DNA from: Flavobacterium psychrotolerans
GTDB lineage: Bacteria; Bacteroidota; Bacteroidia; Flavobacteriales; Flavobacteriaceae
Reading direction: 5' to 3'
Assembly (NCBI RefSeq): GCF_003097635.1
Contig: NZ_QCZI01000001.1
Span: forward strand, 359,320-423,319
Length of the DNA stretch: 64,000 bases
In this document: positions 1 through 64,000 of the stretch, piece by piece
Layout of the letters: each line of letters starts with the position of its first letter
Position numbering within the stretch: the first letter of the stretch is position 1
Translations under genes and position numbers: made by a program
Notes under the pieces: generated by a model
The model's database searches: none
The model's input: the letters and a program-made list of their open reading frames with translations, nothing else
Told to the model about the DNA's origin: nothing

Positions 1-378
1 TTGTTGCACCAATTGCCCGCCTCCAAATTTTTCTACTGGATCGCTACCGTCGTAAGAGGTTTCAAAAAACGCATCGTGTTTTTCGGCAGTTGCTCCAGTA
101 AGTGGTTGAAACCAGTGCGTATAATGTGTAACGCCTTTAGCCAAAGCCCACTCTTTCATACCCATCGCAATGTAATCCGCTAATTTTCTGTCTATTTTAG
201 TTCCATGTTGAACAGCACCTTGCACACCTTTAAAAGCATCCGGAGTCAAATATTGTCTCATTGCTTTGTCATTAAATACATTTGAACCAAAAAGAATTGA
301 TTTTTTGTCGGCCTCCTCAAATTGAACTAATTTTCTAGTTGAAGCTTCTTTTAAAGCTTGAAATCGTAATGTTGACAT
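1..378 (-). CDS. glnN: Glutamine synthetase type III, N-terminal part (runs off the window)
   Basis: Only the first 126 codons are present; the gene continues past the left edge. The translation begins MSTLRFQALKEAS and contains THYTHWFQPLTGATAEKHD, the hallmark N-terminal block of the large (about 730 residue) GSIII family, which condenses glutamate and ammonia to glutamine in the cytoplasm. The start is the ATG at 378, downstream of a good minus-strand -7 box (397-404). It is divergent from a second, unrelated-class glutamine synthetase at 576, so the two ammonia-assimilation enzymes share one intergenic region and may be regulated together. Family assignment is secure from sequence; co-regulation is inference. 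Confidence 0.93.
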   Translation of the reverse strand, partial: MSTLRFQALKEASTRKLVQFEEADKKSILFGSNVFNDKAMRQYLTPDAFKGVQGAVQHGTKIDRKLADYIAMGMKEWALAKGVTHYTHWFQPLTGATAEKHDAFFETSYDGSDPVEKFGGGQLVQQ

Positions 379-396
379 AATGTAGTAGTTTTTTAC

Positions 397-404
397 CAAA
401 GGTA
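397..404 (-). promoter_or_regulatory. -7 promoter box for the type III glutamine synthetase
   Basis: On the minus strand this reads TACCTTTG, matching the Bacteroidetes sigma-ABfr -7 consensus TAnnTTTG, 18 bp upstream of the ATG. No convincing -33 TTTG is visible at the right distance. Confidence 0.55.
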
Positions 405-533
405 ATTATTATTTTTAACATAAAAAATATAACAGATTCAAAATTTAACCCCCACAAAAATAGGGTATTCATAAAAGTGAGGACAATAAACACATATTTA
501 ACCCTAATCATTTACGCATATGTGCTTTTATTT

Positions 534-541
534 TATATTTG
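534..541 (+). promoter_or_regulatory. -7 promoter box for the type II glutamine synthetase
   Basis: TATATTTG, an exact match to TAnnTTTG, 34 bp before the chosen ATG at 576. It lies inside the longer open frame that starts at 477, which argues against that upstream start. Confidence 0.6.
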
Positions 542-575
542 CATAAAATATAACAACAAATTAATTAATATTATC

Positions 576-1592
576 ATGGCTAAAATAAAATTAGAGTACA
601 TTTGGTTAGATGGATACGAACCAACTCAAAATCTTAGAAGTAAAACTAAAGTTGAAGAGCACGAAAACTTCAAAGGAACTTTAGAAGAAATCGGAAACTG
701 GTCTTTTGATGGTTCATCTACGAAGCAAGCTGAAGGAGGCTCATCTGATTGTTTATTAATCCCTGTTGCTATTTATCCAGATCCAACCCGCATCAACGGA
801 TACTTGGTGATGACCGAAGTTATGTATGCAGATGGTACTCCACACTCTTCTAACGGTAGAGCTACTATTGATGACGATGGGGATTTCTGGTTCGGTTTCG
901 AACAAGAGTATTTCATTATGGATACAAAAACATTATTACCTCTAGGATTTCCAATAGGAGGCTACCCAGCTCCACAAGGGATGTACTACTGTTCAGTAGG
1001 TGGTAAAAACACTCACGGAAGACAACTAGTAGAAGAGCATGCCGATTTATGTATCGCTGCCGGAATTAACTTTGAAGGTATCAATCAAGAAGTTGCTTGT
1101 GGCCAATGGGAATTTCAATTATTTGCCCAAGGTGCTAAAAAAGCAGGTGATGAAATATGGATTGCCCGATATTTATTAGATCGTTTGACTGAAAAATATG
1201 GTTATTATATTGAATACCACCCAAAACCATTAGGAGATACCGATTGGAATGGTTCAGGTATGCACGCTAACTTCTCTAATGAAGTTTTAAGAACATGTGG
1301 AGATCAAGCAACATACGAAAAAATATGTGAAGCTTTCCGACCAGTTGTAGAAGAACATATTGCTGTTTATGGTGCTTATAACGAGCAACGTTTAACCGGC
1401 AAGCATGAAACGGCTTCTATTCATGATTTCTCATACGGAGTTTCTGATAGAGGATGTTCAATCCGTATTCCTTTAATGACTGTTCAAAAAGGATGGAAAG
1501 GATGGTTAGAGGACAGAAGACCTGCTTCAAACGGTGATCCTTACAAAATTGCTGCAAGAATTGTTAAAACTGTTAAAACTGCTTTAATCTAA
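576..1592 (+). CDS. glnA: Glutamine synthetase, type II (eukaryote-like)
   Basis: A 338-residue ATP-dependent glutamate-ammonia ligase of the short GSII class (family length about 330-370). Visible motifs in order are the Asp loop WSFDGSSTKQA, the metal-binding GFEQEYF, the ATP/glutamate block NGSGMHAN, the glutamate flap NEQRLTGKHETA and the arginine segment RGCSIRIP. The frame is open from 477, but MAKIKLEYIW at 576 is the natural family start and lies downstream of the -7 box at 534-541. A strong hairpin terminator follows. The gene is divergent from the GSIII gene. GSII in bacteria is less common than GSI, but flavobacteria often carry GSII and GSIII together. Confidence 0.95.
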   Translation: MAKIKLEYIWLDGYEPTQNLRSKTKVEEHENFKGTLEEIGNWSFDGSSTKQAEGGSSDCLLIPVAIYPDPTRINGYLVMTEVMYADGTPHSSNGRATIDDDGDFWFGFEQEYFIMDTKTLLPLGFPIGGYPAPQGMYYCSVGGKNTHGRQLVEEHADLCIAAGINFEGINQEVACGQWEFQLFAQGAKKAGDEIWIARYLLDRLTEKYGYYIEYHPKPLGDTDWNGSGMHANFSNEVLRTCGDQATYEKICEAFRPVVEEHIAVYGAYNEQRLTGKHETASIHDFSYGVSDRGCSIRIPLMTVQKGWKGWLEDRRPASNGDPYKIAARIVKTVKTALI

Positions 1593-1618
1593 AAATAGCA
1601 TTATAATTCCGACTCATT

Positions 1619-1652
1619 AAAAAGTGCCTTCTCAAATGGAGGCACTTTTTTT
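1619..1652 (+). terminator. Rho-independent terminator after glnA
   Basis: A perfect 9-bp stem (AAAGTGCCT paired with AGGCACTTT) with a 10-base loop and a following run of T. Confidence 0.9.
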
Positions 1653-1717
1653 ATGCATTATAATTATTAAAAACATAACTTTATACGAATATAGTCCGAA
1701 GTTCAAAGATCAAAAAG

Positions 1718-1725
1718 TATCTTTG
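1718..1725 (+). promoter_or_regulatory. -7 promoter box for the TerC-family gene
   Basis: TATCTTTG, matching TAnnTTTG, 24 bp before the start codon. The short leader has no room for a yybP-ykoY-type manganese riboswitch such as precedes alx in enterobacteria. Confidence 0.55.
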
Positions 1726-1748
1726 CAACCTACAAAAATAACAACGAT

Positions 1749-2696
1749 ATGATGGTCTGGATTTGCTTTTTATTAGGTGTTTTTATATTTCTTGCCTTGG
1801 ATTTGGGCGTATTCAACAAGACACCACATGTTATTAGCACAAAAGAGGCCAGCAAATGGACTGCCATTTGGGTTTCTATGTCCTTTGCGTTTTCAGGTGT
1901 TATTTATTGGTTGTACAGCACTAGTTATGTTACAAATCCTGATGGATTAAAACCGACTACAGCCATGATTAAATACATCACGGGCTATTTGATTGAATTG
2001 TCTTTAAGCGTTGACAATATTTTTGTGATTGCTATCATATTTTCATCGTTCAAAATACCAAAAAAATACCAGCATCGTGTTTTATTTTGGGGGATTTTAG
2101 GGGCTATCATTTTTAGGGGATTGATGATTTACTTTGGTGTTCTTTTGATAAACAAATTCAGTTGGACTAACTACCTTTTTGGGGCTTTTTTGATTTTTAC
2201 GGCTTTAAAAATGCTATTTATCAATGATGGAGAAGAATTCAATCCAAAAAAATCTATTGTATATAGGACATTAGGCAAAATAATCCCAATCTCACATCAA
2301 ACCGATAAAGAACATTTTTTTATAAAAATAGATTCCAAAACATTTGCCACCACTCTATTTGTAGCGTTAGTTGTAATCGAAGTGATGGATGTGGTATTTG
2401 CCGTTGATAGTGTTCCGGCAATATTAGCGATTACATCCGACCCGTTTTTAGTATTCAGCTCTAATATTTTCGCCATTTTAGGCTTGCGTTCCATGTATTT
2501 CTTTTTAGCGAATATGTTGGAAAAATTCAGTTATTTGGAATTCAGTTTAATCTCAATCCTGAGTTTCGTTGGATTAAAAATGGTACTGCGGGATTTTATC
2601 GAAATACCGGAATGGGTTTCGTTAACGTTTATTGCCTTATCACTAATCGTTGGGATTATAGTTTCATTAAAAATGGATGGAAAAGAAAAAGATTAA
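1749..2696 (+). CDS. TerC/Alx-family integral membrane protein
   Basis: A 315-residue polytopic membrane protein of the TerC/Alx family, linked in other bacteria to manganese export and tellurite resistance. The two diagnostic acidic membrane motifs are present: ELSLSVDNIFV around residue 89 and EVMDVVFAVDSVPAI around residues 211-225, followed by a conserved GLRSMYF arginine (247). These Asp residues are the presumed metal-binding sites. The gene is monocistronic. Start may be residue 1 or 2 (MMVW). The exact substrate cannot be told from sequence. Confidence 0.88.
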   Translation: MMVWICFLLGVFIFLALDLGVFNKTPHVISTKEASKWTAIWVSMSFAFSGVIYWLYSTSYVTNPDGLKPTTAMIKYITGYLIELSLSVDNIFVIAIIFSSFKIPKKYQHRVLFWGILGAIIFRGLMIYFGVLLINKFSWTNYLFGAFLIFTALKMLFINDGEEFNPKKSIVYRTLGKIIPISHQTDKEHFFIKIDSKTFATTLFVALVVIEVMDVVFAVDSVPAILAITSDPFLVFSSNIFAILGLRSMYFFLANMLEKFSYLEFSLISILSFVGLKMVLRDFIEIPEWVSLTFIALSLIVGIIVSLKMDGKEKD

Positions 2697-2777
2697 AAAA
2701 TAATGCCTAATAAATTCTAAATAAAAAAGGAGCCGAAAATAAATTAGCCCCCTTTGATTATCGAAATAATGTATTTT

Positions 2778-3305
2778 TTAGTTCAGTACTTTTACTTGTG
2801 TATCATTAATGTTGTATGCTTTTATTACTGCATCATAATCGTTTAAATCTACTTTTCTTGTGCTTTTTCCAGAAAAATAACCCGGTACAATCACAATCCT
2901 GAAGGTTTGACTTTGTATGTAAGTAGGAGTTTGGGATAAATCATAAGTACCCCCAGCGTAAATGGTAAAGTCTTCCTTGCTAAAATCATAGTCATAATCC
3001 AATTCTCCTTGAGACAGGAATAAGGTTCTGGGAATTAATTGCCAAATTGGTGTTGATGCGTCAATCGTCCCTGAAAGTCTATAAATTAAGATGTTGTCTG
3101 ACGCATAAATTTGAGGATTTAAAGTCTGGTAAATGTTATATCCTTTATTTGCATCATATCCGAAATTTATATTTTTGAGTTCAAAAACTTCGCTTTCCGC
3201 ACTATAACCATTTTGTCCGTTTGCACCGGGCATCCCTTGAGGCCCTTCGCAACTTGAGAATACTGTCAATACAACAACCGCTAACAATGCAACTATCTTT
3301 TTCAT
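2778..3305 (-). CDS. Lipoprotein with a short collagen-like segment
   Basis: A 175-residue predicted SpII lipoprotein with lipobox LTVFSSC (Cys19), so membrane-anchored. Right after the lipidated cysteine comes a short Gly-X-Y run (GPQGMPGANGQNG), a stub of collagen-like repeat, then about 135 residues without a family I recognise. Related flavobacterial lipoproteins carry the same Gly-X-Y stub before a beta-rich domain. Function is unknown. No other gene is obviously co-transcribed. Confidence 0.8.
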   Translation of the reverse strand: MKKIVALLAVVVLTVFSSCEGPQGMPGANGQNGYSAESEVFELKNINFGYDANKGYNIYQTLNPQIYASDNILIYRLSGTIDASTPIWQLIPRTLFLSQGELDYDYDFSKEDFTIYAGGTYDLSQTPTYIQSQTFRIVIVPGYFSGKSTRKVDLNDYDAVIKAYNINDTQVKVLN

Positions 3306-3495
3306 AACTACTAATTTTATTTAATGATTTATAAAAGTATCCCAAAAATCAAACCAAAATATCAATTTAACTGAATTTTAATGAAATTAATATTTATTAT
3401 GTTTGTATACGAGAAAGGAGCTGAAAAAATTTAATAGCATTACCTATTATACTATAAGAAGAGTAGTGTAAAATGACATTAAAATAACAAAGACA

Positions 3496-4047
3496 ATGAA
3501 ACTATATATGATATTATTGGGTTGTAGACCCAAAGGTCGCTTTACGGAACAACACGATATTTTTTTTGGTATTGGGAATTCTTTAGCAGAATTAATCCCA
3601 GAAATGAAAGCTTCTTGGCCGGAAGCCAAAGGTAAAATCCATGTTGATTCTTGGCGGGAAGTTACTGCCGTTACCAATCATAAAATTGAAATTGTCCCCA
3701 GAAATACTGCTCCCGCAAATAGTACGCAACTATTTTTCATAAACCTTGGTGGGTACAAAGAAAATGAATTTGAAGAGTACCATTATAAAATACTCGCAGT
3801 TGGAGACACTTTAGCGGAAGCTTCAAAAAAGGCCAAGACCACTTCATTTTACAAACATTTTGGGTTTAAAGGGGCCACTTCTCATATTGATGACAAATAT
3901 GGCGTTGATGTTGATGAAATCTATAGCGTAAAAGATATTTTGTCTTTAAATCTAAAAGAAAAATATGAGTTGAAAATTTCAAAAAGCGATATTATTCTTG
4001 AAGAAGACCTATTGCATATTGGATATTTGAAATTGGAAAAACTGTAA
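3496..4047 (+). CDS. DUF1543 domain-containing protein
   Basis: A 183-residue soluble protein beginning MKLYMILLGCRPKGRFTEQ, typical of the DUF1543 family. The family fold is a repeated half-domain: the first half has FFGIGNSLAELIPEMKASWP and the second half echoes it with ILAVGDTLAEASKKAK. No signal peptide and no catalytic motif are visible. It stands alone and converges on the lipoprotein gene at 4127-4864, sharing the terminator between them. Function unknown. Confidence 0.82.
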   Translation: MKLYMILLGCRPKGRFTEQHDIFFGIGNSLAELIPEMKASWPEAKGKIHVDSWREVTAVTNHKIEIVPRNTAPANSTQLFFINLGGYKENEFEEYHYKILAVGDTLAEASKKAKTTSFYKHFGFKGATSHIDDKYGVDVDEIYSVKDILSLNLKEKYELKISKSDIILEEDLLHIGYLKLEKL

Positions 4048-4067
4048 ATGACCCTTTGTCAAAAAGT

Positions 4068-4102
4068 AAAAAGCTGTCCAAAAAAATCTGGACAGCTTTT
4101 TT
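4068..4102. terminator. Bidirectional terminator between convergent genes
   Basis: A perfect stem (GCTGTCCA with TGGACAGC) flanked by A and T runs so that it works on both strands, between the DUF1543 gene and the lipoprotein gene. Confidence 0.9.
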
Positions 4103-4126
4103 AGCTTTTAAGATATTGATAAACAA

Positions 4127-4864
4127 TTATAATGTACGATGTCCATTTGTTGTAACTGTATTGTTATTTCCATCAAGAAAAGATCCATGCAGTACATCTC
4201 CAGCAACGACACCAACGACTGTTCCGTTTTCATCGATAATTTGATTGCTTGTGGAATAAGTCCCTTTTATTTCTCCCGTAACAGAATCAGTACCCTTTTT
4301 CACAATTCCACCCCATTTCCCTATTCCCTTAGAAAGTAAGATATTAAAAGTTCCTGATTCTCCCGTTTTAGAATAGGTCCCCTCAAAGGCTTCAATCAAA
4401 GATGTTGAAGTCTCTTTATATAAATTGAAAACCGCATTTGGATGTCCTGGAATACTTGAGGATACAATTACAGGAGTAGAACCTCCCAACCCTACTGAGA
4501 AAGTCATGGTTATTGGACTTCCATTAAAAGTTCCTGTAAAAGGAGCAACATATGATTGACCGTCAACGATACTTACATTTGATGTTAATGCTACACTAAC
4601 TCCATCCAAAACCATTGTGGCGGTAATCGTATTGCTACCGTTTTGTATATTAATGGCAATTGTACCGGTAGACCCCACTACGATTCCTTTATAAATCCCC
4701 TTTACGCTTACGTCATTAACGGCCAGGGCTTCTGGAGTAGTTTTGCAGGTCAAACAAGTGTAAACTGGATCAGGTGTTTTTTCATCCTTTGAACAAGAAG
4801 AAGTAAAAAAAAGGAATCCAGTAAAAAAAACAAGTAAAGCGATTGTTTTGTTAAAAATTTTCAT
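4127..4864 (-). CDS. Uncharacterised lipoprotein
   Basis: A 245-residue protein with a signal peptide and lipobox FTSSC (Cys24), so a predicted membrane lipoprotein. After a CLTCKTTPEA segment the body is Gly/Thr/Ser-rich with many short beta-like strands and two regions of similar flavour (GIYKGIVVGSTGTI and GTYSKTGESGTF), suggesting a repeated beta-sandwich or barrel. I do not recognise a named family. It lies upstream of, and in the same direction as, the two-component pair's response regulator gene, but about 130 bp separate them. Confidence 0.75.
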   Translation of the reverse strand: MKIFNKTIALLVFFTGFLFFTSSCSKDEKTPDPVYTCLTCKTTPEALAVNDVSVKGIYKGIVVGSTGTIAINIQNGSNTITATMVLDGVSVALTSNVSIVDGQSYVAPFTGTFNGSPITMTFSVGLGGSTPVIVSSSIPGHPNAVFNLYKETSTSLIEAFEGTYSKTGESGTFNILLSKGIGKWGGIVKKGTDSVTGEIKGTYSTSNQIIDENGTVVGVVAGDVLHGSFLDGNNNTVTTNGHRTL

Positions 4865-4994
4865 AAAACGTTATTTATTGGTTAGTAATTTTTGTGCTTC
4901 TTAGGGCTATTTTTATCAGGTAAATATAATAGTCAAGATTTTACTGACAATAACCAAAAAGTAGTAATTTTATAAAAAGCGGAAAAACTTTATA

Positions 4995-5624
4995 TTATTT
5001 AGTGAATGTCTTATTTAAAGCTTCTGTTCTTGAATTTACTTGTAGTTTTTCGTAAATATTTCGAATATGGGTTCTCACTGTCTCCGTACTTAAAAATAAT
5101 TTATCAGCAATTTCTTTGTATCGTAATCCTTGCGATAACAAATTTAGAATTTCTTTTTCGCGTTCAGAAAGTTTTCGTAATTCACAATTCTCCTTATTTT
5201 GAGTATGAAATGAAGTTACAACTTTACGGGCAATATGGCTACTCATGGGAGACCCGCCTTGGTATACTTCTACAATGGCATCTAACATTTTTGACATAGA
5301 GGTAGTTTTTGTCAAATAGCCTGTCGCACCAGCCTTGAGGGCCTTAAAAACGAAATCGGTATCTTCAAATGAAGTGCACATGATAAATCGGACACCATTC
5401 GCTTTAGACATTAATTCAGCAACACATTCAATTCCGCTCTTGCCTGGAAGATGAATATCCATTAATACTACGTCTAGATCTAAAGACGGAATCGCATGAA
5501 TGGCTTCTTCTGCTGTTTCAAAAGCATGCAGACAACTAAACCCCTCGCTCCCATTTATAAATGCAACAAATCCTTCCCTAATTTGCCTTTCATCTTCAAC
5601 AATTCCTACATTTATTCTCATCAT
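4995..5624 (-). CDS. LuxR/NarL-family response regulator
   Basis: A 209-residue transcription factor with an N-terminal receiver domain and a C-terminal LuxR-type HTH. The phospho-acceptor is Asp56 in [10 protein letters not shown]; Lys106 lies in GYLTKTT. The HTH begins with LSEREKEIL (about 152-160) and has recognition helix [16 protein letters not shown]. It lies 68 bp downstream of a HisKA_3 kinase on the same strand, which is almost certainly its partner. Start could be residue 1 or 2. Target genes are not visible; the neighbouring lipoprotein gene (4127-4864) is a candidate only by position. Confidence 0.93.
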
Positions 5625-5692
5625 TCCAAAATTAATTTATAAAAAATTAGAAATACAACCTAAGTGGTTTTTTGTAAAAAATGGAACTCCTG

Positions 5693-7468
5693 CTATATTT
5701 CTAATATTTTTTGAAGAGAAACCAAAATACGAACCTCTGTACCTTCATCTTTTTTACTAGTAATATTAAACATACCACCTATTTTAACGATGCGACTCTG
5801 CATATTCCGCAATCCATTTCCTTTTCCATTTCCCTCATGACCAACACCATTATCCCTGATGGTGATACATAAGTACTCCTCTGTTAGACTAACATCAAAA
5901 AACACTTGGGTAGCTTTCGAATGCTTGGAAATATTGTTTAATGCTTCTTTTATTACCATAAATAATTCTCGGTGGCTTTCCTTGCGGATTGCTGTTTGCG
6001 GTATATTATCTGGAATCGTATATTTTATATCAATAGAAAAATCTTCTAAATAATCCGTAGAATATTCTCGTATGCGCGCGAGAGAATTCCCTAAAGTTGT
6101 ATTATCCGGGTTCAAAGCCCATATCAAATCACGCATATTTTCGATCATTTTTTGGGCCGTTTCTTTGACTGCTTCGCTATTGCACCTAATGTCCGGAAAG
6201 CATTCCGTTTTTTGGTAGATAATTTCACTTAAAAAATTTATTTTAGACAAACCAGCCCCTAAATCATCATGAATATCTTTTGCTATCCGTAGTCTTTCAT
6301 ACTCTTCTGTTTCCCAAATTATTTTTTCTTTTATAAGCTGATTTTTTAAGTTTTGATTTTTTTTCCAAAAATAAGCAATGATAGTCAAACCCAGTAACAA
6401 AAGTAAAAATGCGGTAATCTGATTATTCTTTCTTGAAATTTGTAAATTTTGTTCTGAAATTTTCAAATCTTTTATTTTTCTTTCCTGATACAGTAGTTTT
6501 ATTTCCTCCTCTTTCAATTTGGTTTCATATTTGATTTGTATCTCAGCAAGCTGACCCGATCGATTCGTGTTTATAAAAGCGTCTTTTTCTTGCTCATAGA
6601 GCTTCCTATATTCAATAGCCTTGGCAAACTGATTTAGTTTTTCATAAGCGGTGGATATTCCCGAATTTGACTCGATAATAATTTCTTGTGCATTTATTAA
6701 TTTTGCATTTTTATACGCTAATTGGCACAATTCAAGTGACTTTAAATAGTTGCCAGTTAAAGCATAAACATTTCCTAGATTATTTTGATTGGCTGCAATC
6801 ATGAACTTGTCGTCTAAATTTTTAGACAACACTAGTGCCGCTTCATAATTCTTAATTGACTGCGGATAATTCTTAAGAAATTTATATACAATCGCTAAAT
6901 TATTAAGAACCATCGATATTTTTCCTTTATCGTTTTTTGATTTGTATATTTTAAACGCATTTTTATACATTGTTAATGCCATGGGATAATTAAGTTGCTG
7001 TTCATAAACTATTCCCATATTGTTCTGACAATCGGCCATAAGCAATAAATCTTTCATTTGCTTTGCAAGTTCAAAAGAACGAACATAATACTGCATTGCA
7101 TTCCCAAAATCTCTTTGTTCTTCATATAAAGCTCCAATGTTTTTGTATGTTTTTGCAATATTTAGTTTATCGCTACATTGCTTTGAAATGGACAACGATA
7201 GAAAATAATTCTTAAGGGATTGTTCTGATTTTCCAATTCTAGAAAACACATTGCCTAAATTATTATAGGCTTTGCCTAATAATTTGTCATCCCCTGATTT
7301 TTTTGAAAGGACAGCACATTTCTGAAATAGCGCAACCGCTTCCTGATAGTTTCCCTTTGAATACGTCACAACACCAGCCTTCATAAGATTTTCAGCCTCG
7401 AAACCCGTTTGTGAAAAACAAAATAAACCGTATAATAAAATTAAAATAAGTACGTATTTTTTTATCAT
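5693..7468 (-). CDS. TPR-repeat sensor histidine kinase (HisKA_3)
   Basis: A 591-residue hybrid of the common Bacteroidetes design: signal peptide (1-20, ending CFSQ), about seven tetratricopeptide repeats (roughly 25-290) that would sit in the periplasm, a coiled-coil stretch (300-345), one membrane helix (351-368), a HisKA_3 dimerisation domain with phospho-acceptor His400 in AKDIHDDLGAGLSK, and a HATPase_c domain (EALNNISKHSKA N box; DNGVGHEGNGKGNGL G boxes). It presumably senses an envelope signal through the TPR region and phosphorylates the adjacent LuxR-type regulator. The signal is unknown. Confidence 0.93.
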   Translation of the reverse strand: MIKKYVLILILLYGLFCFSQTGFEAENLMKAGVVTYSKGNYQEAVALFQKCAVLSKKSGDDKLLGKAYNNLGNVFSRIGKSEQSLKNYFLSLSISKQCSDKLNIAKTYKNIGALYEEQRDFGNAMQYYVRSFELAKQMKDLLLMADCQNNMGIVYEQQLNYPMALTMYKNAFKIYKSKNDKGKISMVLNNLAIVYKFLKNYPQSIKNYEAALVLSKNLDDKFMIAANQNNLGNVYALTGNYLKSLELCQLAYKNAKLINAQEIIIESNSGISTAYEKLNQFAKAIEYRKLYEQEKDAFINTNRSGQLAEIQIKYETKLKEEEIKLLYQERKIKDLKISEQNLQISRKNNQITAFLLLLLGLTIIAYFWKKNQNLKNQLIKEKIIWETEEYERLRIAKDIHDDLGAGLSKINFLSEIIYQKTECFPDIRCNSEAVKETAQKMIENMRDLIWALNPDNTTLGNSLARIREYSTDYLEDFSIDIKYTIPDNIPQTAIRKESHRELFMVIKEALNNISKHSKATQVFFDVSLTEEYLCITIRDNGVGHEGNGKGNGLRNMQSRIVKIGGMFNITSKKDEGTEVRILVSLQKILEI

Positions 7469-7625
7469 TCTCTAAAAATACGATAATATATATTGATTAT
7501 TAACATTTTTTCAGATCTTGACTAAAATAAATATATTAATTTATCATCTATAAAATACTACATAAGTAGTATTTTATTATTTTAAAAATAGTTCAACTTT
7601 GATTATCAATTTTAAATCAAACAAA

Positions 7626-9251
7626 ATGAAAACTATCTACCTTGGAATCTCATTCTTATTCTTCATTATCGGCACCACAAATGCCCAAGAAATTAAAGAA
7701 ACAGTCGAACCGCTTTCTAAAAAAGCCCAAAAAGGATATATGTACGATGTTTCTAAGGATGATTCGGGAAACAGTGACATTACCTTTAAAATGAAGGTGG
7801 ACAAAAAAAGTGATGCCGTGACATTTGAAAAATACAGTTTTGACAAAAATCTAAAATTTAATGCTGCTGCTGATACTCAAGAAAGAAAAGAACAGAAAGA
7901 AGATATTGAACGTACCTCTTTTAGCGCCTATGTTGGCGGCACCAGTTCTTTTGACGTACTGAGCATGAAACTTAAGTTGAACAAGATAGTTCGTTTAAAA
8001 ACATGGAATCACGAAAAGCAGGTTTACATGACTAAGAAAATAATTTCGGATGAAACCTTAAAACCAAGGAATGATAATGGAAAAGTATATTACGGTTATG
8101 CTTCCTATTCCTCTTTTGACGACACAAAAAATGACCTTTTTGCACTTGCTAAAATGGAATCGAAAGATAAAAAACAGGCCGACCAATTTCTTGTTCTTAT
8201 GATTAACGACAAACTGGAATTAAAAGAAAAAATGCTTGATCTAAATGGCTCCTACTCCCTTGTGTTTTGTCAGCAAATGCCAAGTGAAAATATTGTCATG
8301 GTGTTTGCTCCAAACAAAGGAGCTTTAAACGTTTCCAATTATGTCTATTATCAATTTGATATTGAAGGTAATATCAAAAATAAAATTGAATTTAAAAGCC
8401 CCGCATCAGCACTTTTACTAACATCTGCTTATGAAAAAGACGGAAATGTATATTTCTTCGGCTCATCAACCAAATCGAAAGATCCTTTCCAAGAAGTATT
8501 TAATGAATATGCTTCAATCTATAATCCTGGTGCTGGTGCAGATGGAAACAGTAAATTATATTTGAAATGGAAAAAATCACTAGATGAAGATATGGATAAT
8601 TTTCATTTGCTAAAATTCAGTGGTAACCAACTGACATTTGCTTCAACCACGGCTGTACCTGAATTCAAATCGAAATTCAAAACAGCCCCTGGAGACAAAG
8701 GAGCCAGCGTATATAAAGGCAAAAATTTCTTCATAGAGAATTTTTTTGTCACTGCTTCTGAAGATTATCTGGTAGCGGGGCAATTAACCAGTTCCGTAAA
8801 TATGGGTATGGGAAATCCAATGGATTCTTATGAAGACATTCTTTGTTTTCATTTTGACAAAAACGGAAATTTAAAAGCACAATATGGTATTGGTAAAATG
8901 AATAATGATAAGAAAAGTGAAATATTTAATATGAAGCAACAATTTTACCCTTCCCCCGATGGTCGTAGCTTGTATTGGGAACTTTTGGAAATAAAAGGTT
9001 TCAAAGGTTATGAATCATTTCTGGACGCTTATACTGGTTATACTACTTTTTACCCGCTCTATTTCCCTCGAATCGTTAAAATTGAATTGTCAAATTCTAC
9101 TCTTGGAGCAGTAAAAGCACTTGGTGATGGGAAATATTTCCTAAAAAGAGATTTCCCTAGATTACTTGACCCAAAAGAAAATAGCATCACCTATATAGGG
9201 CTTGATGAGGATTGGGAAAAACTCTGGATTGGAAAAATAATACTTCAATAA
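7626..9251 (+). CDS. Large exported protein of unknown function
   Basis: A 541-residue protein with a cleavable signal peptide (MKTIYLGISFLFFIIGTTNAQ). The frame is open from 7599, but the ATG at 7626 begins the signal peptide directly. The mature part contains many repeated strand-turn units of the type YYQFDIEGNIKNKIEF and CFHFDKNGNLKAQYG, as in beta-propeller-like flavobacterial proteins. No catalytic motif and no T9SS C-terminal sorting domain are seen. It is monocistronic and divergent from the histidine kinase, which may link its expression to that system; this is only positional. Confidence 0.8.
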   Translation: MKTIYLGISFLFFIIGTTNAQEIKETVEPLSKKAQKGYMYDVSKDDSGNSDITFKMKVDKKSDAVTFEKYSFDKNLKFNAAADTQERKEQKEDIERTSFSAYVGGTSSFDVLSMKLKLNKIVRLKTWNHEKQVYMTKKIISDETLKPRNDNGKVYYGYASYSSFDDTKNDLFALAKMESKDKKQADQFLVLMINDKLELKEKMLDLNGSYSLVFCQQMPSENIVMVFAPNKGALNVSNYVYYQFDIEGNIKNKIEFKSPASALLLTSAYEKDGNVYFFGSSTKSKDPFQEVFNEYASIYNPGAGADGNSKLYLKWKKSLDEDMDNFHLLKFSGNQLTFASTTAVPEFKSKFKTAPGDKGASVYKGKNFFIENFFVTASEDYLVAGQLTSSVNMGMGNPMDSYEDILCFHFDKNGNLKAQYGIGKMNNDKKSEIFNMKQQFYPSPDGRSLYWELLEIKGFKGYESFLDAYTGYTTFYPLYFPRIVKIELSNSTLGAVKALGDGKYFLKRDFPRLLDPKENSITYIGLDEDWEKLWIGKIILQ

Positions 9252-9274
9252 AAAGTACTCAAGCAAGTGAAAAA

Positions 9275-9310
9275 ATACCGATTGAAAATTAATTTTTCAG
9301 TCGGTTTTTT
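9275..9310 (+). terminator. Terminator after the large exported protein gene
   Basis: An imperfect stem, ACCGATTGAAAA with TTTTTCAGTCGGT, then a run of T. The rest of the 9311-9555 gap is AT-rich and otherwise holds only a short perfect inverted repeat, ATTTTAA-TG-TTAAAAT at 9469-9484, of unknown meaning. Confidence 0.8.
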
Positions 9311-9555
9311 AATTTTAGGAGTGCTTTGAGTTTGGCAATAAACATTAATTAAGTAGTTTATTTTTACTTGATATTGCAATGTGCTAAATGAAGTATATAC
9401 AGTAAGACTACCTTAAATTAAAGTTATTTTGTTTTTTTATATGCTTTACATTCGTATTTGGTAACATCATTTTAATGTTAAAATAAATCAAACAACCATG
9501 CTTGTATCGATTTATAGTTGGAATTTTGCAGGGTTAATTTAAACAAAACAATTAG

Positions 9556-9867
9556 ATGAGTACTCAAAACCAAATCAATATCGAAATTCCTCAAACGATA
9601 ATTGATGGTATAATGCAAAAATTACAAGAATGCAAAACCGATTTAGAACCCTATTTACAAGGAATTACATCTGAAGAATGCATTTCATTTTTTAATGTGG
9701 AAAATAAAACCGTAAGTAGAATCCAAAAAAAATCATCGATTGATACTAACCCGGATTTTGCCCCTTCATTTATGAATAAAATAGAATTTTATAAAGACGA
9801 AGAATTAGTATCACAACAGGATCCCTTTACTAATTTAGCTACATTTTTCAGCAAACCAAAAGAATAA
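9556..9867 (+). CDS. Small conserved-type hypothetical protein
   Basis: A 103-residue soluble acidic protein beginning MSTQNQINIEIPQTI, with no signal peptide or membrane helix. Coding potential looks real: clear start, balanced codon use and isolated position between a terminator and a convergent gene. An inverted repeat (9469-9484) lies upstream and might be an operator. I do not recognise a family; function unknown. Confidence 0.65.
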   Translation: MSTQNQINIEIPQTIIDGIMQKLQECKTDLEPYLQGITSEECISFFNVENKTVSRIQKKSSIDTNPDFAPSFMNKIEFYKDEELVSQQDPFTNLATFFSKPKE

Positions 9868-9933
9868 TAATCCCAAAAAAACGTTCCAAATAGAATCGAA
9901 AAAACTTTTGGTTTGAATTCTAATTTTCAAACG

Positions 9934-10806
9934 CTACTTAATGATTGTTTTCAATTCTTGTCGGTATTGTGAAGCACTTTTTCCGGTATAAGCCTTAAAT
10001 GATTTGTTGAAATGGCTAAAATTATTAAAACCACTTTCGTAACAAACTTCTGAAATACTTAGAGGTTTTTCCGCTAAAAGCTTAGAAGCGTGAACCAAAC
10101 GGTATTCGTTTACAAACGTCGTAAAAGTTTTATTGGTGATTTTTTTAAAATACCTACAAAAAGATGGGGATGTCATGCTTACTAGACTTGAAACTTCCTC
10201 TAAAGCAATGGGCTCTTGAAAATGGTCTTTCACATAATTAAAAATACTATTAATTCGATCATTATCCTGAACCTGCAATTCCATCGAGAATCCATCGGCA
10301 TTTAAAATGGTATATTCATTAGACTGTTCCAGCGCATTAAGGATATCTAACATGGTCAATAACCTTTCAAAAGGCAACTGTTCTTCCATGGCATCAATCA
10401 AGCCTCCAATCATTTTTTTAGTTTCACCCGTAAAGGTGATTCCGCCTTTAGCCTGACTAAAAAGATTCTGAATATTTTTCATCTCTGGCATTTCAAAGAA
10501 TTCATGCCCTAAAAAATTAGGTTTCATTTGAATTACCGTTTCATTTTTATTTCCTGTTTGATCATTCGTAAACCCACAATGCGGCAAATTACTTCCTATA
10601 AGAATAAGGTCACCGTCAGTATAATAGGAGATATGACTACCTATTTGTCGTTTTCCAGATCCCCCATTAACATAAACCAACTCTATTTCAGGATGGTAAT
10701 GCCACACATGGGATTTGATATTGGCATTTTCTACATATTTAGAAAAGAAAAAGGAACTTCCGTAAGATGGTGTTATAATTTCCAGGGATGGTGCTAGTAT
10801 CTTCAT
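9934..10806 (-). CDS. AraC-family transcriptional regulator
   Basis: A 290-residue regulator with an N-terminal cupin-like sensor domain (KSHVWHYHPEIELVYVNGGSG, about 31-51) and a C-terminal AraC DNA-binding domain with two HTH motifs (IALEEVSSLVSMTSPSFCRYFK and SISEVCYESGFNNFSHFNKSFKAYTG). The second HTH carries the classic GFNNFSHFNKSFK signature. The cupin type usually binds sugars or small organic ligands. It is divergent from a group of three small genes; the 34-bp element that recurs before those genes starts 67 bp from this start codon, making it the natural candidate regulator. That link is inference. Confidence 0.93.
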   Translation of the reverse strand: MKILAPSLEIITPSYGSSFFFSKYVENANIKSHVWHYHPEIELVYVNGGSGKRQIGSHISYYTDGDLILIGSNLPHCGFTNDQTGNKNETVIQMKPNFLGHEFFEMPEMKNIQNLFSQAKGGITFTGETKKMIGGLIDAMEEQLPFERLLTMLDILNALEQSNEYTILNADGFSMELQVQDNDRINSIFNYVKDHFQEPIALEEVSSLVSMTSPSFCRYFKKITNKTFTTFVNEYRLVHASKLLAEKPLSISEVCYESGFNNFSHFNKSFKAYTGKSASQYRQELKTIIK

Positions 10807-10872
10807 ATCAAGTGATTAAGTGATGTAAAAATAAGACTATTATATTCAAATTTGCCATTATTTAACCTATAT

Positions 10873-10906
10873 CGTTTTCGTGTAGATAAAATAACATATA
10901 TATTGG
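10873..10906 (+). promoter_or_regulatory. Putative operator, copy A
   Basis: A 34-bp element: CGTTTTCG, four variable bases, GA, one base, AAAATAACA, a five-base variable stretch containing TA, then ATTGG. It matches copy B (12347-12380) at 26 of 34 positions without gaps, and in both cases ends 35 bp before the -7 box. It lies between the AraC gene and the small gene at 10987. The constant spacing and two-block layout suit an AraC activator site. Confidence 0.6.
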
Positions 10907-10941
10907 TTAACACAGACCTCCACCAACCGATAATCGTACCC

Positions 10942-10949
10942 TAAATTTG
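10942..10949 (+). promoter_or_regulatory. -7 promoter box of small gene A
   Basis: TAAATTTG, an exact TAnnTTTG match, 37 bp upstream of the ATG at 10987. No -33 TTTG is present at the usual distance, consistent with an activator-dependent promoter. Confidence 0.6.
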
Positions 10950-10986
10950 CGACATAAATTATAACTACTAATTTAAAACAACAATT

Positions 10987-11094
10987 ATGAAAAATGTGAA
11001 TAGATTAAAAGCTACAATGAGAAAATTTGGTAAATCTATTGTAATGACATTACAAGAACAAGCAAAAAACTGTCCAAGGGAAACAAAGTACTAA
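10987..11094 (+). CDS. 35-residue small protein in the AraC-linked group
   Basis: An ATG-initiated frame of 35 codons plus stop (MKNVNRLKATMRKFGKSIV, ending CPRETKY). It is basic and amphipathic with no signal peptide. Support for translation is positional: a -7 box, the putative operator, a leader nearly identical to that of the gene at 11656 (ATTATAACTA, one variable base, then TAATTTAAA), and a perfect terminator at 11170. The 5' leader places the ATG at the same relative site as in the sister gene. It could be a small regulatory peptide, a secreted peptide lacking a classical signal, or the truncated remnant of a longer member. Confidence 0.5.
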   Translation: MKNVNRLKATMRKFGKSIVMTLQEQAKNCPRETKY

Positions 11095-11169
11095 TTATAT
11101 CTGTACAACCAAATTTAGACAGCGCTTTTTCAGACACTATTCAGAAAAGTGTGAGAATTTAAAAATAAC

Positions 11170-11207
11170 GGGTTTGACTTTTAATTAAAAGTCAAACCCT
11201 TTTTTTA
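11170..11207 (+). terminator. Strong terminator after small gene A
   Basis: A perfect 15-bp palindromic stem (GGGTTTGACTTTTAA with its complement) followed by seven T. It closes the 10987 transcript. Confidence 0.92.
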
Positions 11208-11539
11208 TATCTTAACTCTAAAATTATTTTAATCAAATTCCTGCTTCAACGTTATTTTCTGGATAATTTGACCATCTTCATTCTTTCATTTCAATAACAA
11301 ATACAAATTTCTATTGATACTACTTCATAAATGCGCTTAGAGTGGTTTCTCGTATACCACTTATATAGAACAGAAATAAACCTTATGCTTGAATATAGAT
11401 ATTTAATAAATATGAAGAAAAAAATTTCAACTATTGTATCCTTTTTATAGAAATATCAATGTGTTTTTAGGCTTTATTTTTTACGTTTATTTCGAAATTA
11501 CCTTAAATGTATCCTTAATTAACATTAAACAAAGTTAAT
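11208..11539. other. Gap between small genes A and C, with a possible decayed gene end
   Basis: No intact gene is seen. On the minus strand 11229-11312 translates, across one frameshift, as FVFVIEMKE then NEDGQIIQKITLKQEFD and stop, which reads like the C-terminus of a lost protein. An inverted repeat AGTGGT/ACCACT lies at 11341-11361. From 11497 on the sequence is colinear with the region upstream of the operator of the gene at 12449 (31 of 43 positions). Confidence 0.4.
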
Positions 11540-11573
11540 ATTGTCTTAATGGATAAAAAAATACCTAAATCAG
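11540..11573 (+). promoter_or_regulatory. Degenerate operator, copy C
   Basis: At exactly the spacing expected from copies A and B (end 35 bp before the -7 box) lies a diverged version keeping GAT, the A-rich block AAAAAAATA and CCTAAAT; it matches copy B at 19 of 34 positions. On its own it would be unremarkable in AT-rich DNA; its position and the colinear upstream sequence make common origin likely. Whether it still binds the regulator is open. Confidence 0.4.
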
Positions 11574-11608
11574 AAAATATAGACCTCAATAAGCTAATCC
11601 TATTGCTT

Positions 11609-11616
11609 TAGTTTTG
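11609..11616 (+). promoter_or_regulatory. -7 promoter box of small gene C
   Basis: TAGTTTTG, matching TAnnTTTG, 39 bp before the ATG at 11656. Confidence 0.6.
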
Positions 11617-11655
11617 TCCTATAAAATTATAACTATTAATTTAAAGACTACAATT

Positions 11656-12057
11656 ATGAAAAAGATTTTAAAATTAAGTTTAGTATTGGTAGTAGTTATG
11701 ACTACTATGCAAACCTATGCAGGGGAAGGTGATTTTTTACTTTATGTAAAAAAAGGAAGCGAAAAAGAAATTAGGTTTTCTTTGAACGGAATCAAAAAAA
11801 TAAATTTGGCTGTATATGACAAAGATAATAATTTGATCTATTCTGAAAATGCTTCGGGAAAAAATGGCATCTTAAGAACATACAGCTTAGATGAACTACC
11901 GTCAGGAACTTATTTCTTAGAGGTAGAAAACAATGTGAAAAAAGTGAGATACGAAATTATCGTAACTGATAAATTAGCTTCTTTAGCAAAAAAAGCAATC
12001 ACAGAGGTTTACAAAGAAGAGTTAAATGGTAAAAACGGTACGCTAGCAACCTTGTAA
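11656..12057 (+). CDS. Small exported beta-domain protein
   Basis: A 133-residue protein with a signal peptide (MKKILKLSLVLVVVMTTMQTYAG). The frame is open from 11614, but that would overlap the -7 box, so the ATG at 11656 is chosen. The mature part has the pattern NLAVYDKDNNLIYSEN then LDELPSGTYFLEVEN, the same beta-sandwich grammar as DUF3244 and T9SS sorting-like domains, with a positively charged tail. Similar flavobacterial proteins exist but are uncharacterised. Its signal-peptide DNA is closely related to that of the gene at 12449, and its 5' leader to that of the gene at 10987. Likely periplasmic or surface-exposed. Confidence 0.8.
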   Translation: MKKILKLSLVLVVVMTTMQTYAGEGDFLLYVKKGSEKEIRFSLNGIKKINLAVYDKDNNLIYSENASGKNGILRTYSLDELPSGTYFLEVENNVKKVRYEIIVTDKLASLAKKAITEVYKEELNGKNGTLATL

Positions 12058-12126
12058 ACAAAGCAGCATTTCCTTTTGAGATAAAAACCAACAGGGTCAA
12101 ATCTCTTAAAAAACGGATTGTTATTT

Positions 12127-12157
12127 AAAACAGCTCAACTTTGGGCTGTTTTTTTTT
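12127..12157 (+). terminator. Terminator after small gene C
   Basis: Stem AAAACAGCTCA with TGGGCTGTTTT and a T run. The left arm AAAACAGCTC is repeated in the terminator after the gene at 12449. Confidence 0.88.
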
Positions 12158-12346
12158 GAATATTTCCAAAAGAATATAGCAACCCTTTTCAGCTGTTGAT
12201 TTGATGCTGCAAAAAAAAACAGAAATACTTATGATTTGAATGAGCATAAAAAATAGTATAATAGATGTTTCCGTTTTTTTAACACCTTAGTGATATATGT
12301 AATATTACCTTATATCTATTCTTGATTATCTTTAAAGAAACTATTG

Positions 12347-12380
12347 CGTTTTCGCAATGACAAAATAACACGTAAATTGG
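12347..12380 (+). promoter_or_regulatory. Putative operator, copy B
   Basis: Same 34-bp layout as copy A: CGTTTTCG, GA at positions 13-14, AAAATAACA at 16-24 and ATTGG at the end, with an identical 35-bp gap to the -7 box. Differences fall mainly in the spacer positions 9-12 and 25-29, as expected for two conserved half-contacts separated by tolerant spacers. Confidence 0.6.
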
Positions 12381-12415
12381 AAAAACAAGGCGTATCCATT
12401 TCAATATTGACATGG

Positions 12416-12423
12416 TACTTTTG
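12416..12423 (+). promoter_or_regulatory. -7 promoter box of small gene B
   Basis: TACTTTTG, matching TAnnTTTG, 25 bp before the ATG at 12449. Confidence 0.6.
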
Positions 12424-12448
12424 CACCGTCAAATAAAAGGACATCGAT

Positions 12449-12895
12449 ATGTTAAAGATTTTAAAATTAAGTTTAGCAGTAGCTTTAGTAGTAATAAGTA
12501 CTACGCAAACACATGCGAATAATAATTTTCCACTTTCTTCAAAAGGAAAGAACAAAGTAGCCATTTCATTTTCTCCGAATGAAATCAAAAAAACGGATCC
12601 ATCAAACTATACGGAAGTTAGATATTATTACTTCCCTAATCTTCAAGCTTATTTTGACACAAAAGCAGGTTTGTATATTTACCAAGAAGATGGAGCTTGG
12701 GTTACATCAGAAAGTATTGCACCAAATTATAGAGGATATTCCATCAACAATGGAACTTATGTGATGCTAAAAGGATATACCGGTGATGAGCCATATTTAC
12801 TATTAAATGAGCATAAACTAAAATATCCTGCTAATTATTCCAGCAAGCGTCAACCTCCAAAAACTAAAGTTACAACAGATTTAGCTTCAAGGTAA
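12449..12895 (+). CDS. Small exported protein with a Tyr-rich YYYFP-type domain
   Basis: A 148-residue protein with signal peptide MLKILKLSLAVALVVISTTQTHA, closely related to that of the 11656 gene in protein and DNA. The mature domain (about 58-130) has VRYYYFPNLQAYFDTKAG, IYQEDGAWV and NYRGYSINNGTYVMLKGY, a pattern found in small uncharacterised Bacteroidetes envelope proteins (YYxP...YYD...YIY...W). The domain differs completely from that of the 11656 product although promoter and signal peptide are shared. The tail is basic. Function unknown; the context suggests an AraC-regulated envelope protein. Confidence 0.8.
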   Translation: MLKILKLSLAVALVVISTTQTHANNNFPLSSKGKNKVAISFSPNEIKKTDPSNYTEVRYYYFPNLQAYFDTKAGLYIYQEDGAWVTSESIAPNYRGYSINNGTYVMLKGYTGDEPYLLLNEHKLKYPANYSSKRQPPKTKVTTDLASR

Positions 12896-12925
12896 ATTAA
12901 ATTATTAGTGGATAACATCAATAGT

Positions 12926-12957
12926 AAAACAGCTCCATTTCGAGCTGTTTTTTTTAG
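12926..12957 (+). terminator. Terminator after small gene B
   Basis: Stem AAAACAGCTC with GAGCTGTTTT and a T run; A residues on the other side let it also serve the convergent gene ending at 12960. Confidence 0.9.
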
Positions 12958-12959
12958 CA

Positions 12960-13955
12960 TCACTTCTGTGCCTTTTGTCCAGCAAGATAGGGTTTCAAAA
13001 AATTTCCTAAATGGAACAAATGCAACTTTTGCGGGCTTGAAACAATAGGTTTTCTGGAAAAATTTTCATTACTTAAATAATAGTGCAAACCATCGCTCGT
13101 GGCAATGCCTTCTATTTGATGAAAAGGCAGCCTTAACTTGATTTTTCTTTTGTTGCCCGAAAAGAAATCGTTGGTTTTAAAATCATACAAAAGCCAAACA
13201 AAAGGATGCAACTTCATATTATAACCGCATAAAACCACTAATTTTTTATCTTCAACAAAGGTTGCTCCAGTAATCAAACCCTTAACATCGAATGTGGTTT
13301 TGTAATTTGCCACATAATTTCCCGGTGTTTTGGGCAGGGAATATACGCTGGTCATTTTTGATTCCCATTGTTTTGTAAACAGATAAATGCTGTCCTTGGT
13401 TACCACGAACGCTTCGCAGTCAAAATCGGTACTATTGGAATTTTTGGGTTCCACCTCCATTTGATTGGAATAATTGAAAGCAATCGTATCTATCTTGGGC
13501 TGGTTCAAAAGCAGGGAATTTTTTTCGATTCGCAACACGTGTAAATCCTTCCGATTGCCTTTGTAATTGTTACCAAAATCCCCCACATACAGATAAGCAC
13601 TATCCTGCGCAATCTCTTCCCAATCTTTATTGAGCACTTTATTGAGATGGAAGGTTTTCAGGATTGCTCCTGAAATCGTGTCTATTGCATATAAATTGGT
13701 ATCGGTGTCGTCATTATGAGTCCACAAAAAATGATTCCATTTTACCAAACCCGAAGTTTCATGCAATTGGTTATCCAAAACAACGGAAAATTCAGGTCGT
13801 ATGGATTTACTTTCATACACGCAACTCCCATCGTTAAAGGTTGCCAAAGGATTGTAGTTCATAGCCAAAGCATCCGTACAGCCCAAAACCTGCGCCTGAG
13901 ATTGCAATGAAAAACAACCCAAAAGAAATAATAAATAAATTACGCTTTTATTCAT
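12960..13955 (-). CDS. Exported protein with a GCTD...DGSC calcium-loop-like motif
   Basis: A 331-residue exported protein (signal peptide 1-21, ending SQAQ). Just after cleavage comes GCTDALAMNYNPLATFNDGSC, a cysteine-bounded motif of the GCTDxxAxNYNPxAxxDDGSC type common in secreted Bacteroidetes proteins. The remainder (about 55-320) resembles a beta-propeller: HETSGLVKWNHFLWTHNDD, LYVGDFGNNYKGNRKDLHVL, DFDCEAFVVTKDSIYLFTK. No C-terminal sorting domain is visible. It lies 4 bp downstream of the GyrI-like gene and is probably co-transcribed with it. Function unknown. Confidence 0.82.
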   Translation of the reverse strand: MNKSVIYLLFLLGCFSLQSQAQVLGCTDALAMNYNPLATFNDGSCVYESKSIRPEFSVVLDNQLHETSGLVKWNHFLWTHNDDTDTNLYAIDTISGAILKTFHLNKVLNKDWEEIAQDSAYLYVGDFGNNYKGNRKDLHVLRIEKNSLLLNQPKIDTIAFNYSNQMEVEPKNSNSTDFDCEAFVVTKDSIYLFTKQWESKMTSVYSLPKTPGNYVANYKTTFDVKGLITGATFVEDKKLVVLCGYNMKLHPFVWLLYDFKTNDFFSGNKRKIKLRLPFHQIEGIATSDGLHYYLSNENFSRKPIVSSPQKLHLFHLGNFLKPYLAGQKAQK

Positions 13956-13959
13956 TGGC

Positions 13960-14436
13960 TTATGGCTTTTTCCTTACCGGAATCCAAATTTCTTCTTCTG
14001 AAGTCGGGTCGTTGTTTTTGTACTTTTCACCCAATATTTCAAAATGCGGGCGGTTGTCTAATTCGTACTCGGAATTGGGCAACCATTCTGTATAAATGTA
14101 CCTAAAAAAAGGTGGTGCATCTGCCGCAGTGCCTTTGTAATTAAAAACGGCGTACAATCCTTCCGGAATTTCTAACGTTTCCATGCCTTCCGGAACGAAA
14201 TCGAAAGTTGAAACGGCAACAGCAGCCCATTTTACAAAAGGTTCATTTGGTCCAAAATCAAACCCGATTGGGTTGATTTGTACGTTGTATAATTCCGTTC
14301 CGATGGTGTTTTGAATTTCCTTTCTCCTCGGCATAAAACCATTCCACAATTCAAAAGCACGATACTTAGCGTAGGTAAAAGTTAGGTTTTTGCCTATGAG
14401 TTTGGTGGTTGGGAAGGTTTTTAGGGTTGGGAGCAT
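13960..14436 (-). CDS. GyrI-like small-molecule binding protein
   Basis: A 158-residue stand-alone GyrI/AraC effector-binding-like (SHS2) domain: LTFTYAKYRAFELWNGFMPRR at the start, IPEGLYAVFNYKGTAADAP in the middle and the ending TSEEEIWIPVRKKP, where EEIWIPV is the family's usual final strand. Such proteins bind hydrophobic ligands; some hydrolyse them. There is no DNA-binding domain. Probably the first gene of a two-gene operon with the exported protein that follows. Confidence 0.85.
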   Translation of the reverse strand: MLPTLKTFPTTKLIGKNLTFTYAKYRAFELWNGFMPRRKEIQNTIGTELYNVQINPIGFDFGPNEPFVKWAAVAVSTFDFVPEGMETLEIPEGLYAVFNYKGTAADAPPFFRYIYTEWLPNSEYELDNRPHFEILGEKYKNNDPTSEEEIWIPVRKKP

Positions 14437-14475
14437 ATGGAATGTGGATTTGTGTGTAGTCGTTTGCCTTTTTAT

Positions 14476-14495
14476 ATCGTCCCTACGGGACTTTA
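14476..14495. repeat. REP-like palindrome in an intergenic region
   Basis: Contains the perfect hairpin GTCCC-TAC-GGGAC (14479-14491) in the form ATCGTCCCTACGGGACTTT, upstream of the GyrI-like gene. This GC-rich word stands out from its AT-rich surroundings and looks like a dispersed repeat, but only one copy is seen here. Confidence 0.4.
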
Positions 14496-14543
14496 TTGAT
14501 TAACAATATTGTTTTTACTACCAAAATTAAATCCCTAACTGGA

Positions 14544-14747
14544 TTATTTTATTTCATAAACAATAAATTCTGCAGCATTAAACTCTGCCTCAAATATCCA
14601 CTGGTTTTCAATTAAAAGTTTTTTTAATGCCTCGTCCTCATTTTCTACATTTTCTACAATTCCAATTACTCTCATATCATTTACTTCATATAATTCATTT
14701 GGGACATCCGCCTCTCCCACAGGTGAAATAAATATAAATTTTTTCAT
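14544..14747 (-). CDS. Small hypothetical protein
   Basis: A 67-residue acidic protein (MKKFIFISPVGEADVPN, ending FIVYEIK) with no signal peptide or membrane helix and no recognised family. The start codon lies immediately beside the decayed restriction-enzyme fragment (14752-14940) on the same strand, so it may be the surviving small partner of a lost module. Coding is likely but not certain. Confidence 0.55.
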   Translation of the reverse strand: MKKFIFISPVGEADVPNELYEVNDMRVIGIVENVENEDEALKKLLIENQWIFEAEFNAAEFIVYEIK

Positions 14748-14751
14748 AAAT

Positions 14752-14940
14752 CAATTTTTTATAATTTCCTCTACCGTTAAATTCTATTAATCCTTTATCC
14801 CTTAAAAATTGTAATTATTGACGAATTTCATCTTTGATATGCTTATTATTCGAGTATTTAACTCCCCATTTATTTTTAAAATCATTTAAACGGTAATTCC
14901 CCACAATTGGGACAATATCAACTATAAACAGACCTAAAAA
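14752..14940 (-). pseudogene. Remnant of a DpnI-like restriction endonuclease, C-terminal winged helix
   Basis: The minus strand reads NYRLNDFKNKWGVKYSNNKHIKDEIRQ, stop, then LQFLRDKGLIEFNGRGNYKKL. The second half is a clear match to the C-terminal winged-helix of DpnI-type enzymes, which from memory ends IRQQLQILRDKEIIEFKGRGKYRKL. The in-frame TAA at 14815-14817 sits where the family has a glutamine (CAA to TAA). There is another stop just upstream and no catalytic domain, so this is a fossil. The 14941-15027 stretch holds nothing recognisable. Confidence 0.7.
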
Positions 14941-15027
14941 GCATAAAGCAGTTTAGTTTATTTCCTATTTTTGCTAAAATAACAATTAATACAGCATCGT
15001 TTAAAAACATAAAATATTCTTTTCAAC

Positions 15028-15057
15028 AAAAAAACCTTCCATTTCTGAAAGGTTTTG
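15028..15057 (-). terminator. Terminator after the rhomboid gene
   Basis: On the minus strand: AAAACCTT, loop, AAGGTTTTTTT. It follows the rhomboid stop codon by about 55 bp. Confidence 0.8.
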
Positions 15058-15110
15058 ATATTTGAATTGATTTTATTTGCTAATGCTCGGACTAGTGGAG
15101 GAAACAAAAT

Positions 15111-16670
15111 CTATTTATTCTTATTTCTTTCTTCAATCTCTTCCTGTATTCTTTCTGAAAATATTAAACCGATAACAAAACCTCCCAATACCCCCCCTAT
15201 ATGTGCAGCATTATCGACACCTCCAGCCAACCCCATGAGCAGGTTATAGCCAACAAAAACTGATGTAATAATGAAAAACGTTCTATTTAGAGCAGGTTCA
15301 AATACCTTCATTACAATTAAGGCAAGCATAAAACCGAACAACCCAAAAACAGCACCTGAAGCACCAACACTTATTCCGTTTTTATGCCAATAAATACTCG
15401 TCAGGGAAGCACATAAACCACAAATAATATATACAAACAGATAACACCATCTCCCTAATATAGGCTCTAAAAAGAAACTCACAAAATACAAACTCAAAAG
15501 ATTATTTAAGATATGCATTAAGTTGCCATGCAAAAAGATACAAGTCAATAATCGCCACCATTCACCATGTAGTACCGACGATCGGTGTACTGCACCCCAT
15601 CGGTACAAATCTTCACCCTCAAAGGAAAAAAAACCTAATCCACACATTACCATGATGAGATAGACTAAAAGATTCAAATCTATGAGTATCGGAGTCATGA
15701 AATAATCTTTTCTGGGTATTAATAGCTCAAAAGTTTCTCTCCAACCTTTTCTCTTTTTATTGATTTTCAAAAGACTTGAGGTGTTTTCCGACTTAAATTT
15801 ATAGCAAAGTAATAATAAAAGAAAAACCAACACTCCAATAGCTAAAGACTTAAAAATCCAACCCAAGGTGCCTTCATTTCTATTCTCAAATTTGCCATAA
15901 CACGTTTCCAGCAAAACATCACTTCCGTCACTTACTAACACGTTATATTGCAATGCTTTCTTATACATTTTGGCATCATTTGTAATCCCAATGTGTTCCA
16001 AATAACTGAAATCGCCAAAGTAGGTTGACCTGAAATCACTTTCGCTTTTTTGTATAAAGTCATCAAAGGCTCTTTCCTTCACATCATGACTTAGGCTATT
16101 ACGTACTTGGTAATGATACTTCTTACATAACCAGTAGTGGCAACCTTCTTTTACGGTATCTTTGGCAGTCTTTAGGATAGGTTGCACACAGTATAGAGCA
16201 AAATTTAAATCCCTATGATGTTTCCCACTGACATTTACCTTGCGGGTAAAACTCGATTCAGAGCTATAAAAATAAAACCGTTTCAGATTGTAGTATTTAG
16301 TTCTGGGATGGCTTTCCAGTTCATAAATATGCTCTAATTCCGTCAGCGTTCCGGTGGCAGTAGCAAGATATTTCTGAACTATAATAGTGGGAATAGCTAT
16401 TGCAAATCCAACAATCATATATAAAAATGTAGCACCATTATCTTTCTTAAATTGCAATAACTTTATCCTGGGTCTCAATAGCAGATAGACCACTCCAAAA
16501 GCTAAAACTAAAGGCGCAAAAAACTCAATAATCTGTTCATTTACTTCTAACCACTCTAGTTTGATGACCAATAGCCAATTCAAAAAGGAATAGGTTACAA
16601 TAAACCCAATAATTGTTGCTAAAAAAGGAAGATAAATAAATCGTACTTTGTTGGAAAAGTCTTGTAACAT
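15111..16670 (-). CDS. Rhomboid-family intramembrane serine protease with long N-terminal region
   Basis: A 519-residue membrane protein whose C-terminal 190 residues are a rhomboid domain: HGNLMHILNN (His381, His386), the nucleophile in GASGAVFG (Ser438) and the catalytic His490 in AAHIGGVLGG. Before it are about 320 residues that most bacterial rhomboids lack, with membrane helices near 11-35, 48-65, 81-98 and 271-290 and a soluble, Cys-containing region (about 105-265). This region probably lies outside the membrane and could sense or recruit substrate. The gene is monocistronic with its own terminator. Confidence 0.92.
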   Translation of the reverse strand: MLQDFSNKVRFIYLPFLATIIGFIVTYSFLNWLLVIKLEWLEVNEQIIEFFAPLVLAFGVVYLLLRPRIKLLQFKKDNGATFLYMIVGFAIAIPTIIVQKYLATATGTLTELEHIYELESHPRTKYYNLKRFYFYSSESSFTRKVNVSGKHHRDLNFALYCVQPILKTAKDTVKEGCHYWLCKKYHYQVRNSLSHDVKERAFDDFIQKSESDFRSTYFGDFSYLEHIGITNDAKMYKKALQYNVLVSDGSDVLLETCYGKFENRNEGTLGWIFKSLAIGVLVFLLLLLCYKFKSENTSSLLKINKKRKGWRETFELLIPRKDYFMTPILIDLNLLVYLIMVMCGLGFFSFEGEDLYRWGAVHRSSVLHGEWWRLLTCIFLHGNLMHILNNLLSLYFVSFFLEPILGRWCYLFVYIICGLCASLTSIYWHKNGISVGASGAVFGLFGFMLALIVMKVFEPALNRTFFIITSVFVGYNLLMGLAGGVDNAAHIGGVLGGFVIGLIFSERIQEEIEERNKNK

Positions 16671-16988
16671 TGAGGTATTAATACTAAATTAAAATTTCAC
16701 TTTAAACTTGTAATAAGTCACGTTATTAGGGGTGTAATACTGTCAAGCACGACAATCTCCCTCTATCTTGTCCTATAAAAATTTACCTCTTTACACAAAC
16801 CATAAAATAGATTTACAACCGTTTGCAAAAAAAGGAGTTCTCTGTCAAAAAAAATCTCGCTCCTGCGGTTAGACTTCTTGCCCCACTAAAAAGCGGGATA
16901 AGCAATTCACTTGTTTTCTCTGCAATCCCGCTAAAAAGCGGGATAAGCGATTCACACACTTTTTGCTTTGTAAAAAGTGGTTCTCTGC
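16671..16988. repeat. Intergenic stretch with 25-bp direct repeats and a hairpin
   Basis: Two copies of CTAAAAAGCGGGATAAGC plus (A/G)ATTCAC at 16886-16910 and 16931-16955 (24 of 25 identical, 45-bp period). The second is preceded by ATCCCGC, giving a perfect hairpin ATCCCGC-TAAAAA-GCGGGAT. No gene is seen. It lies downstream of icmF and may act as its transcription end or be a dispersed repeat. Confidence 0.6.
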
Positions 16989-19900
16989 TTACATATTCCG
17001 TCTATACTGCCCTCCCACTTCAAACAACGCACTGGTAATTTGCCCCAAAGAGCAAACCTTAGTCGCATCCATCAAGTGCTCGAATAAATTTTGGTTTTTG
17101 ATGGCGGCTTCCTGCAAGTTATTCAATTGTTCGTTTACAATATCCTGATTGGATTGGTGCAAATGGTACAACATATCAATTTGGTATTGTTTTTCTTCTT
17201 CGGTGGCACGAATCACTTCGGCAGGAATTACCGTTGGAGAACCTTTAGAGCTCAAGAACGTATTCACGCCAATAATCGGGAATTCACCCGTATGTTTCAA
17301 GGTTTCATAATACAAACTTTCCTCCTGAATTTTAGAGCGTTGGTACATGGTTTCCATCGCGCCAAGCACGCCACCACGTTCGGTGATTCTATCAAATTCC
17401 TCTAAAACCGCGGCTTCCACCAAATCCGTCAATTCTTCGATGATAAACGAACCCTGTATTGGGTTTTCGTTTTTCGCCAACCCTAATTCTTTATTAATGA
17501 TTAATTGAATTGCCATCGCACGGCGTACACTTTCTTCCGTTGGCGTGGTAATCGCTTCATCGTATGCATTGGTATGCAAGGAATTGCAGTTGTCGTAAAT
17601 GGCATATAAGGCTTGCAAAGTAGTACGAATATCGTTAAAGTCAATTTCCTGTGCGTGTAAGGAACGTCCGGAAGTTTGAATATGGTATTTCAACATTTGC
17701 GCCCTTTCGTTGGCTCCGTATTTGTTTTTCATGGCTTTCGCCCAAATCTTGCGCGCCACACGACCAATCACGGCATATTCCGGATCAATTCCGTTAGAGA
17801 AAAAGAACGATAAATTAGGCCCAAAATCGTTGATATTCATGCCTCGGCTCAAATAATATTCCACATACGTAAACCCATTGGAAAGCGTGAATGCCAATTG
17901 CGTAATAGGGTTTGCCCCTGCTTCGGCGATATGGTAGCCCGAAATGGAAACCGAATAAAAGTTCCTCACGTTTTCTTTGATAAAATATTCCTGCACGTCG
18001 CCCATCAATCGCAAAGCAAATTCGGTGGAGAAAATACAGGTATTTTGTGCCTGGTCTTCTTTTAAGATATCGGCTTGAACGGTACCTCGAACTTGGGATA
18101 ATGTCCTTACTTTGATTTCGTTATAAATATTTAATGGTAAAACTTGGTCACCGGTCACTCCCAAAAGGAATAATCCCAAGCCATTGTTTCCGTCGGGTAA
18201 ATCGCCTTGATAATGCGGCCGTTCCGTTCCTTTTTTCTTGTAGATTTCGTTGATTTTTTCGGCAACTTCCTCTTCCAGATTGTTTTCTTTGATGTAATGT
18301 TCGCATTGCTGATCGATGGCCGCATTCATGAAAAAGCCCAACAACATGGGAGCAGGCCCATTTATCGTCATACTCACCGAGGTCATGGCATGAACCAAAT
18401 CGAAACCCGAATACAGTTTTTTGGCATCGTCCAAACAGCAAATGGAAACTCCCGCATTTCCAATTTTCCCATAAATATCGGGACGGACATGGGGATCGTT
18501 TCCGTATAAAGTCACGCTGTCAAAAGCAGTGGAAAGTCGTTTTGCCGGCAATCCCGCACTCACATAATGAAAACGTTTGTTGGTTCGCTCCGGCCCGCCT
18601 TCACCCGCAAACATGCGTGATGGGTCTTCCCCTTCCCTTTTAAACGGATACAAACCCGAGGTAAAAGGAAATTTACCCGGGACATTTTCCTGCAAGTTCC
18701 AACGCAAAATATCGCCCCAAGCCTGATATTTGGGCAACGCTATTTTTGGGATTTGGGAATGCGACAAACTCTCGGTATGGGTTGCAATTTTGATTTCTTT
18801 ATCGCGGACTTTAAAGGTGTAAAACGGATTTTTATATTTATTCACTTTTTCCGCCCAAGTTAAAATGATTTCCCAATTGTAGGGATCGAGGTTCATTTTT
18901 ACTTTATCAAACTGGTTCAGCAAGAGGTTTAAAAAGATTTTATCCTCGGCTGCACCCGGTTTTTCAGATTCTAAAGCACTTGGTAAAACGGAATTATCAT
19001 TAATTCCTGCCTTGTTCAATTCGGGAATTTTCTTGGCTACCGATTCGATGGTTTTAAAAATCCCGTATAATTTTTGGGCTACTTCCACTTGTGAAAGTGC
19101 CGTAGTGTCGTATTTTCTGTTATTTTCTGCGATTTCGGATAGATAACGGGTTCTGTGTGGCGGAATGACGAATATTTTTTCGCTCATTTCGCGAGTGATT
19201 TGGAACGTCGATTTTAAATCGGAATCTGTTTTCTCGACGATTTTATCCATAATCGCTTTGTAGAGCGTATTCATTCCGGGATCATTGAATTGCGATGCAA
19301 TGGTTCCAAAAACAGGCATATCCTCCAGATTTACATCCCAAAGATTATTGTTGCGTTGGTACTGTTTTTTGACATCGCGAATGGCATCGAGTGCTCCTCG
19401 TTTATCAAATTTGTTAAGCGCGACTAAATCGGCAAAATCCAACATGTCGATTTTTTCCAATTGGGTTGCTGCACCAAATTCAGGCGTCATCACGTAAAGT
19501 GAAACATCGGAATGATCCATGATTTCGGTATCGGATTGCCCGATTCCGGAAGTTTCGAGGATGATGATGTCGTATTTTGCCGCCTTCAATACCTGAATAG
19601 CATCGGCAACATATTTGGATAAAGCCAAATTGGATTGGCGTGTTGCCAAAGAACGCATATAAACTCTAGGATTATTGATGGCATTCATGCGAATTCTGTC
19701 GCCAAGCAAGGCACCACCCGTTTTACGTTTTGATGGATCGACTGAGATTAATCCGATAGTTTTGGTTGGAAAATCGATTAAAAAACGGCGAACCAACTCA
19801 TCCACTAAAGATGATTTCCCGGAGCCTCCAGTTCCTGTAATTCCGAGAACGGGCGTTTTGCAATCTTTATTTTTTTGGCGAATCTGTTCAAAAACGGGCT

Positions 19901-20441
19901 TGGCAACTTCAGGAAAGTTTTCAGCAGAGGAAATTAATCGTGCAATTGCTGTCGGATTTTTATCTTCCAAATGATGGAGTTCTCCATTGAGTTTATCACC
20001 AATAGCATAATCGGATTTTTGCACCAAATCATTAATCATTCCCTGCAATCCCATGGCACGGCCGTCATCAGGAGAATAAATCCTAGTAATTCCGTAGGCT
20101 TGCAATTCGGCAATTTCGGAAGGAAGGATTACGCCGCCCCCGCCGCCAAAAATCTTGATGTGCCCTGCTCCTTTTTCCTTAAGCAAATCGTGCATGTATT
20201 TGAAATATTCATTATGCCCGCCTTGGTAGGAAGTCATTGCAATGGCATTAGCATCTTCTTGAATTGCGGTATTTACCACTTCCTCCACACTCCGGTCATG
20301 TCCCAGATGAATCACTTCGACTCCGGTAGATTGAATAATTCTGCGCATGATGTTTATGGCTGCATCATGGCCGTCAAAAAGGGATGCAGCGGTTACAATT
20401 CTGACTTTATGAATAGGGATATAGGGCTTTACTGGTTCCAT
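16989..20441 (-). CDS. icmF: Fused isobutyryl-CoA mutase (IcmF)
   Basis: A 1150-residue adenosylcobalamin enzyme joining, in order, a B12-binding domain (LFDGHDAA with the axial ligand His25), a MeaB-like G-protein chaperone (P-loop GTGGSGKS at 203-210; [20 protein letters not shown]) and the acyl-CoA mutase TIM barrel (from about 560; [25 protein letters not shown]). This domain order and the [14 protein letters not shown] block distinguish IcmF from methylmalonyl-CoA mutase. It interconverts isobutyryl- and n-butyryl-CoA, and some members act on longer branched acyl-CoAs. The frame is open to 20525; the ATG at 20441 (MEPVKPY) is chosen because it begins the B12 domain without an unrelated extension. 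Confidence 0.93.
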
Positions 20442-20680
20442 TGATGAATGTGATAATTTGTGGGTGCAATTTACGGAAATTAAAAAAAAATCATCGTTTA
20501 AAGTTAGATAAAACACAAAATTCACAACCCTAGTTTTCTTTTACAAAAAATAAGATTAATTTTGGGGAAAATATAAAAAACGACTGCCTAGCCCCGATTG
20601 TAATGAAAATCCTTTTACTTTTTTCTTTAAAAGTAAAAGATTGTAATGGAAAGCGGGAAATTGCTCCTAAAAAAAACATC

Positions 20681-21535
20681 ATGCGAAACATTACCATACT
20701 CATACACTGTGAAGACCAAAAAGGAATTATTGCCGCAGTGACCAATTTCATTTTAAAAGTAGAAGGAAACATTACTTATATTGACCAACATGTTGATGTG
20801 GACCAAAATGTATTTTTTATGCGTTTAGAATGCGAACTGAAGAATGAAAACTGGAATGTTGAAGCGATAAAAATTGATTTTCAGCAATCGATAGCCAATG
20901 ATTTCAGGATGTCGTGGGAACTCTATAATAAGGAACAAAAATCAAAGATGGCACTATTCGTATCGAAATACGAACACTGTTTATTTGATATTTTAGGACG
21001 TTATAGCGCTGGCGAATTGCCTCTTGAAATCCCTTTAATCATAAGCAATCACGAAGATTTAAAACCAATAGCCAAGCGATTTGGCATTCCGTTTCACTAT
21101 GTCCCTTTTACCAAGGACAACAAGGAAGAAGGAGAAAAAAACCACATTGAATTGTTATTAAAATATCAGGTTGATTTCATAGTATTGGCGCGTTACATGC
21201 AGATAATCACTCCCAATTTGATTGCGCTGTACAAAAACAAAATCATCAATATCCATCATTCATTTTTACCAGCTTTCCCGGGAGCAAAACCGTACCATTC
21301 GGCTTTTAAAAGAGGGGTAAAAATCATTGGTGCCACAAGCCATTATGTAACCGAGGGATTGGATGAGGGGCCAATTATTGAGCAAGATACCACTCGAGTT
21401 TTGCACAGCCATTCTATTGATGATTTCATTATGAAAGGAAAAGACTTGGAGCGCATTGTTTTGTCAAGAGCCATCAAGTTGCATGCGGAAAGAAAAACGA
21501 TGGTATACAGCAACAAAACGGTGATTTTCTCTTAA
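20681..21535 (+). CDS. purU: Formyltetrahydrofolate deformylase
   Basis: A 284-residue enzyme that hydrolyses 10-formyl-THF to formate and THF, balancing one-carbon pools and supplying formate for purine synthesis. It has an N-terminal ACT domain (about 1-80, LIHCEDQKGIIAAVT) and a formyltransferase catalytic domain with NIHHSFLPAFPGAKPYHSAF and GATSHYVTEGLDEGPIIEQD, carrying the Asn-His-Asp catalytic set. The frame extends to 20603, but MRNITILIHCEDQKG at 20681 is the family start. Divergent from icmF. Confidence 0.95.
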   Translation: MRNITILIHCEDQKGIIAAVTNFILKVEGNITYIDQHVDVDQNVFFMRLECELKNENWNVEAIKIDFQQSIANDFRMSWELYNKEQKSKMALFVSKYEHCLFDILGRYSAGELPLEIPLIISNHEDLKPIAKRFGIPFHYVPFTKDNKEEGEKNHIELLLKYQVDFIVLARYMQIITPNLIALYKNKIINIHHSFLPAFPGAKPYHSAFKRGVKIIGATSHYVTEGLDEGPIIEQDTTRVLHSHSIDDFIMKGKDLERIVLSRAIKLHAERKTMVYSNKTVIFS

Positions 21536-21574
21536 AACGGTATAGTCTTTGTTAAACCTTTAAAAAAAACACAC

Positions 21575-22324
21575 ATGAAAAAACTATTTCTACTATTATT
21601 TTTAGTTCCTATTATTGGTATAGCCCAAGTTAAAAGCAAAGCTAAAAAACCGAAGGTTAAAACCCCTACCGTTACAAAAACAACCATAACAAAAGTAACT
21701 ACCGCTACCAACACATTGGATATTAGCGCAGGATTGAAGGAGGCTTTAAATAAAGGGGTCACAGAGCAAGTCTCAAAACTGACTGCATTGGATGGATTTT
21801 ACAAAAATGAGGCCGTAAAAATTTTGATGCCGGAAGAATTGCAAAAAGTGGATGCTACTTTGAGAAAATTAGGAATGGGCAATTTGGCCGATGATGGAGT
21901 AAAATCCCTAAACCGCGCTGCAGAAGATGCGGTAAAAGAAGCAACTCCTATTTTTGTCAATGCAATAAAAAACATAAGCATTACAGATGCGAAAAGCATT
22001 CTGCTTGGGAATGAAAATGCGGCAACAACCTATCTTCAGGGTTCTACGGCAAAGGATTTGTACGCAAAATTCAGTCCTGTGGTGCAAGAATCGATTGGAG
22101 CTGTGGGTGCTGATGTTGTTTGGGCTTCCATAATCAAAAAATACAACGCAATACCTTTCATAGCTAAAGTAAATCCAGATATTACGGATTATGTAACCAA
22201 TAAAGCGATGGATGGCGTTTTTAAAATGATTGCGGTGGAAGAAAAAAACATCAGAACCAACCTGAATTCAAGAACGTCAAGTTTATTGCAACAAGTTTTT
22301 GCCTTGCAGGACATTAAAAAATAA
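21575..22324 (+). CDS. DUF4197 protein, exported
   Basis: A 249-residue protein with a cleavable signal peptide (ending GIAQ), a Lys/Thr-rich linker (about 20-48) and a DUF4197 domain (from ISAGLKEALNKGVTEQVSKL). The domain is mostly helical. It is followed 2 bp later by a paralogue with the same domain but a lipoprotein anchor. Function unknown. The pair is likely one transcript. Confidence 0.88.
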   Translation: MKKLFLLLFLVPIIGIAQVKSKAKKPKVKTPTVTKTTITKVTTATNTLDISAGLKEALNKGVTEQVSKLTALDGFYKNEAVKILMPEELQKVDATLRKLGMGNLADDGVKSLNRAAEDAVKEATPIFVNAIKNISITDAKSILLGNENAATTYLQGSTAKDLYAKFSPVVQESIGAVGADVVWASIIKKYNAIPFIAKVNPDITDYVTNKAMDGVFKMIAVEEKNIRTNLNSRTSSLLQQVFALQDIKK

Positions 22325-22326
22325 AG

Positions 22327-23034
22327 ATGAAAAAAATTATCGCTTTAATTGCATTACTATCACTCTCCAGTTGTGCCGAATTACAACAAATAGCCAGTCA
22401 ATACCCGCAACTGGGCAATATGCAGAATCCTGATATTGCCGCAGGATTGAAAGAAGCTCTAAATAATGGAATTAGCAAACAAGTTTCAAAATTGACAGCT
22501 ACGGATGGCTTTTATAAAAATGAAGCCGTTAAAATCCTATTGCCTCAAGAATTACAAAAAGTAGATAAAACCCTACGAAATATTGGAATGAGCAGTTTGG
22601 CAGATGAAGGATTGAAAGTCTTGAACAGGGCTGCAGAAAACGCCGTAAAAGAAGCGACACCCATTTTTGTTGATGCTGTAAAAAATATGACCTTCTATGA
22701 TGCTAAAAACATTTTAATGGGAAATGATTCTGCTGCCACGTTGTATTTACAAAATTCGACAACAACAGCGCTTTATGGAAAATTCAGTCCTGTAATTCAA
22801 AGTTCATTAAGCAAAGTTGGTGCTGATAAAGTTTGGGCAAATATCATCAGAAAATACAACTCGATTCCGCTGGTCAATAAAGTAAATCCTGATTTGAAAG
22901 ATTATGTAACTAAAGAGGCGACAAAAGGCGTTTTTACAATGGTTGCTGTTGAAGAAAAAGCGGTTCGAACCAATTTAGATGCCCGAACTTCGGATATCTT
23001 ACGGAAGGTTTTTGCCTTACAAGACATTAAATAA
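22327..23034 (+). CDS. DUF4197 lipoprotein (tandem paralogue)
   Basis: A 235-residue SpII lipoprotein (lipobox LSLSSC, Cys16) with a DUF4197 domain very similar to that of the preceding gene: AAGLKEALNNGISKQVSKL, FYKNEAVKIL, TLYLQNSTTTALYGKFSPVI. It arose by tandem duplication; the two differ in the N-terminus, one apparently soluble in the periplasm and one anchored. They may form a complex. Function unknown. Confidence 0.9.
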   Translation: MKKIIALIALLSLSSCAELQQIASQYPQLGNMQNPDIAAGLKEALNNGISKQVSKLTATDGFYKNEAVKILLPQELQKVDKTLRNIGMSSLADEGLKVLNRAAENAVKEATPIFVDAVKNMTFYDAKNILMGNDSAATLYLQNSTTTALYGKFSPVIQSSLSKVGADKVWANIIRKYNSIPLVNKVNPDLKDYVTKEATKGVFTMVAVEEKAVRTNLDARTSDILRKVFALQDIK

Positions 23035-23152
23035 ATTATCAGAAAACCTTTAACATAACGCCAACATATATATAACACCCCTTTAACAGTATACCTCCTA
23101 ACTAATTAGGATATTTGTAAGGTAATAAAAGGTTATTTGTTTAGAGTTAGTT

Positions 23153-23190
23153 AAAAAAATGCCAGTACTTTCAAGTATTGGCATTTTTTT
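23153..23190. terminator. Bidirectional terminator
   Basis: Stem of 18 positions (AAAAAAATGCCAGTACTT with AGTATTGGCATTTTTTT) between the DUF4197 pair and the convergent hydrolase gene, whose stop codon lies at its edge. Confidence 0.92.
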
Positions 23191-24058
23191 ATTGAATAGT
23201 CTGGAGAAATGAAATGACATTTTCATTAAAAACATCTGGCTGCTCCACATTTACCACATGCCCACATCTTTCAATAACAAACAATTTTGAAGATTTAGCA
23301 TGCCTTTCGACTACTTGTCGCACGGATGGCAAAAACATATAATCTTCCTCTCCCATCACATAAAGAGTTGGAATATTCAATTCCACTTGACGGAAACATT
23401 TCAGAATTGGATTAATTTCAGCAGTGAGCTTAAACCATCTTATAAATTCTTTTTGATATAATTTTTTAGCTTCATTAATAAACAAGATTCTAGATTGTTT
23501 ATGGTTTTTATTTGGCATAATAACAAATGCAAAAAACTTATACAACACCAAATAAGGCAATACATATTTAAACATGTTGCCCAACTTCATCAAAATTTGA
23601 GACCGAAAATTCATTTTTAAAATAGCGCCACCGAGTACCATACTTTGCACTCTAGTTGAATGCATTTCTGCCAATTGCCGAATGAGGATGGTACCTAATG
23701 AAATTCCTACGAAATGAGATTTTTCTATTTTCAGATAATCCAATACTTCCAGGATATCATTGGCTAATGCCGAAAACGTATATTTTTGTTTAAATACTGT
23801 CTTTAAAGTGGCCTTTGAATTTCCATGACCACGCAAATCCAACAACAACACATTGTACTTTTTTTTAAAATCCCGAATTTGTTTGAACCATATGGAGGAA
23901 CTTCCACCAGCACCATGAACGAAAGTTACCCACTGGTTGCTGTTTGAGTTTTCGTAAATAGTGTAGTTAAGCAATGGTCTGTTTTTTTGTAAATATAGCC
24001 TTTTTTTGAAGAAAACAAAAAGGATAAAAAACAAGAGAGCTATAATAAGGTGTGACAA
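23189..24058 (-). CDS. Membrane-anchored alpha/beta hydrolase
   Basis: A 289-residue alpha/beta-fold hydrolase with an N-terminal membrane helix (about 3-17). Catalytic triad candidates are Ser120 in the nucleophile elbow GISLGT, Asp239 in MGEEDYMF and His267 in RCGHVVN; the oxyanion motif is FVHGAGGSSS. The substrate cannot be told from sequence. It stands alone. Confidence 0.87.
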   Translation of the reverse strand: MSHLIIALLFFILFVFFKKRLYLQKNRPLLNYTIYENSNSNQWVTFVHGAGGSSSIWFKQIRDFKKKYNVLLLDLRGHGNSKATLKTVFKQKYTFSALANDILEVLDYLKIEKSHFVGISLGTILIRQLAEMHSTRVQSMVLGGAILKMNFRSQILMKLGNMFKYVLPYLVLYKFFAFVIMPNKNHKQSRILFINEAKKLYQKEFIRWFKLTAEINPILKCFRQVELNIPTLYVMGEEDYMFLPSVRQVVERHAKSSKLFVIERCGHVVNVEQPDVFNENVISFLQTIQ

Positions 24059-24389
24059 TTAAATGTATCATTTGAAATAACCGTAACCATTTTGAATCCA
24101 CTTACAAAACTCTAAAGATTTAGACATAAAAAAAATGAGTTTTAATCTAATCTTAAGATTTCATTGAAAGACAAAAAATTAATAAGGGGATTAACAACTA
24201 GACAATGCTTAACAAGCTACTAATTATCAATACACTAAAATATTTTCATCATTAAAATTGAATCTTTTTACAAACAATAATAAATTATTTAAATTGTTAA
24301 TTTAAATGTTATAAGATAAAATTAATCGGTTTTACATCGAAAAAAATTGGAATATGATAATTGTCAGGAAATATATATAATATCCAAAG
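24059..24389. other. AT-rich gap upstream of the YceI cluster
   Basis: No gene, RNA or repeat is recognised. The right end leads into the promoter of the YceI gene. The long, very AT-rich upstream region could hold regulator sites. Confidence 0.4.
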
Positions 24390-24397
24390 TACATTTG
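24390..24397 (+). promoter_or_regulatory. -7 promoter box of the YceI cluster
   Basis: TACATTTG, matching TAnnTTTG, 55 bp before the first ATG. Confidence 0.55.
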
Positions 24398-24452
24398 TAT
24401 AAGATAATTGACACACTGATTATCTAAAAAACTAAATAATTAACTAAATTAA

Positions 24453-25034
24453 ATGATGATGATTAATTTAAATTTTTCAAAATATTTAACAATCCTTTTT
24501 GTAAGTATTATGTCCTACACCCCAAACACCATTATAGCTCAAAATATTGTTCCACAGTCTTCAACAATGAGCATTTTGGGAACCTCCAATGTTCATGATT
24601 GGGAAATTAAAGTAGGAAAAATTAATGGGGAATTGGGAACAACCAATTCGAAACAGATTAACACGCTAGTGATAAAAATTCCGGTTCTTTCCTTAAAAAG
24701 TGGAAAAAGTATTATGGACGGCAAAACGTATGATGCTTTTGATGCCAAAAAAAATCCTACCATTACGTTCCAACTAATAGAAGCCTCACAAACCAAATTG
24801 ATGGATAAAGATGCTGAAATACTATTGACGGGAAATCTGACCATGGCGGGAGAAACTAAAAAAATCAGTTTCAAAACCATTGGAAAAATCACAAAAAGTG
24901 GAGATTACCAACTAAAAGGCAGTGCCCCTGTAAAAATGACTGATTTCAAAATAAAACCACCTACAGCCTTTTTTGGTAGTATGACCACTGGAGATGCCGT
25001 TACTGTTAAATTTGACGTAACATTTAAAGGATAA
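24453..25034 (+). CDS. YceI-family periplasmic protein
   Basis: A 193-residue exported protein (signal peptide ending IIAQ) with a YceI lipocalin-like domain: SILGTSNVHDWEIKVGKINGE, LKSGKSIMDGKTYDAF, TGNLTMAGETKKISF. YceI domains bind polyisoprenoid-type lipids in other bacteria. The start may be residue 1 or one of the next two Met. It heads a three-gene run with an outer-membrane barrel protein and a divergent YceI-like protein. Confidence 0.9.
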   Translation: MMMINLNFSKYLTILFVSIMSYTPNTIIAQNIVPQSSTMSILGTSNVHDWEIKVGKINGELGTTNSKQINTLVIKIPVLSLKSGKSIMDGKTYDAFDAKKNPTITFQLIEASQTKLMDKDAEILLTGNLTMAGETKKISFKTIGKITKSGDYQLKGSAPVKMTDFKIKPPTAFFGSMTTGDAVTVKFDVTFKG

Positions 25035-25100
25035 TAATAATCAATACCCTAAATAAAAATAACAAATAACCTAAAATTAATTCATTTAAAAATTCGTATT

Positions 25101-26489
25101 ATGAAAACATTTATTAAAATATCATTAATCATTACCGCCTTTTGCTTGTCAGGCAATATGAAGGCACAGACAACCTTTGGTCACATCCAAAACCAAATCC
25201 CACGGGACCAAAGAGGAATTAACCAATTTGACGTAAAAAAAGACAGTGTCGCATTTAAGGGACTTAGTATCGATCTAGGTGCCGCTTTCGCATTGCAGTT
25301 TCAAGGTTTAAATTCATTCAATGATCAAAAGGATTTACCCGCAACAATTGTTGGTTATAAATTAAACAATTTGTCTAACAACCTTAATTTACCTACAGCA
25401 AACATGACCCTAGGAGCACAATTGTTTGATGGAGTTCGTGTAAATTTAGATTTGTACCTTGCCGCAAGACACCACAATGAAACTTGGGTAAAGGGAGGGT
25501 ATTTGCAAATTGACAAACTAGACTTTATCCGAAAAGATTTCTTGGCTGATGTTATGAAATACGCCACTATCAAAATTGGGCAAATGGAAAACAACTATGG
25601 TGATGCTCACTTCAGAAGATCTGACAATGGGAATGCTTTAGCAAATCCTTTTATTGAAAGCAACATTATGGATTCTTTCACTACAGAACCTGGAATTGAA
25701 GTATATTACAACAGAAGTGGATGGGTAAGCATGTTGGGTATAACAAACTCAAAATTAAACCAAAATGTTGGAGAATACATCGCGAAATCTGTTACTGTAG
25801 CTGCTCCTAATCCAAACACAACGGTTAGCCCAACCATATTAGCAAAATTAGGATATGACAAACAAATCGATAAAGATTTGAGAGTAAGACTTACAGCATC
25901 TTTATACCACTGTGCAAACACTAGTGGAAATTTATACTCCTCTGATAGAGCCGGTAGCCACTACTATTATGTAATGTCTCATGCCGCTTATGCTAACGGA
26001 GCCGCACCAGTAACAAACAATATGACCACGGATTTAGCTGCAAACCCAACCACTGGTAGATTTAACCCTGGATTTGGAAATTGGTCAACTAACATTATGA
26101 TAAACCCATTTGTAAAATACCAAGGTCTTGAATTCTTCGGAACTTTAGAATTTGCTTCAGGTGGAGATAAAGCAGGTGTTGATGATAAACGCACAGTGAA
26201 CCAATATACTGGAGATGTAGTATATAGATTTGGATCTAACGAAAAATTCTATGTAGGTGGAAGATACGGTACTGTTTCTGGGAAATTAGCAAATGCTGAT
26301 ACTAAAGCAGTAACTGTAAACAGACTTGAAACTAGCTTAGGTTGGTTTATGACAAAAAACATCGTATCTAAATTGGCTTATGTAAACCAAGAATATAAAG
26401 ATTATGCCCAATTTACAGGTACAACTCCTAATGATTTATACGGTGGTAGTTTTAAAGGTTTAATGTTTGAGGCAGTAATTACATTCTAA
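25101..26489 (+). CDS. Porin-like outer-membrane beta-barrel protein
   Basis: A 462-residue exported protein (signal peptide ending MKAQ) with the alternating strand pattern and C-terminal aromatic residue (FEAVITF) of an outer-membrane barrel. Internal strands include IDLGAAFALQFQGLNSF, VRVNLDLYLAARHHNE and GLEFFGTLEFASGG. No plug or TonB box is seen, so it resembles a porin rather than a TonB-dependent receptor. It lies between a YceI and a YceI-like gene, and is followed by a terminator, so YceI and the porin are likely one transcript. Confidence 0.8.
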   Translation: MKTFIKISLIITAFCLSGNMKAQTTFGHIQNQIPRDQRGINQFDVKKDSVAFKGLSIDLGAAFALQFQGLNSFNDQKDLPATIVGYKLNNLSNNLNLPTANMTLGAQLFDGVRVNLDLYLAARHHNETWVKGGYLQIDKLDFIRKDFLADVMKYATIKIGQMENNYGDAHFRRSDNGNALANPFIESNIMDSFTTEPGIEVYYNRSGWVSMLGITNSKLNQNVGEYIAKSVTVAAPNPNTTVSPTILAKLGYDKQIDKDLRVRLTASLYHCANTSGNLYSSDRAGSHYYYVMSHAAYANGAAPVTNNMTTDLAANPTTGRFNPGFGNWSTNIMINPFVKYQGLEFFGTLEFASGGDKAGVDDKRTVNQYTGDVVYRFGSNEKFYVGGRYGTVSGKLANADTKAVTVNRLETSLGWFMTKNIVSKLAYVNQEYKDYAQFTGTTPNDLYGGSFKGLMFEAVITF

Positions 26490-26500
26490 TTTTATTTTAA

Positions 26501-26535
26501 AAAAGACCGGTGAGATACCCTCTCGCCGGTTTTTA
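26501..26535 (+). terminator. Terminator after the porin-like gene
   Basis: Ten-pair stem ACCGGTGAGA with TCTCGCCGGT (one G-T) then five T. Confidence 0.92.
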
Positions 26536-26632
26536 TATATTAAAAAAAATCACTATTTTTATAGTATAAAATCGCCACACTTACAACGAGTTTGTTGCAA
26601 ACAAACACTGATAAGTAAACGGCGATACCCAT

Positions 26633-26655
26633 ACCTGCCCTGTCGGCAGACAGAT
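26633..26655. repeat. Short GC-rich palindromic repeat
   Basis: ACCTGCCCTGTCGGCAGAC and neighbours can form CTGCC-CTGTC-GGCAG or CTGTC-GGCA-GACAG hairpins. The sequence stands out from AT-rich flanks and resembles dispersed palindromes seen in Bacteroidetes intergenic DNA. It lies 30 bp upstream of the YceI-like gene. Confidence 0.4.
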
Positions 26656-26684
26656 ATGACCTCTGAGAAATATAATTTACATAT

Positions 26685-27305
26685 ATGAAAAGGCTTATTG
26701 GTTTACTCGTATTAAGTTTCATAATTATCCCTTCTGCATTAGCGCAAAATTTGGTTTCGGTCGAACTTCTTAAAAACAGCTCCCTAACCATTAGCGGATC
26801 AACCAACGTAGTGTCATTCAAACTCTTTCAGGATGGCGACAAACTCACCAGAGGCAAATCAACAATTGAAGCTACAGAATCTCAAAACAAACTGTTTTTA
26901 AGCCAGAACTTACTTTTTGTTGCGGTTAAGAATTTTTCTTCCTACAACAAAATGGCTTTAAATGATTTTTTACAACTATTAAAAGCAGATACCTATCCCA
27001 CCTTACAAGTTAGAATAAACTATTTAGACATACAACCTATCTCTGAAAAAGGACAATCCTATAACGGAAATGCACTGGTAAGCATAACCATCACCGGCAT
27101 CACCCGATATTATTCCATTCCAATTTCCATAAAGGGCAATGGCAATCAATATGTTGTAGATGGAAAGAAAAAAATGACCATTCGTGATTTTGGACTTACA
27201 CCACAATCCAGAATGATGGGCATGATAAAAGTGAGCGAATGGATCGATATCGATTTTCACATGATTTGTAAAATATCATCCCCTGATGATCTTGCCAAAC
27301 TTTAG
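26685..27305 (+). CDS. YceI-like domain protein, exported
   Basis: A 206-residue exported protein (signal peptide ending ALAQ) with a diverged YceI-type domain: SLTISGSTNVVSFKLFQDGD, then YPTLQVRINYLDIQPI, NALVSITITGITRYYSIPISIKG and TIRDFGLTPQSRMMGMIKVSEWI. The order of the strands parallels the YceI protein two genes upstream (T-I-x-F then G-x-L then F-K). It has its own short upstream region with a GC-rich hairpin. Probably works with the upstream porin and YceI protein; this is inference. Confidence 0.82.
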   Translation: MKRLIGLLVLSFIIIPSALAQNLVSVELLKNSSLTISGSTNVVSFKLFQDGDKLTRGKSTIEATESQNKLFLSQNLLFVAVKNFSSYNKMALNDFLQLLKADTYPTLQVRINYLDIQPISEKGQSYNGNALVSITITGITRYYSIPISIKGNGNQYVVDGKKKMTIRDFGLTPQSRMMGMIKVSEWIDIDFHMICKISSPDDLAKL

Positions 27306-27354
27306 ACTTCGCATTTTAATAATATCCATTCAAACAGAAGGAGCATAATTAAAA

Positions 27355-28221
27355 TTATATTCCGATCTGTTTTTGTGTTTTATACAGTATTTCTTCCATT
27401 TCTTGTTGCATTTTCAACGCTTCTTCCCTCGATTTTTCAGCGAAATCCCTTCCTTTCGAAGCATAAATAATGGCTCGTGAAGAATTAATTAACAATCCTA
27501 CATTGGCATTCATTCCGTATTTACAAACTTCTTGAAGACTTCCGCCTTGTGCGCCAACACCGGGAACCAGAAGAAAACTATCCGGAACAATTTTTCGAAT
27601 ATCTGCAAAATATTCGGCTTTGGTTGCACCAACAACATACATCAGATTTTCAGAATTTTTCCAAATTTTTGATGTTTCCAAAACCTGTTTGTATAATTCT
27701 TTAGCTCCGCTCTGTTCGGCTTCGCCTCGGGTCCCGCTAACATGCAACGTTTGAAAATCAAACGCACCTTCATTTGATGTCAAAGCCAATAGAATGGTAT
27801 GTTTATTTTCGAAAGCCAAAAATGGTTCGACCGAATCTTTTCCCATATAGGGTGCAACGGTTACGCTGTCAAAATTTAAATCTTCAAAGAAAGCTTTGGC
27901 ATACATAGACGAAGTATTGCCGATATCACCGCGTTTGGCATCCGCAATCGTAAAGATTTCGGGATGCTTCTCGTTGATGTAATTGATGGTTTTTTGCAAA
28001 GAAATCCAACCTTTTATTCCATACGCTTCAAAGAAAGCCGTGTTGGGTTTGTATGCCACCGCTAAATCGTGAGTCGCATCTATTATCGCCTTGTTGAACT
28101 CGAAAATCGGGTCTTCCAATGCTAATAAATGTGGTGGAATTTTATTCAAATCAACATCTAATCCTACACAAAGGAACGATTTTTTGATTTTTATTTGGTC
28201 TATTAGTTCAGTAGTTGTCAT
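27355..28221 (-). CDS. pyrF: Orotidine 5'-phosphate decarboxylase carrying an in-frame repeat insertion
   Basis: A 288-residue enzyme for the last step of UMP synthesis (OMP to UMP), of the longer group-2 type. Active-site motif [12 protein letters not shown] (Asp and Lys catalytic), substrate motif [10 protein letters not shown], and phosphate loop [11 protein letters not shown] are intact. The frame reaches 28269, but [11 protein letters not shown] at 28221 is the family start; the upstream part overlaps 9-bp repeats. An in-frame 35-bp GC-rich repeat (27700-27734) encodes [11 protein letters not shown] in a surface loop after FDFQTLHV, before KELYKQVLE. The enzyme is probably still active because the insertion is in a variable loop. 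Confidence 0.95.
27700..27734 (-). repeat. Protein-coding 35-bp repeat, copy in pyrF
   Basis: On the minus strand it begins GGACCCGAGG and ends GAGCGGAGCTAAA. It matches the copy in the DUF3810 gene (35072-35106) at 31 of 35 positions without gaps and is read in the same frame, giving [11 protein letters not shown] here. It is markedly GC-richer than the surrounding gene, and it sits in a loop of PyrF. Confidence 0.8.
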
Positions 28222-28236
28222 CGTTGTGTGTTTAAC

Positions 28237-28266
28237 CGCAAAGTTCGCAAAGTTTTTCGCAAAGTT
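28237..28266. repeat. Three 9-bp repeats upstream of pyrF
   Basis: CGCAAAGTT occurs at 28237-28245, 28246-28254 and 28258-28266, 15 bp upstream of the pyrF start. Read on the gene strand this is AACTTTGCG, so each unit ends with a TTTG like a -7 box. It may be a repeat-derived promoter or a regulatory array. Confidence 0.6.
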
Positions 28267-28276
28267 CACAAGGTGT

Positions 28277-28313
28277 TAAAAAAAATGCCAAACATTTCAG
28301 TATGGCATTTTTT
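28277..28313 (-). terminator. Terminator after prfA
   Basis: Minus-strand stem AAAAAATGCCATA with TTTGGCATTTTTT and a T run, located between prfA and pyrF. It separates their transcripts. Confidence 0.88.
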
Positions 28314-28350
28314 AATCTAGTATCTCTTCGTCTATTCTCTTTCAGTCTGC

Positions 28351-29427
28351 TTAGAAAACTTCACTCGCTTCCTTCAGTTTCTCCATATTGTTAACCAATT
28401 GCAATTCGTCAACAATTTTCTGGATGTCGCCATTCATGATATTTCCTAAATCGTACAAGGTCAAACCAACTCTATGATCCGTTACACGACCTTGAGCATA
28501 ATTGTAGGTTCTAATTTTGGCAGAACGGTCACCGGAACTCACTTGGGAAGTACGTTTAGTGGCATCTTCTTCTTGCTTTTTAGCCAATTCCTGTTCGTAT
28601 AAACGAGAACGCAAAACCGTCAAGGCTTTATCTTTATTCTTATGTTGCGACTTTTGATCCTGACATTGCGCCACCAAACCAGTTGGAATGTGCGTCAATC
28701 GAACCGCTGATTTTGTCGTATTTACAGATTGTCCGCCAGGTCCAGAAGAACAGAAAAAATCGACACGAACATCATTCATATCGATTTGTACGTCAAATTC
28801 TTCGGCTTCCGGAAGCACCATAACCGTCGCTGCCGAGGTGTGAACCCGACCTTGAGTTTCCGTTTGCGGTACACGTTGCACACGATGAACGCCAGCTTCA
28901 AACTTTAAAGTACCGTAAACGTCTTCACCTGTAACCTCAAAAATCACCTCTTTAAATCCGCCCGAAGTTCCTTCATTCATATCCACAACTGAAGTTCTCC
29001 AACCTCTGTTTTCACAGTACTTGGTATACATACGAAACAAATCCCCTGCAAAAATACTCGCTTCGTCTCCGCCAGTACCAGCACGAATCTCCACCATGAC
29101 ATTCTTGGCATCTTCGGCATCCTTTGGTATCAACATGAACTTGATTTCTTCCTCTAGTTCTGGCAATCTTTCTTTTGCTTCTTCGAGTTGCATCTTGGCC
29201 ATTTCGGTCATATCTGCATCACTCCCATCGGCAATTATTTCGTTGGCTTCATCAATATTGGCCATCAAAAGAACATATTCGTCTCGTTTTTCGGCAAGCG
29301 CTTTTAATCCTTTATATTCCTGACTTAGTAGGACGTATCGCTTTTGATCGGCAATTACATCCGGTTGAATAATCAAATCCGAGATCTCGTCGAAGCGTTG
29401 TTTTACTATTTGAAGTCTGTCTAACAT
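28351..29427 (-). CDS. prfA: Peptide chain release factor 1
   Basis: A 358-residue class I release factor that terminates translation at UAA and UAG. The catalytic GGQ is in [20 protein letters not shown]; the C-terminal tail and the N-terminal helical domain (from [16 protein letters not shown]) are complete. Anticodon-like recognition loop lies in the [15 protein letters not shown] segment. The gene is separated from pyrF by a terminator. Confidence 0.97.
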
Positions 29428-29447
29428 TTTATTCTTTATTTGGAGTG

Positions 29448-29455
29448 CAAAAATA
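29448..29455 (-). promoter_or_regulatory. -7 promoter box for prfA
   Basis: Minus-strand TATTTTTG, matching TAnnTTTG, 20 bp before the prfA ATG. Confidence 0.5.
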
Positions 29456-29461
29456 CAAAAA

Positions 29462-29496
29462 AGATTGCAGATTTCAGATTGCAGATTTCAGATTTT
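29462..29496. repeat. 14-bp tandem repeat upstream of prfA
   Basis: AGATTGCAGATTTC occurs twice in direct tandem (29462-29475 and 29476-29489), followed by the start of a third unit. It lies where the -33 region and upstream sites of prfA would be. The remainder of the 29428-29743 gap holds nothing recognisable. Confidence 0.7.
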
Positions 29497-29743
29497 TTTT
29501 AAGGCTTTTTACGGCATTCTGTTTCAAATAAAGTTGAATAAATACCAATTAATATAACAACAAGGATTTCTGCTTCCATTTGGTCTAGTTGGTATTAATT
29601 TCATAGTTTTGCAATCCGTTATTAATATTCAAATAGATTTCAAAATCTCATGAAATCACCATGATTCTAAATCAAAGATAACATGAGGTTTGGCAAAACG
29701 TAACGATAGCCATCTAGACAATTAAAACCAAAAATACCTATCC

Positions 29744-30217
29744 ATGAAAAAGGCAATTCGCATTCTAGTCCTAATTTTATCGTTCGCATCCTGCAAAAAA
29801 TCAGAAAAAGCAACGCAAATGATTCATGCCGATTGGTTAATTGGAACTTGGGAAAACAAATCCGAACAAGGCACCCTGATTGAAATTTGGAAAAAAACAA
29901 ATGATAGCATTTATAATGGACAATGCTATTTCATAAAATCCAAAGACACCTTGCATTTTGAAACCATTCAACTAAAACAAACAGGCGGACGTTTAAATTA
30001 CATTACAACAGTAAAAGGGCAAAACAATGACAAAGCTGTTGCTTTTAAATTAACTAACGAAACTAAAAAACAAATAACTTTTGAAAATCCGAATCATGAT
30101 TATCCTAAGAAAATCATTTACAATCTGATTACGAAAGACAGTCTGGTTGCTGTAATTTCAGGAATCCAACAGGGGAAACTCAGTTCCGAACAGTTTTCAA
30201 TGAAGAAAAGCAAATAA
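29744..30217 (+). CDS. DUF6265-like lipoprotein
   Basis: A 157-residue lipoprotein (lipobox LSFASC, Cys17) with a single small beta-barrel domain: WLIGTWENKSEQGTLIEIWKK, SIYNGQCYFIKSKDTLHFE, and ITFENPNHDYPKKIIYNL. The GTWE...W and FENPNHDYPKKIIY segments are the signature of the DUF6265 family, which resembles lipocalins. Function unknown. It is followed by a terminator. Confidence 0.8.
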   Translation: MKKAIRILVLILSFASCKKSEKATQMIHADWLIGTWENKSEQGTLIEIWKKTNDSIYNGQCYFIKSKDTLHFETIQLKQTGGRLNYITTVKGQNNDKAVAFKLTNETKKQITFENPNHDYPKKIIYNLITKDSLVAVISGIQQGKLSSEQFSMKKSK

Positions 30218-30244
30218 AAAATTCCGTTTTTTCAACTTAATCAA

Positions 30245-30277
30245 GAATCTTGCTCCATAAAAGCAGGATTTTTTTGG
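30245..30277 (+). terminator. Terminator after the DUF6265-like lipoprotein gene
   Basis: Stem AATCTTGCT with AGCAGGATT (one G-T) and seven T. Confidence 0.88.
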
Positions 30278-30331
30278 CATATAAAACACTGATAAATAAT
30301 ACTTAAGAAAAAGTTAATAAATATTATTCAT

Positions 30332-30344
30332 ATTTAGTCTAAAT
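30332..30344 (+). promoter_or_regulatory. Fur-like operator upstream of the siderophore receptor
   Basis: A perfect 13-bp palindrome ATTTAG-T-CTAAAT, continuing AA, which is close to Fur-box-like sites reported in Bacteroidetes. It lies directly upstream of the likely -33 TTTTG (30348-30352), where a repressor would block RNA polymerase. The downstream genes are iron-uptake type, which fits. Confidence 0.55.
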
Positions 30345-30347
30345 AAG

Positions 30348-30379
30348 TTTTGTTAATTCAAATGTGGGTTTTATATTTG
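30348..30379 (+). promoter_or_regulatory. Promoter of the siderophore receptor gene (-33 and -7)
   Basis: TTTTG at 30348-30352 and TATATTTG at 30372-30379, separated by 19 bp: one of the best matches to the Bacteroidetes promoter in this window. The ATG is 33 bp further on. Confidence 0.65.
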
Positions 30380-30412
30380 CATTGTTATTTTTAATTATTC
30401 CAAATAAACAAC

Positions 30413-32674
30413 ATGAAACATATTTTACTACTTATTGTCTCCATATTATTTTGTCTATCCGGTTTTGCACAAGAAACGGCAAGTATTAGCGAAAAAACCA
30501 ATAATAATGAAACCTACTATACCGTTTTGGATACCGTAAAAAACAAAAAAGGAGAAGTCCTTCAAGAAGTTATCATTAATGCAAAACAACAAAAAAACCC
30601 TGTATTTGTTGGCAAATCAGGCATAAAACCAATGGATTTACCACAAAGTGTATCCGTTATTAATCAAGCTACATTACAGAATCAGCAAATCGTTTCTCTG
30701 ACCGATGTTTTGAAAAACACAAATGGTGTTTATATTATGGGAAATACCGGAGGGTATCAGGAAGAAATTGCTTCTCGAGGCTATTCCTTAGGAAGTTCAA
30801 ATACCTTCAAAAACGGTGTTCGTTATTTTAATGGGATGCCTACTGAAATGAGCGGAATTGAAAAAGTGGAATTCTTAAAAGGAAGTGCTGCCATATTATT
30901 TGGGAACGTAACAGCGGGTGGCGTTTTGAATTTAATTACTAAAAAACCAAAATTTAATTCTGGTGCGGATGTGTCCATAGGAATAGGAAGTTTTGATTTA
31001 TACAAAACCACATTTGATGTTTATGGGGGATTGGGTGATAGTAAAAAAGTAGCCTTCCGTATGAATGGTTCCAATACACAGGCCAATAGTTTTAGAAAAG
31101 GAGTGAGCTCAGAAACAAAATATATAAATCCATCCTTTTTAATTAATTTCACGGAAAAAACCTCATTATTAGTTGAAGCTGATTATATCAAAGATGAAAG
31201 AACACCTGATTTTGGCGCAGGAATCATCAATTATGAATTGGTGGATTTGCCAAGAGAGCGATTTACAGGTATTTCCTGGGGATACAATAAAGCAGAACAA
31301 GCATCCCAAACTACAACATTAAAGCATCAACTGTCTGATAATTGGGATTTATCTTTTGTAAATTCATTTCGATATTACAAAACCGATTTATTTGCCAATG
31401 CAAGACCAAATACAGTTTTGGGTACTCCTGCAAATTCAGCTCCAATTCTATCTGTAGATGCAGATGGAAACTGGAAAAGAAGCGTCCAACGCTCTGAAGC
31501 AAAAGATAATTATTGGTTACAAGAATTGAATCTAAAAGGAAAATTCAAAACGTGGGACTTGAACCATCAAGTGCTTATTGGTGTAGATACTGACGAGAAT
31601 AAAACAGTAACTTTGGCTTATAAAAATATGAACTACGATACGATAAACATTTTTACCACTGATTTATCTAGCGCTAGATTTGACATCCCTATGATGGCAA
31701 AAAACACTTTGATAACTCCTTCCATAAAAAGAGTCGGTGGGTTTGTTCAAGATTTAATCAGTTTCAATAAATATCTTAAAGTTTTGGCTGGCGTTCGATA
31801 CAGCTACCAAGATACCGAAAACAATAAAATCACATATACCACTGCACCAATAACAACGGCAGCACCAGTTCCTACAGTAACCGGAGAAAAAACTGACCCC
31901 GTCACAAACCAATATGATAGCGCATTCTCTCCAAGATTTGGCTTGATTTTTCAACCAAATGAGCATCATTCTCTTTTTGCCAGTTATTCGAATTCATTTG
32001 TTCCAAATACAGGAATAGATTATGCCACAGGAAAAGCCATGGAGCCATCAACTATAAAACAGTACGAAGCAGGTCTAAAAAATGAATTGTTTAAAGAACG
32101 CCTATTTGCAAATCTAACCTTGTACCAAATAGAAAATGATAATTTGGCACAGCAAAGTTTGGCTAATGGAAATGCAGATGTAAACATCAAAGAAATGTCT
32201 GGCGCCACAAAAAGTAAAGGAGTAGAAATTGATTTGGTTGCCAATCCAGTAAAAGGACTTTCACTATTGGCAGGGTATAGTTTTACCGAAATAAAATACA
32301 CATCAAGCAACACTTATATTGTGGGTAGCTCTATTTTGTATATGCCAAAAAATACCGCCAATTTGAATTTCAATTATATTTTCAACGATGGAAAACTAAA
32401 AGGATTAAATTTAGGGCTAATCAATTCTTATGTTGGAGCAAGAGCGGCTGGTCGTTCAACTCAAATTAGATCTATTTATGACCCAAGAAAACCAGTGGCT
32501 TTACCAGACTATTTTCAATCTGATGCTACCATCAGCTATAAATTCCATCAACTTACTTTCAGAGGTAAAATAAGTAATATCTTTGACACCTTGAGCTACA
32601 ATGTTCACGATGACAATAGTGTGAACCCAATTGCCCCAAGAAATTATGCGCTAACAATAAATTATAATTTTTAA
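30413..32674 (+). CDS. TonB-dependent siderophore receptor
   Basis: A 753-residue outer-membrane receptor: signal peptide (ending GFAQ), a TonB-box-like region and plug domain (about 65-185, MDLPQSVSVINQATLQNQQI, VEFLKGSAAILFGNVTAGGVLNLITKKP), then a 22-strand barrel ending in the aromatic residue of YALTINYNF. The LKGSA...GxxxxGGVxNLITKKP block is typical of ferric-siderophore receptors of the FhuA/FecA type. The N-terminal carboxypeptidase-like domain of many Bacteroidetes receptors is missing. It is co-transcribed with a PepSY-type membrane protein (1-bp gap) and lies behind a Fur-like palindrome. The siderophore cannot be told from sequence. Confidence 0.93.
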   Translation: MKHILLLIVSILFCLSGFAQETASISEKTNNNETYYTVLDTVKNKKGEVLQEVIINAKQQKNPVFVGKSGIKPMDLPQSVSVINQATLQNQQIVSLTDVLKNTNGVYIMGNTGGYQEEIASRGYSLGSSNTFKNGVRYFNGMPTEMSGIEKVEFLKGSAAILFGNVTAGGVLNLITKKPKFNSGADVSIGIGSFDLYKTTFDVYGGLGDSKKVAFRMNGSNTQANSFRKGVSSETKYINPSFLINFTEKTSLLVEADYIKDERTPDFGAGIINYELVDLPRERFTGISWGYNKAEQASQTTTLKHQLSDNWDLSFVNSFRYYKTDLFANARPNTVLGTPANSAPILSVDADGNWKRSVQRSEAKDNYWLQELNLKGKFKTWDLNHQVLIGVDTDENKTVTLAYKNMNYDTINIFTTDLSSARFDIPMMAKNTLITPSIKRVGGFVQDLISFNKYLKVLAGVRYSYQDTENNKITYTTAPITTAAPVPTVTGEKTDPVTNQYDSAFSPRFGLIFQPNEHHSLFASYSNSFVPNTGIDYATGKAMEPSTIKQYEAGLKNELFKERLFANLTLYQIENDNLAQQSLANGNADVNIKEMSGATKSKGVEIDLVANPVKGLSLLAGYSFTEIKYTSSNTYIVGSSILYMPKNTANLNFNYIFNDGKLKGLNLGLINSYVGARAAGRSTQIRSIYDPRKPVALPDYFQSDATISYKFHQLTFRGKISNIFDTLSYNVHDDNSVNPIAPRNYALTINYNF

Positions 32675-32675
32675 A

Positions 32676-33224
32676 ATGAAAAAAATTAACTTCAGAAATT
32701 TACACCGCGATTTAGGCTATTTCTATATCGGATTAATTGTTTCCTTTGCCTTTTCAGGCCTTATGATGAACCACCGGGAATCTTGGCATCCCGATAAATA
32801 TACCACCAAAACAAAAACCATTGAAGTACAATTACCAGAAGAAAGCGAAATCAATGAAAAATTTGCTGAAGATTTGGGGGGGAAATTAGGCATTAATGAC
32901 AAGATGAGGCGTCATATGGTAAAAAAAGGAACCTTTAAAATTTCTTTTGAAAAACACGATGTGGAGATTGACATGAAAACCGGAAAAGGAGAAATCGTGT
33001 CCTTTATAAAAACACCAATCATAAGCCAATCCATGAGTTTGCATAAAAACAACTCAAATTTCTGGATTTATTATTCTGATATTTTTGCAATCAGTTTAAT
33101 CATCATCGCTTTAACTGGGACCATAATGATAAAAGCAGGAAAATTTAGCTGGAAAAATAGAGGTTGGAAACTGACCGTTGCCGGAGTTGTATTTCCATTA
33201 CTATTCCTCATTTTATTTGGTTAA
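32676..33224 (+). CDS. PepSY-associated membrane protein
   Basis: A 182-residue inner-membrane protein of the PepSY-associated TM family: an N-terminal helix HRDLGYFYIGLIVSFAFSGLMMNHRE, a periplasmic stretch (about 35-130) and C-terminal helices (FWIYYSDIFAISLIIIALTG; LTVAGVVFPLLFLILFG). Related proteins next to siderophore receptors are thought to reduce the ferric complex. The gene follows the receptor by one base, so they are one operon, ending in a terminator. Confidence 0.85.
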   Translation: MKKINFRNLHRDLGYFYIGLIVSFAFSGLMMNHRESWHPDKYTTKTKTIEVQLPEESEINEKFAEDLGGKLGINDKMRRHMVKKGTFKISFEKHDVEIDMKTGKGEIVSFIKTPIISQSMSLHKNNSNFWIYYSDIFAISLIIIALTGTIMIKAGKFSWKNRGWKLTVAGVVFPLLFLILFG

Positions 33225-33233
33225 GAAATTAAA

Positions 33234-33264
33234 CAAAAAACTCACTGTAAAAAGTGAGTTTTTT
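33234..33264. terminator. Bidirectional terminator
   Basis: Stem AAAAAACTCACT with AGTGAGTTTTTT, between the iron-uptake operon and convergent pepD. Confidence 0.9.
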
Positions 33265-33276
33265 GTTATTTAAAAG

Positions 33277-34740
33277 CTACCGCTTCATAGGAATGTTCTC
33301 CAATATCTCCACCACAAATTTATAAAACTTTTGAGAAGATTTTATACTTGCTCTTTCGTCTGGCGAGTGCGCCCCGTGAATGGTTGGTCCAAAAGAAATC
33401 ATATCCATATTTGGATAATTAGTTCCTAAAATACCACATTCCAAACCGGCGTGGCAAGCAACTACCTTTGGTTTTTCATTGTTTTGTTTTTCGTAGATTT
33501 TAACCAATAAATCTAAAATTTCTGAATTTACATTGGGCGTCCAACCTGGATAGGATCCCGATAAAGTTACTTCGCAACCACACAATTCAAAAGCAGAACG
33601 CAAAGCATTGGCTAAATCAAATTTGGAAGTTTCCACAGACGAACGCGTTAAACATCCTATGGAAATTTCGCCGTCCTTAATAATTACTCTTGCCACGTTA
33701 TTGGAAGTTTCTACCAAATTTTCCATATCGGCACTCATTCTGTAAACGCCGTTATGGGCTGCATAAATCGAACGGATAATTCCTTCTTGAACTCCCAAAT
33801 CCATTACTTTTTCAGGTAAATCGGTTTTCACGATTTCTATGACCAAATTAGGTTCAGTGGTTTTGAATTCGGTTTTAATATCGCTGATGATTTCCTGCAT
33901 GTCAAACACATAAGCTTCGTCATACATAGCAGCCACAATGACTTTCGACACACTTTCCCGTGGAATCGCATTTCTCAAACTTCCACCGTTGATTTCGGTA
34001 ACCTGAAGTCCAAAATTCTCAAATGCGTCAAACAACAAACGATTCATTATCTTGTTGGCATTGCCCAAACCTTTATGAATATCCATGCCAGAATGCCCGC
34101 CAGTCAAGCCTTTTACGGTTATGACATATCCTACGGAATCTTCCGGAGTTTCTTCTTCATGATAGGAACGGGTTGCCGTGACGTCAATTCCACCGGCACA
34201 GCCAATATCAATTTCATCGTCTTCCTCGGTATCCATATTCAAAAGGATTTCACCTTGAAGTACACCCCCTTTCAGATTCAGCGCCCCAGTCATTCCTGTT
34301 TCTTCATCAATGGTAAAAAGGGCTTCAATTGCCGGATGTTTAATTTCCTTGCTTTCTAAAATGGCCATGATCATAGCTACCCCAAGACCATTGTCGGCAC
34401 CAAGAGTTGTTCCTCTGGCTCGAACCCAGTCACCGTTAACATACATCTCAATGCCTTGTTTGTCAAAATCAAAAACAGTATCGCTATTTTTTTGGTGTAC
34501 CATATCCAAATGCCCTTGCAATACAATCGCTTTGCGATTTTCCATTCCTGGAGTTGCGGGTTTCCGGATAATTACATTTCTGATTTCATCTTCAAAAGTC
34601 TCTAATCCGAGACTATTCCCAAAATCTTTCATGAATTGAATCACACGCTCTTCTTTTTTGGAAGGTCGGGGTACAGCATTCAAATCAGCAAATTTATTCC
34701 AAAGCGCTTTGGGTTCGAGATTTCTTATTTCTTGGCTCAT
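33277..34740 (-). CDS. pepD: Aminoacyl-histidine dipeptidase (peptidase D)
   Basis: A 487-residue M20 metallopeptidase that cleaves Xaa-His dipeptides such as carnosine. Metal-ligand motifs are present: GHLDMVHQ, GADNGLGVAM, DEETGMTGAL, MDTEEDDE and GPTIHGAHSPDE. The lid domain insertion (GLTGGHSGMDIHKG) is intact. Length matches the family. It is monocistronic, with a minus-strand -7 box upstream. Confidence 0.95.
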   Translation of the reverse strand: MSQEIRNLEPKALWNKFADLNAVPRPSKKEERVIQFMKDFGNSLGLETFEDEIRNVIIRKPATPGMENRKAIVLQGHLDMVHQKNSDTVFDFDKQGIEMYVNGDWVRARGTTLGADNGLGVAMIMAILESKEIKHPAIEALFTIDEETGMTGALNLKGGVLQGEILLNMDTEEDDEIDIGCAGGIDVTATRSYHEEETPEDSVGYVITVKGLTGGHSGMDIHKGLGNANKIMNRLLFDAFENFGLQVTEINGGSLRNAIPRESVSKVIVAAMYDEAYVFDMQEIISDIKTEFKTTEPNLVIEIVKTDLPEKVMDLGVQEGIIRSIYAAHNGVYRMSADMENLVETSNNVARVIIKDGEISIGCLTRSSVETSKFDLANALRSAFELCGCEVTLSGSYPGWTPNVNSEILDLLVKIYEKQNNEKPKVVACHAGLECGILGTNYPNMDMISFGPTIHGAHSPDERASIKSSQKFYKFVVEILENIPMKR

Positions 34741-34765
34741 TTTATGAATTTTAGTTTGTAACTTC

Positions 34766-34773
34766 CAAAGTTA
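34766..34773 (-). promoter_or_regulatory. -7 promoter box for pepD
   Basis: Minus-strand TAACTTTG, 25 bp before the ATG. A second CAAAGTT word follows directly upstream (34774-34780). Confidence 0.5.
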
Positions 34774-34839
34774 CAAAGTTTAAATTCTTATTCGATACTA
34801 ATTGATTTGTAATTATATTTACGGTTCAAAAACAATCCC

Positions 34840-35931
34840 GTGAAACGAAAATACATCCTCCCCTTTTTGCTTCTTGTTCAAATTATTTTCCTGCAAATCG
34901 TTTCGTTTTTTCCGGAATACATTGAGCATTTTTACAGCAATGGGGTGTACCCAATTATTTCCGGTTTTTTGAGGTTTGCGTTTGGCAAGATTTTCTTTTC
35001 TATTGGAGATTGCATCTATTTCTTATTAATTTTCTTTGTTTTAAGATGGTTTTGGAACAAAAGGACATCTTGGACCCGAGGAGCAGCTGAACCGAGCGGA
35101 GCTAAATCCAATTTAAAAAACAATATTTTACAAATTCTAAGTTTCTTTTCCGTATTCTATTTTTTGTTTCATTTACTTTGGGCATTCAATTATTACCGCC
35201 AACCCCTTTTTGAAAAAATGAAAATCAACACCGAATATTCAGATGCTGATTTGTTATTATTTACTCAAAAATTAATAGCAAAAACGAATACCATTCAACA
35301 TCAAATCACAAAAAACGATAGTTTAAAAATTGTATTTCCGTACTCCCAAGAACAAACATTCAAAATGAACTTGGATGGTTACAAAAATTTATCTGATGAA
35401 TATTCTGATTTTAAATATTCGAATTTAAGTGTAAAAAAATCGATTATCAGTTTGCCGCTATCTTATATGGGATTTGGAGGATATTTAAATCCATTTACCA
35501 ATGAAGCTCAAGTAAATTATTTGGGACCTTTGTTCAATTTTCCCACTACAACCTGTCACGAAATGGCGCACCAAATAGGATATGCAAGCGAGAGCGAATG
35601 CAATTTTATCGGCTTTTTAGCATCCGTTAAAAATGAAAATTTGTATTTTAAATACTCAGGATATAGTTTGGCGTTGCGCTATTGTTTGGCTAATTGGGGA
35701 ATTCGAAACCCAAAAACTCTGAAACAATTGCTACAAACCATTCATCCCGGAATTCTAAAAAACTATCAGGAAAGCGAAGAGTTCTGGAAACAATACGAAA
35801 CACCAATTGAAACGGGTTTCCGGATTTTTTATGACAATTTTCTAAAAATGAATCAACAAAAAGATGGCATGGATAGCTACAGTAAATTTGTAGATTTGAT
35901 GGTGAATTATTATAGAGAAAGAGAACTATAA
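34840..35931 (+). CDS. DUF3810 membrane metallopeptidase-like protein carrying an in-frame repeat
   Basis: A 363-residue protein with a GTG start at 34840 (no earlier or nearby in-frame ATG), two or three N-terminal membrane helices (about 4-24, 48-70 and 103-125) and a DUF3810 catalytic-like domain with zinc-binding motif CHEMAHQIGYASESECN. The HExxH plus a downstream Glu (in SESE) suggests a metallopeptidase facing the periplasm. An in-frame 35-bp repeat (35072-35106) encodes TRGAAEPSGAK in the loop between two helices. Substrate unknown. Confidence 0.87.
   Translation: MKRKYILPFLLLVQIIFLQIVSFFPEYIEHFYSNGVYPIISGFLRFAFGKIFFSIGDCIYFLLIFFVLRWFWNKRTSWTRGAAEPSGAKSNLKNNILQILSFFSVFYFLFHLLWAFNYYRQPLFEKMKINTEYSDADLLLFTQKLIAKTNTIQHQITKNDSLKIVFPYSQEQTFKMNLDGYKNLSDEYSDFKYSNLSVKKSIISLPLSYMGFGGYLNPFTNEAQVNYLGPLFNFPTTTCHEMAHQIGYASESECNFIGFLASVKNENLYFKYSGYSLALRYCLANWGIRNPKTLKQLLQTIHPGILKNYQESEEFWKQYETPIETGFRIFYDNFLKMNQQKDGMDSYSKFVDLMVNYYREREL
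35072..35106 (+). repeat. Protein-coding 35-bp repeat, copy in the DUF3810 gene
   Basis: Begins GGACCCGAGG and ends GAGCGGAGCTAAA; 31 of 35 positions equal the pyrF copy (27700-27734), in opposite genomic orientation but the same reading frame relative to the gene, giving TRG-A-AE-P-SGAK. Three of the four differences fall between positions 11 and 17, the fourth at position 22. Confidence 0.8.
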
Positions 35932-35961
35932 GCTAAAAATAAACATACAAATTGCAATTAT

Positions 35962-37266
35962 TTACACTTCATCGCTTGTAAACGTAACAAAACTTTTCTT
36001 TTTATACGGACGAATAATTAACCGTCCCTCACGATCAAAACGAATGTAATTGTATATCCAATTTAAGAAAACTACCGCTTTATTTTTGAAACCAATCAGC
36101 GAAACCAAATGTACGAACATCCATACAAACCAAGCAAAAACACCACTGAAATGGTAGTGGGGCAAATCGACTACCGCCTTGTTGCGTCCTATGGTAGCCA
36201 TGGATCCTTTGTCGTGATATTCAAAAGGAACCATATTTTGTTTATGGATTAATTTTATAATATTTTCTCCTAATAGTTTGCCTTGTTGTAAAGCGGGTTG
36301 CGCCATCATGGGATGTCCTTCCGGATAATTGTCCAATTCCATCATAGCAACATCGCCCACAGCAAAAATTGTGTCGTATCCTTTTACCTGATTGTACTGA
36401 TTTACCCGAATGCGTTTTACGTTTTCAACCAAAGATGCTGCGTCAAGCCCCGAAACTAATGCGCCTTTAACTCCAGCCGTCCAAATTACGGTGGCCGTAT
36501 CAAAGGTCAAATCGGAATTTGTAGTTATGGTTCTACCATCATAATTCGTGACACGAACATTTTTCCAAATTTTTACCCCTAAATTTTTCAAAAAATCTTC
36601 TGCTTCCTTTGAAGATTCTTCACTCATGGTGTTCAGAATTCTGTCACCACTCTGAATGAGATTGATTTGCATTTTCTTGATGTCTAAATCGGGATAATCC
36701 TTTTGAAGAATGGCTTTTTTCATTTCGGCCAATGCTCCTGCGAGCTCTACCCCTGTTGGCCCACCACCAACAAGTACAAAGTTGATGAGGCTGCTTTTTT
36801 CAGAACTGTCTTTGATAAGAACGGCTTGTTCAAAATTTTCTAAAATTAAACTGCGAATATTGAGCGATTGTGGAATGGTTTTCATAGCCATCGAATTGCG
36901 TTCTATTTCCTTGTTGCCAAAATAGTTGGTTTTAGAACCCGTGGCGATTACGAGATAATCGTAATGCAAGTCTCCTATTTCAGTTATAATTTTTTGCTTT
37001 TTGGTATCGATTTCCGCTACTGAGGTAAGCCGGAAATAGAAATCCTTGTATTCCTGAATTATTTTCCGAAGGGGATAAGCTATAGAACCCGCTTCCAGTC
37101 CGCCAGTTGCCACTTGGTATAGAAGGGGCTGAAAAGTATGATAATTGTGTTTGTCTAAAAGCACAACCTGAACATTTTTATCTTTTAATTCTTTGGCTAA
37201 TGCAATGCCTGCAAAACCTCCGCCTATAATTACTATTCTTGGATTTGTAGCATTTGGGATGTTCAT
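35962..37266 (-). CDS. ndh: Type II NADH dehydrogenase
   Basis: A 434-residue NAD(P)/FAD-dependent oxidoreductase that passes electrons from NADH to menaquinone without proton pumping. It has two Rossmann folds (IVIIGGGFAGIALA at about 11-24 and NFVLVGGGPTGVELAGAL around 165), the FAD motif DTIFAVGDVA, and the quinone/membrane-contact helices near the C-terminus (FAWFVWMFVHLVSLIGFKNK). The gene is monocistronic, with a -7 box upstream. Confidence 0.92.
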   Translation of the reverse strand: MNIPNATNPRIVIIGGGFAGIALAKELKDKNVQVVLLDKHNYHTFQPLLYQVATGGLEAGSIAYPLRKIIQEYKDFYFRLTSVAEIDTKKQKIITEIGDLHYDYLVIATGSKTNYFGNKEIERNSMAMKTIPQSLNIRSLILENFEQAVLIKDSSEKSSLINFVLVGGGPTGVELAGALAEMKKAILQKDYPDLDIKKMQINLIQSGDRILNTMSEESSKEAEDFLKNLGVKIWKNVRVTNYDGRTITTNSDLTFDTATVIWTAGVKGALVSGLDAASLVENVKRIRVNQYNQVKGYDTIFAVGDVAMMELDNYPEGHPMMAQPALQQGKLLGENIIKLIHKQNMVPFEYHDKGSMATIGRNKAVVDLPHYHFSGVFAWFVWMFVHLVSLIGFKNKAVVFLNWIYNYIRFDREGRLIIRPYKKKSFVTFTSDEV

Positions 37267-37292
37267 CTATTTAGGTTCTAAGTTGCAAAATT

Positions 37293-37300
37293 CAAAGTTA
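37293..37300 (-). promoter_or_regulatory. -7 promoter box for ndh
   Basis: Minus-strand TAACTTTG, 26 bp before the ATG, again accompanied by a second CAAAGTT word on its upstream side. Confidence 0.5.
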
Positions 37301-37421
37301 CAAAGTTTTAGCTTAAAAAATTTATGATTCGATTGCATAATTTACGTATATCGTACAAAAAATATGATGCCTAATGCCTTTAAATATTGCTAAACCATGG
37401 TGCATCTAATGATAAAAAACG

Positions 37422-37429
37422 TAATTTTG
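37422..37429 (+). promoter_or_regulatory. -7 promoter box for rimO
   Basis: TAATTTTG, matching TAnnTTTG, 19 bp before the rimO ATG. Confidence 0.5.
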
Positions 37430-37448
37430 TAATCCAATTTTTAAATCT

Positions 37449-38762
37449 ATGAGAACCAAATCGTTAAAGAAAAATAAAATCAATGTAATCACCTTAGGAT
37501 GCTCTAAAAACGTGTATGACAGTGAAGTACTGATGGGGCAATTGCGTGCCAGCGGAAAAGATGTGACCCATGAAGCTCCTGCCGAAGAGGAAGGAAACAT
37601 CATTGTGATTAATACCTGCGGATTTATTGATAATGCCAAGGCAGAATCCGTAAACATGATTTTAGAATATGCCGATAAGAAACAACGCGGCTTAGTCGAT
37701 AAAGTTTTCGTAACTGGATGCTTGTCTGAACGCTACAGACCTGATTTAGAAAAAGAAATTCCAAATGTAGATCAGTTTTTTGGCACAACCGAATTGCCTG
37801 CTTTACTCAAAGCATTGGGTGCCAATTATAAACACGAGTTGTTGGGAGAGCGAATAACGACTACTCCAAAAAATTATGCTTATTTAAAAATTGCCGAAGG
37901 CTGCGACAGACCGTGTAGCTTTTGTGCCATTCCTTTAATGCGTGGGAAACACGTTTCTCAAACCATTGAAAAATTGGTTAAAGAAGCCGAAGGCTTGGCT
38001 AAAAATGGTGTAAAAGAATTGATTTTGATTGCCCAAGATTTAACCTATTACGGGTTAGATATATACAAAAAAAGAAATCTTGGAGAATTGCTCGAAGCTT
38101 TAGTAAAAGTGGAGGGAATCGAATGGATTCGTTTACATTATGCCTTCCCTACTGGATTTCCGATGGATGTATTGGAAATCATGAAACGGGAGCCAAAGAT
38201 TTGCAATTACATTGATATTCCCCTGCAACACATTTCAGATTCTATTTTGAAATCAATGCGTCGGGGAACCACACAAGAAAAAACAACCAAATTATTAAAA
38301 GATTTCCGGAAAGCTGTTCCCGGAATGGCAATTCGCACCACATTAATCGTGGGGTATCCTGGAGAAACCCAAGAGGATTTTAATATCTTGAAAGACTTTG
38401 TTCAGGAAATGAAGTTTGACCGAATGGGCTGTTTTGCCTATTCTCATGAAGAAAATACGCATGCCTACTTATTGGAAGATGACGTACCTGATACTGTAAA
38501 GCAAGACCGTGCAAATGAAATCATGGAATTGCAATCCCAGATTTCTTGGGATTTGAACCAAGAGAAATTAGGCAAAACTTTCAGATGTATTATAGACAGA
38601 AAAGAAGGTGGTCATTTTGTAGGAAGAACAGAATTTGACAGTCCAGATGTGGATAATGAAGTCTTAATTGACGCTTCAAAACATTATATCAAAACGGGCG
38701 AATTTGTAATGGTAAAAATTATTGAAGCCACTGAATTTGATTTGTATGGCGAACCTGTTTAA
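37449..38762 (+). CDS. rimO: Ribosomal protein S12 methylthiotransferase
   Basis: A 437-residue radical SAM enzyme that methylthiolates an aspartate of ribosomal protein S12. The N-terminal UPF0004 domain has its three cluster cysteines (TLGCSKN, INTCGF, VTGCLSERY), the radical-SAM cluster is CDRPCSFC (CxxxCxxC), and a TRAM domain closes the protein (FRCIIDRKEGGHFVGRTEFDSPDVDNEV). The SPDVDNEV ending is RimO- rather than MiaB-like. Confidence 0.96.
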   Translation: MRTKSLKKNKINVITLGCSKNVYDSEVLMGQLRASGKDVTHEAPAEEEGNIIVINTCGFIDNAKAESVNMILEYADKKQRGLVDKVFVTGCLSERYRPDLEKEIPNVDQFFGTTELPALLKALGANYKHELLGERITTTPKNYAYLKIAEGCDRPCSFCAIPLMRGKHVSQTIEKLVKEAEGLAKNGVKELILIAQDLTYYGLDIYKKRNLGELLEALVKVEGIEWIRLHYAFPTGFPMDVLEIMKREPKICNYIDIPLQHISDSILKSMRRGTTQEKTTKLLKDFRKAVPGMAIRTTLIVGYPGETQEDFNILKDFVQEMKFDRMGCFAYSHEENTHAYLLEDDVPDTVKQDRANEIMELQSQISWDLNQEKLGKTFRCIIDRKEGGHFVGRTEFDSPDVDNEVLIDASKHYIKTGEFVMVKIIEATEFDLYGEPV

Positions 38763-38805
38763 TTCTAAAACCTATCGTTTTATACCTTTTTTTAAACGTA
38801 TTAAC

Positions 38806-39276
38806 ATGAAAACAATTCAAAAGATATTGTCCGGTGCTTTTATAATATTGTTCATTACTACTACTTCCGCTCAATATGGCAATAATGGTTATGGGAATCG
38901 TTATGGAGGAAGCAACAGAATGAGCCAAATGAACTCCGGAATGAATCAGGGAAGCCGTCAGGAAACCAAAAAGGAAGTTCCGATTGAACTAACTGTTGGT
39001 AAAATAATGGATAACTTAAAAACGGAACTAACCTTAGACGAACTTCAGGTAATAGCCATTTCAAATATCATGACCGAGAGCGTTAAAACACAGGAGGTCT
39101 TGATAAAAAAAGAAGGGTCACAGGAAGACAAACTAAAAGAAATCCAAGCTTTATCAGAAACTACCGATTTGAAAATCATGTACTTGTTGTATAAAAATCA
39201 AAAGGAAAAATACAGCAAGCTCATAGAGGAACGAAAAAAGAGAATGGAAATGATTTCTGAAAGAAGAGGCCATTGA
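38806..39276 (+). CDS. Small exported protein with an Asn/Gly-rich N-terminus
   Basis: A 156-residue exported protein (signal peptide ending TSAQ). After a Tyr/Gly/Asn/Met-rich stretch (YGNNGYGNRYGGSNRMSQMN) comes a helical domain (VGKIMDNLKTELTLDELQVIAI through KYSKLIEERKKRMEMI) reminiscent of periplasmic Spy/CpxP-like helical proteins, though the LTxxQ motifs are not exact. The longer frame from 38722 overlaps rimO, so the ATG at 38806 is chosen. It may be co-transcribed with rimO (43-bp gap). Function unknown. Confidence 0.75.
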   Translation: MKTIQKILSGAFIILFITTTSAQYGNNGYGNRYGGSNRMSQMNSGMNQGSRQETKKEVPIELTVGKIMDNLKTELTLDELQVIAISNIMTESVKTQEVLIKKEGSQEDKLKEIQALSETTDLKIMYLLYKNQKEKYSKLIEERKKRMEMISERRGH

Positions 39277-39424
39277 GACAGTAGCCACTTTCGGATTAAG
39301 TCCAAAAACTATAGGGAAATTTTAAAGCCAATTTACACATTATTTAGGGTAACCCGGAAAACTTCTTATAAATTCAATATCAGAAAAAAGGACTTTCTGA
39401 AAAGATTGACTACTACTCAAAAAC

Positions 39425-39456
39425 AAAAAAACCATCACAAAATGTGATGGTTTTTT
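39425..39456. terminator. Bidirectional terminator between the exported protein and tRNA-Thr
   Basis: Stem AAAAAACCATCACA with TGTGATGGTTTTTT, a very small loop and T runs on both sides. Confidence 0.9.
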
Positions 39457-39462
39457 ACTCTG

Positions 39463-39536
39463 AGCCGGTGGAGGGACTCGAACCCACGACCTGCTGATTA
39501 CAAATCAGCTGCTCTAGCCAACTGAGCTACACTGGC
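39463..39536 (-). tRNA. tRNA-Thr (anticodon TGT)
   Basis: The minus strand folds as a complete 74-nt cloverleaf: D-loop TAGCTCAGTTGGCTAGAGCA, anticodon stem CTGAT with loop TTTGTAA carrying anticodon TGT, T-loop GGGTTCGAGTCCC. The acceptor stem, GCCAGTG with CACCGGC, has one A-C mismatch at 4:69. CCA is not encoded. A canonical promoter lies upstream. Confidence 0.95.
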
Positions 39537-39549
39537 GGTATTACGGGTG

Positions 39550-39580
39550 CAAATATAGAAGTGTATTTTATATTTGCAAA
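39550..39580 (-). promoter_or_regulatory. Promoter of the tRNA-Thr gene
   Basis: On the minus strand TTTG, 19 bp, TATATTTG (-7 at 39550-39557): both elements match the Bacteroidetes consensus at canonical spacing. Confidence 0.7.
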
Positions 39581-39609
39581 ATAAAATCACACTTTTTTAT
39601 TGCTTTTTT

Positions 39610-39879
39610 TTATTGCAATCCGTTGATTTTAGCAATCAATTGATTTGCAGCTTGTTCTAATTCTACGTTGATTTGCTTGAAATGCGCTTTTTTATCTTCT
39701 ACTTTCTTAGCGTTCACTTTAGTGATTAATACATCAAAAGCAGCAATTGCTTCATCGATCAATGCATTAGTGGCTTCGGTTGGTTGTCCGGTAGAGGACA
39801 TTTCAAATAAGTAAACCGCTTCTATAATATCTCCTAAAACGTAGTTGATGTCTTTCTTTAAATTTTTAACGTTTGCCAT
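39610..39879 (-). CDS. Small conserved-type hypothetical protein
   Basis: An 89-residue, all-helical soluble protein (MANVKNLKKDINYVLGDIIEAVYLFE, ending LIAKINGLQ). It has a good -7 box (39915-39922) and lies upstream of tRNA-Thr on the same strand. Similar proteins occur in flavobacteria but have no assigned role. The helical pattern suggests a small bundle. Confidence 0.78.
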   Translation of the reverse strand: MANVKNLKKDINYVLGDIIEAVYLFEMSSTGQPTEATNALIDEAIAAFDVLITKVNAKKVEDKKAHFKQINVELEQAANQLIAKINGLQ

Positions 39880-39914
39880 GGTATTCTATTTTTTTAAATT
39901 TCTTATTTCGGGTG

Positions 39915-39922
39915 CAAAAGTA
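39915..39922 (-). promoter_or_regulatory. -7 promoter box of the small helical protein gene
   Basis: Minus-strand TACTTTTG, matching TAnnTTTG, 35 bp before the ATG. Confidence 0.55.
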
Positions 39923-39944
39923 CACATAAACTTTGAATTTGAAA

Positions 39945-40907
39945 CTATTTAATATAAATTTCTAAGACAGAAGCTTTTCCGTTTAGATTCAATTCGGGAA
40001 TGCTTGCCGGAATTAAAACCGTATCGCCTTTTTTGTAGTGATTCACGATTCCGTTAATTTCAATTGTAAAAGCGCCTTCGGTACACATATAAACTGTAAA
40101 TGAATTTCCGTTTTTAGTAACCTCAAGGCTTCCGTTTAGCGGAATAAAATTGGTAGTGAAATAGTGGCAGTCCACTACTGCATTTGATTTGTTTTCCGTT
40201 TTTTCATAATTCCTTTTAGCCTCCACTCTATTGTAATTGATGGCATCTAATGCTAAATCGACATGCAATTCCCTAGTTTTTCCCTGAGCATCTACCCGAT
40301 CAAAATCATACAATCTATAAGTAATATCCGATGTTTGCTGAATTTCCGCCACCACTAATCCTGCTCCAATGGCATGTACGGTTCCCGTTTCCAGAAAGAA
40401 AACGTCTCCCGATTGTACATGAACGGAATCAAGGATTGTGAGTAATGTTTTATTATTTAAATTTTCGACATATTCCTTTGCATTCGAATTTTCTTTGAAA
40501 CCTACAATGATACGCGCATTTTCATCGGCTTGCATGATGTACCACATTTCCGTTTTTCCAAAAGAATTATGGCGTTTTTTTGCCAATTCATCATTGGGAT
40601 GTACCTGAATCGATAAATCTTCTCTGGCGTCCAAATATTTAAAAAGCAACGGGAATTGTTTTCCAAAACGGCTATAGACTTCAGTACCTAAAAGTTCATT
40701 CGGAAACGCGTTAATGATTTCAGTAAGGGATTTTCCTTTTAATTCGCCATTCGCAATGATGCTCACATCGCCTTCTACGGTAGATAATTCCCAACTTTCT
40801 CCTGTTATTTCAGAAGCAATCGGTTTACCAAGTTCCGTTTTTAATTTTGTTCCTCCCCAAATCCTTTCTTTAAGAATGGGGTTAAATTGTAAAGGGTATA
40901 ATTTCAT
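39945..40907 (-). CDS. manA: Mannose-6-phosphate isomerase, class I
   Basis: A 320-residue zinc cupin that interconverts mannose-6-P and fructose-6-P, feeding GDP-mannose and polysaccharide synthesis. Zinc-binding segments QVHPND (about 104-109) and a later glutamate, plus ETGTVHAIGAGLVVAEIQ, are intact. The protein is shorter than the E. coli enzyme, as usual for Bacteroidetes/Firmicutes forms. The gene stands alone. Confidence 0.93.
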   Translation of the reverse strand: MKLYPLQFNPILKERIWGGTKLKTELGKPIASEITGESWELSTVEGDVSIIANGELKGKSLTEIINAFPNELLGTEVYSRFGKQFPLLFKYLDAREDLSIQVHPNDELAKKRHNSFGKTEMWYIMQADENARIIVGFKENSNAKEYVENLNNKTLLTILDSVHVQSGDVFFLETGTVHAIGAGLVVAEIQQTSDITYRLYDFDRVDAQGKTRELHVDLALDAINYNRVEAKRNYEKTENKSNAVVDCHYFTTNFIPLNGSLEVTKNGNSFTVYMCTEGAFTIEINGIVNHYKKGDTVLIPASIPELNLNGKASVLEIYIK

Positions 40908-41013
40908 TTTCTTATTATTTATTTGGTAATGGCAGAAAGTTATTCCTAATTTGTGTGTTCTACGAATAGACTATTTAATTTAACAGTAGGCTAATATATA
41001 AATAAATCGGAAA

Positions 41014-41469
41014 CTATATGTTTTTCTGGAGAATTTCTAATGCTTTCTTAATGTGAATTTTGCCCGACATGCTATTAAAAATCAGAATAATTTTTCCGTT
41101 TTTATCAGCTACATAAGTTGCTCTTCCAGGAATTAATCCCAGTAAATCATTAGGGACTCCAAAAAGTTTTCTGATTTTTTTATTCTCATCGGATAAAAGC
41201 AGAAAGGGCAATTGGTATTGCTTGCTAAATTTTTGATGCGAGACGACACTGTCACTGCTTATACCAATAATTTCGGCTCCCAAATCCTTAAAATCCTCGT
41301 ATTGATCGCGAAAGCTGCAGGCTTCAGCAGTGCAACCAGGCGTATTGTCTTTTGGATAAAAATACACAACCACTGGTTTTTTTCCAACAATAGTTTGACT
41401 GTCAAAATCGGTTCCATTGGTATCTTTTGCCTTAAAATTTGGAAGTGCATCTCCTACTTTTAATGTCAT
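41014..41469 (-). CDS. bcp: Thioredoxin-dependent peroxiredoxin (BCP/PrxQ)
   Basis: A 151-residue PrxQ-type peroxidase that reduces hydrogen and organic peroxides. The peroxidatic cysteine is in NTPGCTAEACSFRD, with the resolving cysteine five residues later, the PrxQ pattern. The gene overlaps queD by one base (TAATG), indicating translational coupling, and is last in the idi-queD-bcp operon. Confidence 0.95.
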   Translation of the reverse strand: MTLKVGDALPNFKAKDTNGTDFDSQTIVGKKPVVVYFYPKDNTPGCTAEACSFRDQYEDFKDLGAEIIGISSDSVVSHQKFSKQYQLPFLLLSDENKKIRKLFGVPNDLLGLIPGRATYVADKNGKIILIFNSMSGKIHIKKALEILQKNI

Positions 41470-41879
41470 TAATCACCTTTATAGGTTACAAAATTACGGG
41501 GGGTTTCATAAAGAACAACTTCCAAATCAAATTCTGGCTTGATTCTTTTTCGAATCTTATTCCAAATCACAACTACAATATTTTCCGCTGTTGGATTTAG
41601 ATTTTCGAATTCTGGAACGTCCAAATTGAGGTTTTTATGATCAAATTCGTTTTCGACTTCCTCTTTAATGATGTCCGTAAGGAATTTTACATCCATAACA
41701 TATCCCGTTTCCAAATCAATTGCACCAGTTACACTTACAATCAGTTCGTAATTGTGTCCATGAAAATTAGGATTGTTGCATTTCCCAAAAATCAAATCGT
41801 TTTTTTCAAAAGACCAGTCCTTTCGATACAATCGATGTGCTGCGTTGAAATGGGCTTTTCTAGATATGGTTACTTTCAT
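41469..41879 (-). CDS. queD: 6-carboxytetrahydropterin synthase / 6-pyruvoyl-tetrahydropterin synthase homologue
   Basis: A 136-residue tunnelling-fold enzyme. Zinc ligands are FNAAHRL and NFHGHNY, and the catalytic cysteine is in GKCNNPNFHGHNY. In queuosine-type QueD it makes 6-carboxytetrahydropterin from dihydroneopterin triphosphate. The CNNPN-x-HGHNY spacing resembles the PTPS (biopterin) form, so its exact product is uncertain. It is coupled to bcp downstream, and idi lies 23 bp upstream. Confidence 0.85.
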   Translation of the reverse strand: MKVTISRKAHFNAAHRLYRKDWSFEKNDLIFGKCNNPNFHGHNYELIVSVTGAIDLETGYVMDVKFLTDIIKEEVENEFDHKNLNLDVPEFENLNPTAENIVVVIWNKIRKRIKPEFDLEVVLYETPRNFVTYKGD

Positions 41880-41902
41880 TAAAAGGGAGGCATTTAATAA
41901 TT

Positions 41903-42430
41903 TTAAATCTTGTGATCTTCTAAATAATGATAAAATTTATCAAAGATAATCTTGAACCAAACCGTATATATTTCTGGATGAAGCAGTATATCTTCTTTTA
42001 CATCTTCTATTCTCATCCATTTCCAGTCTTCAACCTCTTCCCGGTTAATCGTTGGATTTTCATTAAAATACCCAATCATGACATGATCGAGTTCATGTTC
42101 TGTCAATCCGTTATCAAAGGGGGCTTTATAGATAAAATGAAAAAGCGCTTTTAAATCCGTTTTAAATCCCATTTCTTCAAACAATCGCCTGCTTCCTGCA
42201 TTAATATTGGTTTCGCCGTTGCGTTGGTGGCTACAGCATGTATTCGTCCATAATAGCGGAGAATGGTATTTTTGGTGTGCTCTTTGTTGCAACATGATTT
42301 CATTATCTTTATTCAAAATAAAAACAGAGAATGCCCGATGTAAAACAGCCTTTTTATGCGCTTCCAATTTTGGCATCAGTCCGATTTGCTCATCAAATTC
42401 ATTCACTAAAATAACTTCTTCTTCTTTCAT
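41903..42430 (-). CDS. idi: Isopentenyl-diphosphate delta-isomerase, type 1
   Basis: A 175-residue Nudix-fold enzyme that interconverts IPP and DMAPP for isoprenoid synthesis. Catalytic Cys in WTNTCCSHQR and the catalytic Glu region DHVMIGYFNENPTIN are present, with the metal ligand His in HRAFSVFI and the Nudix-like segment AGSRRLFEEMGF. First gene of a three-gene operon with queD and bcp; a -7 box lies upstream (42447-42454). Confidence 0.95.
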   Translation of the reverse strand: MKEEEVILVNEFDEQIGLMPKLEAHKKAVLHRAFSVFILNKDNEIMLQQRAHQKYHSPLLWTNTCCSHQRNGETNINAGSRRLFEEMGFKTDLKALFHFIYKAPFDNGLTEHELDHVMIGYFNENPTINREEVEDWKWMRIEDVKEDILLHPEIYTVWFKIIFDKFYHYLEDHKI

Positions 42431-42446
42431 GGTTTTTTATGATTGT

Positions 42447-42454
42447 CAAAAATA
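42447..42454 (-). promoter_or_regulatory. -7 promoter box for the idi operon
   Basis: Minus-strand TATTTTTG, matching TAnnTTTG, 16 bp before the idi ATG. Confidence 0.5.
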
Positions 42455-42642
42455 CAAAAAAAGTAACGCTGTTCGTCAGGATTTTGAATTTGTGAAAAGT
42501 TTAACTTGTGTTTGACTACGAATTAAACCGATACTATTCTTAAATTTATAAACATTTTTCGAAGCAACAAGCAAGTGTTAAATTATACATAAAGAAGACC
42601 CCAATTGTAAACTAAATGACATTTTCAGCGTTACTTAATTAG

Positions 42643-42650
42643 TAATTTTG
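42643..42650 (+). promoter_or_regulatory. -7 promoter box for msrB
   Basis: TAATTTTG, matching TAnnTTTG, 24 bp before the msrB ATG. Confidence 0.5.
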
Positions 42651-42674
42651 TATCGAATGTAAAACCAAGAATTT

Positions 42675-43235
42675 ATGAAAAACAGAATATTGCTTTTTAA
42701 GGTAGTAATAATGCTTCACATGTTCCTATTTCAGGCCTGCGGACAAACCGTAAACAAAAAAATCGAACCCAAAAAACCGAATACAATGGAAAACAAAACG
42801 GATAAAATCAAAAACACGTATTACTCTCGCACTAGCACCGAAAAACTCACTATTACTGACGAAGAATGGGAAAAAATATTACCGGAAGCTTTGTATCGGG
42901 TTGCTCGTAAAGCCGAAACCGAAAGAGCCTTTACCGGAAAACTTTGGGATTCCGAAACAAGAGGAACCTACTACTGTGCCGTTTGTGGCAATAAATTATT
43001 CCGATCGAATCAAAAGTTTACCAGTAGCTGCGGCTGGCCCAGTTTTTTTGAACAAGAAAACAAAACGAGTGTTGTTTTTAAAAAAGACAACTCCTACGGA
43101 ATGCAAAGAGTTGAAGCCCTTTGTGGCAGATGCAACAGCCATTTAGGACATCTTTTTGACGACGGCCCTGCTCCTACCGGAAAAAGATATTGCATGAATG
43201 CAGTCTCTCTGGAATTTGAACCCGACACCAAATAA
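42675..43235 (+). CDS. msrB: Methionine-R-sulfoxide reductase B, predicted lipoprotein
   Basis: A 186-residue repair enzyme that reduces the R form of methionine sulfoxide. It has a hydrophobic N-terminus with lipobox LFQACG (Cys22), so is likely membrane-anchored outside the cytoplasm. Structural zinc cysteines are CAVCGN and CGRCNSHLGH; the catalytic cysteine is in RYCMNAVSLEF. It is followed 85 bp later by an exported msrA, giving an envelope repair pair. Confidence 0.93.
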   Translation: MKNRILLFKVVIMLHMFLFQACGQTVNKKIEPKKPNTMENKTDKIKNTYYSRTSTEKLTITDEEWEKILPEALYRVARKAETERAFTGKLWDSETRGTYYCAVCGNKLFRSNQKFTSSCGWPSFFEQENKTSVVFKKDNSYGMQRVEALCGRCNSHLGHLFDDGPAPTGKRYCMNAVSLEFEPDTK

Positions 43236-43320
43236 GATACAATCACTAGGATCCCAAATCGCTATCAATAGCGAAAATTGGCGATATCCAATTCGTTTAA
43301 AAAACAAAGAGTACCTTCGT

Positions 43321-43947
43321 ATGAAAAAATTAATTCTAATCTGCCTCCTTGCAGTAACATCTGTGTTTGGGCAAAAAAATAACGCTGGCAAAATGACAAA
43401 AACATCAAATCTTGAAACCATAACCCTTGGCGGGGGCTGCTACTGGTGCGTGGAAGCCATTTATGAAAACTTAAAGGGAGTAACAACTGTCATTTCTGGA
43501 TTTTCGGGTGGTAAAACAAGCAATCCAACATATGAAGACGTTTCCACTGGGAGAACGGGTTATGCAGAAGTAGTTCAAATCACTTTTGATAAAACCGTAG
43601 TTAGTTTAGACGAAATCTTCAAAGTATTCTTCACCGTTCATGACCCAACCACTTTAAACCGTCAGGGTGCAGATACCGGAACACAATACCGCTCCGTGAT
43701 TTTTTACAAAAATGAAGAACAAAAACGGGAGGCACAAACCATAATTAGTGCTTTAAAGAAAGAAAAAGTTTATGATAGTCCCATTGTAACGACATTAGAA
43801 CCGTTTACAAAATTTTATAAAGCGGAAGAGTACCATCAGAATTATTATGAAAACAACAAAAACAAAATGTATTGTCAAATGGTGATTCAGCCTAAACTGG
43901 AGAAGTTTGAAAAGATTTTTAAAGCCCGATTGAAAAACAAACAATAG
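43321..43947 (+). CDS. msrA: Methionine-S-sulfoxide reductase A, exported
   Basis: A 208-residue protein with signal peptide (MKKLILICLLAVTSVFGQ) followed by an MsrA domain. The catalytic motif GGGCYWCVEAIYEN carries the nucleophile (first Cys) plus an extra Cys two residues later, the resolving position in some MsrA. Other conserved blocks are GFSGGKTSNPTYEDVSTGRTGYAEVVQ and QGADTGTQYRS. The frame is open from 43198 but overlaps msrB; the ATG at 43321 begins the signal peptide. Confidence 0.93.
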   Translation: MKKLILICLLAVTSVFGQKNNAGKMTKTSNLETITLGGGCYWCVEAIYENLKGVTTVISGFSGGKTSNPTYEDVSTGRTGYAEVVQITFDKTVVSLDEIFKVFFTVHDPTTLNRQGADTGTQYRSVIFYKNEEQKREAQTIISALKKEKVYDSPIVTTLEPFTKFYKAEEYHQNYYENNKNKMYCQMVIQPKLEKFEKIFKARLKNKQ

Positions 43948-44098
43948 TTTCCAGTTCTTGGGCACTTCCTATTCTATTTCTCTTAAGGCATTTGAAAGGT
44001 AAATCCCAACAGTCATGGGCACCCGTTTAATGGAAACTAAGAATTAAAAGGAAAAGAAATTTTTACCTACTGGTATGAAAATCGACAGTGAAAAAGTT

Positions 44099-44287
44099 TC
44101 AATTCAAGTGGTAAAAATTATTGAGTAAGAAATGCACCAGCAGATAAAGCAAAACTGCAATCACTGCAACGGATATAAGAAAACCAATTAAATTCAAAAT
44201 AATATTTGGAAACACCCTTAATTTTGGATGTATATAATAGGGTTCCTGATGCAGTCTTTTGTGAATTTTATCTCTAGTTATTTTCAT
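44099..44287 (-). CDS. Small single-span membrane protein
   Basis: A 62-residue frame: a basic N-terminal half (MKITRDKIHKRLHQEPYYIHPKLR) then one membrane helix (IILNLIGFLISVAVIAVLLYLLVHFLL). The topology would place the basic half in the cytoplasm. No relatives are recognised and no clear promoter is seen, so coding is plausible but unproved. The flanking gaps 43948-44098 and 44288-44416 hold no other feature that I can see. Confidence 0.5.
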   Translation of the reverse strand: MKITRDKIHKRLHQEPYYIHPKLRVFPNIILNLIGFLISVAVIAVLLYLLVHFLLNNFYHLN

Positions 44288-44416
44288 TTGATGGTTTATT
44301 ATTTTAATACTTCTAAAATTGGAATAACGCCAAGTCTAACTTGGACAACCCCCAATACAACTTTTTATTGTCCTTCTAAATTAGGCAATTAATTTAATAT
44401 ACTGATCGCTAAAATC

Positions 44417-44452
44417 AAAAAAGAGGATTATCACAATAGAAAATCCCCTTTT
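44417..44452 (-). terminator. Terminator after the duplicated-domain lipoprotein gene
   Basis: Minus-strand stem AAAAGGGGATT with AATCCTCTTTT (one G-T), then a T run. Confidence 0.75.
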
Positions 44453-44522
44453 GGGCTTTGTCCTTTTTTTAGAGACAAAATGCAATTAAAAGTACCGAAT
44501 CCTTTATGAATTGACAAATAGG

Positions 44523-45236
44523 TTACTCCTCTATTGTGTAGTAAAACAGTTGCGGAGAACCTTCAACACCCGCCTCCTTCATCAATTTTTTCTTTGCTTC
44601 GGAGGTGATGCTTGCCTTCGCTTTTTTCATATCAGTAATTGCAAAAACAATAGTCACTACATTGGGATCCTCAATACCTCTTGCCATTCCTCTATCAATG
44701 AAACCTTCGGACATCCTTTTGGCTGTACCTTCGGCATCATAAACTTTGAGCCAAGCGTCAAAATCTTTCACGCGGTGCGTCACCATCAATCGCTCTTTTT
44801 GCTCAATTTTTGAGTCATCATTACGTATTACATCAAAGTAAGAAAATTCAGGCTTACCTACGACACCAGCATTTTTCATGGCCGTTTTAAGGAAGGGAAG
44901 TGCACTAAAATCTTTTGCTTTCATTAAATCGTTGAATTTGTCCACCGTCAAAATCATATTTGCATCTTCGATACCCTTTCCTATGACATAATGCTCAATA
45001 CCATAGACTTGTCTAATAGAATCATGTGCGTCGTATACTTTTCGCCATTTACCATAATCAGCAACCTTGTGCTTAATCATTATAATTTTAAAAGGCATGA
45101 ATACCGCAACAGCCGCAACAGTATCCTCTGTTTTTAGAGGTTCTGTTTTCTCCATTTTGTTGTTTTTACAGGATAAAAATGCAAGGGCAAAAACGAATAC
45201 TAAAACGGGTCTTACTAGAGTTTTAACGTTTATCAT
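44523..45236 (-). CDS. Lipoprotein with two copies of a ferredoxin-like domain
   Basis: A 237-residue lipoprotein (lipobox LAFLSC, Cys23). The mature part is a tandem duplication: MIKHKVADYGKWRKVYDAHD ... FSYFDVI and MVTHRVKDFDAWLKVYDAEG ... LFYYTI, each about 85 residues with pattern HxVxDFxxWxKVYDAxxxxR...GIEDxN...D. These look like dimeric alpha-beta barrel (ABM-like) units. The start is set at the ATG at 45236 (MINVKTL), because the frame from 45266 lacks a signal-like N-terminus. Function unknown. Confidence 0.82.
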   Translation of the reverse strand: MINVKTLVRPVLVFVFALAFLSCKNNKMEKTEPLKTEDTVAAVAVFMPFKIIMIKHKVADYGKWRKVYDAHDSIRQVYGIEHYVIGKGIEDANMILTVDKFNDLMKAKDFSALPFLKTAMKNAGVVGKPEFSYFDVIRNDDSKIEQKERLMVTHRVKDFDAWLKVYDAEGTAKRMSEGFIDRGMARGIEDPNVVTIVFAITDMKKAKASITSEAKKKLMKEAGVEGSPQLFYYTIEE

Positions 45237-45412
45237 CTTATTGTTTTTTAAATTGTTTAACATCATAAATATAACAATAATTACTGAATATCAAATCATT
45301 ACATTTTATTATATTTATTTAAATACAAAAAACAGAATAAAAAACTGTCTTTTCTTATATCCTAATTCACCCCGTTTTCATGGCATTTTACAATTCCAAA
45401 ACTAATTTACAT

Positions 45413-45446
45413 AAAAAAAACCGTCATATTAAAAATATGACGGTTC
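45413..45446 (-). terminator. Terminator after gapN
   Basis: Minus-strand stem AACCGTCATATT with AATATGACGGTT and a run of eight T. Confidence 0.92.
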
Positions 45447-45467
45447 AATTTAAATCAAAAAAATCTG

Positions 45468-47048
45468 CTACAAAATATAGTCGGTATTAATAAAATTCGA
45501 TTCTTTGCTATTTAACAAAGCCTGCAAAATCTCATTATTGTAATCGTTGTCTTTTGAGGCAACAAAAGTTCGGATGGAGAAGGAACGCAAAGCATCATGA
45601 ATACTCAAAGTTCCCACAGCAGAATCTTTTCTTCCGGTAAAAGGAAAAACGTCCGGCCCTCTTTGGCAAGAACTGTTTAAATTTACACGAGACACTAGAT
45701 TTACCAGAGTATCAATAAGTGGCGCAATGGTTTTGATATCCTTACCAAACAAGCTTACTTGTTGTCCGTAATTGGACTCGGCCATATCGTTCAAAGGCTC
45801 TTGAATATCCTTAAAAGTGATTACCGGAACCACGGGACCAAACTGTTCTTCATGGTACACACGCATTTCCTTGTTTATAGGAAACAAAACGGCCGGGAAG
45901 ATATAATTAGCAGAATGCTGTCCGCCTTTTGCATTGATTACCTTTGCCCCTTTGCTCGTGGCATCATCTATTAATCCTTGGATATATGCTGGCTTTTCTT
46001 TTTCGGGTAGTGGCGTCAAAGAAACTCCTTTCTCCCATGGATTCCCAAAATTCAAGGCATCAACTTTACTGGCAAATCGTTTGTTGAATTCTTCCACAAT
46101 TGATTCATGTACGTAAAGTATTTTCAAAGCGGTACAACGCTGACCGTTGAAAGACAAAGACCCGGCAATACATTCTTGAATAGCCAAATCTAAATCAGCA
46201 TCAGGTAAAATGATGGCAGGATTTTTAGCTTCTAAACCCAATACCAATCGCAACCTGTTTTTATTGGGATGCTGATCTTGCAAGGCAATAGCCGATTTAC
46301 TGTTTCCTATCAAAGCTAATATATCCACCTTTCCGGATTTCATCACTGGAGAAGCAACTTCTCGGCCTCTACCATACAAAATATTGATCACGCCTTTCGG
46401 GAAACTGCTTCTAAAAGCTTCTAACAAGGGTGAAATTAACAAAACACCATGTTTAGCAGGTTTGAATATTACTGGATTCCCCATAATCAATGCCGGGATC
46501 AGCAAAGAGAAAGTTTCGTTCAACGGATAATTATAGGGCCCAAGACACAATACAACACCCAAAGGACCTCTACGAACCATGGCATTGATTCCTTGAACTT
46601 TAGAAAAATGAGCGCTACGGGCATTTAATTCCTTATAACTTTCGATGGTATCGTAAATATATTCTACCGTTCTGTCAAATTCCTTTTCCGAATCCCCGAG
46701 TGTTTTGCCAATTTCCCACATCAAAAGTTTAACCACTTCACTGCGTGTATTTTTCATTTGCGTTACAAATTTCTCCATACACTTAATGCGATCAACTACT
46801 TTCATGGTGGGCCACAAACCTTGTCCGTTATTAAAGGCTACGTCAGCGGCTTCAACGGCTTCCAAAGCTTCCGTTTCTCCCATAAAAGGAATGGAGCCCA
46901 ATAGCGTAGGTTCGTATTTTTCTGTTGAAGAAATGGTGGAAAATACAGGTGTGGTTTGTCCTGTCCATTTTTTTAATTCACCATTAACTAAATAAGTATC
47001 TTGAATAATTAGTGAGCTAATTTGAAACTCTTCTGGTATTAAATTCAT
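45468..47048 (-). CDS. gapN: NADP-dependent glyceraldehyde-3-phosphate dehydrogenase, non-phosphorylating
   Basis: A 526-residue aldehyde dehydrogenase superfamily enzyme of the GAPN type, which oxidises glyceraldehyde-3-P to 3-phosphoglycerate with NADP, making NADPH but no ATP. Key residues: oxyanion Asn in [10 protein letters not shown], general base Glu in [11 protein letters not shown], catalytic Cys in [11 protein letters not shown], and [24 protein letters not shown] near the end. The frame reaches 47075, but MNLIPEEFQ at 47048 is the natural start. Monocistronic with its own terminator. Confidence 0.9.
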
Positions 47049-47268
47049 TTTTAAAAATTTTTGATAAAAATACAACTATTTCATCTAACAATATATTATC
47101 GTTTTGCGCATTGCATAACATTTAAATAAAAATTATTAATGTCGCAATTATTTTAACTAATTAAGGTGTTTATTGTATTATAATCAGTTATTATGGATTT
47201 TAATGATAATTACACGCAAATCGATTTACCTGATTTTTCTAAAACTACAGCAATTTCATACCCATAAA

Positions 47269-48834
47269 CTATTTTTTTAACAAACATTTTCCAATCATTA
47301 GTGCACATTTCTCCCCATCAATGGCTGCCGATATGATTCCTCCTGCATAACCAGCACCTTCACCGCAGGGATAGAGCCCCTTTATTTGCACATGCTCTAA
47401 GGTTTCTGGATTTCTGGGGATGCGTACAGGGGAAGATGTTCTCGATTCCGGGGCGTGCAATATGGCCTCATTGGTCAAATACCCACGCATGGATTTTCCA
47501 AATTCAGAAAAACCCTCCCTTAATATTTGAGTTAAAAAACCCGGAAATACCTGTCCCATTTCTACGGAGGTCGTCCCGGGAACATAGGACGTTTTAGGGA
47601 TTTCCGAAGAAATTTTATGCTGCGTAAAATCAATCATACGTTGGGCTGGAACTTTTTGGGTGTCCCCTGCCAAATGCCATGCTTTTTGCTCGATACTTTT
47701 CTGAAATTCCATGCCCGCTAAAGCTCCAAATTTAGCAAAGGGTTTAAAATCTTCCAGTTTTAATTCGATAACTATTCCGGAGTTGGCGGTCGCTTGGTCT
47801 CGTTTTGAAGGCGACCAGCCATTCGTAACCACTTCCCCGGGACTTGTTGCACAAGGGGCAATTACCCCACCTGGACACATACAAAATGAATACATCCCCC
47901 TGCCTCCCACTTGTTTCACAATGGAATATGGTGCGGGAGGTAAATGTTCCCCACGATAGTCACAACTGTACTGGATGCTGTCTATTAAGGATTGTGGATG
48001 TTCGGCTCTTACGCCCAAGGCAAAAGGTTTGGCTTCGATAAACACTTTCTTTCTGTCGAGTAATTCAAAAATATCCCGGGCAGAATGTCCTGTGGCAAGA
48101 ATGATTTTTGAAGCGGAAATCGTATCTCCGTTTTGGGTCACGACTCCTTGTACTTCGTTATTTTTAATGATGATATCGGTCAGGCGTGTTTCAAAAAGAA
48201 CTTTTCCGCCCATTTCTATGATTTTTTCCCGAATATCCTGAATAATCTCCGGCAATTTATTGGTTCCAATGTGCGGATGCGCTTCAATTAAAATGTCAGG
48301 CGAAGCACCGAAAGCGACCAATAATTCCAGAATACGGGTCACATCGCCCCGTTTTTTGGAACGGGTATATAATTTCCCGTCGGAATAAGTCCCCGCACCG
48401 CCTTCACCAAAACAATAATTGGAATCTTCATTCACGACATGATTCACATTGATGGCTTTCAAATCCCGTCTACGACCACGAACGTCTTTACCCCGCTCAA
48501 TGACTATTGGCTTTAAGCCCAATTCAATTAATTGCAAAGCGGCAAAAAGTCCGGCTGGGCCAGCACCAACTATAATTACTTCTTGGGCAGAGGAAACATT
48601 TTTATAATCGGGTAATTGGATTTTATTTTCAACAAATTCATCGTCCTGAAAATAAACCAACACTTTTAAATTGATTTTTATGGCTTTTTGGCGTGCATCA
48701 ATGGATCGTTTGAGAATGGTGACCTGTTTAATTTCCCTTGCGGAAACCTTCATTTGTTTGGACAAATAGTCTTGGAGCAATAATTCGTTTGAAGCAATTT
48801 CGGGCGATACTTGAAGGAGAAGTTCTTTAGGCAT
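47269..48834 (-). CDS. Uncharacterised FAD-dependent dehydrogenase (COG2509 family)
   Basis: A 521-residue flavoprotein. After a ferredoxin-like N-terminal extension (about 1-85), the FAD-binding motif VIIVGAGPAGLFAALQLIE appears, then VIERGKDVRGRRRD, the central CFGEGGAGTYSDGKLYTRSKKRG and the C-terminal PCGEGAGYAGGIISAAIDGE. The match to COG2509 is full length. Substrate is unknown; members are widespread and often annotated as dehydrogenases or glutamate synthase-like. A -7 box lies upstream. Confidence 0.92.
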   Translation of the reverse strand: MPKELLLQVSPEIASNELLLQDYLSKQMKVSAREIKQVTILKRSIDARQKAIKINLKVLVYFQDDEFVENKIQLPDYKNVSSAQEVIIVGAGPAGLFAALQLIELGLKPIVIERGKDVRGRRRDLKAINVNHVVNEDSNYCFGEGGAGTYSDGKLYTRSKKRGDVTRILELLVAFGASPDILIEAHPHIGTNKLPEIIQDIREKIIEMGGKVLFETRLTDIIIKNNEVQGVVTQNGDTISASKIILATGHSARDIFELLDRKKVFIEAKPFALGVRAEHPQSLIDSIQYSCDYRGEHLPPAPYSIVKQVGGRGMYSFCMCPGGVIAPCATSPGEVVTNGWSPSKRDQATANSGIVIELKLEDFKPFAKFGALAGMEFQKSIEQKAWHLAGDTQKVPAQRMIDFTQHKISSEIPKTSYVPGTTSVEMGQVFPGFLTQILREGFSEFGKSMRGYLTNEAILHAPESRTSSPVRIPRNPETLEHVQIKGLYPCGEGAGYAGGIISAAIDGEKCALMIGKCLLKK

Positions 48835-48891
48835 TTTTTCGTTGATTCGTTGATATGGCTAATCGGTTAATCGAATAACTTTTTCAAAAGG

Positions 48892-48899
48892 CAAAAATA
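48892..48899 (-). promoter_or_regulatory. -7 promoter box for the COG2509 flavoprotein gene
   Basis: Minus-strand TATTTTTG, matching TAnnTTTG, 57 bp before the ATG. It is divergent from the plus-strand box at 48948. Confidence 0.45.
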
Positions 48900-48947
48900 G
48901 TAATTTGAAGTGGATTTGGAAGTTTGTCTTTCGTGAAATAAACGTTG

Positions 48948-48955
48948 TAATTTTG
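48948..48955 (+). promoter_or_regulatory. -7 promoter box of the 78-residue protein gene
   Basis: TAATTTTG, with a TTTG 21 bp upstream (48923-48926) as a possible -33 element; the ATG is 16 bp downstream. Confidence 0.5.
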
Positions 48956-48971
48956 TCGCTTAAAAATAAAG

Positions 48972-49208
48972 ATGAGAAAAATAAAATTAATATGGGATTT
49001 TCGAGGTCCAGCTTCCGCAAAAACGGCAGAACACCACGAAATCCATTTGAAAGAATATATTATTTCAGAAAAATTACCTTTAAATATAACTGGTTTTAAA
49101 ATATATGACGAAATGCACGCCATTGCCTTTATGGTCGTAACCGATGAAAACATGATTGCGGTTCGGGATGCTTTGAAACCTCATCGAGGGGAGTTGTATG
49201 TAGTTTAA
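48972..49208 (+). CDS. Small conserved-type hypothetical protein
   Basis: A 78-residue soluble protein (MRKIKLIWDFRGPASAKTAEHHEIHLKEY, ending RGELYVV). The pattern WDFRGPxxxxTAEHHxxHLxE with conserved His residues, followed by MHAIAFMVVTDENMIAVRDALKPHRGEL, suggests a small ferredoxin-like fold, possibly metal-binding. Such short proteins are common in Bacteroidetes. Function unknown. A good promoter precedes it. Confidence 0.8.
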   Translation: MRKIKLIWDFRGPASAKTAEHHEIHLKEYIISEKLPLNITGFKIYDEMHAIAFMVVTDENMIAVRDALKPHRGELYVV

Positions 49209-49254
49209 AAGTCAAAATAGATTCCCCTAAAACTTTTGGCTTTCAAACTTTGCC

Positions 49255-51450
49255 CTAATTAGCCACTTCACTGATAAATTTGATTCGCATGAAGCGCAAT
49301 TCGTCAATGTCGTAATCCCCGTCAAATTCTTTGAGTGCCTGTTCAATATCGTCAGACTCCGATTCCATAAAATAGTCATAAATCTCTTCTTGTTGGTCAT
49401 CATCCAGCATGTCATCGATCCAATATTTGATATTTAATTTGGTTCCAGAATACACAATCTGCTCCATTTCTTTGATCAAAGCGTCCATATTCATCCCTTT
49501 AGCAGAAGCGATATCCTGTAGTGATAATTTTCTGTCGATATTTTGAATGATGTATAATTTATTGGCAGAATTGGCACCAGTTGATTTAACTACCAAGTCA
49601 TCGGGACGAATGATGTCATTTTCATCTACATAACGACCAATTAATTCCACAAATTCCTTCCCATATTTTTTAGCTTTCCCTTCTCCAACACCATGAATGT
49701 TGCCCAACTCATTTAAAGAAATGGGATATTTCAGAGCCATGTCTTCGAGTGAAGGGTCTTGAAAAACCACAAATGGCGGAACGCTCAGTTTTTTAGCCAC
49801 TTTTTTACGCAAATCACGTAGCATCTTCATCAAAGTCTCATCAGCCGTCCCACTCGATTTTGATGCCGTTACTATAGCTTCGTCCTCGGTTTCATTGTAC
49901 TCATGGTCTTCGGACATTAGGAATGAAACAGGATTTTTCATGTAATCCAATCCTTTTGGGGTAACTTTTATGATGCCATAGGTTTCAATATCTTTTGACA
50001 ACAATCCATCGACCAAAACCTGACGAATTAAAGCCATCCAATAGCGTTCTTCAAAATCTTTACCCGTCCCAAAGAAAGGCTGGGTATCAGTTCTGTAAGC
50101 TTTAATCATCGCATTTACACGACCAATTAAAGTATAAATTACTTCTTTTGACTTGTATAAATATTTAGTATCCTGAACGGTTTGCAACAATTTCACTACC
50201 TGCTTCTGGGCTTCTACCTTCGTTTTTGGGTTGCGGACATTGTCATCCATATCGGCGCCATCACCCGTTTCGCTGTTAAATTCTTCTCCAAAATAATGCA
50301 ATAGGAATTTTCTTCTGGACATAGACGTTTCCGCATAAGCCACTACCTCCTGCAATAAGGCAAAACCAATTTCTTGTTCTGCTACAGGTTTTCCAGACAA
50401 GAATTTTTCTAATTTTTCTACATCTTTATAGGAATAATAGGCCAAGCAATGCCCTTCGCCTCCATCACGACCTCCACGACCGGTTTCCTGATAATAACTT
50501 TCTAATGATTTTGGAATGTCATGGTGAATTACAAAACGAACGTCCGGTTTGTCAATCCCCATACCAAAGGCAATCGTAGCCACCACTACGTCCACATCTT
50601 CCATAAGAAACATGTCTTGGTGCTTTGCTCTAGTTTTAGCATCCAAACCGGCATGATAAGGCACCGCACTGATTCCGTTTACTTGCAAAACTTCGGCAAT
50701 GGCCTCCACTTTTTTACGGCTCAAACAATAAATAATTCCCGATTTCCCTTTATGCAATTTAATAAAACGAATGATATCAGATTCAATATTTGTAGTTTTT
50801 GTACGTACCTCATAATATAAATTGGGCCTGTTAAATGATGCTTTAAAAGTTGTTGCATCTGACATGTCCAAATTTTTTAAAATATCCTCTTGCACCTTGG
50901 GTGTTGCCGTTGCTGTAAGACCAATAACGGGGACATCCCCCAAAAGCTTGATGATGTTTCTCAGGTTTCTGTACTCAGGTCTAAAATCGTGCCCCCATTC
51001 TGAAATACAATGCGCTTCATCAATAGCGACAAATGATATAGGGACATTTTGAAGAAAGTTAAGGTATTCCTCTTTGGTCAAAGATTCTGGCGCAACATAT
51101 AGAAGTTTAGTTAACCCTGAGGTAATATCCTTTTTAACCTGGGCAATTTCAGTTTTTGTAAGTGAGGAATTAAGCACATGAGCAATGCCGTTTTCTGAAG
51201 ACAAACTTCGAATGGCATCTACTTGATTTTTCATCAAAGCGATTAGTGGCGAAACCACAATGGCCGTTCCGTGCTGAACTAAGGCTGGCAATTGGTAACA
51301 TAACGACTTTCCTCCTCCTGTTGGCATAATCACGAAAGTGTTCTGCTTGGACAATATGCTTTTTATAACCTGTTCTTGTAATCCTTTAAATTGGCTGAAG
51401 CCAAAATATTTTTTTAGTTCCTTGTGTATGTCAATTTCGTTTAAATTCAT
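49255..51450 (-). CDS. recQ: ATP-dependent DNA helicase RecQ
   Basis: A 731-residue 3'-5' helicase. Motif I MPTGGGKSLCYQ, motif II VAIDEAHCISEWGHDFRPEY, motif VI QETGRGGRDG, then an RQC region and HRDC domain (IHGVGEGKAKKYGKEFVELIGRYV). The RQC zinc-binding cysteines are not evident (the segment after GRGGRDGGEGHCLAYYSYKDVEKL has few Cys), as in other Bacteroidetes RecQ copies. A longer C-terminal tail (about 620-731, acidic) follows HRDC. Divergent from kdsD. Confidence 0.95.
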   Translation of the reverse strand: MNLNEIDIHKELKKYFGFSQFKGLQEQVIKSILSKQNTFVIMPTGGGKSLCYQLPALVQHGTAIVVSPLIALMKNQVDAIRSLSSENGIAHVLNSSLTKTEIAQVKKDITSGLTKLLYVAPESLTKEEYLNFLQNVPISFVAIDEAHCISEWGHDFRPEYRNLRNIIKLLGDVPVIGLTATATPKVQEDILKNLDMSDATTFKASFNRPNLYYEVRTKTTNIESDIIRFIKLHKGKSGIIYCLSRKKVEAIAEVLQVNGISAVPYHAGLDAKTRAKHQDMFLMEDVDVVVATIAFGMGIDKPDVRFVIHHDIPKSLESYYQETGRGGRDGGEGHCLAYYSYKDVEKLEKFLSGKPVAEQEIGFALLQEVVAYAETSMSRRKFLLHYFGEEFNSETGDGADMDDNVRNPKTKVEAQKQVVKLLQTVQDTKYLYKSKEVIYTLIGRVNAMIKAYRTDTQPFFGTGKDFEERYWMALIRQVLVDGLLSKDIETYGIIKVTPKGLDYMKNPVSFLMSEDHEYNETEDEAIVTASKSSGTADETLMKMLRDLRKKVAKKLSVPPFVVFQDPSLEDMALKYPISLNELGNIHGVGEGKAKKYGKEFVELIGRYVDENDIIRPDDLVVKSTGANSANKLYIIQNIDRKLSLQDIASAKGMNMDALIKEMEQIVYSGTKLNIKYWIDDMLDDDQQEEIYDYFMESESDDIEQALKEFDGDYDIDELRFMRIKFISEVAN

Positions 51451-51472
51451 TCTTTATTAGTGGTATTTTGTA

Positions 51473-51480
51473 TAAATTTG
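51473..51480 (+). promoter_or_regulatory. -7 promoter box for the kdsD operon
   Basis: TAAATTTG, matching TAnnTTTG, 55 bp before the TTG start of kdsD. Confidence 0.55.
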
Positions 51481-51535
51481 CATTTATAAAGATACAACTT
51501 TCTTTTATACTTACAAATTTTATAACATTTCTGTC

Positions 51536-52501
51536 TTGATAAATAATGAAAATATATTGGCTTCGGCCAAAAAAACTATTTTATCTGAAAGTGACGCAAT
51601 TGCAAAACTAACTGATTTCCTAGACGAAAGCTTCATTGGAGCCACCCAAACCATCTATAATTGCAAGGGAAGATTGATTGTGACAGGTATAGGAAAAAGC
51701 GCCATTATTGCCCAAAAGATTGTGGCAACAATGAATTCTACTGGAACTCCCTCCATGTTTCTTCACGCCTCAGAAGCGATTCATGGTGATTTAGGAATGG
51801 TTCAAAACGAGGATGTGGTGATTTGCATTTCAAAAAGTGGCAACAGCCCCGAAATAAAAGTTTTAGTGCCCCTTTTGAAACGTTTTGGCAACCTATTAAT
51901 TGCTATTACCGGGAACATGACTTCTTTTTTGGCTAAAGGTTCTGATTATGTTTTAAATACTACGGTAGATTCCGAATCCTGTCCGAATAATCTTGCGCCA
52001 ACTAACAGCACCACGGCACAATTAGTCATGGGTGATGCCATTGCAGTTTGTCTGATGGAGATGAGAAACTTCAAAGCTGAAGATTTCGCGAAATTTCATC
52101 CTGGTGGAGCATTAGGAAAAAAGTTATTGCTTCGAGTAAAAGACATGCTGGAGAATTCTTTAAAACCAATGGTCACTCCGGATGCATCCATAAAAAAAGT
52201 GATTTTCGAAATTTCAGAAAAACGTCTGGGGGTTACGGCCGTATTAGACAATAATAAAGTCATCGGAATTATCACTGATGGTGATATTAGGAGAATGCTT
52301 ACCGACAGGGATTCCTTTGCCGATTTAACCGCTAAGGACATTATGACAAAAAATCCAAAAATGATACAATCAACGGATATGGTTATTGATGCATTTAATA
52401 TTATGGAAGATTTTTCTATCACTCAACTCGTTGTTGTTGATAATGGAGACTACAAAGGAGTACTGCATTTACATGACATTTTAAAAGAAGGAATACTATA
52501 A
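51536..52501 (+). CDS. kdsD: D-arabinose 5-phosphate isomerase (KpsF/GutQ family)
   Basis: A 321-residue isomerase converting ribulose-5-P to arabinose-5-P, the first step to Kdo for LPS. It has a SIS sugar-isomerase domain (VTGIGKSAIIAQKIVATMNSTG; ISKSGNSPEIK) and two C-terminal CBS domains (MVTPDASIKKVIFEISEKRLG; IMTKNPKMIQSTDMVIDAF). The start is TTG at 51536 because the first in-frame ATG would remove most of the SIS domain. It overlaps tatC by one base, so they are translationally coupled. Confidence 0.93.
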   Translation: MINNENILASAKKTILSESDAIAKLTDFLDESFIGATQTIYNCKGRLIVTGIGKSAIIAQKIVATMNSTGTPSMFLHASEAIHGDLGMVQNEDVVICISKSGNSPEIKVLVPLLKRFGNLLIAITGNMTSFLAKGSDYVLNTTVDSESCPNNLAPTNSTTAQLVMGDAIAVCLMEMRNFKAEDFAKFHPGGALGKKLLLRVKDMLENSLKPMVTPDASIKKVIFEISEKRLGVTAVLDNNKVIGIITDGDIRRMLTDRDSFADLTAKDIMTKNPKMIQSTDMVIDAFNIMEDFSITQLVVVDNGDYKGVLHLHDILKEGIL

Positions 52502-53313
52502 TGGCAAAAAAAGAATTAAAGGAAATGTCGTTTCTCGATCATCTTGAAGATTTAAGATGGCTGTTGATTCGGATTACAATTGGTGTTTTAATAATTTCTT
52601 GTTTGTCGTATTTTATTATCGATTATATATTTGAAGAAATCATATTCGCCCCAATACATACCAATTTCATTACGTATAAATTATTTTGTGAACTAACAAC
52701 ATATCTTGGGTCGAATGATGGTGGCATGTGCATAAAGGAAATGCCATTCATCATTCAGAGTACGGAAATGGGCGGACAATTTTCCATTTTTATATGGACG
52801 TGCATAACTGCCGGTTTTATCCTGGGATTTCCTTATATTTTATGGGAAATCTGGAAATTTATCAGTCCCGCGCTGTATGAAAAAGAAAAGAAAAATGCGG
52901 TTTGGTTTATTCTGTCGGCTTCCACACTCTTTTTTCTGGGTGTTTTATTTGGATACTATTTGATTCTTCCGCTATCGGTGAACTTTTTCGGAGGTTTTAA
53001 TGTGAGTAGTGTTATCAAAAACGAATTCAATGTAGACAATTATATGGGCATGGTTAAAACATCAGTAATTTCATGCGGATTAATTTTTGAGTTGCCCATA
53101 ATTATTTATTTCCTTACTAAAATAGGTCTTGTAACTGCGCAAACGTTGAGACAATACCGAAGATATTCCGTCGTAATTATTTTAATTGTAGCTGCTATAA
53201 TTACCCCTCCCGACATTTTAAGTCAAATTATCGTTTCCATCCCATTGTTATTACTGTATGAAATAAGCATTTTAATCGCTGTGCTGGTAAATAAAAAAGA
53301 AAAAAATGGCTAA
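52501..53313 (+). CDS. tatC: Twin-arginine translocase subunit TatC
   Basis: A 270-residue inner-membrane protein with six predicted helices, the substrate-receptor of the Tat pathway. The N-terminal motif MSFLDHLEDLRWLLIRITIGV (conserved Glu in HLEDLR) and the FILGFPYILWEIWKFISPALYEKEKK block are characteristic. There is an unusual extra loop about residues 60-85 (CELTTYLGSNDGGMCIKEMPF), common in Bacteroidetes TatC. Overlaps kdsD by 1 bp and the next gene by 8 bp. Confidence 0.95.
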   Translation: MAKKELKEMSFLDHLEDLRWLLIRITIGVLIISCLSYFIIDYIFEEIIFAPIHTNFITYKLFCELTTYLGSNDGGMCIKEMPFIIQSTEMGGQFSIFIWTCITAGFILGFPYILWEIWKFISPALYEKEKKNAVWFILSASTLFFLGVLFGYYLILPLSVNFFGGFNVSSVIKNEFNVDNYMGMVKTSVISCGLIFELPIIIYFLTKIGLVTAQTLRQYRRYSVVIILIVAAIITPPDILSQIIVSIPLLLLYEISILIAVLVNKKEKNG

Positions 53314-53653
53314 TCCAGTAAAAGAATTCAATGAGTATCGTTCTAAAATGAACGCAAAATTATTGGCAGATAACAACAAAATAGTAAAACGAATTTTCAA
53401 TCTTGATACGAATGCCTACGCAGAGGGAGCTCTTGACGTAAAAACGAAAGAGCTTTTAGGCTTGGTCGCTTCCGCCGTTTTAAGATGTGATGACTGTGTA
53501 AAATACCATTTGGAAAATTGTTATAAAGAAGGGATTTCTAAAGAAGAAATGATGGAAGCCATGGGAATTGCGACCCTTGTTGGAGGAACTATCGTGATAC
53601 CTCATTTGCGCAGAGCCTATGAATTTTGGGAAGCTTTAGAAACTCAAAAATAA
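53306..53653 (+). CDS. Carboxymuconolactone decarboxylase / AhpD-like protein
   Basis: A 115-residue helical protein of the CMD/AhpD fold. The redox-type CxxC is present in RCDDCVKYHLENCYKEG with the conserved His, suggesting disulfide or peroxidase-linked chemistry rather than decarboxylation. Starts inside the tatC 3' end (8-bp overlap), so it is part of the kdsD-tatC operon. Confidence 0.9.
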   Translation: MANPVKEFNEYRSKMNAKLLADNNKIVKRIFNLDTNAYAEGALDVKTKELLGLVASAVLRCDDCVKYHLENCYKEGISKEEMMEAMGIATLVGGTIVIPHLRRAYEFWEALETQK

Positions 53654-53732
53654 TTAATCAATTGTTAAACTATTGGTCGTGCATTTCAAATTTCGTTTAT
53701 TTGTTAAAACCCAATAAACCATTAATCTAAAT

Positions 53733-54473
53733 ATGATTTTAAGAGCAGAAAATTTAGTAAAAACATATAAAGGCAGAAGCGTTGTAAAAGGTATTTCAGT
53801 AGAAGTGAATCAAGGTGAAATCGTAGGTCTTTTAGGTCCAAATGGCGCCGGAAAAACAACTTCATTTTATATGATTGTAGGATTGGTAAAACCCAATGCG
53901 GGGAATATTTATCTGGATGACATGGACATTACCAATTTCCCCATGTACAAAAGAGCCCAACAAGGAATTGGTTATTTAGCCCAGGAAGCATCTGTGTTCA
54001 GAAAATTGAGTATTGAGGATAATATCCTGAGTGTATTGCAATTGACCAAATACACCAAGGCGGAACAAATTACCAAAATGGAATCGTTGATTGATGAATT
54101 TGGTTTGCAACACATTCGTACCAATCGGGGTGATCTGCTTTCTGGTGGGGAACGTCGTCGTACTGAAATTGCGCGTTGTTTGGCAACTGACCCGAAATTC
54201 ATACTACTAGACGAACCTTTTGCAGGAGTTGACCCTGTTGCTGTAGAAGACATCCAACGCATTGTGGCTCAGTTAAAAAATAAAAATATTGGTATCCTAA
54301 TTACCGACCACAACGTCCAGGAAACGCTTGCAATTACCGACAAAACCTATTTGATGTTTGAAGGAGGAATCCTGAAAGCCGGAATTCCGGAAGAATTAGT
54401 GGAAGACGAAATGGTACGAAGAGTATATCTGGGTCAGAATTTTGAGTTGAGAAAGAAAAAACTGGAGTTTTAA
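53733..54473 (+). CDS. lptB: LPS export ABC transporter ATP-binding protein
   Basis: A 246-residue ABC ATPase that powers LPS extraction from the inner membrane. Walker [14 protein letters not shown], signature [14 protein letters not shown], Walker [19 protein letters not shown], and the H-loop [11 protein letters not shown]. The [11 protein letters not shown] segment is typical of LptB. LptF/G/C/A are not in this window. Together with kdsD it points to LPS genes, although an 80-bp gap separates it from the AhpD-like gene. Confidence 0.95.
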
Positions 54474-54501
54474 TACCCCAGATAAAACACAACTCATTCC
54501 T

Positions 54502-54736
54502 ATGGAAAATCCAAATCAAGAAACACTCGAAAAATGGCATAAAGACCCGAAAAATTGGAAGTTTGGACAATTCTATTACAACAAAAAAGACAAACGGATC
54601 TTTCTTTCCTCCAAAGAGAATCAAATGGATGGGATTCACAATCAATTTTGCGAATACAAAATCAGTAATTGGCTTGATTTTATTTTTAATTTTTGTAATT
54701 CTGTTGGTTTTGTATGGTCCAACTAAAAAATACTAA
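54502..54736 (+). pseudogene. DUF5808-like gene, frameshifted by a 4-bp duplication
   Basis: The first frame gives MENPNQETLEKWHKDPKNWKFGQFYYNKKDKRIF. It should continue PPKRIKWMGFTINFANTKSVIGLILFLI... to a membrane helix and stop at 54736, as in DUF5808 proteins, but that part is in another frame. The break is the doubled CTTT at 54600-54607: removing one CTTT restores one continuous frame of about 77 residues. As written the first frame ends at 54726 with an unrelated tail. It may be a true pseudogene, a phase-variable slippage site, or a sequencing error. Confidence 0.7.
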
Positions 54737-54738
54737 GC

Positions 54739-55605
54739 CTAATTAATTGTCAAATACCCCAACATCTTGGGCGTTCCGTTATAAATGGTAACATCTACAT
54801 TGCCCTTAATTCCGGAAACGGTGGATTTTTCTGTAAATTGCCAAAAGAGCCAGTCAACCTTAATGTCTTCCACAAAAAAATTATAATTGGCAATCCAGAA
54901 CGTGTAGTCGCTAAATTCTTCTTTTAGAAAATCATCATAATAGGTGCTGCTGGTATAAATAATAGGTCTTACGTTATAATGGGCATCTATTTTTTCCAAC
55001 CAACGTTTCAAGCCCACTTTCAAACTATCGATCGATTGATTTTTTGGCAACTTTTCAATATCCAAAACTGGCGGTAAATCTCCTTTTTGCAGGTGCACGT
55101 TTTGAATAAAAAGAGTGGCTTGTTCTAATGAATTTTCATTGGGACGATAATAGTGATAGGCGCCACGAATGATTTTATTGTTTTTGGTTCCTACCCAATT
55201 TTTTTCAAATTGCAAATCGACTTTGTCTGTTCCGGCTGTGGCCCGAATAAAAACAAATCCTATGGGAAAAGTATTCTCTAAAGTATGGACTTGCTCCCAA
55301 TTAATTTCCCCTTGGTATTGGGAAACATCAAGACCGGCAACTTTATCTTCATATTTGCTTAAAAGTTGAAAATTACGAACATCCGAAAATCGTTTGTCTT
55401 CTTCCCCACTATGCGCAGCCACTTTATGGGATTTGAAACCCAAATAATAGGCCAACCCCTCCCTGTAGTGATAAATTGTACCCACCAATAATAGCACGCA
55501 AAAAACAGTCAATACCAGACTTCCTCTCCCCTTCCAGAAAGCAGGCTTCTTTTTAACAGAGGGTTTCCTTTTTACAGGGGTTTTCCTAGTAACGGGTTTT
55601 CTCAT
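54739..55605 (-). CDS. GH25-family lysozyme, membrane-anchored
   Basis: A 288-residue muramidase. A strongly basic N-terminus (MRKPVTRKTPVKRKPSVKKK) precedes one membrane helix (about 29-48), which would place the GH25 domain (about 88-288) in the periplasm. Catalytic acidic residues are in AGLDVSQYQGEINWEQV and PPVLDIEKLPKNQ; RATAGTDKVD and AYHYYRPN are also conserved. It probably cuts the peptidoglycan glycan strand during cell growth or turnover. It lies 11 bp from pssA on the same strand, so they may be co-transcribed. Confidence 0.92.
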   Translation of the reverse strand: MRKPVTRKTPVKRKPSVKKKPAFWKGRGSLVLTVFCVLLLVGTIYHYREGLAYYLGFKSHKVAAHSGEEDKRFSDVRNFQLLSKYEDKVAGLDVSQYQGEINWEQVHTLENTFPIGFVFIRATAGTDKVDLQFEKNWVGTKNNKIIRGAYHYYRPNENSLEQATLFIQNVHLQKGDLPPVLDIEKLPKNQSIDSLKVGLKRWLEKIDAHYNVRPIIYTSSTYYDDFLKEEFSDYTFWIANYNFFVEDIKVDWLFWQFTEKSTVSGIKGNVDVTIYNGTPKMLGYLTIN

Positions 55606-55616
55606 TCCAAATAGAA

Positions 55617-56333
55617 CTACTTTTTCAGAAATTTATTATTAAGGACCGAAAGGAAAACGTAGGTCACAATCACCAAGGGAATGGCAAGAAATTGGAAGAA
55701 AAACAACATCAAAATAGAAAGCGACAGAAACACAACTTGAATGGTATTGTCCGAAAAATTGAATTTTTTAATTTTCAAAGAAAACAACGGGATTTCGGCA
55801 TTCAAAATGTACCCACTAAACAAGGTGATTAGTAACAAAAACCATTGATTCGTCAAGGCTTCAATGACAAACAAAGAGTCGGTATTTTGCAAAACCAAAG
55901 GTAAACTTATGATGAATAAAGTATTGGCCGGCGTTGGCAAGCCAATAAAAGAATCGGTTTGTCTGGTATCAATATTAAAATTAGCCAACCGATAACAGGA
56001 ACCTAAAGCAATGATAAATCCCAAATAAGGAAAAATTTGCAAATAACTGGTTTCCTGAGAAGTGAAATTGGTAAGCATCAATTGGTACATTACAGCACCA
56101 GGAACGATACCGCTGGTAATCATATCAGCAAGGGAATCCAATTGCAATCCCAACGGGCTGGAAACCTTAAACAATCGGGCAAAAAAGCCATCAAAAAAAT
56201 CAAGAAAAATACCCAAACTTACAAAGGTAAAAGCCATCTCAAAATGGCGATGAAAAACAAAAACTAAAGCAATACATCCGCAGAAAAGGTTCAAAAGGGT
56301 TATCGTGTTTGGAATTTGTGCTTTAATATTCAT
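55617..56333 (-). CDS. pssA: CDP-diacylglycerol-serine O-phosphatidyltransferase
   Basis: A 238-residue integral membrane enzyme making phosphatidylserine, the precursor of phosphatidylethanolamine. The CDP-alcohol phosphotransferase signature DGFFARLFKVSSPLGLQLDSLAD is complete (D-G-x2-A-R-x8-G-x3-D-x3-D). It has about eight membrane helices. Likely in one transcript with the GH25 lysozyme gene. Confidence 0.93.
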   Translation of the reverse strand: MNIKAQIPNTITLLNLFCGCIALVFVFHRHFEMAFTFVSLGIFLDFFDGFFARLFKVSSPLGLQLDSLADMITSGIVPGAVMYQLMLTNFTSQETSYLQIFPYLGFIIALGSCYRLANFNIDTRQTDSFIGLPTPANTLFIISLPLVLQNTDSLFVIEALTNQWFLLLITLFSGYILNAEIPLFSLKIKKFNFSDNTIQVVFLSLSILMLFFFQFLAIPLVIVTYVFLSVLNNKFLKK

Positions 56334-56475
56334 TTTATATGTGTTTAGCTATTCAATTTGACAAATTTAATACAATAAGTTAAAGAGATGCACGTTTTTT
56401 ATTGGAGTTTTATATTTGACTGTTCCTTTTTGACTTTTATTCGCTTCTGAAAGAAACAACCTCAGTAAAAAAGTA

Positions 56476-56483
56476 TATTTTTG
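56476..56483 (+). promoter_or_regulatory. -7 promoter box for the PorV/PorQ-like gene
   Basis: TATTTTTG, matching TAnnTTTG, 40 bp before the TTG start. Confidence 0.5.
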
Positions 56484-56523
56484 TTGAAAAAAGAAAAAGA
56501 CTTCCTTGTAAAAATTAAACACC

Positions 56524-57591
56524 TTGAGAAAAATTCTTTTAATTACACTTTTTATCATCAGCTCTTTTTCTAATGCTCAAGTGGCTAGGAAATATTCCAA
56601 TGAATTCATGAATATTGGGGTAGATGCAGCCTCATTAGGAATGGCTAATGCCGTTACCGCAAGCACAAACGACGTGAATTCTGGTTATTGGAATCCCGCG
56701 GGAATAACTTTGCTTAAGGACAAGCAAGTTGCCATTATGCATGCCAGTTATTTTGCCAATATTGCCCAATATGATTATGCTGCCTATGCAACCCCGATAG
56801 ACGATGAAAGCGCTTGGGGAATTTCCATGATTAGGTTTGGTGTTGATGATATCTTGAATACCACCGAATTAATTGATTCACAAGGAAATATTGACTACAA
56901 TAGAATCAGTAAATTTTCTACTGCCGATTATGGGTTTACTTTTTCCTACGCCCGAAAAATAAAAATCACTGGATTACATTATGGTGTAAACGCAAAAATT
57001 ATTCGAAGAATCATCGGTAAATTTGCCAATTCATGGGGTTTCGGAATTGATGCTGGATTGCAATATGAACGAAACAATTGGAAATTTGGATTGATGCTTC
57101 GGGATATTACGACTACATATAATATTTGGAATATTAACGAATCGGAATATGCTAAAATTCAAAATGCCATTCCGGGACAAAATCAAGATTTACCGGAAAG
57201 TACCGAAATCACTTTACCTAAGGCTCAATTAGGAATGTCAAAAAAATTCGAGTTTCATAACGACATGAGTCTTTTGGCTTGTGCCAATTTGAATATGGAA
57301 TTTGCCAGAACCCATGATGTAATTGCATCCAATTTTGTTAGTATGGCTCCTGCATTGGGATTTGAATTTGGCTATACTGATTTGGTATTTCTAAGAACGG
57401 GATTTGGAAATTTCCAAAATACAACCCAATTGGACAGTACAAGAAAATTAAGTTTCCAACCAAATATCGGAGTGGGGTTTAAATACAAAGGCATCCAAAT
57501 TGACTATGCATTGACCGATTTAGGAAATCAAAGTGCGGCTTTGTATTCAAATATTTTCTCGGCAAAGGTGGATTTGAGTATTTTTAGATAA
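56524..57591 (+). CDS. PorV/PorQ-family outer-membrane protein
   Basis: A 355-residue exported protein; start codon TTG (MRKILLITLFIISSFSNAQ, a clear signal peptide; no alternative ATG nearby). The mature part opens NIGVDAASLGMANAVTAST and SGYWNPAGITLLKDKQ, the hallmark of the PorV/PorQ (UPF0164-like) outer-membrane barrels; others in the family act in type IX secretion. Other por/gld genes are not in this window, so a T9SS role is not assured. It is followed closely by the Lnb-like gene. Confidence 0.85.
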   Translation: MRKILLITLFIISSFSNAQVARKYSNEFMNIGVDAASLGMANAVTASTNDVNSGYWNPAGITLLKDKQVAIMHASYFANIAQYDYAAYATPIDDESAWGISMIRFGVDDILNTTELIDSQGNIDYNRISKFSTADYGFTFSYARKIKITGLHYGVNAKIIRRIIGKFANSWGFGIDAGLQYERNNWKFGLMLRDITTTYNIWNINESEYAKIQNAIPGQNQDLPESTEITLPKAQLGMSKKFEFHNDMSLLACANLNMEFARTHDVIASNFVSMAPALGFEFGYTDLVFLRTGFGNFQNTTQLDSTRKLSFQPNIGVGFKYKGIQIDYALTDLGNQSAALYSNIFSAKVDLSIFR

Positions 57592-57632
57592 TAAGCATTC
57601 ACTTCTAAAACCTATAAATTTCAATAAAAAAG

Positions 57633-58757
57633 ATGCTTAGATCAGTACTCAAAAAGACTTCTCTCTTCATACTATTCTTTTCTTCTATAGCGAGTTACTC
57701 GCAATACTACAAACTTTCTGACAAGTCAAAAGTCAGCATTTTAACTTGCGGAAGTGGAGAAGAACTCTATTCGATTTACGGACATACCGCAATTCGGGTG
57801 CTGGATTCCATAAACGGAATCGATGTGGTCTATAATTATGGGAATTTTGATTTTGGCACCCCTAATTTTTATCCGAAATTTGTAAAAGGGGATTTGCAAT
57901 ATTTTGCATCAGCCAGTTCCTTTCAGGATTTCATTAGTGACTATGTTTATGACAACAGGGACGTTTTTGAACAAAATCTCCTTATTTCATTAGACCAAAA
58001 ACAAAGATTATTTGATGAAATAAATGCGTCATTGTATTCTGACGAAAAATTTTATACCTACAAGTTTATAGATAAAAACTGTACGACGATGGTTTTGAAT
58101 AAAGTAAATGCTGTTTTTGGAAGTACAGTCGTCACAAAAAAATTGAATATAGATGTAAGTTACAGAACGGTTTTGTATTCCTATCTTGACAACCACTTCT
58201 TTGAAAACTTAGGAATCAACATCATTTTCGGAAAAAAAACCGATGCACCAGCCACAAAACTTTTTCTTCCAAAGGAATTGATGGACAATCTCAAGATTTC
58301 AAGATTCAACAACAAGCCTATCGTTGAAGAAGTGTTGGTTTTGAATAAAAAAAACCCAGAAAAAGTACCCGTTTCCTATTGGAACAATTTTTATTTTTTT
58401 AGTTTTTTGCTTTTGATAATTTTAGTTTTGAATAGGAAAGTCATTCATTTAGTGTACTTTTCTATATTGGGAAGTATGGGAGTATTTTTAACGCTCGTGG
58501 GGTTTTATTCGCTTCATCATGAAGTTTCCCAAAACTATAATATTTTGCTATTTAATCCGAGCTTGTTGTTGTTAGTCTATTCTAATATCAGGAAAAAAAA
58601 TAAATGGATCGTGAACTTATCCTACTTTAATATGGCATCATTAGCAGTATATCTTGTGGTAATCGTTACAAAAGTAGATTTCATTATGATGCTGCCCCTT
58701 ATATTGGTTTCAGGTGTGATTTTATCAAAATTCGCTATACAATCTAAAAGCTATTGA
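57633..58757 (+). CDS. DUF4105 / Lnb-like membrane protein
   Basis: A 374-residue protein: signal peptide or anchor (1-23), a DUF4105 domain (about 34-230) with candidate catalytic His51 in IYGHTAIRV and Cys150 in FIDKNCTTMV, and a C-terminal membrane region of five or six helices (about 250-370). This domain-plus-helices layout is that of Lnb, a recently described Bacteroides lipoprotein N-acyltransferase that would replace Lnt. The His/Cys pair fits a papain-like enzyme. The Lnb role is family-based inference. It overlaps the convergent glycosyl-phosphotransferase gene by 7 bp. Confidence 0.82.
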   Translation: MLRSVLKKTSLFILFFSSIASYSQYYKLSDKSKVSILTCGSGEELYSIYGHTAIRVLDSINGIDVVYNYGNFDFGTPNFYPKFVKGDLQYFASASSFQDFISDYVYDNRDVFEQNLLISLDQKQRLFDEINASLYSDEKFYTYKFIDKNCTTMVLNKVNAVFGSTVVTKKLNIDVSYRTVLYSYLDNHFFENLGINIIFGKKTDAPATKLFLPKELMDNLKISRFNNKPIVEEVLVLNKKNPEKVPVSYWNNFYFFSFLLLIILVLNRKVIHLVYFSILGSMGVFLTLVGFYSLHHEVSQNYNILLFNPSLLLLVYSNIRKKNKWIVNLSYFNMASLAVYLVVIVTKVDFIMMLPLILVSGVILSKFAIQSKSY

Positions 58758-60145
58758 CCTCTATAAAACAAAATGGTACTAAAAGTCTTGAAGATAATAT
58801 CAATATCTAAAAAAACACTTCGGTGTTTAATGTAATACAAATCATATTGCAGTTTTATCAAACTGTCGTCAATCGTTTCTCCATAGGAATAATTTACTTG
58901 AGCCCAACCTGTCAAACCCGGCTTAATAACATGACGTGTTTCATAAAAAGGCATTAACTCCGCAATTTCATTAACAAATACTGGTCGCTCTGGTCTTGGT
59001 CCAATAACTGCCATTTCTCCTTTTAAAATATTGATGAACTGTGGAAACTCATCAATTCTTGATTTCCTTAAAAATTTTCCAAACGAGGTAATTCTGGAAT
59101 CATTAATTGTGGTAAAAACGGCTCCGCCAGATTCCGCATTGGCGCCCATACTCCTAAATTTTAAAATTTTGAAAGTTTTACCGTTTTTCCCAATCCGATC
59201 TTGGGTATAAAATAATTTCCCTCTATTGCCTAATGCGTTTCCTAATAAAATTAAAGGACTTAAAACAAACCCAAGAGACAATCCTAACAATGAAATCAAT
59301 ATTTCTAGAATCCGGACAAACAACAAGTATAAATGATTTTGGTTGCTTCTGCTAAAAGGAAAATAGCGATAAAAATCCCTTGACACATATTGCACCGGGA
59401 TTCGTTGTGTAATATTTTCATAAACTTGGGTATATTCCCTAATGATATAACCGTTTTCTAGTAAATGAATGAGTTGATTGTAGAGGTTAACTGTGATTCC
59501 ATCCGTTTTTTGGGATGCAATAACCACTTCTGAAACTGAATTCTCAACAACAAATCGTTCCAACTCATCAATGGCAATATTTTCTAAATAATCTTTATCT
59601 ATCTTTTCATTTTGATTGCTATCAGAATTAATATAACCCATAACCTTATAATGTGGATCTACGCTTTCAAGACCTTTAACTAATTCTTCCACTTGATCCC
59701 TATCACAAATGAGAATTACTTTTTTCATAAATCGGTGCGTTGCCAGAAATCTGACATAAAATAAACGCCATGTAAATAATGCAATATAGATAGCAATATA
59801 AAAAAAGACAATTTGTATTCTGTTATTAGGCAATACTGGCGTGTAAATTGGCGTAAGAAGATAAATTAACACTGTCGTGGACGAAGTCAATACGACACTT
59901 TTTATGGATTGATATTGATTGCTTGCCACTTGAAGGTTGTACATTTCAAAAACGGTTCCAAACACATTAAGGTAAATTCCTAAAACTATTGTCCAATAAT
60001 AATTTGTTGCTGAAATGTCAAAATAATTGAAATTAAAAATTTCACCAACAAAATAGAGTGCAAACAAAACGGAAAGCACGTCAAAAACCCTTAAAAGAAT
60101 TTTTCTTTCCGAAATCTCGAAATGTATTTTTTTATTGATAACCAT
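58751..60145 (-). CDS. Undecaprenyl-phosphate glycosyl-1-phosphate transferase (WcaJ/WbaP-type)
   Basis: A 464-residue polyprenyl-phosphate hexose-1-phosphate transferase: four N-terminal membrane helices (about 15-115), a CoA-binding-like cytoplasmic domain (about 140-260), and the catalytic C-terminal bacterial sugar transferase domain (from about 275), with KFRSMGANAESGG, RKSRIDEFPQFINILKGEMAVIGPRPERP and HVIKPGLTGWAQVNY. It starts exopolysaccharide or O-antigen repeat units by loading the first sugar phosphate on the lipid carrier. It is the last gene of the polysaccharide cluster, behind a 227-bp gap. Confidence 0.92.
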   Translation of the reverse strand: MVINKKIHFEISERKILLRVFDVLSVLFALYFVGEIFNFNYFDISATNYYWTIVLGIYLNVFGTVFEMYNLQVASNQYQSIKSVVLTSSTTVLIYLLTPIYTPVLPNNRIQIVFFYIAIYIALFTWRLFYVRFLATHRFMKKVILICDRDQVEELVKGLESVDPHYKVMGYINSDSNQNEKIDKDYLENIAIDELERFVVENSVSEVVIASQKTDGITVNLYNQLIHLLENGYIIREYTQVYENITQRIPVQYVSRDFYRYFPFSRSNQNHLYLLFVRILEILISLLGLSLGFVLSPLILLGNALGNRGKLFYTQDRIGKNGKTFKILKFRSMGANAESGGAVFTTINDSRITSFGKFLRKSRIDEFPQFINILKGEMAVIGPRPERPVFVNEIAELMPFYETRHVIKPGLTGWAQVNYSYGETIDDSLIKLQYDLYYIKHRSVFLDIDIIFKTFSTILFYRGQ

Positions 60146-60372
60146 TTTAAATTTGACTCATCTTTGGAGCTCGCAATTTAGTAAAATAAAAACATTTTTA
60201 TCTAAATATTGGTATCATTTGTATTTATATTAAATCACAATCAAATAGTGATACTAAATTTAAAGTGTTCAGTCCCAATTTTTTATAATTATTGGACTTT
60301 GATAGCATTTTTAGTACTTAGAATTATCCCAAAGTACCTATATTACATGGACAGTAAAAGTGTACCAAAAGT

Positions 60373-61719
60373 TTATTCACTATGCATGATGGACTTTTCT
60401 TCATTAAATGCCACTTTTAAAAGCGATAATGAATATATAAATGCAGGAGCAGCAAGACGCATCGCCGCATGATTTATAGTCATTATCCAGAATAATATAA
60501 AACATAATAAGTAAACATTATTATTATTGTCCATATATAAAACCAAAGGCGTTGCAAAAAGGATAATCAGCCCTAAAACACCAAATGCGCCATGCTCGGC
60601 TAACATTCTGGTGATCTCATTGTGGGAAAGTGCTGACTCTCCTGTCCTTTCTTGTAGCAAATCTGATGCCTTTCCGACTCCAACACCAAAAATCGGATTT
60701 TGGATAAACGTTATAATTTCTTCTCTCGCCAATTCTCCTCTTCCGGTAAACCTATCTTTTTTAACTCTTCCTGAAGCATCTTCGTTAGCATACCGTTTCT
60801 CAATCAAACCACCTGTTTGGTTAGAGGTGTAAAGCCAAATTCCAATCATGGCTAAAGCTATAATTACCAAAAAATAATTCATCTTAACCCTCCCTTTGGA
60901 ATTAATCTTAAAATAAGTGACTATAATAATAATAATAATCATAAAAAAACCGGTCATCATTCCGCCACGCGAAAAGGTTATCAATCCCCTATAACTAATA
61001 TTAAATGCAATTATTAAATTAATTACGAAAAGCTCTTTTGACCCAGAAAAGAAAATTAACCGAGAGACAAATATGAACATCCCCAAGCCTAAAATTGTCG
61101 CCACCTGATTTGGACCAAAGCCTCCCGAAGTTTGATAATTAGAACCTGTCCCGGTAAGGACCTCCCTAACACTTGGTGTATAAAGCGCTAGATATACAAC
61201 TGTTGTTATTATAGGCAATCCCACGAGTAACAAAATCTCATTTATTTGCTTAAAAGTAACTTTTCGTGTGTAAGTATACAAGGAACATATTGCTAGACAG
61301 AGCGGTCCTGACGTGTTAAAAGATATTTTATTTTGTACATCAACAGTGTATTTTAACGAATAGGTTGCTATAAAAACTCCTGGTATCAACAATAGCAAAA
61401 AAATCCAGTAGGCCGCTGCATCTTTTGAAATACCTTTATGATACATGCCAATTAACATAAAAATAACGATGCCGTATTTCGAAAATTCGTAATTAATATT
61501 GCCACCTGTCATCCTTAATACTGCTTCACTACCCACAATATAGGCTGAGGCATACAAAACCTCATTGTTTTTGTTTTGTGAATTAACAACAAATAAAATC
61601 CCACCCAAAACAATGGAATATCCATAAATTTTGGGAAAGAAGGGAATGTAAAACATTGCCAAACCAAGCACTACATGCAGAAGGATTAAGAATATGTATC
61701 TTTTTTCTGATTCCTTCAT
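60373..61719 (-). CDS. O-antigen ligase/polymerase-family membrane protein
   Basis: A 448-residue protein with about 10-12 membrane helices and the Wzy_C/WaaL domain: the periplasmic loop with GESALSHNEITRMLAEHGAFGVLGLI, in which the His, Asn and Glu are the conserved loop residues. It would polymerise or ligate polysaccharide units. It overlaps or abuts the glycosyltransferase upstream (1-bp gap), so they are one transcript. Whether it is a polymerase (Wzy) or ligase (WaaL) cannot be told. The 60146-60372 gap holds no feature that I can see. Confidence 0.85.
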   Translation of the reverse strand: MKESEKRYIFLILLHVVLGLAMFYIPFFPKIYGYSIVLGGILFVVNSQNKNNEVLYASAYIVGSEAVLRMTGGNINYEFSKYGIVIFMLIGMYHKGISKDAAAYWIFLLLLIPGVFIATYSLKYTVDVQNKISFNTSGPLCLAICSLYTYTRKVTFKQINEILLLVGLPIITTVVYLALYTPSVREVLTGTGSNYQTSGGFGPNQVATILGLGMFIFVSRLIFFSGSKELFVINLIIAFNISYRGLITFSRGGMMTGFFMIIIIIIVTYFKINSKGRVKMNYFLVIIALAMIGIWLYTSNQTGGLIEKRYANEDASGRVKKDRFTGRGELAREEIITFIQNPIFGVGVGKASDLLQERTGESALSHNEITRMLAEHGAFGVLGLIILFATPLVLYMDNNNNVYLLCFILFWIMTINHAAMRLAAPAFIYSLSLLKVAFNEEKSIMHSE

Positions 61720-61720
61720 C

Positions 61721-62794
61721 TTATATATTTTTTAACCATTCTAAATATTCTTTGAGCACTGCTTGTTCTGAATTATTTTTCATCACAGTTTCATGAAGTG
61801 CTTCCCCAAATTTGAATCTTAAATCAGAATTTTTAATTAATGCAACTACTGATTTATAAAACAACTCTTCATTTTCCGATGGAACTATAAAACCGTTTTT
61901 ACCATCGTGTATAATCAATGGAATCTCACCAACATCAGTAACTACAACTGGCTTTTTATTTAAACCATATTCCAATAATGCAACAGGTAATCCTTCGGAA
62001 ACAGAAGTCAAAACACAAACAGTGGCTTGTTTAATAATATGAGCCGTATCATCTCTTAAACCGTAAATATATACAGTTTCATTAAGATCATTAGCTTTAA
62101 TAGTCTCTTTTAGTTGTTTAGAATATTCATCGTGGAGATCTTTTCCAACTAAATGAAAAGTCCAATCAGGATACTCTTTTTTTATTTTAATGGCTCCTTT
62201 TAAGAGTAAACTATGATTTTTTGGATATCTTAAGTTTGCTAAACATAAAATTCTTTTACCTTCTTTACCTTTTAAAAAGGTGATTTCACTTTCAGAATCG
62301 CTAAACAATGTAAAGTTTGGCAGATATAAAACTTTTTTAAAATTTAAAGTATTCAAACACCACTTTTCTAATGTATGATCAACAACAATAATTCCGTTAA
62401 AAAAAAAGGAACAAAACCATAACAATTTATTTTGTTTTAACTTTTCATCACTTCTAGCACCAGTATGGTCATGCCAAATAATTTTGATTTTTGGATAAAC
62501 TAGCTTTAATAAAAAAGAAATAAAATAGGAGGTTCCATGTGCATGAATGTATTCAATTTTATATTTTTTACAATAGGATTTTAAATTAAAGACGGCTACT
62601 AAATCGATGGCGTTTCTTTTATTCAAAAATAAATAACCAACCTCTTTGTCAATTTTACTTTTCAAATTCCCTTCGCTTCTTGTTGACACCAATCCTGAAA
62701 AAGTAATTTCTTTGGAAAGTACATTGGCGTAATTGACAGCCATTTGCTCTGCACCACCAACTTCCAGTGAATCAATAATTTGAACTATCCTCAT
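61721..62794 (-). CDS. GT4-family glycosyltransferase
   Basis: A 357-residue GT-B retaining glycosyltransferase. The N-terminal acceptor domain starts MRIVQIIDSLEVGGAEQMAVNYAN and includes HAHGTSYF; the C-terminal donor domain has the E-x7-E motif SEGLPVALLEYG and GKNGFIVP. It starts within the 3' end of the upstream gene (ATGA overlap at 62791). It is part of the polysaccharide operon and would add one sugar to the growing unit. Confidence 0.92.
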   Translation of the reverse strand: MRIVQIIDSLEVGGAEQMAVNYANVLSKEITFSGLVSTRSEGNLKSKIDKEVGYLFLNKRNAIDLVAVFNLKSYCKKYKIEYIHAHGTSYFISFLLKLVYPKIKIIWHDHTGARSDEKLKQNKLLWFCSFFFNGIIVVDHTLEKWCLNTLNFKKVLYLPNFTLFSDSESEITFLKGKEGKRILCLANLRYPKNHSLLLKGAIKIKKEYPDWTFHLVGKDLHDEYSKQLKETIKANDLNETVYIYGLRDDTAHIIKQATVCVLTSVSEGLPVALLEYGLNKKPVVVTDVGEIPLIIHDGKNGFIVPSENEELFYKSVVALIKNSDLRFKFGEALHETVMKNNSEQAVLKEYLEWLKNI

Positions 62795-63909
62795 GAATTC
62801 AATAATCCTTTAATTTCATTTTCAAACAAATCTAAGGTATATTTTCTAGACCAAAGAATACTTTTTAGAACTTTAGCATTATAATCTCCCTGATCTTTCA
62901 AAACAGCTATGATCTGCTCTACATCTGCGTCCAAATTTATCTCTAAAAACAATCCCCTACTTCCATTATCCAGCATATACCCCAAACAGGAAACTTTGGT
63001 CGTAATGGGATAACAGCCCCAAAACATGGCTTCGGCCACCACTTTGGGCCAGCCTTCACTTTCTGAAGGCAAAAGTAAAAAATGACACTCTTTATACGCT
63101 TCTCGAACCACGGCTTCCGTTTGATTTCCTTTAAAGTCTACAACGGCATTCAACTGATTTGTGTCACAGTAGTTTTGCAGGACTTCTTTTTCTTTCCCTT
63201 CACCAAAAAAATCTAGTGAAACATTATATCCAAGTTGCGTTAATTTTTCAATGATCTGAATGGCATACAAAGGCCTTTTCCCTTCGGAAAGGGTTCCTAC
63301 ATACAAAAAATATATGCTGTCATTTAATATTCTAGGAACTACCTCAACCTTATCTTCCTCTCTGTAAGTTGCCGTGAAAAAAGGCTTTATATTTTTAGAA
63401 CTACCTTCCCATTCCCCGTAAACTAAGGCTTGCATATTTTTTGTAAGTAGAGTATTGTTTAAAATCCATTTTTGAATGCGATAGCTAAAAGGTTGTGCAG
63501 AATTCGGATCCCAATTCCCTGCGTATTTAGCCGTTTTAGCTTTTCTAGGGAATAAAATTTGGATGAAACATCCTAACAACCCTATATTTCCTGGGCATCG
63601 CAAATGGATGTGATCTGCATTTTTCATTGCATTATAGATGTTCCAACATGTTTTTGGTGTATACCAAACTGACCTTAAAATTGCCTTAAGCCCCAATAAA
63701 TCCATTTTGGGAATGGAAACAAATTGTATGTTTTTGTGCTCGTAATTGAGGTGTATCGCTGAATCATCTCCTTTTTCTAAGGAAGCGACAAGAATAACTT
63801 CATCAACATATTTCAACCAAATATTCATCTCACGAACATAAGGTGCGTAAGCAAAAAATTGATTTTCTTTTAGTCCGTGAGGAACATGAGTTATGATACA
63901 AAAAGTCAT
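62791..63909 (-). CDS. GT4-family glycosyltransferase
   Basis: A 372-residue GT-B enzyme. The N-terminus begins MTFCIITHVPHGLKENQFFAYAPYVREMNIW, and the donor domain has FLYVGTLSEGKRPLYAIQ and PSESEGWPKVVAEAMFWGCYP, the E-x7-E motif. Its ATG is followed upstream by 91 bp to the window edge with no clear gene, so the start of the polysaccharide operon may be nearby. It overlaps the next gene by 4 bp. Confidence 0.92.
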   Translation of the reverse strand: MTFCIITHVPHGLKENQFFAYAPYVREMNIWLKYVDEVILVASLEKGDDSAIHLNYEHKNIQFVSIPKMDLLGLKAILRSVWYTPKTCWNIYNAMKNADHIHLRCPGNIGLLGCFIQILFPRKAKTAKYAGNWDPNSAQPFSYRIQKWILNNTLLTKNMQALVYGEWEGSSKNIKPFFTATYREEDKVEVVPRILNDSIYFLYVGTLSEGKRPLYAIQIIEKLTQLGYNVSLDFFGEGKEKEVLQNYCDTNQLNAVVDFKGNQTEAVVREAYKECHFLLLPSESEGWPKVVAEAMFWGCYPITTKVSCLGYMLDNGSRGLFLEINLDADVEQIIAVLKDQGDYNAKVLKSILWSRKYTLDLFENEIKGLLNS

Positions 63910-64000
63910 TTTATATTAAGATTACCCGTTGGGTGTAATTAAATTGTTTGATTTTTAATATTGTTTATTGGCCTGTCAAATATGAATTTATTGATGTATT

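Follow-up and report, generated by a model that had tools for sequence, protein, structure and literature searches.

Genes and promoter elements at the locus

The locus lies in a 64-kb stretch of DNA, the whole of which is called the window here, and comprises a gene for an AraC-type regulator (araC) and, on the other strand, three promoters with related upstream elements, each followed by a small ORF (Table 1). The C-terminal double HTH of the regulator was identified by its match to PF12833 (73.5 bits, E = 1.7e-20; cut-off, 33.6) and also matched PF00165 (54.5 bits), and the HTH part matched PDB chains of AraC-family DNA-binding domains, among them MarA (1bl0; E = 1.6e-5) and SoxS (7w5w; E = 4e-4). 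The matches of the N-terminal part to Cupin_2 (24.7 bits; cut-off, 27.2) and AraC_binding (19.5 bits; cut-off, 21.1) were both below threshold, and the PRK10572 AraC model gave 49.2 bits over residues 51 to 286, far under its cut-off of 208. A 103-amino-acid ORF convergent with araC (positions 9556 to 9867) had no match in Pfam or NCBIfam and, among the loci fetched by then, matched only those of its own genome. No Rfam match to an RNA element was found in positions 9200 to 13000.

Table 1. Features of the locus, numbered from the first position of the window
Feature	Position	Strand	Remarks
AraC-family regulator, 290 aa	9934-10806	-	N-terminal putatively cupin-like part, C-terminal double HTH
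Element A	10873-10906	+	CGTTTTCG block 10873-10880; conserved core 10884-10914
-7 box, promoter A	10942-10949	+	TAAATTTG; transcription start expected near 10954
p35, 35-codon ORF	10987-11094	+	Follows promoter A; in relatives this place is taken by the p133 gene nearest to araC
Insertion sequence end, ~80 nt	11126-11206		3' of p35
Element C, diverged	11540-11573	+	Core 11551-11581; CGTTTTCG block lost
-7 box, promoter C	11609-11616	+	TAGTTTTG; spacing identical to A and B
p133, 133 aa	11656-12057	+	Behind promoter C; N-terminal signal-like segment (by eye), predicted Ig-like beta domain
Element B	12347-12380	+	CGTTTTCG block 12347-12354; core 12358-12388
-7 box, promoter B	12416-12423	+	TACTTTTG
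p148, chimeric, 148 aa	12449-12895	+	Behind promoter B; p133-type N-terminus and another domain (FPNLQAYFDT type)

The first-pass annotation had described a 34-bp element at all three promoters. On recount, its coordinates and its identities of 26 of 34 positions between A and B and 19 of 34 between C and B were exact, and C and A share 18 of 34. The best in-register 34-mer identities were 26 (A-B), 27 (B-C), and 23 (A-C), the B-C value being higher because the conserved part runs further downstream than the frame originally drawn. Among 20,000 pairs of 120-nt promoters simulated with a first-order Markov model and compared in register, the best 34-mer identity had a mean of 14.5 and a maximum of 23; in any register the maximum was 25 (n = 1,500), and the 19 of 34 matches of C with B in the original frame corresponded to a simulated P of 0.0008. 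The observation of three related promoter elements is thus confirmed. The element was also said to stand at a constant distance from a TAnnTTTG box, and the spacing is indeed the same for the boxes starting at 10942, 11609, and 12416. This box is the -7 consensus of Bacteroidota sigma-A promoters according to excerpts of PMC6847099 and PMC9723704.

The extent originally given to the element had to be revised. The CGTTTTCG block with which it opened represents an extension seen in the Flavobacterium group, whereas the conserved core, approximately GGTAATATAGCATAGATATTGGAAAATA and ~31 nt long, starts ~10 nt further downstream. The core spans approximately -70 to -40 if the -7 box is placed at -12 to -5, as it is for Flavobacterium johnsoniae in an excerpt of PMC6847099. 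The absence of a -33 motif, which had been noticed at the best-conserved copy, holds for all three, since none of the window promoters (0 of 3) has a TTG 17 to 24 nt upstream of its -7 box.

A search of the window's genome for the spaced motif as first formulated, which the annotation had proposed, returned only A and B at up to three mismatches; the pattern occurred in 7 of 299 genomes of the genus, the window's genome included, and the reversed-pattern control gave one match. When core, spacing, and box were searched together in the same genome, A and B were perfect, C had two mismatches, and ten other places had two or three, the reversed-pattern control yielding 8 + 10 matches. We therefore rejected a wider regulon in this genome, as the matches beyond A, B, and C were no more than those of the control.

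Behind promoter A, p35 had no match in Pfam or NCBIfam, and a protein comparison with the fetched loci matched only those of its own genome. In 150 genomes searched with the DNA of positions 10860 to 11230, relatives were matched mostly across the element, the leader, and the insertion sequence (IS) end. Inside p35 there were a few short matches, of which the four inspected lie within unrelated genes or at their edges, and p35 was rejected as a known peptide. The IS end is 80 to 86% identical to repeats in genomes of the genus, and the match stops at the edge of a 1,353-bp element that is repeated in one genome (G138), where the full copies (L176 and L177) encode a 398-amino-acid transposase, presumably IS256-like. 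Several other IS-end matches lie within ~300 nt of contig ends. It is likely that the original p133 gene of promoter A was lost and its promoter left behind. Gene A of the window appears to be missing or to have been replaced, and the product of gene B is chimeric.

The p133 protein has 469 relatives at E <= 0.001, itself included and with F. johnsoniae among the species represented, and the window's genome yielded a single p133 gene at E <= 1e-12. Its predicted model (mean pLDDT, 70) matched best the DUF3244 protein 4g5a, with an E of 5.5e-3 and no PDB match at 1e-3. As a clear DUF3244 member p133 was rejected, scoring 21.4 bits against the Pfam cut-off of 25, so that the likeness is one of fold only; as a clear T9SS type A cargo it was likewise rejected (TIGR04183, 20.7 bits; cut-off, 23). 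A precomputed PF18962 label is attached to p133 and many of its relatives, whose database names are only "secretion protein," "T9SS type A sorting domain-containing protein," "DUF3244 domain-containing protein," or similar. The family is described here as one of small, predicted secreted, putatively Ig-like proteins. In p148, residues 1 to 50 or 1 to 54 match p133 relatives at 44 to 51%, and the first 40 nt of the gene are identical to those of the p133 gene at 32 positions. The remainder belongs to another small protein family, in which most of the 24 relatives listed carry other N-termini; one relative, at 86% (P0122), has the same chimera.

The AraC/p133 pair in other genomes

The locus was compared in the best 80 of 584 AraC relatives, 52 of which are from the Flavobacterium group (3 being unplaced Flavobacteriaceae or Bacteroidetes metagenome-assembled genomes) and 28 from other genera, including 20 from Pedobacter. 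A p133-family gene (E <= 1e-3) was present in all 80 loci and stood divergent from araC within 600 bp in 78, the exceptions being L088 and L122, which have no divergent p133 gene. The divergent target is thus conserved in relatives, and at the window locus p35 occupies its place. The recurrent neighbors differ: an esterase-like gene lies 3' of araC in 32 of the 80 loci but in none of the 28 from other genera (it is also absent at the window locus), and 19 to 20 of the other-genus loci have ribosomal-protein-like and DNA polymerase III-like neighbors, all of these names coming from a reading of the sequences. This difference between the two groups argues that araC and p133 form a conserved unit. 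The neighbors were also considered as pointers to the ligand of AraC and set aside.

The two genes also occur together. Among 150 genomes of the genus, an AraC ortholog (E <= 1e-60) was found in 54 and p133 (E <= 1e-12) in 55; 54 genomes had both, none had AraC only, one had p133 only (G044), and 95 had neither (Fisher test, 2e-40, phylogeny being ignored). In G044, the start of an araC gene adjoins p133 at a contig end. In a sample of the phylum, AraC was matched in 38 of 296 genomes, and 27 loci were newly fetched, the 15 most distant of the 45 AraC matches listed being left out; a p133-family gene (E <= 1e-2) was present in all 27. In 26 of them (all but L203), a p133 gene is preceded by a site with its box that ranks first or second in the locus, although some of the sites in this sample are weak (L201, 7.5; L207, 9.0). 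The element accompanies the AraC ortholog and a divergent p133 gene in Flavobacterium, Pedobacter, and other genera, at a constant promoter spacing.

Conservation of the core and its spacing

The p133-family genes of the 80 loci (155 at E <= 1e-4) were scored with a site matrix at a threshold of 10, and 127 of them had a site above it. TAnnTT follows the 43-nt site after exactly 31 nt in 124 of the 127, and in the remaining three the box falls outside the stretch scanned. The 28 genes without a site comprise 25 copies of a distal paralog of 125 to 130 amino acids, one shifted variant (L100), and two weak sites with a box (L114 and L119). At a score of at least 8 and with a box, 172 sites were counted in 107 loci: 156 before p133 genes, 6 facing araC, 7 before p133-like starts that run into a locus end (judged from their translations), and 3 others, so the reach of the element in these loci is p133 and araC.

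A and B were among the seeds of the site alignment, and many of the genes counted had also served to train the matrix; because this overlap stands behind both the 124 of 127 and the 172, only ranks obtained with held-out sites are nearly independent. A core matrix was built from Flavobacterium-group loci only, excluding the window sites and the 28 other-genus loci. In 27 of these 28, it gave the top rank to the divergent promoter, which in the exception (L132) came second to another p133 promoter of the same locus. Over all positions of the window, A, B, and C ranked 1, 2, and 3 (scores 21.2, 15.7, and 15.6), followed by a position scoring 10.5 without a box; with a 47-nt matrix, C ranked first in the window and B third. 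Per-column information also showed that, across genera, the core is conserved far more than the stretch between core and box. Site-bearing promoters with a TTG at a -33-like spacing numbered 75 of 97 in the Flavobacterium group but 3 of 27 among the other genera.

The left block (CGTTTTCG or CGGTTTCG) is a feature of the Flavobacterium group, its pattern being present in 0 of the 28 other-genus loci. Within the group, it was found in 14 of 23 loci in which p133 is a near neighbor of araC (near variants occur in several of the nine that lack it) and in 27 of 29 loci in which the nearest upstream p133 start is at least 260 bp from araC or there is no such gene. Since in this latter set the block adjoins araC, away from any p133 promoter, it may serve araC itself.

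Copies of the element also occur away from the usual arrangement. Each of ten strict matches outside the window's genome precedes a gene starting MKTILKLSLVV or similar, i.e., a p133 relative; the AraC ortholog neighbors the match in 4 of the 10 regions fetched and is encoded in all six of the other genomes with strict copies. In one genome (G259), four copies lie behind rRNA operons, two recognized by an Rfam scan and two by near-identity of the stretch. The p133 gene and element are near identical at the four operons (L017 to L020; in L017, the 5S rRNA gene is at 7530 to 7639 and p133 at 7893 to 8297). A contig-end copy in L014 lies behind a 5S rRNA gene (17174 to 17283), with p133 at 16508 to 16912 on the same strand; in L023, the other contig-end copy, the Rfam scan found no rRNA. 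Both G259 and G150 encode AraC elsewhere in the genome, with its own divergent p133. Flavo-1 RNA (RF01705) was observed near rRNA-linked or contig-end p133 genes in L014 (16310 to 16393, ~115 nt behind p133), L017 (1653 to 1732), L018, and L023.

Mirror-image copies facing araC were sought in 108 upstream regions (the 107 loci and the window) and in 324 simulated control regions. At a score of at least 8, with their own box at the same spacing, they were found in 6 of the 108 versus 0 of the 324, and at a score of at least 0 in 9 versus 0. None of the copies at a score of at least 8 was in the Flavobacterium group or the window, the best there being 5.1 in L109 and the window scoring -23. The distal paralog without the element occurs in 25 array loci (L057 to L093; e.g., L057, 2819 to 3205), and those read begin with MTKFTKMGLV, MTNFTKMGLV, or similar. 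Not every p133-family member is thus controlled through the element, and the distal paralog is probably under other control.

The first-pass annotation had proposed a small, local AraC-activated group. An AraC-controlled group remains the best reading of the three promoters and is supported by these comparisons of sequence, and "local" is true of the window's genome; elsewhere, however, the group is older and wider, with copies behind rRNA operons.

Proposed mechanism and comparison with known systems

A, B, and C are probably operator sites of the adjacent AraC protein, which would recruit RNA polymerase to the TAnnTTTG boxes. The AraC-family protein would bind just upstream of three promoters without a recognizable -33 motif. 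The two HTHs of one AraC-family subunit contact DNA ~10 bp apart, and here they would reach A/GCA and TTGG, which are one helical turn (~10 bp) from each other. Bound AraC would bring RNA polymerase to the boxes, i.e., activate, and a ligand in the cupin-like part would control it. The usual output would be the small, predicted secreted Ig-like p133 proteins, often encoded in tandem arrays; in the window, promoter C precedes p133, promoter B the chimera, and promoter A only the 35-codon ORF beside the IS remnant. The absence of a -33 TTG in the window and in 24 of 27 other-genus promoters suggests that the three promoters are activator dependent, although the -33-like TTG of most Flavobacterium-group promoters (75 of 97) speaks against such dependence. 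The divergence of the element at C, with its left block gone, also counts against the operator reading. So do the distal paralogs without the element, the two loci without a divergent p133 gene, the lack of araC-facing copies at a score of at least 8 in the Flavobacterium group and the window, and the weakness of some sites in the phylum sample.

Duplication of one module is real: the 5' leader is common to A and C, the coding start is common to B and C (32 of 40 nt), and tandem p133 arrays are found in relatives. It could therefore be held that the promoters are duplicates of one gene start and their similarity a leftover, with no regulator site involved. We consider this highly improbable, since the core is conserved across genera far beyond the adjoining core-to-box stretch, 124 of the 127 p133 genes with a site keep exactly one spacing, and the araC-facing copies, which have the same spacing in six loci, are not leftovers of p133 starts. 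The same araC-facing copies weigh against the element being read by another, unlinked regulator, with AraC incidental or a second input only. Copies far from araC, such as those behind the rRNA operons of G259, would fit such a regulator, which is nevertheless very unlikely given that 54 of the 55 genomes with AraC or p133 have both and that the pair stays adjacent in differing genomic surroundings.

If AraC does bind the element, it might still repress, or act mainly by looping between divergent promoters, in the manner of AraC at araBAD when arabinose is absent. The divergent orientation of araC and p133 and, in some lineages, sites facing both genes are consistent with this. Activation is preferred to repression because of the position of the core, which is upstream of the -33 region and not over the -7 box, and because the -33 TTG is missing from the three window promoters and 24 of the 27 in other genera, as expected for activator-dependent promoters. 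Repression or looping thus seems unlikely, and activation by AraC remains the preferred reading.

We found no description of the AraC/p133 pair or its site in the open-access literature, judged by title and abstract among the matches listed, so both appear to be undescribed as far as such listings show. To our knowledge, AraC-family operator sites are seldom this clearly defined in Bacteroidota. In the present case, 107 loci reveal the site and its exact distance from the promoter, together with the likely regulator and the target family, and a dedicated regulator would be a means of learning when the numerous p133 proteins are made. We tentatively suggest that one AraC-type sensor might serve a single conserved output, an amplified secreted Ig-like protein, and that operator, promoter, and signal start might form a portable cassette. 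If so, the cassette would have been copied into arrays, put behind rRNA operons, turned toward araC, and fused to a new secreted domain, as in p148.

Among known proteins, those closest to the predicted p133 fold are the DUF3244 proteins of Bacteroides (4g5a, 3d33, and 3sd2) and T9SS type A C-terminal domains (8glk), at weak E values of 5.5e-3 to 3e-2. Unlike these domains, p133 makes up an entire small protein, carries an additional tail at its C terminus, and falls below the family cut-offs. DUF3244 genes of Bacteroides thetaiotaomicron appear in iron-response lists, and the excerpt of PMC10434189 giving them draws no link to an AraC/p133 system.

The HTH part of the window AraC resembles the regulators MarA, SoxS, and Rob in matching MarA and SoxS chains, but the protein is a full-length regulator with an N-terminal sensor-like part, and its sites stand before one protein family and araC, unlike the global regulon of MarA/SoxS/Rob. 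In a further resemblance, the sites of those regulators are asymmetric, ~20 to 30 nt long, and located upstream of the promoter.

The proposed mechanism would be of a known kind, namely, activation by an AraC-family protein from a divergent intergenic site. As in the AraC-araBAD system of Escherichia coli, the regulator gene is divergent from the target promoter, the site lies just upstream of the core promoter, and the regulator combines a putatively cupin-like part with a double HTH; the core, TAGCA..ATTGG.AAA, may also resemble the araI half-site TAGC-N7-TCCATA. Unlike in araBAD, each promoter here has one clear core instead of the araI1/araI2 pairing, the promoter is of the Bacteroidota sigma-A type, and the output consists of small predicted secreted proteins and not of sugar catabolism.
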